A stretch of DNA of 35,187 bases from Armatimonadota bacterium. Lineage in GTDB: Bacteria; Sysuimicrobiota; Sysuimicrobiia; Sysuimicrobiales; Humicultoraceae. Under the pieces are notes generated by a model. It saw only the letters and a list, made by a program, of their open reading frames with translations, had not been told where the DNA came from and did no database searches. Every line of letters starts with the position of its first letter. The first letter of the stretch is position 1. The translations under genes and the position numbers were made by a program. The stretch is from assembly GCA_031459715.1 (NCBI GenBank), contig JAVKIA010000027.1:1-35187 (forward strand). Direction: 5' to 3'. Shown here piece after piece: positions 1 to 35,187 of this stretch.

Positions 1-301
<301 letters not shown>

Positions 302-582
302 CCCTTAGGGGCAGCTCTACGGAGCCTCCTTCGGTGTGTGCTGTTGTCCGGGATCCTGAGGGGATGTGATCGCAACGCCAGTAGTGCGTGAGTCCACCCC
401 TCGGGTCTTGGGCGGGAGCGGACATCTGCTGTTCCCGGGCGGTTCATCCGGGAGTCTCCATCATGGCCCATCAGGCCGCGATGGAGGTGGAGTCTCGGAT
501 GTTGGGTGTCGCGTATCGCGCCCGGCCCTGGCCGTACCTGCCTGCGGTACCCAACGTTCGAGCTATGTCTTCCCTGTGCGGA
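302..582 (+). other. 23S-5S internal transcribed spacer
   Basis: About 280 bases separate 23S from 5S rRNA. I find no tRNA in it. It holds several inverted repeats: GCCCC/GGGGC at 299-312, TCCATC/GATGGA around 456-484, and GTTGGGT (501-507) pairing with ACCCAAC (549-555). It therefore looks like a folded precursor region processed by RNases. Short open frames cross it but show no protein-like character. Confidence 0.7.
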
Positions 583-701
583 TTCCCGGCGGCTATGCCG
601 GAGGGGCCACACCCGTTCCCATTCCGAACACGGCAGTTAAGCCCTCCAGGGCCGATGGTACTGCGGTGGCAACGCCGTGGGAGAGTAGGTCGCCGCCGGG
701 A
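583..701 (+). rRNA. 5S ribosomal RNA
   Basis: The gene is about 119 nt. The terminal helix is formed by TCCCGGCGGC at 583-592 and its complement at 692-701. The conserved internal stretch CATTCCGAACACGG is at about 620-633, and GGGAGAGTAGGTCGCCG closes the 3' half. It sits downstream of 23S in the usual 23S-5S order and is followed by an intrinsic terminator. Confidence 0.95.
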
Positions 702-705
702 GAAA

Positions 706-745
706 GCGTCGGGGGGAGGCAGGGCGCCTCTCCCCGACGCGTTTT
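706..745 (+). terminator. Intrinsic terminator of the rRNA operon
   Basis: A 15-bp stem (706-720 with 726-740, one G-T wobble) has a 5-base loop and is followed by TTTT. It lies a few bases after the 5S gene and is well placed to end the rRNA transcript. Confidence 0.88.
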
Positions 746-847
746 CTCATACGGAGCTATCGCCTGTGGTGCGAGGCCATCGTTGGGGTGCCAGTCAATC
801 GTTGCGATGCGAGTCTATATTCCAGGGTGAGGAGGATCTGAGCATCT

Positions 848-1993
848 ATGGCTGCTCCTCGTGTGGTGATCCTTGGTGGTGGGTTTGGTGGTCTGGCCGC
901 GGCCACCACGCTGCGCCAGGCGCTGGGTGACCGGGTGGATCTGCTGGTGGTGGACGCGGCGCCGGATTTCATGATGGGCCTGCGTCAGCTCTGGCTCCTG
1001 GACGGGCGGGCAACTCGGGCGGAGGGCACCAGGGACCGGCGTACCCTGCCGGAGCGTGCCATCCCCTTCCGCCAGGGGAGGGTGGAGGCCATCGACCCGG
1101 AGCGTCGGCGGGTGGCGGTGGACGGCGATTCCCTGGGCTACGACTACCTCATCGTGGCCCTGGGGGCGCAGCCGCGGTCCGACCTGATCCCCGGCGGGGC
1201 CGCCGGCGGCTACAATCTCTACCTGCCGGAGGAGGCCGAGGCCCTGGGCCACAGGCTGCGGGACCTGGAGCGCGGACGCATCCTCATCGCCATCGCCGGT
1301 TTGCCCTACAAGTGTCCGCCCGCGCCCTACGAGGCTGCGTTCATCATCGAGGCCCTGCTGCGGCGCACGGGACGTCGCCCCGCCGTAGAACTGGAGGTGC
1401 TCACACCCCAGGCGATGTCGCTGCCGGTGGCCGGGCCGGCGGTGTGCGCACAGGTGGAGGGGACGCTGGCCGCACGGCGCATCAGTTTCCGTACCCGGGC
1501 ACAGGTGCAGCGGGTGGAGGCGAGGCGCGTGCTGCTGGCGGACGGCAGCCAGGTGACGGCGGACGTGGTCGTCTACGTGCCCCCGCACCGCCCGTCCCAA
1601 GCGATCACGGCCAGCGGCCTGGCGGACGGGGAGTGGATCCGTCCCGATCCGCGGACGCTGGCCACAAAGGCCGAGCGCGTCTTTGCCCTGGGCGACATCA
1701 CGGAGATCCCCCTTGCCGGCGGACAGGCGCTGCCCAAGGCCGGCGTCTTTGCCGAGCGACAGGGTGAGGTCGTCGCCCGTAACCTGGCCGACCTCCTGGC
1801 GGGGCGGGAGCCTGTGGCGCGCTTCGACGGCGCAGGATACTGCTTCATCGAGGTGGGGGACGGCAAGGCCACCACGGTGGACGGCCGGTTCTTCGCCGAC
1901 CCGCCGGACGTGCGCGTCGCCGACCCCACGGCGGAGTCCCTGGCGGCTAAGGAAGCCTTCGAGCGGGAGCGCCTGCAGCGCTGGTTCGGATAG
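848..1993 (+). CDS. SQR-like NAD(P)/FAD-dependent oxidoreductase
   Basis: This 381-aa flavoprotein belongs to the pyridine nucleotide-disulfide oxidoreductase superfamily. The N-terminal FAD-binding GGGFGG motif is at residues 10-15, and a second nucleotide/flavin segment with the ALGD motif sits near residue 280. The segment YKCPPAPYE puts a Cys at residue 156 and a second Cys is at 332. Both fall where sulfide:quinone oxidoreductases and flavocytochrome c carry their redox cysteines; the third, peripheral SQR cysteine is not evident. The protein most likely transfers electrons from a sulfur compound or related donor to quinone, but the substrate is not proven. A GAGGAGG ribosome-binding site at about 829-835 and a TATATT -10-like box (816-821) support the start. 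Its 3' end overlaps the convergent MFS gene by 47 bp. Confidence 0.82.
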   Translation: MAAPRVVILGGGFGGLAAATTLRQALGDRVDLLVVDAAPDFMMGLRQLWLLDGRATRAEGTRDRRTLPERAIPFRQGRVEAIDPERRRVAVDGDSLGYDYLIVALGAQPRSDLIPGGAAGGYNLYLPEEAEALGHRLRDLERGRILIAIAGLPYKCPPAPYEAAFIIEALLRRTGRRPAVELEVLTPQAMSLPVAGPAVCAQVEGTLAARRISFRTRAQVQRVEARRVLLADGSQVTADVVVYVPPHRPSQAITASGLADGEWIRPDPRTLATKAERVFALGDITEIPLAGGQALPKAGVFAERQGEVVARNLADLLAGREPVARFDGAGYCFIEVGDGKATTVDGRFFADPPDVRVADPTAESLAAKEAFERERLQRWFG

Positions 1994-3116
1994 CCCGGCT
2001 GGCGGTGGCGCGTAGCAGTGCGGCGGCCGCCGCGGCGATGGGCAGGGTGAGGAGGAAGGGCCAGCTCAGGCCGCGCACAGCGACGGTGCCTCCCAGGACG
2101 GGGCCGAGGAAGAAACCCAGGTCGGCCGCAGCGTTAAGCGCACCCATGGCCGGCACGGCCTCCCCTCGCGGGGTGACGGCGGCCAGGCGCGCGGAGAGGG
2201 CCGCCGGGACCGCCGCGCCTACGATGCCTACCAGCCCGTTGAGGACCAGGAGCGCGGCGAAACTGTGCGCCAGGGGGACCGCCGCCATCACCGCGGCGCG
2301 CGCCAGGTAGACTGCGGCCAGGGGCCCCAGCGCGGTGCGGCGCTCCAGCGCCCTGCCGGCAGGAAGTTGCGCCGCGGCAAACGCGGCTGAGCCAGCCGCA
2401 AAAAGCAGGCCGACCTGCGATGCGTCCAGTCCCTGCGCCGTGGCGTGCAGCGGCAGGAAGGTGGAGAACAACCCGTAGCCGGTAGTGTGCAGGGCGTTAA
2501 GCGTCCAGACCGAGAGCACCTCACCCCGCCTTGCCAGCGCGCGCAGGGAGGTTCCCAGGGGGAGGGCGGCATCCCGCTGCGGGCTGACGGCGCCTCCCAG
2601 GGCCACGGGCAGCAGGGCCACGGCCGCGGAGAGAACGAGCGGCGCCCGCAGACCGGCAGCGTCGGCCAGCCACCCTCCCATCCAGGGTCCGGCCAGCAGC
2701 CCCACACCGAAGTAGAGCCAGAAGGTGGCGAACGCGGGCCCGTGCCGCCCGGGCGGAGCGCTATCGGCTACCTCTGCGAAGAGCACCGGCCACAGCAGCC
2801 CGCGAAATGCGCCGAAGAGCAGGCGGGAGAGGTACCACTCCAGCCGGGTGGCGGCCATGGCGAACCACAGCTGAGTTGCCGCCCCGCCCAGCGAGCCCAG
2901 CAGGATCGTCCCTCGCCGGCCGATGCGGCGGCTCACCGCCAGGGCCGCCAGCTCGGTGCCGATGATGGACAGCGACATGATCCCCACCAGCACTCCCATT
3001 TCCACCGTGGGCAGCCCGCGCGCCTGCAGGTAGAGGGGCAGGACCGGCTGAGCCACCATGATGGTCAGGATCATTGTGGTCGCGGCGAGGCCGAGGAGGT
3101 GAATACGTGGGGGCAC
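1947..3116 (-). CDS. MFS transporter
   Basis: A 389-aa integral membrane protein with about twelve hydrophobic segments and a basic GRRG loop after the second or third helix, typical of motif A in the major facilitator superfamily. It would export or import a small solute; no substrate can be inferred. A longer frame reaches 3245 but would run into the pilT ribosome-binding site. I chose the GTG at 3116 because the first helix begins right after it and the length then fits the family. No Shine-Dalgarno precedes it; a TACACT -10-like box ends 7 nt upstream, suggesting a leaderless message. The C-terminal 47 bp overlap the convergent SQR-like gene. Confidence 0.85.
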   Translation of the reverse strand: MPPRIHLLGLAATTMILTIMVAQPVLPLYLQARGLPTVEMGVLVGIMSLSIIGTELAALAVSRRIGRRGTILLGSLGGAATQLWFAMAATRLEWYLSRLLFGAFRGLLWPVLFAEVADSAPPGRHGPAFATFWLYFGVGLLAGPWMGGWLADAAGLRAPLVLSAAVALLPVALGGAVSPQRDAALPLGTSLRALARRGEVLSVWTLNALHTTGYGLFSTFLPLHATAQGLDASQVGLLFAAGSAAFAAAQLPAGRALERRTALGPLAAVYLARAAVMAAVPLAHSFAALLVLNGLVGIVGAAVPAALSARLAAVTPRGEAVPAMGALNAAADLGFFLGPVLGGTVAVRGLSWPFLLTLPIAAAAAALLRATASRAIRTSAAGAPARRLP

Positions 3117-3123
3117 GTGGTTG

Positions 3124-3129
3124 AGTGTA
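3124..3129 (-). promoter_or_regulatory. Candidate -10 box for the MFS gene (leaderless)
   Basis: TACACT on the minus strand ends 7 nt before the GTG start, so transcription would begin at or next to the start codon. No clear -35 hexamer is visible. Confidence 0.35.
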
Positions 3130-3256
3130 GCATGCGGCGACGGCACCCTGCCGCCTAAGAGCGGCGAGGTGCGGGCATAAACGGTGGCGGAAGCCCCCAG
3201 TGGCGCCAGCCTCAGGCTTTCCGCCGCAGCCGCCGGCCAGGTCAACGGAGGTGCTC

Positions 3257-4333
3257 ATGGAGATTCACGGGCTCCTGAAGATGGTCATCGAGCGTAATGC
3301 CAGCGATCTGCACCTCAAGGTGAAGAATCCCCCTATCCTGCGCATCAACGGCCACCTCATCCCGGTGGACCTGCCTCCCTTCGAACCGGCAGAACTGCAA
3401 TCGCTCATCGAGTCCATGCTCACCGACGCGCAGCGGGAGACGTTCCGCCAGGAGCTGGAGCTGGACTTCGGCTACAGCGTGCCCGGCCTCTCCCGCTTCC
3501 GGGTCAACGTCTTCCGGCAGCGGGGCCACGTGGGCGCGGCCATCCGGGCCATCCCCATGCAGGTGCCCACCATCGCCCAGCTGCACCTGCCGGCGGGTGT
3601 GGAGCGCTTCGCCGAGCTGCCACGGGGGATGGTGCTGGTGACGGGGCCCACTGGCAGCGGCAAGTCCACGACCCTGGCCGCCCTGATCAACCACATCAAC
3701 CAGCACCGATCCTGCCACGTGGTGACCATCGAGGACCCCATCGAGTACCTGCACCACGACCAGAAGAGCATCATCGACCAGCGGGAGGTAGGCAGCGACA
3801 CCCACTCCTTCGCCCACGCCCTGCGCCACGTGCTGCGGCAGGATCCGGACGTGATCCTCATCGGGGAGATGCGCGACCTGGAGACCATCGCCACAGCCAT
3901 CACCGCGGCAGAGACCGGGCATCTGGTCTTTGCCACCCTGCATACCCAGAGTGCCGCCCAGGCCGTGGAGCGCATCGTCGACGTCTTCCCGCCGTATCAG
4001 CAGGAGCAGGTGCGCATGCAGCTTTCCCTGTCCCTGGAGGGGGTGCTCTCCCAGACGCTGCTGCCGCGGCGCGACGGCCGCGGTCGGGTGGCTGCGGTGG
4101 AGGTGCTGCGGCTGACCCCTGCGGTGCGCAACCTCATCCGCGAGGGGAAGACCTTCCAGCTCCCCTCGGCGATTCAGTCCGGCGCGCGAGAAGGGATGCA
4201 GACCCTCAACCAGGCCCTGCGCCGGCTGGTGGAGGAGGGGCTGGTCAGCTACGAGGAGGCGGCGGCCCGCGCCACCAACCCTCAGGAGCTAGACCAGCTC
4301 CTGGGACGGGGGCGGCCCGCGACGGTGCGCTAG
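3257..4333 (+). CDS. pilT: Type IV pilus retraction ATPase PilT
   Basis: A 358-aa secretion-type ATPase that in known systems powers pilus disassembly from the cytoplasmic face of the inner membrane. The Walker A motif GPTGSGKST is at residues 130-138, the Walker B region LIGEMRD at about 201-207 and the His box HLVFATLHT begins at residue 222. The C-terminal GMQTLNQAL segment is also typical of PilT. The start ATG at 3257 has a GGAGGT site five bases upstream; a longer upstream extension is unlikely. No other pilus gene lies nearby, so it is an orphan within this window. PilU-like paralogues are an alternative, but general PilT identity is secure. Confidence 0.95.
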   Translation: MEIHGLLKMVIERNASDLHLKVKNPPILRINGHLIPVDLPPFEPAELQSLIESMLTDAQRETFRQELELDFGYSVPGLSRFRVNVFRQRGHVGAAIRAIPMQVPTIAQLHLPAGVERFAELPRGMVLVTGPTGSGKSTTLAALINHINQHRSCHVVTIEDPIEYLHHDQKSIIDQREVGSDTHSFAHALRHVLRQDPDVILIGEMRDLETIATAITAAETGHLVFATLHTQSAAQAVERIVDVFPPYQQEQVRMQLSLSLEGVLSQTLLPRRDGRGRVAAVEVLRLTPAVRNLIREGKTFQLPSAIQSGAREGMQTLNQALRRLVEEGLVSYEEAAARATNPQELDQLLGRGRPATVR

Positions 4334-4339
4334 AGCCGA

Positions 4340-4367
4340 TTGACAACCCTTCGCTGCCTGTTAGAAT
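4340..4367 (+). promoter_or_regulatory. Sigma-70-type promoter for rpoZ
   Basis: A perfect TTGACA -35 (4340-4345), a 16-bp spacer and a TAGAAT -10 (4362-4367). Transcription should start near 4374, giving a leader of about 54 nt before rpoZ. It lies only 6 bases after the pilT stop. Confidence 0.85.
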
Positions 4368-4372
4368 ACCCC

Positions 4373-4395
4373 CGGGCATCCGCCCGTATCTTTTT
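4373..4395 (+). terminator. Weak terminator-like hairpin in the rpoZ leader
   Basis: CGGGC (4373-4377) pairs with GCCCG (4382-4386) over a 4-base loop, followed by TATCTTTTT. The stem is only 5 bp. It could end pilT transcripts or act as a weak attenuator right after the rpoZ start site. Confidence 0.35.
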
Positions 4396-4427
4396 CATCC
4401 CAGCGAGCGCAATCAGGAGCGTGCCAG

Positions 4428-4634
4428 GTGATCAAGCCTCCCCTTGAGGCCCTGCTCGACCGCGTGGAGAGCAAGTACGCGCTGGTAATCGTCGCCGCCA
4501 AGCGGGCGCGGCAGCTGAAAGAAGGCGCCCTGCCCCTGGTCGACGTCGATTCCAGCAACCCAGTGAGTGTGGCGCTGGAGGAGATCGCCGCGGGGAAGAT
4601 CCGCTACGAGGCGCCGCGCGCTGGCATCAAGTAG
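4428..4634 (+). CDS. rpoZ: DNA-directed RNA polymerase subunit omega
   Basis: A 68-aa protein with the omega signature near its N-terminus: a PPLEALLDRVESKYALV stretch followed by a basic KRARQL segment. Omega binds the beta' subunit and helps assemble RNA polymerase. The start is GTG at 4428 with an AGGAGC site about 8 bases upstream. It stands alone behind its own consensus promoter. In many bacteria rpoZ sits next to gmk or coaBC, neither of which is seen here. The gene is convergent with the tandem-Nudix gene, which ends at the next base (4635). Confidence 0.92.
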   Translation: MIKPPLEALLDRVESKYALVIVAAKRARQLKEGALPLVDVDSSNPVSVALEEIAAGKIRYEAPRAGIK

Positions 4635-5573
4635 TCAGTCCGGCCGGGCCACCCCCAGGTAGAGATCCGAGGTGGGAGCGGCCAGGTCCTCCCACAGGCG
4701 GAGGCGCAGCGCCTCCGGGTATACGGTAACGCCGGCCAGGGCGTCGCGGGGGAACCAGCGGGCGCGGGTGACCTCGCATCGCGCAGTGGAGACGTCGCAG
4801 AACCCGGTCTCGGCGCCCATGCGCAGCGCCCCGCCGCCGGGCTGCCCCAGGAAGTAGGCCTCGATCCTGTGCTCCCCCAGGTGCGCATCGATAAATTCCC
4901 CCAGGTAGAGCAGCCGCTCCGGGACGACGCGGAAACCGGTCTCCTCAGCGGTTTCCCGTACCAGGACTTCCTCCAGCCTCTCCCCCGCCTGCACCGGGCC
5001 GCCGGGGAGTACCCAGAACGCCTCCCGGTCGTCGCTCACCAGCAACAGCCGTCCTTCCTGCGCCAGGATAACCCGCGCATTGAGCCGATGGGGCAGGGCC
5101 AGGTGTGTGGCGCCCTCCATCCCCAGGTAGGGATCGCGAGCGTTCTGGGGGACCCGGAGGTAGCGGCGGAGGCGGGCCTGGAATCCTGGAGCAGCCAGGG
5201 CTGCCGGGAAGAGGCGCAGGGTCCCCAGCTCGCCCGGCGCGACCAGACACCTGCGCCGCGCGCCGCCGCTGGGTCCCCGGTCCACCGTCTCCGCCGCAGC
5301 CACCGCGCCGTGCAACCGTCCCAGGAAGGCGCACTGCAGCAGGCGACGCTCCCCCTGGAGGACCTCCCAGACACAGAGGAGGGGCCCCACCTCCACAGGC
5401 ACGCCCGCCTCCTCCGCGGCTTCGCGCCGCGCGGCGGCGGGCAGCGCCTCCCCGGGGTCGGCATGCCCTCCGGGAAGCACCCAGTAGTCGCGCCCGACCC
5501 GCTGCGTCACCAGGATGCGCCCCTGAGCGTCAGCGGCGGCGACGCGCGCGATAACCTCCACCCGTTCGGGCAC
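4635..5573 (-). CDS. Tandem-domain Nudix hydrolase
   Basis: A 312-aa protein made of two Nudix domains. Both carry a complete Nudix box (G-x5-E-x7-RE-x2-EE-x-G): residues 36-58 and 192-214. Each half also ends in a similar D-x-YLG motif (near residues 148 and 303), which suggests an internal duplication. Nudix enzymes hydrolyse nucleoside diphosphates linked to other groups; both sites look catalytically intact and the substrates are unknown. The start is GTG at 5573 with a GGGAGG site 7 bases upstream. It diverges from the BsuPI-domain gene over a short shared promoter region. Single-domain Nudix proteins are usually half this size. Confidence 0.9.
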   Translation of the reverse strand: MPERVEVIARVAAADAQGRILVTQRVGRDYWVLPGGHADPGEALPAAARREAAEEAGVPVEVGPLLCVWEVLQGERRLLQCAFLGRLHGAVAAAETVDRGPSGGARRRCLVAPGELGTLRLFPAALAAPGFQARLRRYLRVPQNARDPYLGMEGATHLALPHRLNARVILAQEGRLLLVSDDREAFWVLPGGPVQAGERLEEVLVRETAEETGFRVVPERLLYLGEFIDAHLGEHRIEAYFLGQPGGGALRMGAETGFCDVSTARCEVTRARWFPRDALAGVTVYPEALRLRLWEDLAAPTSDLYLGVARPD

Positions 5574-5598
5574 CCCGAACCTCCCGCCTTTCCGTTCC

Positions 5599-5621
5599 GT
5601 ATGATGTCTTAGGGATCATAC
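5599..5621. promoter_or_regulatory. Symmetric divergent promoter/operator
   Basis: GTATGAT (5599-5605) and ATCATAC (5615-5621) form a perfect 7-bp inverted repeat with a 9-base spacer. Each arm contains TATGAT, a good -10 box, reading outward toward the BsuPI gene (plus) and the Nudix gene (minus). Both genes have Shine-Dalgarno sites at suitable distances beyond the predicted start points. It may be a bidirectional promoter, an operator, or both. Confidence 0.5.
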
Positions 5622-5638
5622 CACCGGGGAGGTCGCCA

Positions 5639-6100
5639 GTGCCGCTGGTGCTGCTGTGGATCGTGGTCGCCGCCCTTGTCACCGCCGCGGGCGTACCGTC
5701 GGTGCACCAGACTGCCGGCGCTCTGCGTCTGGAGCTGTGGGTGGGCAAGGCCAGCTACGTGGTCGGCGAGCCGGTACAGGCGCACCTGGCCGCGCGCAAC
5801 GGCGGAAGGACACCCCTGCGCGTGGAGTTCGCATCGGGGCAGCGCTTCGACCTGGTGGTGCGGCAGCGGGGGGTGCTGGTCTGGCGCTGGTCACACGACA
5901 GGGCCTTCGTGCAGGTCTTGCAGGAGGTCACACTGCGCCCGGGGCAGGCTTTGACCTTTGAGGCCACCTGGGGCCAGATCGACCTGCAGGGACGCCGCGT
6001 CGAGCCGGGGACGTACGAGCTGGTAGGCGTCTTCCTGGGCCGCACCTCCCAGGCGGGGATGCTGGAGACACCCCCGCTGCTCCTGCGCATCACTCCCTGA
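5639..6100 (+). CDS. Exported BsuPI-domain protein
   Basis: A 153-aa protein with a hydrophobic N-terminal signal segment (about residues 2-18), so it is probably secreted or anchored outside the membrane. The rest is a beta-rich domain resembling the BsuPI (intracellular proteinase inhibitor) family: ELWVGKASYVVGEPV, then a FDLVV strand, a W-S-HDRAF turn and a late EPGTYEL segment. Family members have an immunoglobulin-like fold; whether this one inhibits a protease is unknown. The start is GTG at 5639, with GGGGAGG at 5627-5633. It is transcribed divergently from the tandem Nudix gene. Confidence 0.7.
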   Translation: MPLVLLWIVVAALVTAAGVPSVHQTAGALRLELWVGKASYVVGEPVQAHLAARNGGRTPLRVEFASGQRFDLVVRQRGVLVWRWSHDRAFVQVLQEVTLRPGQALTFEATWGQIDLQGRRVEPGTYELVGVFLGRTSQAGMLETPPLLLRITP

Positions 6101-6141
6101 GGCCCCCTCCCCGCCCGGTGGCCGCCGTTCGCGCCAGCGGT

Positions 6142-6147
6142 TATAAT
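6142..6147 (+). promoter_or_regulatory. -10 box of the tRNA-Met promoter
   Basis: A perfect TATAAT ends 9 bases before the mature tRNA 5' end. No recognisable -35 hexamer lies at the expected distance. This promoter may also drive tilS, which starts shortly after the tRNA. Confidence 0.65.
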
Positions 6148-6156
6148 GAGGCACGT

Positions 6157-6233
6157 GGCGGCGTAGCTCAGCTGGTCAGAGCACGCGGCTCATACCCGCG
6201 GAGTCGGGAGTTCGAGTCTCCCCGCCGCCACCA
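6157..6233 (+). tRNA. tRNA-Met (CAU), elongator type
   Basis: A 77-nt cloverleaf with CCA encoded: acceptor 6157-6163 with 6223-6229, D stem GCTC/GAGC, anticodon stem CGCGG/CCGCG, T stem GGGAG/CTCCC. The anticodon CAT is at 6191-6193. G1 pairs with C72 and the anticodon stem lacks the three consecutive G-C pairs of initiators, so it is not tRNA-fMet. The body resembles Bacillus elongator tRNA-Met more than tRNA-Ile2, though the CAU anticodon leaves Ile2 formally possible. It lies directly upstream of tilS. Confidence 0.93.
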
Positions 6234-6285
6234 GGTGGGCCCGGAAGGGGGCTCTTCGATTTTTCTGCGCGACACCACCGACCTC

Positions 6286-7653
6286 TTGCGGGAGAACGTG
6301 GAGGCCACCATCCGCCGCCACCGGCTCCTGACGCCCGGAGACGGAGTGGTGACCGGCGTCTCCGGCGGCGCTGACTCGGTGGCGCTGCTGCTCCTGCTGC
6401 GCGAGGTTGGCGCCGTGCTGCACCTGCGCCTGGTCGTGGCGCACCTGAACCACGGGCTGCGTCCCGATGCGGCGACGGACGCCCGCTTCGTCCAGGCGCT
6501 GGCCGCGGCGTGGGGGTTGCCGTACGTGGGTGAGACGGCGGATGTGCGCGCCTTTGCCCGGCGGCAGCACCTTTCCCTGGAGGCGGCGGCGCGGGAGGTC
6601 CGCTACGCCTTCCTGCAGCGCGTGGCCGCGGCGCACGGGTGCGGGGTGGTGGCGGTGGGGCACACCGCCGACGACCAGGTGGAGACGCTGTTGCTGCGCC
6701 TGCTGCGGGGAGGGCGGCCGGGGGGGATGTGGCCCCGGCGGGCGCTGGGTGCCGTGGTTCTGGTACGTCCGTTGCTGGACTGCTGGCGTCGCGACCTGCG
6801 AGCGCTGCTTACAGAGCGGGGAATTCCCTGGCGGGAGGATCCGACGAACCTGGACCGGCGTCACCTGCGCAACCGCGTCCGGCACGACTTGCTGCCCGCG
6901 CTGGCAGGGTATATCCCAGACGGGCAGAACAAGGTGAAGCACAGTGCAGATCTCCTGGCCGCTGAGGACGCCGCCCTGACGGCGGCGGCCGCGGCCGTGG
7001 AGGCCGAGGCACTGGTGCTCGGGGAAGATGGTGTCCGGGTACGTCGTGCGGTGCTGGCGGCGCAGCCGCCGGCCGTGGGGTGGCGGCTGCTCCGTCGCGC
7101 CGTGGCCGCATGCGGAGGGAATCTGCGGCAGCTGCGCTTCGTAACCGTGCGGGAGGCGCTACGGCTGGCGGAGGAAGGGAGGGAGGGGCAGCGGCTCAGT
7201 CTGCCCCGGGTGGAGCTGGAGGTCCGGGGGGATGACCTGCTGCTGGTCCCCGCGGGGAGCCCGCCCTGGGAAGAGGTGGTCCTGCCCGTAGCGGGGCGGG
7301 TGGACGCGAAGCCGTTCGGCCTGATCGTGGAGAGTACGATCCTCCCACGCGAAGCGATGGATCTGGGTGACGGCGCTGCCTACCTGGATGCCGACCGGGT
7401 GCGGCTTCCGCTGATGCTGCGGCCGTGGCGTCCGGGCGACCGGTTCACCCCGCTGGGCATGCGAGGGAGGAAGAAGGTGGGGGACTTCCTCACAGACGCC
7501 AAGGTGCCGCGCCTGCACCGCCGGCGCCTTCCGGTGCTGGTGGACGGCGCCGGCACCATCCTGTGGCTGGTGGGCTGGCGTCTGGCCGAGGAGGCCCGGG
7601 TCACCGGGCAGACCCAGCGCGTGCTGCGTCTGCGCGTGCGCCCCCGGGCGTGA
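6286..7653 (+). CDS. tilS: tRNA(Ile)-lysidine synthetase TilS
   Basis: This enzyme attaches lysine to C34 of tRNA-Ile(CAU), changing its decoding and charging from Met to Ile. The PP-loop motif SGGADS appears about 25 residues in, and the C-terminal TilS domain contains RPGDRFTPLGMRGRKKVGD, a family hallmark. The start is uncertain: the reading frame is open back through the tRNA. I chose TTG at 6286 (455 aa) because family N-termini align there; GTG at 6298 or GTG at 6235 are alternatives. No clear Shine-Dalgarno precedes any of them. Processing of the upstream tRNA would release the tilS message. The gene is followed by ftsH, as in Bacillus, but without hpt between. Confidence 0.9.
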   Translation: MRENVEATIRRHRLLTPGDGVVTGVSGGADSVALLLLLREVGAVLHLRLVVAHLNHGLRPDAATDARFVQALAAAWGLPYVGETADVRAFARRQHLSLEAAAREVRYAFLQRVAAAHGCGVVAVGHTADDQVETLLLRLLRGGRPGGMWPRRALGAVVLVRPLLDCWRRDLRALLTERGIPWREDPTNLDRRHLRNRVRHDLLPALAGYIPDGQNKVKHSADLLAAEDAALTAAAAAVEAEALVLGEDGVRVRRAVLAAQPPAVGWRLLRRAVAACGGNLRQLRFVTVREALRLAEEGREGQRLSLPRVELEVRGDDLLLVPAGSPPWEEVVLPVAGRVDAKPFGLIVESTILPREAMDLGDGAAYLDADRVRLPLMLRPWRPGDRFTPLGMRGRKKVGDFLTDAKVPRLHRRRLPVLVDGAGTILWLVGWRLAEEARVTGQTQRVLRLRVRPRA

Positions 7654-7689
7654 GGAGCCGAGGTGGTTTCCCCCCGGGGGCGGAGCGTG

Positions 7690-7695
7690 TATAGT
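7690..7695 (+). promoter_or_regulatory. Candidate -10 box for ftsH
   Basis: TATAGT lies 17 bases before the ftsH GTG, just after the tilS stop. No clear -35 is visible; a CCCCCGGGGG palindrome sits at 7671-7680 where it would lie. Confidence 0.35.
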
Positions 7696-7712
7696 CAAAC
7701 GGGGAGGGTGGC

Positions 7713-9623
7713 GTGCTGAACCGCTACGTTCGCAACATGATCGTCTGGGCCATCATCATCGCGGTGGTGGTCTACTTCTTCCTGCCGCTCTACCGGCAGC
7801 GCACCCCCCGCCAGGAGCTCACCTACAACGTCTTCCTGAAGAGCGTGCAGCAGGGCGAGATCGTCGACGTGACCATCAGCGACGAACGGATCACCGGTCA
7901 CCTGAAGAACAACCAGGAGTTCATCACCTACGGGCCGGTAACCGAGGAGACCCTCTCCCTGCTGGCGGCCAAGGGGGTGAGCATCAAGTACGAGCCGCGC
8001 TCCCGCTCTACCCTCTGGCCAAACCTGCTCACCTCCATGCTGCCCATCCTGCTCATCGTGGGCGTGTGGATGCTCATGCTGCGCCAGGCGCAGTCGGGAA
8101 GCAACCAGGCCATGTCCTTCGGCAAGAGCCGGGCCCGCCTGCACACCGAGAACAAGCCCAAGGTCACCTTTGATGACGTGGCCGGGGTGGACGAGGCCAA
8201 GGAAGAGCTGGAGGAGATCATCGAGTTCCTCAAGCACCCGAAGAAGTTCCAGGCGCTGGGCGCCAAGATCCCCCGCGGCGTCCTGCTGGTCGGACCGCCG
8301 GGCAGCGGCAAGACGCTGCTGGCGAAGGCCATCGCCGGCGAAGCGGGGGTGCCCTTCTTCTCCATTTCCGGTTCGGAGTTCGTGGAGATGTTTGTCGGAG
8401 TGGGCGCAAGCAGGGTGCGGGATCTTTTTGACCAGGCCAAGAAGTCGGCGCCCTGCCTGGTCTTCATCGACGAGATCGACGCCGTGGGCCGGCAGCGCGG
8501 CGCGGGGCTGGGGGGCGGGCACGACGAGCGGGAGCAGACCCTGAACCAGCTCCTGGTGGAGATGGACGGCTTCGACCCCAACGCCGGGATCATCGTGATC
8601 GCCGCCACCAACCGGCCGGACATTCTGGACCCGGCGCTGCTGCGCCCCGGCCGCTTCGACCGGCGGATCGTGGTGGACAACCCGGACACCAAGGGACGCA
8701 AGGCCATCCTGGAGGTGCACGTGCGGGGCAAGCCGCTGGGCGAGGACGTGAACCTGGAGGCCCTGGCCAAGCGCACCCCCGGCTTCTCCGGTGCCGACCT
8801 GGCCAACATGGTGAATGAGGCGGCGCTGCTGACGGCGCGGCGCAACAAGAAGAAGATCACCATGGCCGAGATGGAGGAGGCCATCGAGCGCGTCATCGCC
8901 GGCCCGCAGCGCAAGTCCCGCATCCTCTCCCAGAAGGAGCGGGAGATCGCCGCCTACCACGAGGGGGGGCACGCCCTGCTGGCCAAGTTGCTGCCCAACG
9001 CCGACCCGCCGCACAAGGTGACCATCCTGCCGCGGGGCATGGCCCTGGGGTACGTCATCTCTGCCCCGCCCGAGGACAAGTACAACTACACCCGCAGCGA
9101 GATCCTGGACCGCATCACTGTGGCCCTGGGCGGGCGGGTGGCCGAGGAGATCGTCTTCGGCGAGGTGACCACGGGAGCGCAGAACGACTTCGAACAGGCC
9201 ACCGAGCTGGCCCGGCGCATGGTCACCGAGTTCGGCATGAGCGAGAAGCTCGGGCCGCTCACCCTGGGCAAGCGCCACGGCCCCGTCTTCCTGGGGCGCG
9301 ACCTGGTGGAGAGTCGCAACTACAGCGAGGAGATCGCTTACGAGATCGACAAAGAGATCCGCCGCATCATCGACGAGTGCTACGAGCGGGGACGGACCGT
9401 CCTCACCGAGCACCGTGAGCAGCTGGAGCGGGTGGCCAGGGCGCTGCTGGAGCGGGAGAGCCTGGAGGCGGAGGAGCTGGAGCGGGTGCTGCAGGGGCTG
9501 CCCGTGGAGCCGCCGGTGGCGCCCCCAGCGGAGGCCCCGCCCGCCGGAGCCGCCGCCGAGCCCAAACCCGGGCGCCCGGAGCCGACGCTGCCGCGGCTCA
9601 AGCCAAAGCCCGAGCCTTCGTAA
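7713..9623 (+). CDS. ftsH: ATP-dependent zinc metalloprotease FtsH
   Basis: A 636-aa membrane-bound AAA+ protease for quality control of membrane and some soluble proteins. Two N-terminal transmembrane helices (about residues 7-25 and 105-125) flank a small external domain. Walker A GPPGSGKT is at 194-201, followed by the Walker B FIDEID and the second-region-of-homology motif LLRPGRFDR. The zinc site HEGGH is at 416-420. The last ~50 residues are rich in Pro, Ala and Glu, a low-complexity tail. The start is GTG at 7713 with GGGGAGGG upstream. It follows tilS closely. Confidence 0.97.
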
Positions 9624-9645
9624 CTTTCGCCCGTTCGCCTGGTAT

Positions 9646-9675
9646 TTGACCCTTCCCTGGCCCACTCCCTAGAAT
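9646..9675 (+). promoter_or_regulatory. Sigma-70-type promoter for the ECF-hydrolase-hut cluster
   Basis: TTGACC (9646-9651), an 18-bp spacer and TAGAAT (9670-9675). Transcription from about 9682 rules out the ATG at 9674 as the start of the next gene and supports the ATG at 9725. Confidence 0.8.
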
Positions 9676-9724
9676 GGGCCCGGAAGCTCCGGCAGCAGCT
9701 ACTGCGGAGGAAGGGGGCGGGTGT

Positions 9725-10225
9725 ATGTCGACGCGCCAGATCGCATATGCGGCGGTGCTGGCGGCATTGTACGTGGTCATCGGGCAGTTCGTCACCCCGT
9801 ACCTGCGCAACCCCATGGTGCCGGGAGCGATCATCGCCATCAACATGGTGGTCGTGGTCGTCGCCGGCATTCTCTTCGGCCCCACCGCCGGAGCCCTTGT
9901 GGGGTTCGTGGGCACACTGATCAACGCGCTGTTCAGTGAGACCGGCAGCCGCGCCTTTGAGTTCGGAGCGGTCATCCCCCATACCCTCATGGGGCTGGCG
10001 GCCGGGCTGATCGCCCGGGCCAACCAGCCGCTGGCCGCCTTCGCCATCGTCGTCGGGCACGCCCTGAACATCGCCGTCTTCCTGGCAGCGGGGCTGCTGC
10101 CGCTGAGCCAGGTGGCCGTAACCATCTTCTGGAGCGGGCTGCTGGTGGAGACGGTGGTGGACCTGGTGGTCATCTGGATCCTGGTGGCGGCGCTGCGCCC
10201 ACTGGTCCGCGCCGCCGCGGCCTGA
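9725..10225 (+). CDS. ECF transporter S component
   Basis: A 166-aa very hydrophobic protein with about five or six membrane helices. The opening TRQIAYAAVLAALYVVIG and the following glycine-rich helices (FGPTAGALVGFVGTLINA) are typical of substrate-binding S components of energy-coupling factor vitamin transporters. No A or T components occur in the window, so it probably uses a shared ECF module. The ATG at 9725 has an AGGAAGGGGG site and lies after the predicted transcription start. It is followed 21 bases later by an isochorismatase-family gene, so a nicotinamide or niacin-related substrate is conceivable but unproven. Confidence 0.8.
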   Translation: MSTRQIAYAAVLAALYVVIGQFVTPYLRNPMVPGAIIAINMVVVVVAGILFGPTAGALVGFVGTLINALFSETGSRAFEFGAVIPHTLMGLAAGLIARANQPLAAFAIVVGHALNIAVFLAAGLLPLSQVAVTIFWSGLLVETVVDLVVIWILVAALRPLVRAAAA

Positions 10226-10246
10226 GGCATCCCCGGAGGTGCGACC

Positions 10247-10846
10247 ATGACGGTCACGGTGGAAGCTCCGGAGTATACGCTGCAGCCCGAGGTGGTGGTG
10301 GAGCCGCGGCAGACCGCCCTGGTCGTGGTGGACATGCAGAACGACTTCGTCAAGCCGGGCGGCGCCCTGGTGGTGCCCACGGCCGCCGCCACCATTCCCG
10401 CGGTGCAGCGCCTGCTGGCCCTGGCCCGGGCGGCAGGGATGAGGGTTTTCTTTACCCAGGACACGCACCAGGAGGGGGACATCGAGTTTCCCATCTGGGG
10501 GCCGCACGTCCTGCGGGGGACGTGGGGGTGGCAGATCGTAGACGAACTGGCCCCGCAGCCCGGGGAGCGGGTTCTGGAGAAGCTGCGCTACGACGGCTTC
10601 TTCGGCACGCCCCTGGACCACGAGCTGCGCCTGGCGGGTGTCCAAAGCGTGATCATCTGTGGCACCGTGGCCAACATCTGCGTGCTGCACACAGCGGGCA
10701 GCGCCGCCCTGCGGGGCTACCGGGTCATCCTGCCCGTGGACGCCATCTCCGCCATCACCCCCTTCGACCTGCAGGTGGCCATTCGTCAGGTCTCCTTCCT
10801 CTACCGCGGGGTGATCACCACAAGCGAGGCGATCCGCGCGGGATAA
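10247..10846 (+). CDS. Isochorismatase-family cysteine hydrolase
   Basis: A 199-aa alpha/beta hydrolase of the isochorismatase/nicotinamidase superfamily. The catalytic triad can be read directly: Asp29 in VVDMQNDF, Lys112 in EKLRYDGF and Cys145 in GTVANICVLHTA. The cis-peptide region (GTVAN) before the Cys is also present. Members hydrolyse isochorismate, nicotinamide, ureidoacrylate or related amides; the sequence does not settle which. The ATG at 10247 has a GGAGGT site. It is in an apparent operon after an ECF S component and before hutHU. Confidence 0.88.
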   Translation: MTVTVEAPEYTLQPEVVVEPRQTALVVVDMQNDFVKPGGALVVPTAAATIPAVQRLLALARAAGMRVFFTQDTHQEGDIEFPIWGPHVLRGTWGWQIVDELAPQPGERVLEKLRYDGFFGTPLDHELRLAGVQSVIICGTVANICVLHTAGSAALRGYRVILPVDAISAITPFDLQVAIRQVSFLYRGVITTSEAIRAG

Positions 10847-10851
10847 CAGCC

Positions 10852-10870
10852 GCACCGCTGCGGGCGGTGC
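10852..10870 (+). other. Intergenic hairpin without T-tract
   Basis: GCACCG (10852-10857) pairs with CGGTGC (10865-10870). No U-run follows, so it is not a standard terminator. It lies just upstream of the next gene's Shine-Dalgarno and could affect stability or translation. Confidence 0.4.
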
Positions 10871-10885
10871 ATCCGGAGGTGGAAC

Positions 10886-11413
10886 GTGGCGCGGGTGCGG
10901 GCGGGAGGGCTCTCCCGGAAGACCGGGATCAACCCGGTCCCCATCATCATCTTCATCCTCATCGCCGTGGTGGCCGGCGCCGGGCTGTACGCCTGGGACT
11001 ACGCCTGGCGGCGGCGACAGGAGGCGGCCACGAAGCCCCCGCCCCCCGACGTGCTGGTGCGAAGCCTCATCGAGAACATCATCGGCCGGCAGGCGGTAAA
11101 GGCTGTCGCCCTGGACGCGGCGGCGGGGACGGTGAGCGCCACCTTTGAATCGGCCACCTTCAAGCCCGAGGAGGCGGAGAAGGACCGGCAGCAGTGGGCG
11201 CAACGCGCCCGCCAGTTCCTCACGGCCGAGGCCCGTCTGGCCAGCGACGTCATCCTTCAGGTGCCGGAGCCGATTCGGACGCAGGTCCCGGCCATCGGCG
11301 CCATCCGCAAGGTCACCCTGACCATCGTCTACCGGGGCGCCACCGTGGCCACGGCGGTGGCGGAGCGGGGCAAGGAGATCCGGGTGACCTTCGTCGACTC
11401 CCGCCTGAAGTAG
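10886..11413 (+). CDS. Hypothetical protein with one N-terminal membrane helix
   Basis: A 175-aa protein I do not recognise. A single hydrophobic helix (about residues 18-40, rich in Ile, Val and Ala) follows a short basic N-terminus, so it probably has a small cytoplasmic start and an external soluble domain. The soluble part contains alternating beta-like segments, an Ala/Glu/Arg-rich helix and no cysteines. The start is GTG at 10886 with GGAGGTGG upstream. It ends 7 bases before hutH and is likely co-transcribed with it; its role is unknown. Confidence 0.65.
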   Translation: MARVRAGGLSRKTGINPVPIIIFILIAVVAGAGLYAWDYAWRRRQEAATKPPPPDVLVRSLIENIIGRQAVKAVALDAAAGTVSATFESATFKPEEAEKDRQQWAQRARQFLTAEARLASDVILQVPEPIRTQVPAIGAIRKVTLTIVYRGATVATAVAERGKEIRVTFVDSRLK

Positions 11414-11420
11414 CGATCCC

Positions 11421-12938
11421 GTGGAGGTGCTGATCGGGGAGCGCCTCACCCTGGAGGACCTGGGGGCGGTGGCCTACACCCGCCGCCCGGTGGCCCTGGC
11501 CCCGGCGGCAGGGGAGCGGGTGCTCCGCGCCCGGGCCGTGGTGGAGGAGCTGGCCCGCAGTGGCCGGCCGGTGTACGGCATCACCACCGGCGTGGGCGGC
11601 CTGGCGGATGTGCCCATCCCGCCGGAGCAGACGGTCGCGATGCAGGCCAACGTCGTGCGCAGTCACGCGGCGGGGGTGGGGGAGCTCCTGCCCCCGGAGG
11701 CGGTGCGGGCCATGATGCTGCTGCGCGCCCACGGCCTGGCCCTGGGCTACTCCGGGGTCCGCCCGGAGACCCTGCACACGCTGATCGCGATGCTCAATGC
11801 CGGAATCGTCCCGCTGATACCCTCCCAGGGGTCGGTAGGGGCCAGCGGCGACCTGGCGCCCCTGGCGCACCTGGCCCTGGCGGTGATGGGCGAGGGACAG
11901 GTGCTGACCGCGGCAGGTGGGGTGCGGGCTGCGGCCGAGGCGCTGCGGGAGGCAGGACTGCAGCCGGTGGTCCTGGCAGCCAAGGAGGGTGTGGCCCTGA
12001 TCAACGGCACGCAGATGATGACCGCGCTGGGGGCGCTGGCCCTGCTGCGCGCGGAGGTGGCCGCAAAGACCGCGGACGTGACCGGTGCAATGAGCGCGGA
12101 GGCGCTGCTGGCCCTGCCCGCAGCCTTCGACGCCGACCTGCACCGGGTCCGCCCCCAGGAAGGGCAGCAGCGGAGTGCGGCCAACCTGCGGCGGTTGCTG
12201 GCGGGGTCGCGACTGACCCGCCCGGCCGACCGGGTGCAGGACGCTTACGCCCTTCGCTGCATGCCCCAGGTGCACGGCGCGGCGCGGGACGGGATCGCCT
12301 ACGCCCGGCGGGTGGTGGAGACGGAGGTCAACAGCGCCACCGACAACCCCCTGGTCTTCCCCGAAGCGGACAAAGTGGTCTCCGGGGGTAACTTCCACGG
12401 GCAGCCGGTGGCGCTGGCCCTGGATGTCCTGGCCATCGCCGTGGCCGCCCTGGGCACCATCGCCGAGCGGCGCATTGATCGGCTGCTCAACCCCCAGTCC
12501 AGCGGGCTGCCGCCGTTCTTGGCCCGCGCGGGAGGACTGCATTCCGGACTGATGCTGGCCCAGTATACGGCGGCGGCGCTGGTGGCGGAGAACAAGGTGC
12601 TGGCCCACCCCGCCAGTGTGGACTCCATTCCCACCTCCGGCAACCAGGAGGACCATGTGAGCATGGGCAGCATCGCCGCGCGCAAGGCGGCCCGGGTGGT
12701 GGAGCACGTGGAACAGGTGGTGGGCATCGAGGCGCTGTGCGCCGCCCAGGCCCTGGAGTTCCGCGGCGCGGAGGAAGCGTCACCGGCCGTGCGTGCCGTC
12801 TACCGGGCGGTGCGTCAGGTGATCCCTCCGCTGGAGCGGGACCGGGTCCTGGCCGGCGATCTGGCCCTGGCCCGCGACCTGGTGCGCCAGGGGATACTGC
12901 TGCAGGCGGCGGAAGAGGCCGTCGGCCCGCTGGAGTGA
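11421..12938 (+). CDS. hutH: Histidine ammonia-lyase
   Basis: A 505-aa enzyme converting L-histidine to trans-urocanate and ammonia, the first step of histidine degradation. The Ala-Ser-Gly triplet that cyclises to the MIO cofactor is at residues 141-143, inside [17 protein letters not shown]. Other family features are the TGVGGLADV stretch near residue 55 and the SATDNPLVF segment near residue 305. The GTG start at 11421 has no clear Shine-Dalgarno and may be coupled to the gene ending 7 bases before; GTG at 11427 is an alternative. It is followed by hutU. Confidence 0.97.
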
Positions 12939-12970
12939 GTGGTGCAGGAGCGAAAGGGGGCGATTTGACG

Positions 12971-14650
12971 GTGAAAGGAGCCAGGATCGTTCGCGCTCCC
13001 CGGGGTCCGGCGCTCTCCTGCAAGGGATGGGGGCAGGAGGCCGCCCTGCGGATGCTGATGAACAACCTGGACCCGGAGGTGGCGGAGCGCCCGGAGGAGC
13101 TGATCGTCTACGGGGGGACGGGCAAGGCAGCCCGCTCCTGGGAGGCCTTCGACGCGCTGGTGCAGGCGCTGCGGGAGCTGGAGGGGGACGAGACCCTGCT
13201 CGTGCAGTCGGGTAAGCCAGTGGCGGTTTTCCGTACCCACGAGTGGGCCCCGCGGGTGGTCATCAGCAACGCCATGCTGGTGCCGGCGTGGGCCACCTGG
13301 GAGAAGTTCTGGGAGCTGGAGGCGGCGGGGCTGACCATGTTCGGGCAGATGACCGCCGGATCGTGGATTTACATCGGCACCCAGGGCATCCTGCAGGGAA
13401 CCTACGAGACCTTCGCCGCAGTGGCGCGGCGGCACTTCGGCGGGTCGCTGCGCGGCCGGGTGGTGCTCACGGCGGGACTGGGAGGCATGGGCGGAGCGCA
13501 GCCTCTGGCTGTGACCATGAACGAGGGGGTAGCGCTGGTCGTGGAGGTCGATCCGGCGCGCATCCACCGCCGTCGCAGCACAGGGTGGGTGGATCGGGCC
13601 ACCGACCGCCTGGATGAGGCGCTGCGCTGGGTGGAGGAGGCGCGCCGCCAGAAGCAGCCTCTCTCGGTGGCCCTGCTGGGCAACGCGGCGGAAACCCACC
13701 CCGCGCTGGTCCGGGCGGGGTTCGCCCCCGACGTGGTCACCGACCAGACTTCGGCGCACGACCCGCTGGGCGGCTACATCCCTGCTGGTGTCTCCGCGGA
13801 GGAGGCAGTACTGCTGCGGCGGCAGGATCCCGCACGCTACGTGCGCCTGGCCCGGGAGAGCATCGCCCGGCACTGCGCCGCCATGGTGGAGTTCCTGCGC
13901 GGCGGCAGCGTGGTCTTCGACTACGGGAACAACCTTCGGGGGCAGGCCAGGGAGGCCGGCTTCACCGACGCCTTCACCTACCCGGGCTTCGTCCAGGCCT
14001 ACATCCGGCCGCTGTTCTGCCAGGGGCGGGGACCGTTCCGCTGGGTGGCCCTCTCCGGCGAGCCGCAGGACATCTACACCACCGACGGGGTCATCCTCCG
14101 ACTCTTCCCCGACGACGAAGCGCTGGCCCGCTGGATCCGGATGGCCCGGGAGCGCGTCCCCTTCCAGGGCCTGCCCGCCCGTATCTGCTGGCTGGGCTAC
14201 GGAGAGCGCGCTGCGGCAGGGCTGGCCTTCAACGAGCTGGTGCGTGAGGGAAAGGTGGGTGCGCCCATCGTCATCGGGCGGGACCACCTGGACGGGGGAT
14301 CGGTGGCCTCTCCCCACCGGGAGACGGAAGGGATGCGCGACGGCTCGGATGCCATCGCCGACTGGCCCGTCCTCAATGCCCTGGTGAATGCCTGTGCCGG
14401 GGCCACCTGGGTGGCCATGCACCACGGGGGTGGGGTGGGGATCGGCTACTCCATCCACGCCGGGCAGGTGGTGGTGGCGGAGGGAACCCCGCTATCCGCC
14501 CAGAAACTGGAGCGTGTCCTCACCACCGACCCTGGGACCGCCGTAGTGCGCCACGCCGACGCCGGGTATCCCGAGGCGCTGGCGGCGGCAGCGCGACATG
14601 GAATCAAGATGCCGTCGGCCCGCGGTGCGGCGGGGCGGGAGCCCGGTTAG
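12971..14650 (+). CDS. hutU: Urocanate hydratase
   Basis: A 559-aa NAD-dependent enzyme converting urocanate to 4-imidazolone-5-propionate. The family N-terminus ([20 protein letters not shown]) follows a short lead. The NAD-binding glycine motif G-L-G-G-M-G-G is at residues 169-175, and [13 protein letters not shown] is near residue 318. The upstream frame is open but overlaps hutH. I chose GTG at 12971, with AAGGGGG about 10 bases upstream; TTG at 12965 is an equally possible start. It sits 32 bases after hutH. Confidence 0.96.
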
Positions 14651-14723
14651 GGGCATGCCCGGAGTCTCTGCGCACTCGCGCCGGGGGTAGGCTAGCGCGT
14701 GCCGGCGGCCGGAGGGAGACTGC

Positions 14724-15110
14724 GTGTTTGCCATCAACTTTTACTCGTCGGTGTTCGGTGAGGCGCTGCGCCAGGGGCGCAAGACCGCCACCATCCGCCT
14801 GGGAGACAAGCGGGAGAAGTACCGGGAGGGACAGATCGTGTGGCTGACGGTGGGCAGGCGCTTCGGCACCCGGCGCAAGGTGGCCACGGCCATCATCGAC
14901 CGCGTGGAGTTCAAGCGCCTCTCCGAGGTCACCCCGCGGGAGATCGAGCGGGACAACCCCGAGCTGCGCCGTCATGAGGAGCTGCTGGACTTCCTGGCCA
15001 AGATCTACGGCCGCAAGATCTCCCTGGACGATGAGGTCACGGTGATCCACTTCTCCCGCATCGAAGAGTCGGCGGAAGCCCCCTGCGGCGGCCCGAGCGC
15101 CCCGGGGTAG
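14724..15110 (+). CDS. ASCH-domain protein
   Basis: A 128-aa protein with an ASCH (PUA-like beta-barrel) fold signature: an N-terminal FYSSVFGEALRQGRKTATIRLG in which the conserved GxKTxTxR-type segment would contact RNA or a nucleotide, then a strand-rich middle (IVWLTVGRRFG) and a late VTVIHFSRIE. ASCH proteins are proposed RNA binders, and some are amidohydrolases acting on modified nucleosides. No specific function can be assigned. The start is GTG at 14724 with GGAGGGAG upstream. It follows hutU by 73 bases and may have its own promoter. Confidence 0.75.
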   Translation: MFAINFYSSVFGEALRQGRKTATIRLGDKREKYREGQIVWLTVGRRFGTRRKVATAIIDRVEFKRLSEVTPREIERDNPELRRHEELLDFLAKIYGRKISLDDEVTVIHFSRIEESAEAPCGGPSAPG

Positions 15111-15147
15111 GCTCCCCCCAAGGGATGCGCTCTCCTCCCCGGTCATG

Positions 15148-15153
15148 TACACT
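15148..15153 (+). promoter_or_regulatory. Candidate -10 box for the cupredoxin gene
   Basis: TACACT lies 37 bases before the ATG, giving a leader of about 30 nt with a purine-rich ribosome-binding region. No convincing -35 is visible. Confidence 0.35.
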
Positions 15154-15190
15154 GGCAGGCGGGTGAATTCATGCGCGAGGTGAGACGGAG

Positions 15191-15544
15191 ATGCGTACGT
15201 CCTTGGTGATTCTCCTGGTGGTGGCGGCAGGGCTGGCAGCGATCACTCCCCTGCTGGGTGTTCCTGGGCCGGTGGCGCTTGTGGCCACGGAGTTCAAGTG
15301 GACGCCCAAGGATGTCACCGCCGCCACCGGGGAGATCACCTTCAACGTGGTCAACAAGGGGACGGTGGAGCACAACTTTGTCATCGAGGACGCCAAGGGC
15401 AAGGTCCTGAAGGAAGTGGACGCCATTCTGCCGGGGAAGTCCGTGCAGGTCAGGGTTACGTTGAAGGCGGGTAAGTACGTCATCGTCTGCACCGTGCCCG
15501 GGCACCGGGAAGCGGGGATGGTGGGCACGCTCAGCGTCAAGTAG
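15191..15544 (+). CDS. Exported plastocyanin-like cupredoxin
   Basis: A 117-aa small blue-copper protein. An N-terminal hydrophobic signal (about residues 4-24) suggests export, possibly with the helix retained as an anchor; there is no lipobox Cys. All four type-1 copper ligands are visible: His61 (VEHNF), Cys100, His105 and Met110 in C-TVPGH-REAGM. It should act as a single-electron carrier outside the cytoplasmic membrane. Its redox partner is not evident nearby, although an SQR-like enzyme lies elsewhere in the window. The ATG at 15191 has a GGTGAGACGGAG region upstream. Its stop overlaps the convergent KptA-like gene by 8 bp. Confidence 0.88.
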   Translation: MRTSLVILLVVAAGLAAITPLLGVPGPVALVATEFKWTPKDVTAATGEITFNVVNKGTVEHNFVIEDAKGKVLKEVDAILPGKSVQVRVTLKAGKYVIVCTVPGHREAGMVGTLSVK

Positions 15545-16097
15545 CGCGGCCTGGCTTGGGGAAGCAGAGGAACTCCGGGGGCACCCGTGGGGCCAGATAC
15601 AGATGATCCGTGGCCTGGTAGAATGGCACGCCGGCGGCGTGGGCGCGGCGGGCCAGCACCGCGAGAACCACGCCGGTCGTGCCATGCCTCTCCAGCAGCC
15701 GCGCTGCCTCCTGGGGAGTGAGGCAGAGGTGCACGTGCTGCCGCTGCCGCGGGCGAAGCCCGTCGGCTCGCACCCGCTCCTGGTCGGCCGCAGGGACGGC
15801 ATAGTACAGCCACTCCGGGGGCCGGACCGCCGGTCCCGGCTGCTGTAGCGTGACGGAGTGGCCGTAGCGCGCCCGGATCAGCCCATCCTCGAGCTGGAAG
15901 CGCCGCGCGTCCAGGCGGGCTACCTCGACCACCTCCTCTGCCTGCAGATCCTCCCAGCCGTGTGCCCGCAGGGCCTGCAGCAACTCCTCCAGAGGCACCC
16001 GACCCTGCGGGTCCAGCACGAGCCCGACTTCTTCCGGCCGGTGACGGAGGATGAGCGAGAGGAACTTGCTGAGACGGGTGCGCCGTTCCGGACGCAT
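15537..16097 (-). CDS. kptA: RNA 2'-phosphotransferase KptA/Tpt1 family
   Basis: A 186-aa protein of the family that transfers the 2'-phosphate of spliced RNA to NAD+, giving ADP-ribose 1'',2''-cyclic phosphate. The N-terminal RLSKFLSLILRHRPE and the RARYGHSV segment carry the conserved Arg and His residues, and HVHLCLT matches the later HVHLS-type strand. The motif usually read as LYHGT is LYYAV here, a change at a conserved His. The ATG at 16097 gives the usual family N-terminus. Its role in bacteria without such tRNA splicing is unclear; NAD+-dependent RNA repair or end-healing are possibilities. It converges on the cupredoxin gene. Confidence 0.85.
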   Translation of the reverse strand: MRPERRTRLSKFLSLILRHRPEEVGLVLDPQGRVPLEELLQALRAHGWEDLQAEEVVEVARLDARRFQLEDGLIRARYGHSVTLQQPGPAVRPPEWLYYAVPAADQERVRADGLRPRQRQHVHLCLTPQEAARLLERHGTTGVVLAVLARRAHAAGVPFYQATDHLYLAPRVPPEFLCFPKPGRAT

Positions 16098-16159
16098 TGC
16101 CGCTTAGCCTTCGCGCGATGCGTCAAGGTTCCCGCCGAGGCTGGCGGTTGGGCCCACGC

Positions 16160-16188
16160 TTGAGCACCCCCAGGGCATAGTGTAGGCT
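16160..16188 (+). promoter_or_regulatory. Candidate promoter for ftcD-hutI
   Basis: TTGAGC (16160-16165), a 17-bp spacer and TAGGCT (16183-16188). The -35 is good and the -10 is weak. A start near 16195 leaves about 48 nt before ftcD. Confidence 0.5.
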
Positions 16189-16242
16189 CAACGCGGGTGC
16201 GGTGGACATGCCGCTGGGGCCAACGGCAACGGTGGATGCGGC

Positions 16243-17139
16243 GTGGGCGGGAAGCTAGTCGAGTGCGTGCCCAACATCAGTGAAGGGCGGCGGCCCGAAG
16301 TCGTCCAGGCCGTTGTGGATGCTGTGCAGGCAACGGCGGGGGTGCGCTTGCTGGACGTGCAGTCGGACCCCAGCCACAACCGCTCCGTGATCACCTTCGC
16401 CGGCCCGCCGCAGGCGGTGGGGGAGGCAGCCTTCGCCCTGTGCGCCCGCGCCGTGGAGCTGATCGACATGAACCTGCACCACGGAGAGCACCCCCGCATC
16501 GGCGCGGTGGACGTGGTCCCCTTCGTCCCTATCGCCCACGTGACTATGCCCGAAGCGGTGGAACTGGCGCGGGCCCTGGGGGCACGCCTGTGGGCGGAGC
16601 TGCGCCTGCCCGTCTACTTCTACGCCGAGGCGGCCACTGTACCCGGGCGCGTGCGCCTGCCGGACATCCGCAAGGGCGAATATGAGGGGCTGGCGGAGAA
16701 GATGGCCGATCCCGCCTGGGCGCCGGACGTGGGTGAGGCCCACCCTCACCCCACCGCCGGGGCGACGGTGGTGGGGGCGCGCCGCCCCCTAATCGCCTAC
16801 AACATCAACCTGCACACCACGGCGGTGGAGGTGGCCAGGGAGATCGCCCGCGCCGTACGGGAGAGCAGCGGCGGCTTGGTCAATGTGCAGGCCATGGGGG
16901 TGGTTGCCGCCAGCGGTCAGGCCCAGGTCTCGCTGAACCTGCTGGACCACACCCACACGCCGCTGGCCCGCGTCTTTGAGCTGGTGCGCCGGGAAGCAGA
17001 ACGTTTTGGCGTGCAGGTGGCGGAGAGCGAAATCGTGGGCCTGGTGCCGCTGGACGCCCTGGTGGACGTGGCTCGCTACTACCTGCGTCTGCGCCAGTTC
17101 CAGCGCGAGCAGATCCTGGACGTCCGCCTGCTGGAGTGA
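16243..17139 (+). CDS. ftcD: Glutamate formimidoyltransferase
   Basis: A 298-aa enzyme transferring the formimino group from N-formimino-L-glutamate to tetrahydrofolate, releasing glutamate. The family start KLVECVPNISEGR is at the N-terminus, and the DVVPFVPI and NINLHTT segments are also characteristic. Only the transferase domains are present; the cyclodeaminase domain fused in animal FTCD is absent and no separate cyclodeaminase is in the window. The start is GTG at 16243. The stop overlaps the ATG of hutI (TGATG), so the two are translationally coupled and complete the pathway begun by hutHU. Confidence 0.95.
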   Translation: MGGKLVECVPNISEGRRPEVVQAVVDAVQATAGVRLLDVQSDPSHNRSVITFAGPPQAVGEAAFALCARAVELIDMNLHHGEHPRIGAVDVVPFVPIAHVTMPEAVELARALGARLWAELRLPVYFYAEAATVPGRVRLPDIRKGEYEGLAEKMADPAWAPDVGEAHPHPTAGATVVGARRPLIAYNINLHTTAVEVAREIARAVRESSGGLVNVQAMGVVAASGQAQVSLNLLDHTHTPLARVFELVRREAERFGVQVAESEIVGLVPLDALVDVARYYLRLRQFQREQILDVRLLE

Positions 17140-18419
17140 TGGCGGCCGACCTCCTGATCGTCCACGCCGGGGAGCTGCTCACCCTGGCCGCAGGCCACCC
17201 TGCGGAAGGGCCGCGCAGGGGGAGCGCCCTGGGCCGCCTGGGCCTGATTCGCGACGGAGCCCTGGCCGTCGCCGACGGCCTGATCGTGCAGGTGGGCACC
17301 ACGGATGAGGTGCGGGACGCGGTGCCCAAGGCGGCGCAGGTGGTGGACGCGGCAGGGCGGGTAGTCCTGCCGGGCTTCGTCGACGCCCACACCCACCTGC
17401 TCTTCGGCGGGTGGCGGGCGGAGGAGTTCGAGCTGCGGCTGGGCGGCGCCACCTACCAGGAGATCGCCGCCCGCGGCGGCGGCATTCTGCACACTGTGGC
17501 CCAGACGCGGGGAATGACCGAAGAGGCACTGGTGGATGTGGGAATGGCCCGCCTGAGCAGGATGCTGGCCCACGGGACCACCACGGTGGAGGCAAAGAGC
17601 GGCTACGGGCTATCCACCGAGTCAGAGCTCACCCTCCTGCGCGCCCTGCACCGAATCGGCGCCCTGCACCACGTCGACGTGGTCCCCACCTTCCTCGGCG
17701 CGCACGCCGTTCCCCCCGAGTTCAGCGGCGACGCTGACGGGTACGTGCGCTTGGTGATCGACGAGATGCTGCCAGCGGTGGCGGAGGAGGACCTGGCGGA
17801 GTTCTGCGACGTCTTCTGCGAGCGGGGAGCGTTCACCGTGGAGCAGAGCCGCGCCGTCCTGGAGGCGGGAGTGGAGTACGGGTTGGCCCCCAAGATCCAC
17901 GCCGACGAGCTCTCCAACAGCGGCGGAGCCCGGCTGGCGGCACAGGTGGGCGCCGTCTCGGCGGACCACCTGGAGCATGCCGCGGAGGAGGGGCTGCGAG
18001 CCATGGCAGCGGCGGGCGTCATCGCCGTCGTTCTCCCGGGAACCGCCTTCTTCCTGGGACTGCCCGCACCGCCGGTGCGGCGGATGGTCGACCTGGACGT
18101 GGCCGTGGCCTTGGGGACGGACTTCAACCCCGGTAGCAGCCCCACCTACTCCATGCAGATGGCAACGGCGCTGGGAGTGCTGCGCCTGGGCCTGGGGCCG
18201 GCTGAGGCGGTGGCTGCAGCCACCATCAACGCGGCGCACGCCATCGGCGTGGCGGAGGAGGTGGGCAGCCTGGAGCCGGGAAAGGTGGCGGACGTCGTCA
18301 TCCTGGACGCCACCGACTATCGCGCCCTGGCCATGCAGTTCGGCGTGAACCTGGTGGACGAGGTCTACAAGCGCGGCCGTCTCGTCTACTCCAGCCGGGC
18401 GGGGTTCCTGCAGTCGTGA
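17139..18419 (+). CDS. hutI: Imidazolonepropionase
   Basis: A 426-aa amidohydrolase-superfamily enzyme that opens 4-imidazolone-5-propionate to N-formimino-L-glutamate. The metal-binding His-x-His is at residues 84-86 (DAHTHLLF). The TTTVEAKSGYGL stretch, the later KIHADEL metal-ligand segment and the ALGTDFNPGSSPT motif near residue 325 are all hallmarks. I chose ATG at 17139, which overlaps the ftcD stop; a GTG one codon upstream is also possible. It closes the histidine-to-glutamate route with HutH, HutU and FtcD. Confidence 0.96.
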   Translation: MAADLLIVHAGELLTLAAGHPAEGPRRGSALGRLGLIRDGALAVADGLIVQVGTTDEVRDAVPKAAQVVDAAGRVVLPGFVDAHTHLLFGGWRAEEFELRLGGATYQEIAARGGGILHTVAQTRGMTEEALVDVGMARLSRMLAHGTTTVEAKSGYGLSTESELTLLRALHRIGALHHVDVVPTFLGAHAVPPEFSGDADGYVRLVIDEMLPAVAEEDLAEFCDVFCERGAFTVEQSRAVLEAGVEYGLAPKIHADELSNSGGARLAAQVGAVSADHLEHAAEEGLRAMAAAGVIAVVLPGTAFFLGLPAPPVRRMVDLDVAVALGTDFNPGSSPTYSMQMATALGVLRLGLGPAEAVAAATINAAHAIGVAEEVGSLEPGKVADVVILDATDYRALAMQFGVNLVDEVYKRGRLVYSSRAGFLQS

Positions 18420-18567
18420 GACCTCCGCCCCGCCGGCGCCATACGGTTTGGACGGTACGCCCTGACGTGGTGGAACCAGGAAGGCGGTCTCGCCACAGCG
18501 GCGCCCGTCCGGCGCCACGAAGGCGCACCGCCCCCGTCCCTCGCCCAGACCGCCCGCCGCGAGGACA

Positions 18568-18573
18568 TATGAT
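18568..18573 (+). promoter_or_regulatory. Candidate -10 box for birA (leaderless)
   Basis: TATGAT ends 8 bases before the ATG at 18582, so the predicted mRNA would begin about 2 nt before the start codon. No Shine-Dalgarno and no good -35 are visible. Confidence 0.45.
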
Positions 18574-18581
18574 GGTACCCG

Positions 18582-19355
18582 ATGCAGGCACCTTCTGACC
18601 GGAGCCCAGGTGCAGAAGCCGTGCGCACACGGACCCGCCTGGTGGGCAGCACACTGCTGCGGGTGGACCGGCTGGGGTCGACCAACGACCTGCTGCGCTC
18701 ACTGGCTCAGCAGGGGGCGTCGGAGGGGACGGCCGTGGTGGCCCGCGAGCAGACCGCCGGGCGGGGCCGGATGGGCCGGAGCTGGGCGTCGCCGCCGGGA
18801 GGCCTGTGGCTTTCCGTCCTCCTGCGTCCTCCCCGACCCGCAGACCTCAGGCTGGCGCTGGCGGCGGCGGTGGGAGCCGCGGAGGGGGTGCGGGGCGCAA
18901 GCGGCGCGCCTGTCGGGCTGAAGTGGCCCAACGACCTGGTGCTGCAGAGGCGGAAGGTGGGCGGGGTCCTCGTGGAAGCGATCCCGCCCTGGGCCGTGGT
19001 GGGCATCGGGGTTAACGTCAACCTGGACCGGGCGCTGCTGCCACCAGACGTCCGCAAGTCGGCGGTCTCCCTGGCGGAGGTCGTAGGTCACATGGTGGAC
19101 CTGGACGCGGTGCTGGACGGCGTCCTCGCCGGCCTTGACCACGCCTACGATGCTCTGCGCCACGGGCGGGGGGACGAGGTGCTCGACCGCTGGCGGCGGC
19201 TCAGCGTGACGCTGGGCCAACCCGTGCGGGTGCGCATCGGGGGCCGCGTCGTCCAGGGGATCGCGGTGGACATCGATGCCGCAGGAGCGCTGCTGGTCGC
19301 CGGATCTGCGGGTGCGCCGGTGCGCGTGCTCGCCGGCGACGTCACCCTGCTGTGA
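18582..19355 (+). CDS. birA: Biotin--[biotin carboxyl-carrier protein] ligase
   Basis: A 257-aa enzyme that makes biotinyl-AMP and attaches biotin to carrier lysines. Conserved elements are LGSTND near residue 32, the adenylate-binding GRGRMGRSW near residue 62, the catalytic LKWPNDL and KVGGVLVE segments and the GIGVNVN strand. The N-terminal DNA-binding domain of E. coli BirA is absent, so it should be a monofunctional ligase without repressor function. A C-terminal SH3-like domain (about residues 205-257) is present. The ATG at 18582 lacks a Shine-Dalgarno; see the -10 box just upstream. Confidence 0.93.
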   Translation: MQAPSDRSPGAEAVRTRTRLVGSTLLRVDRLGSTNDLLRSLAQQGASEGTAVVAREQTAGRGRMGRSWASPPGGLWLSVLLRPPRPADLRLALAAAVGAAEGVRGASGAPVGLKWPNDLVLQRRKVGGVLVEAIPPWAVVGIGVNVNLDRALLPPDVRKSAVSLAEVVGHMVDLDAVLDGVLAGLDHAYDALRHGRGDEVLDRWRRLSVTLGQPVRVRIGGRVVQGIAVDIDAAGALLVAGSAGAPVRVLAGDVTLL

Positions 19356-19420
19356 GATGATGTCGTGAAGTGGACGGTGTGAGCTGGGCATTGTGGGACT
19401 GGGGCTGTGAGGTGGACGCT

Positions 19421-20356
19421 GTGATCGGGCATCGAGGTATCACTGCCGTGCCGGGGATTCGCGTGGGCCACGCCACCGATCCGGAAGCGCAAACCGGGTG
19501 CACGGTCGTGCTCTGTCCCCAGGGCGCCGTCGCCGGGGTAGACGTGGGCGGCGGGGCGCCGGCCACCCGGGAGACCGACCTGCTGCGGCCGGGAATGCTG
19601 GTGGAACGGGTGCACGCCGTCCTCCTGACCGGCGGCAGCGCCTTCGGTCTGGCCGCAGCCGACGGCGTGATGCGCTACCTGGAGGAGCAAGGCGTCGGCT
19701 TCGACGCGGGGGTGGCCCGGGTCCCCATCGTCCCGGCCGCCGCCCTCTTTGACCTGGGGGTGGGGCGCGCGGACGTCCGTCCCGGGCCGGAGATGGGTTA
19801 TCAGGCCTGCCTGGCGGCCACCGCAGAGTCGGTGCCGGAGGGGCCGGTGGGCGCGGGGACAGGGGCGACTGTAGGACACCTGCTGGGGGCAGGAGCGATG
19901 CGCGGGGGAATCGGCACGGCCGCGGTGGACCTGGCGGGCGAGGTGGTGGTGGGGGCGCTGGCGGCCGTCAACGCCTTCGGCGACGTGCGCGACGAACGCT
20001 CGGGGGAGATCATCGCCGGCGCGCGCACTCCCTCGGGTGAGTTCCTGGACACGGCGCGGGCCCTGCTGCAGCAGGCGGAGGAGCGGCCCTTCCGGCGGAG
20101 GGCGACCAGCACCACTCTGGTGGTGGTAGCCACCAATGCCCTGCTCTCCAAGGCAGAGGCCAACCGCCTGGCGCGTCTGGCCCAGGGCGGGCTGGCCCGG
20201 GTGATCTCGCCGGCGCACACTATCTTCGACGGAGACATAGTCTTCGCCCTGAGCTGCGGCGACGCGGTGAGCAACCTCCTGGCACTGGGGGCGGCGGCGG
20301 CGGAGGCGGTGGCGCAGGCCGTCGTCCGCGCCGTGCGCCTGAGCAATGCCCTGTAG
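19421..20356 (+). CDS. P1-family (DmpA/NylC-like) peptidase
   Basis: A 311-aa Ntn-type self-processing hydrolase of peptidase family S58. The N-terminus (ITAVPGIRVGHATD, followed by TGCTVVL) is the family signature, and GAGTGATVG and GGIGTA occur in the middle. The segment ATSTTLVVVATNA (residues 228-240) corresponds to where family members cleave themselves to expose an N-terminal Ser or Thr nucleophile. Known members are L-aminopeptidase D-Ala-esterase or nylon-oligomer hydrolases; the natural substrate here is unknown. I chose GTG at 19421 with GAGGTGG five bases upstream; in-frame GTGs go back to 19370. Confidence 0.85.
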   Translation: MIGHRGITAVPGIRVGHATDPEAQTGCTVVLCPQGAVAGVDVGGGAPATRETDLLRPGMLVERVHAVLLTGGSAFGLAAADGVMRYLEEQGVGFDAGVARVPIVPAAALFDLGVGRADVRPGPEMGYQACLAATAESVPEGPVGAGTGATVGHLLGAGAMRGGIGTAAVDLAGEVVVGALAAVNAFGDVRDERSGEIIAGARTPSGEFLDTARALLQQAEERPFRRRATSTTLVVVATNALLSKAEANRLARLAQGGLARVISPAHTIFDGDIVFALSCGDAVSNLLALGAAAAEAVAQAVVRAVRLSNAL

Positions 20357-20428
20357 CATTCCGCGCATTCCCTCTGGCCTTCCCACAGCAGGCGATCCGA
20401 AAAAGGTGAGACAGGTGAGGCACGCCAT

Positions 20429-20457
20429 TGACTGGGACCACCGGCCGGTGTACGGTA
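20429..20457 (+). promoter_or_regulatory. Candidate promoter with palindromic operator for the ECF-coaX operon
   Basis: TTGACT (20429-20434), a 17-bp spacer and a weak TACGGT -10 (20452-20457). The spacer contains the perfect 12-bp palindrome CACCGGCCGGTG (20440-20451), which is well placed to bind a dimeric regulator. Confidence 0.45.
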
Positions 20458-20483
20458 GCGGCGAAGCCGGCATCCTGAGGGAG

Positions 20484-20521
20484 CCGGACTGGACGAACGG
20501 TACGAGCAGGCTTCGTCCGGT
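20484..20521 (+). promoter_or_regulatory. Leader hairpin with alternative pairing
   Basis: ACTGGACGAA (20488-20497) pairs with TTCGTCCGGT (20512-20521), one wobble. CCGGAC (20484-20489) can instead pair with GTCCGG (20515-20520), so the two folds exclude each other. It lies in the leader about 35 bases before the ECF gene. No known riboswitch class is recognised. Confidence 0.4.
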
Positions 20522-20556
20522 ATCTGCACGGCAGAACTGGAACGGAGGGAAGGCAT

Positions 20557-21360
20557 ATGGCGCAGACCCGTCTTGCCCCCCCATCGGTGCGGTGGGGGTT
20601 TCGCTTTACTGCCCGAGACATCACCGTCACCGGGGCCCTGGGGGCGGTGGCGATCGTCCTGGGGCTGGTGCCGGGGCTGGGGTTCATCCCGGCGCCCACC
20701 CCGGCCGGTGCCGCGACCACCATGCACATCCCGGCCATCATCGCCGGCGTGCTGGAAGGCCCGGTGGTGGGAGCGCTGGTGGGCGGCATCTTCGGGTTTT
20801 TCTCCTTCACCCGGGCAACGATCCCCATCTTCAAGAATCCGGTGATCGCTTTTCTGCCCCGCATCCTCATCGGCGTGGTGGCCTTTCTGGTCTTCCGGGC
20901 GCTGCTGGCGCGCTACGCCCGCCCCTTCGCGGCGCTGGTGGTAGGGGCGGCGCTGTTTACCGTCCTGGGGCCCGGGGCGCGCGACTTCGAGTCAGCCTAC
21001 GCCGCGGGCAGGGTGAAGCCCAGCTGGCTCGTGGATGCCTACCATCAGGTGGCGGCCCTCACCAGCCCCTCCCTGGCGGCGGCCCTCCTCCTGGGGGTGC
21101 TGGGGATCGCGCTGACCTACTGGCTCCTGCGCGGGGAGAACGCGGCGCCCGCGGCAGCGGCGGTGGCAGGGACGCTGACCAACACCGTCGGCGTGCTCAC
21201 GCTCACGGTGGCCTTCGGCTTCATCCCCAGCGGCGCCGCCTTCGTCATCGGCGCCACCCACGGCCTGCCGGAGGTGGTTCTGGCGGTGCTGGTCACCGTG
21301 CCCGTCTACCGGGCGGTGAGCGCGCTCAGGAGCGGGAAGGGACGGGAGGAGAGCAGATGA
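20557..21360 (+). CDS. ECF transporter S component, probably pantothenate-specific
   Basis: A 267-aa multi-pass membrane protein. TTMHIPAIIAGVLEGPVVG followed by GGIFGFFSF is a conserved segment of ECF S components that bind vitamins, and ALPRILIG-type residues (FLPRILIGVVAF) follow. Its stop overlaps the ATG of coaX (ATGA), so it is co-translated with pantothenate kinase; that link, not the sequence alone, suggests pantothenate as substrate (PanT-like). The ATG at 20557 has GGAGGGAAGG upstream. The first ~25 residues are a soluble extension. Confidence 0.82.
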   Translation: MAQTRLAPPSVRWGFRFTARDITVTGALGAVAIVLGLVPGLGFIPAPTPAGAATTMHIPAIIAGVLEGPVVGALVGGIFGFFSFTRATIPIFKNPVIAFLPRILIGVVAFLVFRALLARYARPFAALVVGAALFTVLGPGARDFESAYAAGRVKPSWLVDAYHQVAALTSPSLAAALLLGVLGIALTYWLLRGENAAPAAAAVAGTLTNTVGVLTLTVAFGFIPSGAAFVIGATHGLPEVVLAVLVTVPVYRAVSALRSGKGREESR

Positions 21361-22178
21361 GCGACTCCCTGCTGCTGGCGCTGGACATCAACAACACGCA
21401 GATCAAGATCGGCCTCTATGCGGGGGCCGACCTCCTGCACCACTGGCGGGTGGCCACCGACCGGGAGAAGACGGCCGACGAGTACGCCATGCTGCTGCGT
21501 GCACTGTTCGCCTCGGTGGGGCGCTCCCTGGAGGAGGTGAGCGGGGTGGGGATCTCCTCGGTGGTCCCTCCCCTGCTGGACACCATGGACCGTCTCTCCC
21601 GCACCTACCTGCGCACGGTGCCGCTGGTGGTGGGGCCGGGGGTGCGCACCGGGATGCGCATCCTCTATGAGAACCCCAAGGAGGTAGGTGCGGACCGTAT
21701 CTGTAACGCCGTAGCCGCCTACGCCAGGTACGGCGGTCCGGCCATCGTGGTGGACCTGGGCACGGCCACCACCTTTTCCGTGGTCTCCGCCGAGGGGGAC
21801 TTTCTGGGCGGGGCCATCGCTCCGGGGATCGGTATCTCCGTAGACGCCCTGGCGGAGCACGCGGCGCAGCTCCACCGGGTGGAGCTGGTCCGCCCGCGCC
21901 AGGCCATCGGCCGCTCCACGGTGGCGGCCATGCAGGCCGGGATCCTCTTTGGCTTCGTCGGGCAGGTGGAGGAGCTCCTGCGGCGAATGCGAGAGGAGCT
22001 AGGGACCCCGGCGGTGGCCATTGCCACGGGCGGGTGGGCAGAGCTGATACTGCCAGAGCTGCGCACCGTGCAGCATCACGCGCCGCTTTTGGGCCTGGAA
22101 GGCCTGCGCATCATCTACGAGCGGAACCGCGAGGCGGTGGTCCCCCTGCGAGAGGAGCGGGTGCTGCGTGGCTCCTGA
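21357..22178 (+). CDS. coaX: Type III pantothenate kinase
   Basis: A 273-aa ASKHA-fold kinase phosphorylating pantothenate in the first step of CoA synthesis. The phosphate-binding DINNTQIKIG is near residue 9. GADRICNAVAAY precedes the second phosphate motif DLGTATTF near residue 131, and GGAIAPGI follows. Type III enzymes are not inhibited by CoA and need a monovalent cation. The open frame continues far upstream, but ATG 21357 overlaps the preceding stop and starts exactly at the family N-terminus. The next gene begins 11 bases before its stop. Confidence 0.95.
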   Translation: MSDSLLLALDINNTQIKIGLYAGADLLHHWRVATDREKTADEYAMLLRALFASVGRSLEEVSGVGISSVVPPLLDTMDRLSRTYLRTVPLVVGPGVRTGMRILYENPKEVGADRICNAVAAYARYGGPAIVVDLGTATTFSVVSAEGDFLGGAIAPGIGISVDALAEHAAQLHRVELVRPRQAIGRSTVAAMQAGILFGFVGQVEELLRRMREELGTPAVAIATGGWAELILPELRTVQHHAPLLGLEGLRIIYERNREAVVPLREERVLRGS

Positions 22179-23142
22179 GCAGACTTCCCCAGGCGCGGCG
22201 GGCGCAGCTCCAGGTACCGCAGGGGCGGCCCCGCCGCGCCCCCTGCACGTGGTCAGCCTCAGCCTGGGCTCGCCCACCCGCGACCACCGCGTCCGGCTCA
22301 CCCTGCTGGGGCGGGAGGTGCTGGTGGAGCGCGTGGGCGTGGAGAGCCTGGCCGCCTACCGGCGGCGCCTGCTGGAACTCGACGGCAAGGTGGACGCCAT
22401 CGGCATCGGCGGCGCAAACCTGGCGCTCAGTGCCGGTAGCCGCACCTACCCCATCCGTGATGTGGTGCGCCTGGTGCAGGGCATCCGCACCCCGGTGGTG
22501 GACGGCAGCGGCCTGAAGCGCCTGCTGGAGAAGCAGATCATCCTGGAGATCCTGCCGCGGGACTACGGGGTGGATTTCCGCGGCAAGCGGGTCCTCCTGG
22601 TCAGCTCCGTGGATCGCTACGGCATGGCCGAGGCCTTCACCCAGGCGGGGGCGGATGTGCGCTTCGGCGACTTCATGTTTGCGCTGGGCCTGCCCATCAG
22701 CATGCGCGGCCTGACCACGGTCAAGGTGCTGGCGGCCATTCTGCTGCCCGTCCTCACCCGGCTGCCCTTCACCTGGCTTTACCCCACGGGCGACAAGCAG
22801 GAGGTGATTACACCCAGGTTTGGCAAGGCCTACGCCTGGGCCGAAGTCCTGGCGGGCGACTTCCACTTCATTCGCCGCTACATGCCCGAGGACCTGCGCG
22901 GCAAGATCATCATCACCAACACCCTCACCGTCCAGGATGTGGAGGAACTGCGGCGCCGCGGGGTGCGCATGATCGTCACCCCCTCGCCGAACCTGGAAGG
23001 GCGGTCCCTGGCCACCAACGCCGTGCAGGCCATGCTGGTGGCCCTGGCGGGGCGGCGGCCGGAGGAGCTGACGCCGCAGGACTATCTGGAGCTGCTGGAC
23101 CGGATCGGCTTCCGCCCCCGCGTCGAGCTGCTCAACCCGTAG
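22168..23142 (+). CDS. Conserved protein of a family annotated as quinate 5-dehydrogenase
   Basis: A 324-aa protein, probably of two Rossmann-like halves. A low-complexity Ala/Pro/Gly N-terminus (about residues 1-25) is followed by VVSLSLGSPTRDHRV and GIGGANLAL. A second half contains GKRVLLVSSVDRYGMAEA, then GDFHFIRRYMP and IIITNTLTVQDVEELRRRGV. I recall relatives labelled quinate 5-dehydrogenase, but I see no evidence for that reaction. The GTG at 22168 overlaps coaX by 11 bp and has GAGGAGCGGG upstream. It is followed 13 bases later by an acyl-ACP-reductase-like gene, suggesting a shared role. Confidence 0.6.
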   Translation: MAPEQTSPGAAGAAPGTAGAAPPRPLHVVSLSLGSPTRDHRVRLTLLGREVLVERVGVESLAAYRRRLLELDGKVDAIGIGGANLALSAGSRTYPIRDVVRLVQGIRTPVVDGSGLKRLLEKQIILEILPRDYGVDFRGKRVLLVSSVDRYGMAEAFTQAGADVRFGDFMFALGLPISMRGLTTVKVLAAILLPVLTRLPFTWLYPTGDKQEVITPRFGKAYAWAEVLAGDFHFIRRYMPEDLRGKIIITNTLTVQDVEELRRRGVRMIVTPSPNLEGRSLATNAVQAMLVALAGRRPEELTPQDYLELLDRIGFRPRVELLNP

Positions 23143-23155
23143 TCCTCGACGTCCG

Positions 23156-24274
23156 ATGGGGGAACCGGGCCGTTTCGCCTTCGTCCTCCACCCGCTGGCC
23201 GTGGCCGACTTCGCCCGTAAGTACCCCCCGCTGCGTCTTGCTCCGCCGCGGGCGCTGGAGTGGGTGGCGCGCTTGGTCCCGCCGCTGGTCGCCGCCCGCA
23301 TCACCGGGATCCGCTCGCTCACAGGCGCAACCGCGGAGGGGTGGTTCATCGGCCTGCCCCTGACCACCCGCGTCCTGTTGGCCAGCGACCCCGAATTCGT
23401 CTACCACCGCCTGGTGCAGTGCGGCCACCTGGCGCAACGCCTGGGGGCGGGGATTTTGGGCCTGGGCGCCTTCACCAAGGTCGTGGGCGACGCCGGGGCG
23501 ACAGTGGCGCAGCGGCTGCCCATCGCCGTGACCACCGGCAACTCCTACACCGCCGCCACCGCCGTGGAGGGGGCGTTGCTGGCGGCTGCACGCATGGAGA
23601 TTGACCTGCCGCGGGCCCATGCCCTGGTGGTCGGCGCTTCCGGGGCTGTAGGGACCGTCTGCAGCCAGCTGCTGGCGCCGCACGTGGGGACGCTGACGCT
23701 GGCGGCCCGTTCCGTGGAGCGCCTGGAGGCCCTGGCGGAGCGGCTGCGCGCCGCCCGCGACCGCAGTCCCGCCGTGCAGGTGACCACCGACCTGCGCCGT
23801 GCCCTGGCTCGGGCAGACCTCGTCCTCACCGTCTCCTCCGCTACGGACGTGCTCATCCAGCCCCGGGACCTGCGTCCTGGGGCCGTGGTCTGCGACGTGG
23901 CCCGGCCCCGCAATGTCTCCCGCCTGGTCTACCAGCAGCGGGACGACGTACTGGTCATCGACGGAGGGGTGATAGAGGTGCCAGGCGAGGTCCAGTTCGG
24001 CCTGGACTTCGGCTTCCCTCCGCGCACCTGCGAGGCCTGCATGGCGGAGACCATGGTGCTGGCGCTGGAGGGACGGTACGAGGATTACACCGTGGGGCGA
24101 GAGATCGCCCTGGAGCGCGTGCGAGAGATCGAGACGCTGGCCCGCCGCCACGGCTTTCGCCTGGCCGGATTCCGGCGATTCGAGCGGGCGATCTCGGAGG
24201 AGGAGGTAGAGCGGATAAAGGCCGCGGCGCGCCGCCCCGCCCCATTGTCAGGCGCGGCCTTCTATGGTATGTAA
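23156..24274 (+). CDS. Acyl-ACP reductase (AAR)-like dehydrogenase, COG5322 type
   Basis: A 372-aa protein that lines up along its length with cyanobacterial long-chain acyl-[acyl-carrier-protein] reductase. Matching elements are LGAFTKVV, TTGNSYTA, the NADPH-binding VGASGAVG (G160-x-x-G163-x-x-G166), DGGVIEVPG and the C-terminal LARRHGF. CMAETMVLALEG contains Cys295, equivalent to the catalytic cysteine of AAR (Cys294 in Synechococcus). AAR reduces acyl-ACP to fatty aldehyde. The partner aldehyde-deformylating oxygenase is not in the window. The ATG at 23156 fits the family N-terminus, but no Shine-Dalgarno is visible, so coupling to the upstream gene is likely. Confidence 0.75.
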   Translation: MGEPGRFAFVLHPLAVADFARKYPPLRLAPPRALEWVARLVPPLVAARITGIRSLTGATAEGWFIGLPLTTRVLLASDPEFVYHRLVQCGHLAQRLGAGILGLGAFTKVVGDAGATVAQRLPIAVTTGNSYTAATAVEGALLAAARMEIDLPRAHALVVGASGAVGTVCSQLLAPHVGTLTLAARSVERLEALAERLRAARDRSPAVQVTTDLRRALARADLVLTVSSATDVLIQPRDLRPGAVVCDVARPRNVSRLVYQQRDDVLVIDGGVIEVPGEVQFGLDFGFPPRTCEACMAETMVLALEGRYEDYTVGREIALERVREIETLARRHGFRLAGFRRFERAISEEEVERIKAAARRPAPLSGAAFYGM

Positions 24275-24379
24275 GGGGAAAATCCCAGGTGGCCGCAGGC
24301 GACGTGCAGAGAGAAGCGCTTGTGGGTTCTGTAGGTTCTCGGAACTTACCCAACCGTCCGCGCGAGTGCATCTGTCTTC

Positions 24380-24401
24380 CGCGAAGGCGCTAGCCTTCGC
24401 G
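24380..24401. promoter_or_regulatory. Perfect palindrome upstream of the sulfur operon
   Basis: CGCGAAGGC (24380-24388) and GCCTTCGCG (24393-24401) are perfect inverted repeats around GCTA. No T-tract follows, so it is unlikely to be a terminator. It covers the region where a -35 would lie for the -10 box at 24411, which fits an operator or activator site. Confidence 0.5.
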
Positions 24402-24410
24402 TTCCCCATA

Positions 24411-24416
24411 TAAGAT
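24411..24416 (+). promoter_or_regulatory. Candidate -10 box of the sulfur operon
   Basis: TAAGAT (or overlapping TATAAG at 24409-24414) with no good -35; the site normally holding it is taken by a 22-bp palindrome. Transcription near 24423 would give an 83-nt leader. Confidence 0.4.
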
Positions 24417-24443
24417 CCTTCTCCGCAGTTCGAGGAATCTAGC

Positions 24444-24490
24444 GGAAGGCTTCCCGCCGGAAGCAGCGCCGGCGGGGGAGTTCTTCCGGC
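24444..24490 (+). promoter_or_regulatory. Leader with mutually exclusive hairpins
   Basis: Three pairings compete: GGAAG/CTTCC (24444-24448 with 24450-24454), CCCGCCGG/CCGGCGGG (24453-24460 with 24469-24476) and GCCGGAAG/CTTCCGGC (24456-24463 with 24483-24490). The last ends next to the ribosome-binding region of the rhodanese gene. It resembles a riboregulatory switch, but I recognise no known class. Confidence 0.4.
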
Positions 24491-24505
24491 GTGGGGGTGA
24501 AGACA

Positions 24506-25450
24506 ATGCACGGCAAGAAGTTGTGGATCCCGGCAGCGTGGATTCTGGCCGTTGCGTTTCTGGCTGCGGCTACCGGACTTGCGGCTGCGCCCACCGGGCT
24601 TCCGGCCCTGGCCGCCCAGGCTCAGCAGGTACGGACGCTGGGCCGGACCCAGGTCCTGGTAGACGCTGCCTGGCTGGCTGCCAACCTGACCGGGCCCGAC
24701 CTGCGCATCCTGGACCTGAGCGGCACCAGGGAGGCCTACGGACGAGGCCACCTGCCCGGGGCCGTGTACGCCTCCGTCACCACCGAGCTCGTCGATCCCA
24801 CCCACCGGATCAGAGGCATGGCACCCACCAGGGAGCAGTTCCAGGCGCTCATGCGGCGGCTGGGAGTGGGGAACACCGACAGCGTCGTCCTCTACGACGA
24901 AGGCAGGAGCCTGCAGGCAGCCCGGGCGTTCTGGATCTTCAAGCTCTACCGGCACGAGCGGGTGGCGGTCCTCGACGGCGGCAGCGGGAAGTGGGGGGCG
25001 GAAGGGCGGCCTCTGGTGACAGAGGTGCCCAACATTACCCCTTCAGCCTACGTAGCCGGGGAACGGGATAACACCATCGAGGCCACCGCAGACTACATTC
25101 GAGCCAGGCTGGGCAAGGCGCTCCTCCTGGATGTCCGCGGCCCCAGGGAGTATGCGGGGCTGGACGTGAGGGCGGCCCGGGGCGGGCACATCCCCGGGGC
25201 GGTGAACGTGGAGTGGACGCTGGCCACCAATGCGGACGGGACGTTCAAGGCCACCGCGGACCTTCGGGCGCTGTACGCCCGGGCCGGTGTGGCCAGGGAT
25301 CGAGAGATCATCGTCTACTGCCAGACGGGCGTACGCGCCGCCCACTCGTGGTTCGTGCTCAAGTACCTGCTGGGCTACCCTCAGGTGCGCAACTACGACG
25401 GGAGCTGGGAGGAGTGGGGGAACCGGCCCGACCTTCCGGTGCAGAGGTGA
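24506..25450 (+). CDS. Exported two-domain rhodanese (sulfurtransferase)
   Basis: A 314-aa thiosulfate or 3-mercaptopyruvate sulfurtransferase. An N-terminal signal (basic MHGKK, then a long hydrophobic run to about residue 35) puts it outside the cytoplasmic membrane. The first rhodanese domain has Asp in place of the active Cys (LYDEGRS), as is usual for the structural domain. The second has Cys272 in YCQTGVRAA, the sulfur-accepting residue. The ATG at 24506 follows a GGGGGTGA site; GTG at 24491 is less likely. Its stop overlaps the start of the YeeE-type transporter gene (GTGA). Confidence 0.9.
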   Translation: MHGKKLWIPAAWILAVAFLAAATGLAAAPTGLPALAAQAQQVRTLGRTQVLVDAAWLAANLTGPDLRILDLSGTREAYGRGHLPGAVYASVTTELVDPTHRIRGMAPTREQFQALMRRLGVGNTDSVVLYDEGRSLQAARAFWIFKLYRHERVAVLDGGSGKWGAEGRPLVTEVPNITPSAYVAGERDNTIEATADYIRARLGKALLLDVRGPREYAGLDVRAARGGHIPGAVNVEWTLATNADGTFKATADLRALYARAGVARDREIIVYCQTGVRAAHSWFVLKYLLGYPQVRNYDGSWEEWGNRPDLPVQR

Positions 25451-26697
25451 GGCCGGTGACCGGGCCAGGACCGGTGACCGGCCCGGGGCCGGGCCAGATG
25501 GACCTGCCGCGGATGCTGGCCCGCGGTGCCAGTGCGCTTGTGCTGGCCATTGCAGTGGCGACGCTCACCTCCAGGGCCGACCCTCGGGCGGGGCTGTTCT
25601 GGCTGTTCGGATTGGGCTTTGGCTTCGTGCTGCAGCGCAGCCGCTTCTGCTTCGCCTCAGCCTTCCGCGATCTCTTCCTGTTCGGGCACGGCCGGGTGAT
25701 GCGCGGTATTCTGGGAGGTCTGGCCATTGCCACCGTTGGCTTTACCGTGCTCATGGCGCGGATGGTCCCGGACCCCGGCCTGGGGGCCGTCGCACCCGAG
25801 GCGCACGTGATCCCGCTGGGCATCCATGTGGCTGTAGGCGGCCTGCTGTTCGGGACAGGCATGGTCCTGGCAGGTGGGTGTGTCTCCGGCTCGATGTACC
25901 GCATCGGGGAGGGCTACGTGGCTTCGGCGGTGGCCCTGGCGGGTATCGTGGCCGGGTTGGGTCTGGGAGCGCACTCGTGGAACTTCTGGTGGCGGGCGAG
26001 CATCGGTCGCAGCCCGCTGCTGTGGCTGCCGCGCTTCGGTGGATACGGTGTGGCGGTGGCTGTGACCCTGGCCCTCCTCGCCGCTGGTTACCTCCTGATC
26101 ACCTGGTGGGAATCCCGTCAGGGCTACGTCCTGCCGGAGCCTCCTCCCCCCTCAGTCGGTCAGGGCTTCTACGGACGGCTGGAAGCCACCCTGCGGGCCT
26201 TGCTGGTGCGTGGGTGGTCGCCCCTGGTCGGGGGCGCGGCCCTGGGGACGCTCAACGTCTTCCTCTACACGGCGCACATGCCCTGGGGGGTCACCGGCGA
26301 GATCTCCCGGTGGGCCATCGGGCTCCTCAATGCGGCCGGATGGAGCCCCGGACCCCTGAAAGGCACGGAGGAGCTGGCGGCGTGCGCGCTGTCCGCCAGC
26401 GCCGGTCCCTGGCTCACCCACACCCTGACCCTCAACCTGGGCATGGTGGCGGGGTCATTCGCCGCCGCGCTGCTGGCCGGAGAGTTCAGGGTGCGCCGGC
26501 CCAAAGAACGGCGCCGCTACCTGCAGGCGTTGGGCGGCGGAGTCCTCATGGGCTACGGCGCCACCCTGGCCATGGGATGCACCCTGGGGGCGTTCTTCTC
26601 GGCCGTCCCCTCGCTGGCTCTCAACGGCTGGGTATTTGGACTGGCCCTGGCCGCCGGGGCGTGGGTGGGGGTGCAGGTCATCAGGCGCATTCCCTGA
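25447..26697 (+). CDS. YeeE/YedE (TsuA-like) sulfur transporter
   Basis: A 416-aa integral membrane protein with about ten helices. Two internal half-repeats each carry the conserved Cys motif of thiosulfate channel TsuA: GGCVSGSMYR (Cys145) and MGCTLGAFFSA (Cys378). The family imports thiosulfate or similar sulfur species, handing sulfur along these cysteines. The GTG at 25447 overlaps the previous stop; ATG at 25498 is an alternative that would remove a Pro-Gly-rich lead encoded by two repeats. It sits between an exported rhodanese and tusA, strongly supporting a sulfur role. Confidence 0.88.
   Translation: MRPVTGPGPVTGPGPGQMDLPRMLARGASALVLAIAVATLTSRADPRAGLFWLFGLGFGFVLQRSRFCFASAFRDLFLFGHGRVMRGILGGLAIATVGFTVLMARMVPDPGLGAVAPEAHVIPLGIHVAVGGLLFGTGMVLAGGCVSGSMYRIGEGYVASAVALAGIVAGLGLGAHSWNFWWRASIGRSPLLWLPRFGGYGVAVAVTLALLAAGYLLITWWESRQGYVLPEPPPPSVGQGFYGRLEATLRALLVRGWSPLVGGAALGTLNVFLYTAHMPWGVTGEISRWAIGLLNAAGWSPGPLKGTEELAACALSASAGPWLTHTLTLNLGMVAGSFAAALLAGEFRVRRPKERRRYLQALGGGVLMGYGATLAMGCTLGAFFSAVPSLALNGWVFGLALAAGAWVGVQVIRRIP
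25453..25481. repeat. Twin 11-bp palindromes
   Basis: CCGGTGACCGG occurs at 25453-25463 and 25471-25481, 18 bp apart and each self-complementary around one base. They lie between two candidate start codons of the transporter and would encode a Pro-Val-Thr-Gly repeat. Confidence 0.55.
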
Positions 26698-26736
26698 GGG
26701 GAGGCGCAGGCCAGACTGGAGGCGGAGGTGCTGTGC

Positions 26737-27015
26737 ATGGAGCTGGATGTGCGGGGCGAGATCTGCCCCTATCCGATGATGAAGACGGTGGAGGTCCTGC
26801 GGACGCTGCCCGAAGGCGAGGTCCTTGAGGTGCTCACCGACCATCCGCCCGCGCTGGAGTCCATCCCCTTCTACACCTCGCGGCTCGGCTACCGCTGCGC
26901 CATCAAAGAGGACGCGCCCGGCCAGTGGCGGATCCGGATCACACCCGCGGCGGCACAAAGCACGGATGCCCGGGTGCCCGGGGGAGAGGTCCGGGGCGCG
27001 GGGAGTCAGCCGTGA
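26737..27015 (+). CDS. tusA: TusA-family sulfur carrier
   Basis: A 92-aa small protein whose signature CPYP-M-K segment places the sulfur-carrying Cys at residue 10 (GEICPYPMMKT). TusA proteins carry persulfide between sulfur enzymes; the version next to YeeE (YeeD/TsuB) accepts sulfur from the thiosulfate channel. The last ~20 residues are a hydrophilic tail beyond the usual domain. The ATG at 26737 has GGCGGAGG eight bases upstream. Its stop overlaps the GTG of the moeZ-type gene. Confidence 0.92.
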   Translation: MELDVRGEICPYPMMKTVEVLRTLPEGEVLEVLTDHPPALESIPFYTSRLGYRCAIKEDAPGQWRIRITPAAAQSTDARVPGGEVRGAGSQP

Positions 27016-28163
27016 GCGTGACCACGCACCTTCTGAGCAACGAGCAGCTGCAGCGCTACTCCCGCCAGGTGATCCTGGCTGAGGTGGGCGTGGGCGGGCA
27101 GCGCCGGCTGCTGGACAGCAAGGTGCTGATCATCGGTGCAGGGGGGCTGGGATCGCCCGCGGCGCTCTACCTAGCCGCCGCCGGCGTCGGCACCCTGGGG
27201 ATCGTGGACGGCGACCGGGTGGACCTGACCAACCTGCACCGGCAGATTCTCCACCACAGTCGTGACCTCGGCCGGCCGAAGACCCAGACTGCCCGCCGCA
27301 CCATCGAGGAGATCAATCCCGATGTGACCGTGATCCCCTTTCAGACCACCCTGACCAGGGCCAATGCCCTGGACATCCTCAAAGATTTCGACGTGATCCT
27401 AAACGGCAGCGACAACTTCCCCACCCGCTACCTGGTCAACGACGCCTGCGTCCTGCTGGGAAGGCCCCTGGTGGACGCCAGCGTGCTGCGCTGGGAGGCC
27501 CAGTTCACCGTCTACCTGCCGGGGCGGGGCTGCTACCGTTGCCTCTTCCCCACCCCGCCTCCGCCCGGCGCGGTTCCCAGCTGCGCCGAGGCGGGAGTCA
27601 TCGGCGCCGTGGCTGGCTTCATGGGTACGCTGCAGGCCATCGAAGCCGTCAAGATCCTGCTGGGCAAAGATGAGGTTCTGGTCAACCGCCTGCTGCTCTT
27701 CGACGCCCTGGAGGGACGCATGAGCACGCTGCGCTGGAGCCGGAATCCCCACTGCCCGGTCTGCGGGGACCGACCCACTATTCACCAGCTGATCGACTAT
27801 GAGCAGTTCTGCGGGGTGCCGGGTCGGCACGCGGCAGAGGCAGTGGCCCCCGCCGTCGTGGAGGTCTCTGTGGAGGAGGCGGCCAGGCTGGTGCAGGAGG
27901 AAGGTGCCTTCCTCCTGGACGTGCGCGAGCCCTGGGAATGGGGTCTGGTGCGCATCCCCGGGGCGGTTCTCATTCCAAGAGGCCAGGTGGCGGCACGGGT
28001 CAGCGAGATCCCCCGGGACCCGCCGGTGGTGGTTTACTGCGCGGTTGGGCAGCGCAGTGCTGAGATCACCCTCTGGCTGCGAGAGCGAGGGTACCAGCGC
28101 GCGGTCAACCTGGCGGGAGGGATCACCGCCTGGGCGAACGCGCAGCTGCCGGTGGAGTCTTAG
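27012..28163 (+). CDS. moeZ: E1-like adenylyltransferase/rhodanese fusion (MoeZ/MoeBR type)
   Basis: A 383-aa fusion. The N-terminal ThiF/MoeB domain has the ATP-binding GAGGLGSPAALYLA, DLTNLHRQ and the zinc CxxC pairs CYRC and CPVC. The C-terminal rhodanese domain has Cys343 in YCAVGQRSAE. Such proteins adenylate the C-terminal Gly-Gly of ubiquitin-like carriers (MoaD, ThiS or CysO types) and then load sulfur from the rhodanese Cys. The GTG at 27012 overlaps the tusA stop; GTG at 27018 is possible. No carrier protein gene is in the window. Confidence 0.93.
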   Translation: MSVTTHLLSNEQLQRYSRQVILAEVGVGGQRRLLDSKVLIIGAGGLGSPAALYLAAAGVGTLGIVDGDRVDLTNLHRQILHHSRDLGRPKTQTARRTIEEINPDVTVIPFQTTLTRANALDILKDFDVILNGSDNFPTRYLVNDACVLLGRPLVDASVLRWEAQFTVYLPGRGCYRCLFPTPPPPGAVPSCAEAGVIGAVAGFMGTLQAIEAVKILLGKDEVLVNRLLLFDALEGRMSTLRWSRNPHCPVCGDRPTIHQLIDYEQFCGVPGRHAAEAVAPAVVEVSVEEAARLVQEEGAFLLDVREPWEWGLVRIPGAVLIPRGQVAARVSEIPRDPPVVVYCAVGQRSAEITLWLRERGYQRAVNLAGGITAWANAQLPVES

Positions 28164-28198
28164 CGGCCGCCGGGAGTTCTGCCGGTGGCCACACGGAT

Positions 28199-28462
28199 CT
28201 GCTGCGCTTCATCCCCTGCTACTGCGGGTGCGCCACCATGGGGCACGACAGCAACGCCGCCTGCTACCTGCGCGCCCTCCGCCCGGATGGGATGATGTGG
28301 TACCAGCGCCACGGCGCCCGGTGCGAGAGGTGCCTGGCGGTGAGGCGGGAGGTGATGGCCCTGCACAGGTCGGGGTGGTCAGCACGCGAGATTCGCAGGA
28401 TCGTGGAGATCAGGCACGGGCGGGAGGAGGCCCCGACCCCAACCCTGTGGCCGCCGAGGTAG
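28199..28462 (+). CDS. PCYCGC-motif protein (start uncertain)
   Basis: The frame encodes the PCYCGC signature (codons 28214-28231) followed by GHDSNAACY, an HGARCERCL pair and a C-terminal helix ending in IRHG, all features of Firmicute PCYCGC proteins. The first ATG (28238) lies after the signature, and no ATG, GTG or TTG occurs upstream back to a stop at 28061. I therefore give CTG at 28199 as a tentative start (87 aa). Alternatives are another non-AUG start, a -1 frameshift out of the E1-rhodanese gene that ends at 28163, or a sequence error. Relatives are often lipoproteins; no signal peptide is evident here. Its many cysteines suggest metal binding. Confidence 0.6.
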   Translation: MLRFIPCYCGCATMGHDSNAACYLRALRPDGMMWYQRHGARCERCLAVRREVMALHRSGWSAREIRRIVEIRHGREEAPTPTLWPPR

Positions 28463-28469
28463 CTTCCGC

Positions 28470-28499
28470 TTGACGATTCGCCGCGGCGGGTTCTATACT
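28470..28499 (+). promoter_or_regulatory. Sigma-70-type promoter for greA
   Basis: TTGACG (28470-28475), an 18-bp spacer and TATACT (28494-28499). Transcription should begin near 28506. Confidence 0.82.
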
Positions 28500-28509
28500 C
28501 ACGCTACGA

Positions 28510-28537
28510 GTAGGCCGCCTGCGGCCTACCTTCTTTT
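28510..28537 (+). terminator. Terminator-like attenuator in the greA leader
   Basis: GTAGGCCGC (28510-28518) and GCGGCCTAC (28521-28529) are a perfect inverted repeat followed by CTTCTTTTG. It begins only a few bases after the predicted greA start site, so it should act on greA transcripts rather than only on the upstream operon. It could also serve as terminator of the sulfur operon. Confidence 0.7.
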
Positions 28538-28552
28538 GTCCCGAGCCGAGCG

Positions 28553-29038
28553 ATGACGGAGAAGGGGGAGAAAGAGATCATCCTCACCGCCGAGGGCCTG
28601 CGCAGGCTCGAGGAGGAGCTGGAGTACCTGAAGGTGGTCCGGCGAAAGGAGGTAGCCGAGCGGATCAAGGCGGCCAAGGACTTCGGCGACCTTATGGAAA
28701 ACTCCGAGTACGAAGACGCCAAGAACGAGCAGGCCTTCGTGGAGGGGCGGATCCTGCAGCTGGAGACCATGTTGCGCAATGCCAAGGTCATCGACAACAA
28801 CCAGGTCCGCGGGGACCGCGTCTCCGTGGGGTGTACCGTGGTCCTGCAGGACCTGAGCAACGGGGAGCGGCTCTCCTACATGATCGTGGGGTCGGCAGAG
28901 GCCGACCCCGACCGCGACCGGATCAGCAACGAGTCGCCGGTGGGCAAGGCCCTGTTGGGCCGGAAGAAGGGCGATACGGTGGAGATACAGGTCCCCGCGG
29001 GGACGATCCGCTACTCCGTCCTGGACATTCAGGGATAG
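28553..29038 (+). CDS. greA: Transcription elongation factor GreA
   Basis: A 161-aa factor that enters the RNA polymerase secondary channel and stimulates cleavage of backtracked RNA. The N-terminal coiled coil (about residues 12-75) carries the acidic tip [16 protein letters not shown] near residues 45-60, with Asp and Glu in the expected places. The C-terminal FKBP-like domain ends with [11 protein letters not shown] and YSVLDI. The ATG at 28553 has only a weak GAGCCGAG site. The leader holds a terminator-like hairpin and a strong terminator follows the gene. Confidence 0.97.
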
Positions 29039-29063
29039 CGGCGGGCGCATCTGCGGGCGCGCG

Positions 29064-29090
29064 GAGCCAGGGCGGTGGCTCTTTTTCTTT
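29064..29090 (+). terminator. Intrinsic terminator of greA
   Basis: GAGCCA (29064-29069) pairs with TGGCTC (29076-29081), followed directly by TTTTTCTTT. It lies about 25 bases after the greA stop. Confidence 0.85.
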
Positions 29091-29179
29091 ATTCCCACCG
29101 CCGGGGTCCTCCTCCGGGGCGAGTTGGGCATGAAGGCACTGGGCGGCCGGTTGTCCGCCGGGAGGGTGGCGGGGTCGAG

Positions 29180-29316
29180 TAGAATAAGAGCAGGAGGAAC
29201 CTCCGGTCGGCGAGAATTCGTTGAACCTATCAGACGCCCGGCCGGTCGCCTGCCGGCCGCCGGGTACCCGGCCGGGGTGACTCGCTCCGCCGCACCGCGC
29301 GGAGAGGAGACGGCAG
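29180..29316 (+). promoter_or_regulatory. clpC promoter and GC-rich leader
   Basis: A TAGAAT -10 box (29180-29185) with no clear -35, then about 125 nt of leader with strong inverted repeats (CCGGCC-rich region 29232-29277). I looked for CtsR-type (GGTCAAA repeats) and CIRCE elements and saw neither. GGAGAGGAGAC before the ATG is the ribosome-binding site. Confidence 0.5.
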
Positions 29317-31773
29317 ATGGCGATGTTTGAGCGATTCACCGAGCGGGCGCGCCGCGTCATCATCCTGGCGCAGGAGGAGGCCAAGCGGCTGAACCACAGC
29401 GCCGTGGGCACCGAGCACATCCTCCTGGGGATCATCCGGGAGGGGGAGGGCGTCGCCAGCAAGGTCCTGGAGAGCTTGAACATCAGCCCGGAGCGGGTGC
29501 GCGCGGAGATCGAGAGCGCCATCGGCCGGGGAGAACGGACTCCGTACGAAGAAGTGGCCTTCACGCCCCGGGCCAAGAAGGTGCTGGAGCTGGCCCTGGA
29601 CGAGGCCCGCCGCCTGGGGCACAACTACATCGGCACCGAGCACCTCCTCCTGGGGCTGATCCGGGAAGGGGAAGGGGTGGCCGCACGGGTGCTGGAGGCC
29701 ATGGGCGCGGACCTGGAGCGGGTGCGCGCCCAGGTGGTCTACCTGCTGGGCGAGGAGGGGACCACCAGCTACGCCAGGCAGACCAGCAAGACCCCCACCC
29801 TCGACGAGTTCGGCCGCGACCTGACCAAGCTGGCCCGCGCCGGGAAGCTGGACCCGGTGATCGGCCGGGAGCGGGAGATCGAGCGGGTGATCCAGGTGCT
29901 CTCCCGCCGCACCAAGAACAACCCCGCGCTGATCGGCGAGCCGGGGGTGGGCAAGACGGCCATCACCGAGGGGCTGGCGCAGCGGATCACCCGGGGCGAC
30001 GTCCCGGAGGTGCTGCGGAACAAGCGGGTGGTGCAGCTGGATCTGGCGGCCCTGGTGGCCGGCACCAAGTACCGGGGCGAGTTCGAAGAGCGCATGAAGA
30101 AGGTGATGGAGGAGATCCGCAAGGCCCAGGGCGAGGTCATCCTCTTCGTGGACGAGCTGCACACCCTGGTGGGCGCCGGCGCGGCGGAGGGAGCCATCGA
30201 CGCCAGCAACATCCTCAAGCCGGCGCTGGCCCGCGGCGAGCTGCAGTGCATCGGCGCCACCACCCTGGACGAGTACCGCAAGTACGTGGAGCGGGACGCC
30301 GCCCTGGAGCGGCGCTTCCAGCCTATCCTGGTCTCCGAGCCCACCGTGGAACAGACCATCGAGATCCTCAAGGGGCTGCGCGAGCGCTACGAGAGCCACC
30401 ACGGGGTCAAGATCACCGACGACGCCCTGGTGGCCGCGGCCACCCTGGCGGACAAGTACATCGCCGACCGCTTCCTCCCCGATAAGGCCATCGACCTGAT
30501 GGACGAGGCCAGCAGCAAGATCCGGCTGCAGGCCTCCTTCCTGCCGCAAGAGATCCGCGCCGCGGTGGAAAAGGTGGACCGGGTGCGGCGGGAGAAGGAC
30601 GAGTCCATCAAGAGCCAGGACTTCGAGCGCGCGGCGCAGCTGCGGGACAAGGAGCGGGTACTGCGGCAGAAGCTGGAAGAGCTGGAGTCCTCCTGGAAGA
30701 AGGAGAAGGGGCACGACTTCACCAGCGTCACCGCCGAGGACATCGCCGACATCGTCAGCAGCTGGACGGGCATCCCGGTGACGCGGCTGGTGGAGGAGGA
30801 GACGCAGAAGTTGCTGCGTATGGAGGAGGCGTTACACGAGCGCATCGTGGGGCAGGACGACGCGGTGCGGGCGGTGGCCAAGGCAGTGCGCCGGGCCCGC
30901 GCCGGCCTCAAGGATCCGCGGCGGCCCATCGGTTCCTTCATGTTCCTGGGGCCCACGGGCGTGGGCAAGACGGAGCTGGCCCGGGCCCTGGCCGAGTTCA
31001 TGTTCGGGGACGAGAACGCGCTGGTGCGCATCGACATGTCCGAGTACAGCGAGCGGCACACCATCAGCCGCCTGGTGGGCTCGCCTCCCGGCTACGTGGG
31101 TTACGAGGAAGGCGGGCAGCTCACCGAGGCGGTGCGCCGCCGCCCCTACTCCGTGGTCCTCTTCGACGAGATCGAGAAAGCCCACCCGGAGATCTTCAAC
31201 GTCCTGCTGCAGATCCTGGACGACGGCCGCCTCACCGACGCCCAGGGGCGGACCGTAGACTTCAAGAACTGCGTGCTTATCATGACCAGCAACGTGGGCG
31301 CCCCGGTGCTGGACAAGGAGGTGGGCTTTGGCTTCCGCCTGGCTCGTGACGCCCGGGAGGACCAGGAGCAGATCTACACGCGGATGAAGGAGCACGTGAT
31401 GGAGGAGCTGCGGCGCACCTTCCGCCCGGAGTTCCTCAACCGTCTGGACGAGATCATCGTCTTCCGGCCGCTCACCGACCAGCAGATCCGCGCCATCGTC
31501 GGCATCCTGGCGCAGCGGGTGCGGCGGGAGATGCGCGGCCAGAACATGGACCTGGAGATCACGGAGGAGGCCAAGGAGCTCCTGGCCCGGGAGGGGTTCG
31601 ACCCCACCTTCGGTGCCCGGCCGCTGAGGCGGGCCATCCAGCGCCTGGTGGAGGACCCTCTCTCTGACGAGCTGCTGCGCGGCCGCTTCAAGTCCGGGGA
31701 CACCATCGTGGTGGATGCCCGGGACGGCCGCATCGTCTTCGAGAAGAAGCGCGAGCCCGCCCTGGCGGAGTGA
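29317..31773 (+). CDS. clpC: ATP-dependent Clp protease ATP-binding subunit ClpC
   Basis: An 818-aa Hsp100 unfoldase feeding proteins to ClpP. Two N-terminal Clp_N repeats (about residues 4-145) each contain a [16 protein letters not shown] segment. The first AAA module has Walker A GEPGVGKT (207-214). A UVR-containing middle segment ([14 protein letters not shown], near residue 435) marks ClpC rather than ClpA. The second module has Walker A GPTGVGKT (545-552) and ends in a C-terminal D2 domain. In Bacillus the adaptors McsA/McsB and repressor CtsR precede clpC; here greA does. radA follows. Confidence 0.97.
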
Positions 31774-31797
31774 GCGGGCGCTGTCGAGATGCTCTGC

Positions 31798-31824
31798 GGG
31801 ACCCGGAGGCCCGGGTCCCGTTTT
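31798..31824 (+). terminator. Intrinsic terminator of clpC
   Basis: GGGACCCGG (31798-31806) and CCGGGTCCC (31811-31819) form a perfect 9-bp stem with a 4-base loop, followed by GTTTTCG. It separates clpC from radA, which then needs its own promoter. Confidence 0.82.
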
Positions 31825-31842
31825 CGTTGTGGGACGTGCCGA

Positions 31843-31848
31843 TATAAG
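31843..31848 (+). promoter_or_regulatory. Candidate -10 box for radA (short leader)
   Basis: TATAAG ends 13 bases before the radA ATG, predicting a leader of about 7 nt. No clear -35 is present and only a weak GGAAG could serve as a ribosome-binding site. Confidence 0.45.
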
Positions 31849-31861
31849 TCCCGGAAGCCCG

Positions 31862-33208
31862 ATGCCAGTCCGCGTGCGCTACACCTGCCAGACCTGCGGC
31901 TACACCTCCCCCAAGTGGCTGGGGCGCTGCCCCGACTGCGGGGAGTGGAACAGCCTGGTGGAGGAGGCCCCGCCCGAGGGGGGAGGGCGGCCGCGCCCGG
32001 TCGCTGCGGCGGAAGTGCTGGACGTGGCGCAGATCCCCGCGGAGGCCGAGCCCCGGGCGTCCACGGGGCTGGCAGAGTTCGACCGCGTGCTCGGGGGCGG
32101 GATCGTGCCCGGGTCGCTGGTGCTGATCGGGGGAGAGCCCGGCGCGGGCAAGTCCACCCTGGTCAGCCAGGTGGCCGCCCGCCTGGCCGCCGGCGGTGCG
32201 CGCGTCCTCTACGTCAGCGGGGAGGAGTCGGCCCGGCAGACGCGGATGCGGCTGGAGCGGCTGGGGACGCTACCGGCGGGGCTCCTCCTGCTGGCGGAGA
32301 ACAACCTGGAGGCGATCCAGCAGGCCATCGAGGCGCAGCGTCCGGCACTGGTGGTGGTCGACTCTATCCAGGCCGTCTACCGGCCGGACATCCCCTCGGC
32401 ACCGGGAAGCGTGGGCCAGGTGCGGGAGTGCACTGGCTCGCTGCTCACCGTGGCCAAGGGGCAGGGGATCAGCATCATCATCGTCGGACACGTGACCAAG
32501 GAGGGGCAGCTGGCCGGGCCGCGGGTGCTGGAACACCTGGTGGACACCGTCCTCTATTTCGAAGGCGACCGGCACCACGCCTACCGCATCCTGAGGGCGA
32601 CCAAGAACCGCTTCGGCTCCACCAATGAAATCGGGGTCTTCGAGATGGGCCCCCACGGCCTTTCCGAGGTGTCCAACCCCTCGGCCCTATTCCTGGCGGA
32701 GCGTCCGGCGGCGGCCCCGGGCTCCGCCGTCGTGTGCGCCCTGGAGGGGACGCGGCCCCTGCTGCTGGAGGTGCAGGCGCTGGTGGCGCCCACGCACTTC
32801 GGCATGCCGCGGCGCACGGCGGCGGGGGTGGACTACAACCGCCTGGTCCTGCTGCTGGCCGTGCTGGAGAAGCGGGCCGGGCTGCACCTGGCCATGCACG
32901 ACGTCTACGCCAGCGTCACGGGTGGGCTGACGGTGGAGGACCCTGCGGCGGACCTGGGGGTGGCGGTGGCGGTGGCCAGCGCCTTCCGGGACCGCCCCGT
33001 GGACCAGCAGGTGGTGGTTATCGGCGAGGTGGGGCTGGCCGGCGAGGTGCGGGCGGTGCGCCAGGTGCAGCAGCGGGTGCGTGAGGCGGCGCGCCTGGGG
33101 TTCCACCGTGCGCTGGTGCCGCGGGCATCCGGCGGGGAGTGGCCGCCCGGGGTGGAGGTGGTCGCCGTAGCCACGGTGGCCGAGGCGCTGGCCCTCCTGC
33201 TGGGCTGA
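31862..33208 (+). CDS. radA: DNA repair protein RadA
   Basis: A 448-aa branch-migration helicase in homologous recombination. The N-terminal zinc finger has Cys9, Cys12, Cys23 and Cys26. The RecA-like core has Walker A GGEPGAGKST (90-99) and the RadA-specific KNRFG at 248-252. The C-terminal Lon-like domain has VTGGLTVEDPAADLG and the GEVGLAGEVR stretch. The ATG at 31862 matches the family N-terminus; an open frame upstream overlaps clpC and the terminator and is rejected. It follows clpC as in Firmicutes, but disA does not follow it here. Confidence 0.97.
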   Translation: MPVRVRYTCQTCGYTSPKWLGRCPDCGEWNSLVEEAPPEGGGRPRPVAAAEVLDVAQIPAEAEPRASTGLAEFDRVLGGGIVPGSLVLIGGEPGAGKSTLVSQVAARLAAGGARVLYVSGEESARQTRMRLERLGTLPAGLLLLAENNLEAIQQAIEAQRPALVVVDSIQAVYRPDIPSAPGSVGQVRECTGSLLTVAKGQGISIIIVGHVTKEGQLAGPRVLEHLVDTVLYFEGDRHHAYRILRATKNRFGSTNEIGVFEMGPHGLSEVSNPSALFLAERPAAAPGSAVVCALEGTRPLLLEVQALVAPTHFGMPRRTAAGVDYNRLVLLLAVLEKRAGLHLAMHDVYASVTGGLTVEDPAADLGVAVAVASAFRDRPVDQQVVVIGEVGLAGEVRAVRQVQQRVREAARLGFHRALVPRASGGEWPPGVEVVAVATVAEALALLLG

Positions 33209-33372
33209 TCCCCTGCGCGGGGTCGGCGACCTCCGCCGCCGGAGTTGCCCGGCGCTACAGCGGATCGCCCGCCGTGGAACTCCTCAGGTCCTCCTTGCGT
33301 CAATGGGCAAGAACGCTTCAGACTCCAGCTGCGGCCAGGGGGCGGATGGTTAAGGAGGGATATGGACTCCAG

Positions 33373-34041
33373 ATGAACCGGCAGGCATTTGCACTGCTAT
33401 CCGCTGCGGTCCTGGCAGCGTTTGCGATCGGAGCGCTTCCGGGCCGCCTCCCGCGGGCCGTCCCGGGTTCCGCTCCCCGGGTGGAGGCGGCGGCGGGCGG
33501 GCAGCGCTTCCTCATCGTGCCCGGGGAGTCCCAGGTGATCTACCGCGTGGGCGAGACACTGATCAGCGAGGGCAACCGCTTCAATGTGGCCGTGGGGATC
33601 ACCCGCGGGGTGCAGGGAGAGGTCATCGTCGACCGCACCAACCCCGCGGCCAGCCGCGTGGGGACCATCAGCGTAGACATCAGCCAGTTCCAGTCCGACA
33701 GCGGGCGGCGGGACAACGCTATCCGGGGGCGCTGGCTGGAATCCTCCCGCTACCCCATAGCCGAGTTCGTCCCCACGCGCATCGACGGCCTGCCGGCGCA
33801 GTATGCAGAGGGGCGGGAGGTCACCCTGCGCATCACCGGCAACCTGAAGGTGCGCACAGAGGTCCGGCTCACCACCTTTGACGCCACCGTGCGCCTGACT
33901 GGGAATGAGCTACGGGGTACCGCCAGCGCCAAGATCCTGATGACGGACTTCGGGTTCGAGCCTCCGTCCATCCTGGGGATCCTGCGAGCGCAAAACGAGG
34001 TGGAGATCGAGTTCCGCTTCGTGGCCCGCCCGGTCCCTTAG
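33373..34041 (+). CDS. Exported YceI-family protein
   Basis: A 222-aa protein with an N-terminal signal (MNRQ, then a hydrophobic run to about residue 22), so probably exported. The remainder is the YceI lipocalin-like barrel: SQVIYRVGETL, then TISVDISQFQSDSGRRDNAIRG and WLESSRYPIAEFV, and a late ASAKILMTDFGFEPPSIL. YceI proteins bind long polyisoprenoids or other amphiphiles. The ATG at 33373 opens the signal peptide, but the AAGGAGG site (33352-33358) is 14 bases away; ATG 33346 is an alternative. Its position between radA and yacL is unusual. Confidence 0.88.
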   Translation: MNRQAFALLSAAVLAAFAIGALPGRLPRAVPGSAPRVEAAAGGQRFLIVPGESQVIYRVGETLISEGNRFNVAVGITRGVQGEVIVDRTNPAASRVGTISVDISQFQSDSGRRDNAIRGRWLESSRYPIAEFVPTRIDGLPAQYAEGREVTLRITGNLKVRTEVRLTTFDATVRLTGNELRGTASAKILMTDFGFEPPSILGILRAQNEVEIEFRFVARPVP

Positions 34042-34133
34042 GACCGCGGATGCTGGCGCTCTGCTGGCAGGCGGAACGCCGTTGACGGCAGGGGATAGAG
34101 GCCGGGGGAGTCGGGCGGCAGAGGCCGCAGCGG

Positions 34134-34529
34134 CTAGGTCAGGTGGTAGACTCCCAGGGTGGAGACGCGGTCCCGCTCCTTGCGCAGGATGGCGTCCAGG
34201 TCCAGCCCCGTGATATAGCACAGCGCCGCCAGGTAGAAGAGGGTAGTGCCGATCTCGTCCTCCAGCGCTTCGCGGCAGCGGGCGCAGAGGTTGCCGTAGA
34301 GGTGGGTGGAGAGGAACCCCCGCACATCCCCCAGCCCCACATCCGCCGGAAACCGCTGCCGCTCCGCGCGGATCTGCACACAGCCGCAGACGGCGACGGC
34401 GTGCGCCAGAACGCGGGAGACGCGGGCCGCGGTCTCGGTCAGCTTGCTCTGCACATCGAGAATGCTGCGGTGGCGGATGAGGTATTGCGAGACGAGGTGC
34501 TGCAGGGTCGCCAGGTCGGTCTCTTTCAT
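34134..34529 (-). CDS. MazG-like all-alpha pyrophosphohydrolase-related protein
   Basis: A 131-aa helical protein. The segment ALEDEIGTTLFYLAAL resembles the metal-binding helix of MazG-type NTP pyrophosphohydrolases, and the first helix has TETAARVSRVLAHAV. A CGCVQI motif and CARC pair in the middle could bind a metal. Full catalytic competence cannot be judged from the sequence. The ATG at 34529 has a GAGGAGG site eight bases upstream and a consensus promoter farther up. It runs opposite to its neighbours. Confidence 0.65.
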   Translation of the reverse strand: MKETDLATLQHLVSQYLIRHRSILDVQSKLTETAARVSRVLAHAVAVCGCVQIRAERQRFPADVGLGDVRGFLSTHLYGNLCARCREALEDEIGTTLFYLAALCYITGLDLDAILRKERDRVSTLGVYHLT

Positions 34530-34591
34530 GCCCGAGCCTCCTCAGTGCAAGGCTGCCGTTGACGGCGATCCCCGGCAGGATGCGCGAGGCG

Positions 34592-34621
34592 ATTATAGGC
34601 GCCGCTTCGCGCCACTGTCAA
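34592..34621 (-). promoter_or_regulatory. Perfect consensus promoter for the MazG-like gene
   Basis: On the minus strand, TTGACA (34621-34616), an 18-bp spacer and TATAAT (34597-34592). Both hexamers are exact consensus. Transcription near 34585 gives a leader of about 56 nt. Confidence 0.88.
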
Positions 34622-34681
34622 GAAGCCGCACCTGATGCGGGCCTGCGCCGCGCGCCCCGCTGGCGCACGGTGGCCGCGTGG

Positions 34682-34687
34682 TATAAT
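34682..34687 (+). promoter_or_regulatory. -10 box for the PIN-TRAM gene (leaderless)
   Basis: A perfect TATAAT ends 10 bases before the ATG at 34698, predicting a leader of about 4 nt. No -35 and no Shine-Dalgarno are visible. Confidence 0.5.
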
Positions 34688-34697
34688 TGTCCTCGTC

Positions 34698-35187
34698 ATG
34701 ATCATGCTCATGCGCTTTACCGGCGGCCTCCTTGGGGCCGTCGGGGCGTTCCGGCTGGCCGTCATCCTGCCCTGGTTTCCTCAGCCGCTGACCCGGATCG
34801 CCCTCGGTCTGCTGGGGGCGCTGCTGGGCTGGCTGGTCACCCCGTGGCTGTGGCGCCTCTTCGTCCGGGCCATGACCTGGGTACTGCAGGGGCTGGCACA
34901 CCTCTCCCTGCGAGAGCTGGCCCTGGGGGCGGCGGGCCTTATCGTCGGCCTGCTCACCGCCTTCCTGGTGGGCTTCCTGGTCAGCGATATTCCCTACGTG
35001 GGGCTGTACCTGCGCTGGGGCGTGGCCCTGGTGTTTGGCTACCTGGGGATCCACCTGGCGCTGCAGCGGCGGGAGGAGGTCAGGGCCCTGCTGGACCGCA
35101 TGGATGAAGGAAAGAGCCACGGCCCCCCGCCGCGCCGGGTGGTGCCTAAGGTGATGGACACCAGCGTGATCATCGACGGACGCATCG
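34698..35187 (+). CDS. yacL: PIN-TRAM domain membrane protein (YacL family), 5' part
   Basis: The first 163 codons of a longer gene cut off by the window end. The N-terminal half has about four hydrophobic helices (a YacL-type membrane region), then GYLGIHLALQRREEV, and finally VMDTSVIIDGRI, the start of the PIN nuclease domain with its first catalytic Asp. Full-length relatives add a C-terminal TRAM RNA-binding domain. In Firmicutes yacL lies downstream of radA and disA, so this fits the conserved neighbourhood. The ATG at 34698 is chosen; in-frame ATGs at 34704 and 34710 are possible. Confidence 0.9.
   Translation, partial: MIMLMRFTGGLLGAVGAFRLAVILPWFPQPLTRIALGLLGALLGWLVTPWLWRLFVRAMTWVLQGLAHLSLRELALGAAGLIVGLLTAFLVGFLVSDIPYVGLYLRWGVALVFGYLGIHLALQRREEVRALLDRMDEGKSHGPPPRRVVPKVMDTSVIIDGRI

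Follow-up and report, generated by a model that had tools for sequence, protein, structure and literature searches.

What does a reductase resembling the acyl-ACP reductase (AAR) of Cyanobacteria do in a bacterium outside that phylum, and, if it makes a fatty aldehyde, where would the aldehyde go? Such fatty acyl-ACP reductases have been studied chiefly for cyanobacterial alkanes and in a few natural-product pathways. In this work we have examined a gene of this kind in a window (the whole stretch of DNA that was analysed, 35,187 nucleotides) whose relevant features are collected in Table 1. The reductase open reading frame is confirmed as a real gene, with a coding-like GC content by codon position (0.76/0.52/0.87) and a frame that is kept at 60-83% identity across the order. 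An orthologue with 83% identity and the same gene order is present in LDXQ01, 'Armatimonadetes bacterium CSP1-3', and CSP1-3 is now Sysuimicrobiota (PMC11604079). Judged from this nearest named relative, the window probably comes from a member of Sysuimicrobiota (CSP1-3) or of a closely related lineage; the first-pass annotation had called the gene order Firmicute-like, which is fair as a description, but the nearest named genome is that of CSP1-3.

Table 1. Position of the reductase gene, its conserved segments and its neighbours in the window.
Feature	Position	Strand	Remarks
ECF transporter substrate-specific component, PF12822	20557..21360	+	Upstream member of the conserved order
coaX, type III pantothenate kinase, start approximate	21357..22178	+	Pfam/NCBIfam; conserved upstream neighbour; 11-base overlap with the start of X
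X, 324-aa protein, unnamed family	22168..23142	+	Ends 13 bases 5' of the reductase; candidate partner by co-occurrence
Stand-alone AAR-superfamily reductase (putative acyl-thioester reductase), 372 aa	23156..24274	+	ATG at 23156, stop at 24274; ORF, homology, fold, residues
T-T-G-N segment, T126-N129	23531..23542	+	T126, G128 and N129 in 42/42; T127 in 39/42
GASGAVG dinucleotide loop, G160-G166	23633..23653	+	Equivalent to SeAAR 162GATGDIG168; three glycines in 42/42
C295 codon	24038..24040	+	Aligned with the SeAAR catalytic residue C294; a Cys in 42/42
greA	28553..29038	+	Normally the gene next 3' to the reductase; separated from it here by an insert of four genes

How closely is this protein related to AAR? 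It had been noted earlier that the match to cyanobacterial AAR extends along its length, and this accords with the sequence comparisons (phmmer 1e-24; family profile 2e-43) and with the AlphaFold2 model (pLDDT 88.9), whose seven best PDB matches by Foldseek are all SeAAR (TM 0.74-0.83; E 2.5e-23; TM by query/target 0.74/0.80 for 6jzy and 0.76/0.83 for 6jzu). The model, a check which the first-pass annotation had proposed, has the AAR fold and the catalytic cysteine. The segments TTGN, VGASG and CMAET pointed out at that time are also present, the last of them as ACMAET around C295, and the assignment of this cysteine to the catalytic position was correct. Residue conservation was read from an alignment of 42 stand-alone orthologues, with the SeAAR numbering of PMC7089970. 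Cys at the C295 position is likewise found in all nine fusions to a PlsY domain and all six fusions to an aminotransferase that we compared. R185 corresponds to R189 of the NADPH phosphate pocket of SeAAR and is invariant (42/42); conservation is only partial at Arg 193 and Arg 314 of the NADP-phosphate site. Of the residues of the hydrophobic acyl tunnel in SeAAR (M21, Y23, Y26, Y247 and M279), the last two were compared. The position of SeAAR Y247 is occupied by R250, an Arg in every one of the 42 orthologues; in SeAAR the change Y247A makes the binding of both stearoyl-CoA and the aldehyde-deformylating oxygenase (ADO) undetectable (PMC7089970). The M279 tunnel segment of SeAAR aligns to a gap. 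Among the ADO contacts, R73 is replaced by D78 (basic in a single one of the 42), R79 by H84 and R118 by Q119, and the equivalent of K80 is basic in all 42. The reductase appears to keep the chemistry, with a partial loss of the dock for ADO.

Full-length homology and the catalytic Cys make the protein a member of the AAR/PigE thioester-reductase superfamily. The NCBIfam equivalog for cyanobacterial AAR, TIGR04058, gives it 104.7 bits, under the curated cut-off of 449.7, and that for PigE, NF053554, gives 208.8 bits over the reductase part alone, under a cut-off of 850; neither Pfam nor NCBIfam finds an aminotransferase domain in the frame. In a PDB sequence search PigE (4ppm) comes first, followed by AAR (6jzq/6jzu/6jzz), and a profile of the 42 orthologues scores 190 bits against PigE and 152 against AAR. 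The description as an AAR homologue stands as far as the superfamily, the catalytic Cys and the lack of ADO are concerned, but the thioester-reductase domain of PigE, and not AAR, is the closest characterised homologue by sequence. Given the low TIGR04058 score, the nearer PigE and the partly lost ADO contacts, together with the absence of ADO from 61 genomes, the reductase is not an AAR orthologue. In the open-access literature that was searched we found no characterised member and no tested reaction for the stand-alone clade. The earlier remark that no deformylating oxygenase lies nearby can be extended, as ADO (PF11266) had no match in the window's own genome or in the 61 genomes in a search in which the positive control, Synechococcus elongatus, was matched. 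We therefore reject ADO-coupled alkane synthesis, and any aldehyde would have another fate.

Is the gene then a cyanobacterial one out of place? A stand-alone orthologue is present in 39 of the 61 genomes (36/43 of the order and 3/18 others, by hand count), and a scan of named genomes gave at least 582 confirmed loci of the clade, whose bearers include, among the matches listed, Sporomusa, Desulforamulus, Carboxydothermus and Sulfobacillus. The clade is thus widespread among Bacillota, Sysuimicrobiota and genomes labelled 'Armatimonadetes', and the cyanobacterial framing of the first-pass annotation has to be given up; a transfer from Cyanobacteria is rejected because the gene belongs to a clade with conserved gene order. 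This order is birA-S58-ECF-coaX-X-AAR-greA-clpC in Sysuimicrobiota and birA-coaX-dusB-HTH8-X-AAR-greA-lysS in Bacillota, HTH8 or X being absent from some loci. HTH8 is a conserved HTH protein of about 176 aa (e.g. L055:3448-3978) that belongs to no named family. In the tree the PlsY fusions form one group (100/100) and the aminotransferase-fused domains another (95/68); both have long branches and lie next to the stand-alone set, whose branches are short. Monophyly of the stand-alone clade is recovered in 6% of bootstraps (p-AU 0.29) and is neither supported nor rejected by the tree, because SeAAR, PigE and the fusions are all long-branched. A search of plasmids returned mostly aminotransferase fusions and no stand-alone relative.

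Several other features of these loci deserve mention. Between the reductase and greA the window carries a four-gene sulfur cassette (24491-28163) encoding a rhodanese-type sulfurtransferase with a signal-like N-terminus, a YeeE/YedE-type sulfur transporter, TusA and a MoeB/ThiF-rhodanese protein; in a genome of the same genus (G001) greA lies directly 3' of the reductase. The gap between dusB and HTH8 holds, in about 10 loci, a conserved protein of about 330 aa (L067:1428-2426) with no Pfam or NCBIfam match. In one genome with X and without an AAR-type reductase the dusB frame is joined to an HflX-type GTPase (L155:2325-4517; 730 aa, by Pfam), and dusB frames of 746-755 aa occur in two more genomes of this kind (L158, L160).

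More questions are raised by X, which the first reading of the context missed. X has no family in Pfam or NCBIfam and no credible sequence relative in the PDB by profile, and its model (pLDDT 91.3) has weak fold matches of the Rossmann type (TM <0.5); the idea that it is a distant paralogue of the reductase was rejected on these fold matches and on an hhalign probability of 0.3%. X lies within 45 of 80 named AAR loci, where an automated count found it adjoining AAR in 41, and in L049, L050 and L054, whose ORF starts are over-extended, it is also adjacent by coordinates. All 20 AAR-bearing genomes that we checked possess it, 17 of them having been picked for X being outside the examined AAR locus. 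Among the 61 genomes X is found in 45, namely all 44 with any AAR-type match and G033, which is 72% complete; outside the order it is present in 3/3 reductase bearers and 0/15 non-bearers (chance 1/816, hand count). A count over 199 genomes from the phylum that contains Sporomusa, with thresholds of E 1e-3 for X and E<=1e-30 for AAR-type matches, gave 128 with both, 24 with X only, three with AAR-type only and 44 with neither (Fisher p 5e-23; like the 1/816 above, not corrected for phylogeny). The matches in the three AAR-type-only genomes lie in frames of 873-917 aa; one of these, in G274, was examined and proved to be a fusion with a class III aminotransferase. The 24 genomes with X alone imply that X is used without the reductase or with one that went undetected. 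From this co-occurrence we infer that X is a partner of the reductase in the same pathway.

Could the protein nevertheless be a true long-chain acyl-ACP reductase like cyanobacterial AAR, with general dehydrogenases handling the aldehyde and X an unrelated neighbour? The fold matches AAR over its full length, aldehyde and alcohol dehydrogenases are encoded in CSP1-3 genomes (PMC11604079), and X belongs to an old gene order, birA-coaX-dusB-greA-lysS, in which genes could stay neighbours without any functional tie; the 24 genomes with X and no AAR point the same way. We nevertheless consider this reading rather unlikely, as the protein scores 105 bits against the 450 required by TIGR04058, is nearer to PigE and has an invariant Arg for Y247, and as X co-occurs with the reductase even outside the AAR locus and also where fusions replace it.

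These fusions, which had likewise escaped the first reading although it rightly expected another fate for the aldehyde, suggest what the product might be. Five members of the order (G003, G005, G007, G014 and G015) keep X, and no stand-alone reductase was found in them; each carries a PlsY-AAR fusion with PF02660 in the same frame. This absence is firmest in G005, G007 and G014, because G003 and G015 are less than 80% complete. Directly 3' of X lies greA in G003, G007 and G015, a GTPase ORF (Era-like by eye) separates the two in G005, and in G014 the order is broken after X. Elsewhere the aminotransferase takes the place of PlsY: G275 has the order dusB-X-fusion-lysS with a 903-aa aminotransferase-reductase fusion in the AAR slot, G271 has a 915-aa fusion of this type 5' of both X and a stand-alone AAR, and G068 has an HTH8-X-fusion arrangement. 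The window's own genome holds a paralogue in the form of a PlsY-AAR fusion (G000:C36, L041:5568-10426; PF02660 4.9e-19); downstream of it lie an ORF that carries HTH and class II aldolase domains and a gene for a Zn-dependent alcohol dehydrogenase (Zn-ADH). In G194, of the Sporomusa phylum, a PlsY-AAR fusion also stands beside a Zn-ADH, 43% identical to the former, and no comparable Zn-ADH was found in the flanks examined of the other fusions. Of all the observations this pairing most suggests an alcohol fate for a member of the superfamily; it is not evidence on the product of the window gene itself.

Might the pathway rather be one of ether-lipid or plasmalogen synthesis, in which the aldehyde or alcohol supplies the ether chain? 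The PlsY-like-fused paralogue, which has a Zn-ADH and a class II aldolase domain in its vicinity, would fit, as would an adjacent activase/DUF2229 gene pair of PlsA-like make-up in the same genome (L125:1850-6785, G000:C18). However, the motifs usual for PlsY seem degenerate in the fusion on visual inspection (two more PF02660 matches in this genome are of ordinary PlsY size), and the other genomes of the CSP1-3 order that were searched lack DUF2229 (PF09989) and keep the reductase. Since PF09989 was found in the own genome only, a route via PlsA-like proteins was rejected as a general explanation; we found no lipid data on this point and regard ether-lipid synthesis as improbable.

The COG5322 label, 'predicted amino acid dehydrogenase', presumably also covers the window reductase. 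This label, which is founded on the nucleotide-binding domain, has been used in papers on transaminase fusions for their reductase domains, which are homologous to the window reductase (PMC10829540, PMC6498172), and together with the Pfam match to Shikimate_DH (1.4e-11, in the nucleotide-binding domain) it would make the protein an amino-acid or shikimate-type dehydrogenase. We strongly doubt this: the weak likeness to shikimate dehydrogenase, ornithine cyclodeaminase and mu-crystallin is confined to the nucleotide-binding part, whereas the whole length is matched by AAR and PigE and, in the fold comparison, by the Carmabin TAD, and Cys occupies the AAR catalytic position in 57/57 homologues compared. 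Finally, a regulatory or detoxifying HTH8-X-AAR module of Bacillota that senses or removes acyl thioesters, suggested by at least 38 of 80 loci in which HTH8 lies just 5' of X or AAR, is highly improbable, as the catalytic residues are fully conserved and HTH8 was not found in the 61 relatives including the own genome, a set without a positive control.

We thus return to the reading in which the protein is a Cys-dependent acyl-thioester reductase whose aldehyde enters an amine or alcohol route that has not been described and that involves X; going by the comparisons above, we think this is probably correct. The enzyme would be soluble, probably NADPH-dependent and cysteine-acylating: an acyl group, from ACP or less likely from CoA, would be transferred to C295, and hydride from a dinucleotide bound at the GASGAVG loop would then release the fatty aldehyde. 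The aldehyde would be handed to a downstream enzyme other than ADO, and X may be its receiver or may catalyse an adjacent step. An amine or an alcohol seems the most likely end product, because the reductase unit is fused elsewhere to a class III aminotransferase or to a PlsY-like domain beside a Zn-ADH. That the family is common in Bacillota-like bacteria and nearly always accompanied by X suggests that fatty aldehydes serve a purpose not yet described. Perhaps, and this we put forward tentatively, the reductase and X form the core of an old fatty-aldehyde pathway, widespread in Bacillota-like lineages, in which the reductase occurs in three architectures (stand-alone, aminotransferase-fused and PlsY-fused) and which ends in a long-chain amine or alcohol component of the lipids that is new or has gone unrecognised. 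Since hundreds of Bacillota-like genomes carry this clade, which has the catalytic parts of AAR without the alkane-forming enzyme and is tied to X, a common fatty-aldehyde step may so far lack an assignment. A direct test is within reach, as X and the reductase occur in cultivated species (Sporomusa, Desulforamulus, Carboxydothermus), and the PlsY-reductase fusion offers a tangible link to follow between fatty aldehydes and glycerolipid synthesis.

How does the proposed enzyme compare with known systems? For AAR the sequence of acyl-Cys, hydride transfer and aldehyde release has been demonstrated (PMC7089970), and by analogy the stand-alone clade would follow the same mechanism. Cyanobacterial AAR (TIGR04058; 6jzq, 6jzu, 6jzy, 6jzz) and the reductase have in common the fold, the GxxGxxG and T-T-G-N motifs, the catalytic Cys and the R189 equivalent; they differ in that identity is 27% by structure comparison, Arg replaces Y247, the M279 segment is missing, the ADO-contact R73 is lost and no ADO gene accompanies the reductase in its genome. 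The next best full-length fold match is the Carmabin TAD (PDB 9e4s, 9e4u, 9e50; TM 0.72-0.75 by query length), at 15-17% identity and from a natural-product assembly line. The PlsY glycerol-3-phosphate acyltransferase domain (PF02660) forms the N-terminal part of the other paralogue that this genome encodes and is not part of the window reductase. Thioester reduction by PigE is supported in lysates (PMC8341465), PtTamH was active in a coupled TamA-TamH cascade and gave no product from acyl-CoA (PMC9594044), and for KecF the reductase reaction is predicted (PMC6498172). The N-terminal thioester reductase domain of PigE, from prodigiosin synthesis (NF053554; PDB 4ppm), has the same catalytic Cys as the window reductase, for which the same type of reaction, from thioester to aldehyde, may be proposed. 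Whereas the domains of PigE, TamH and KecF are fused to aminotransferases within natural-product clusters, the window reductase is unfused and its gene lies in an order of housekeeping genes.
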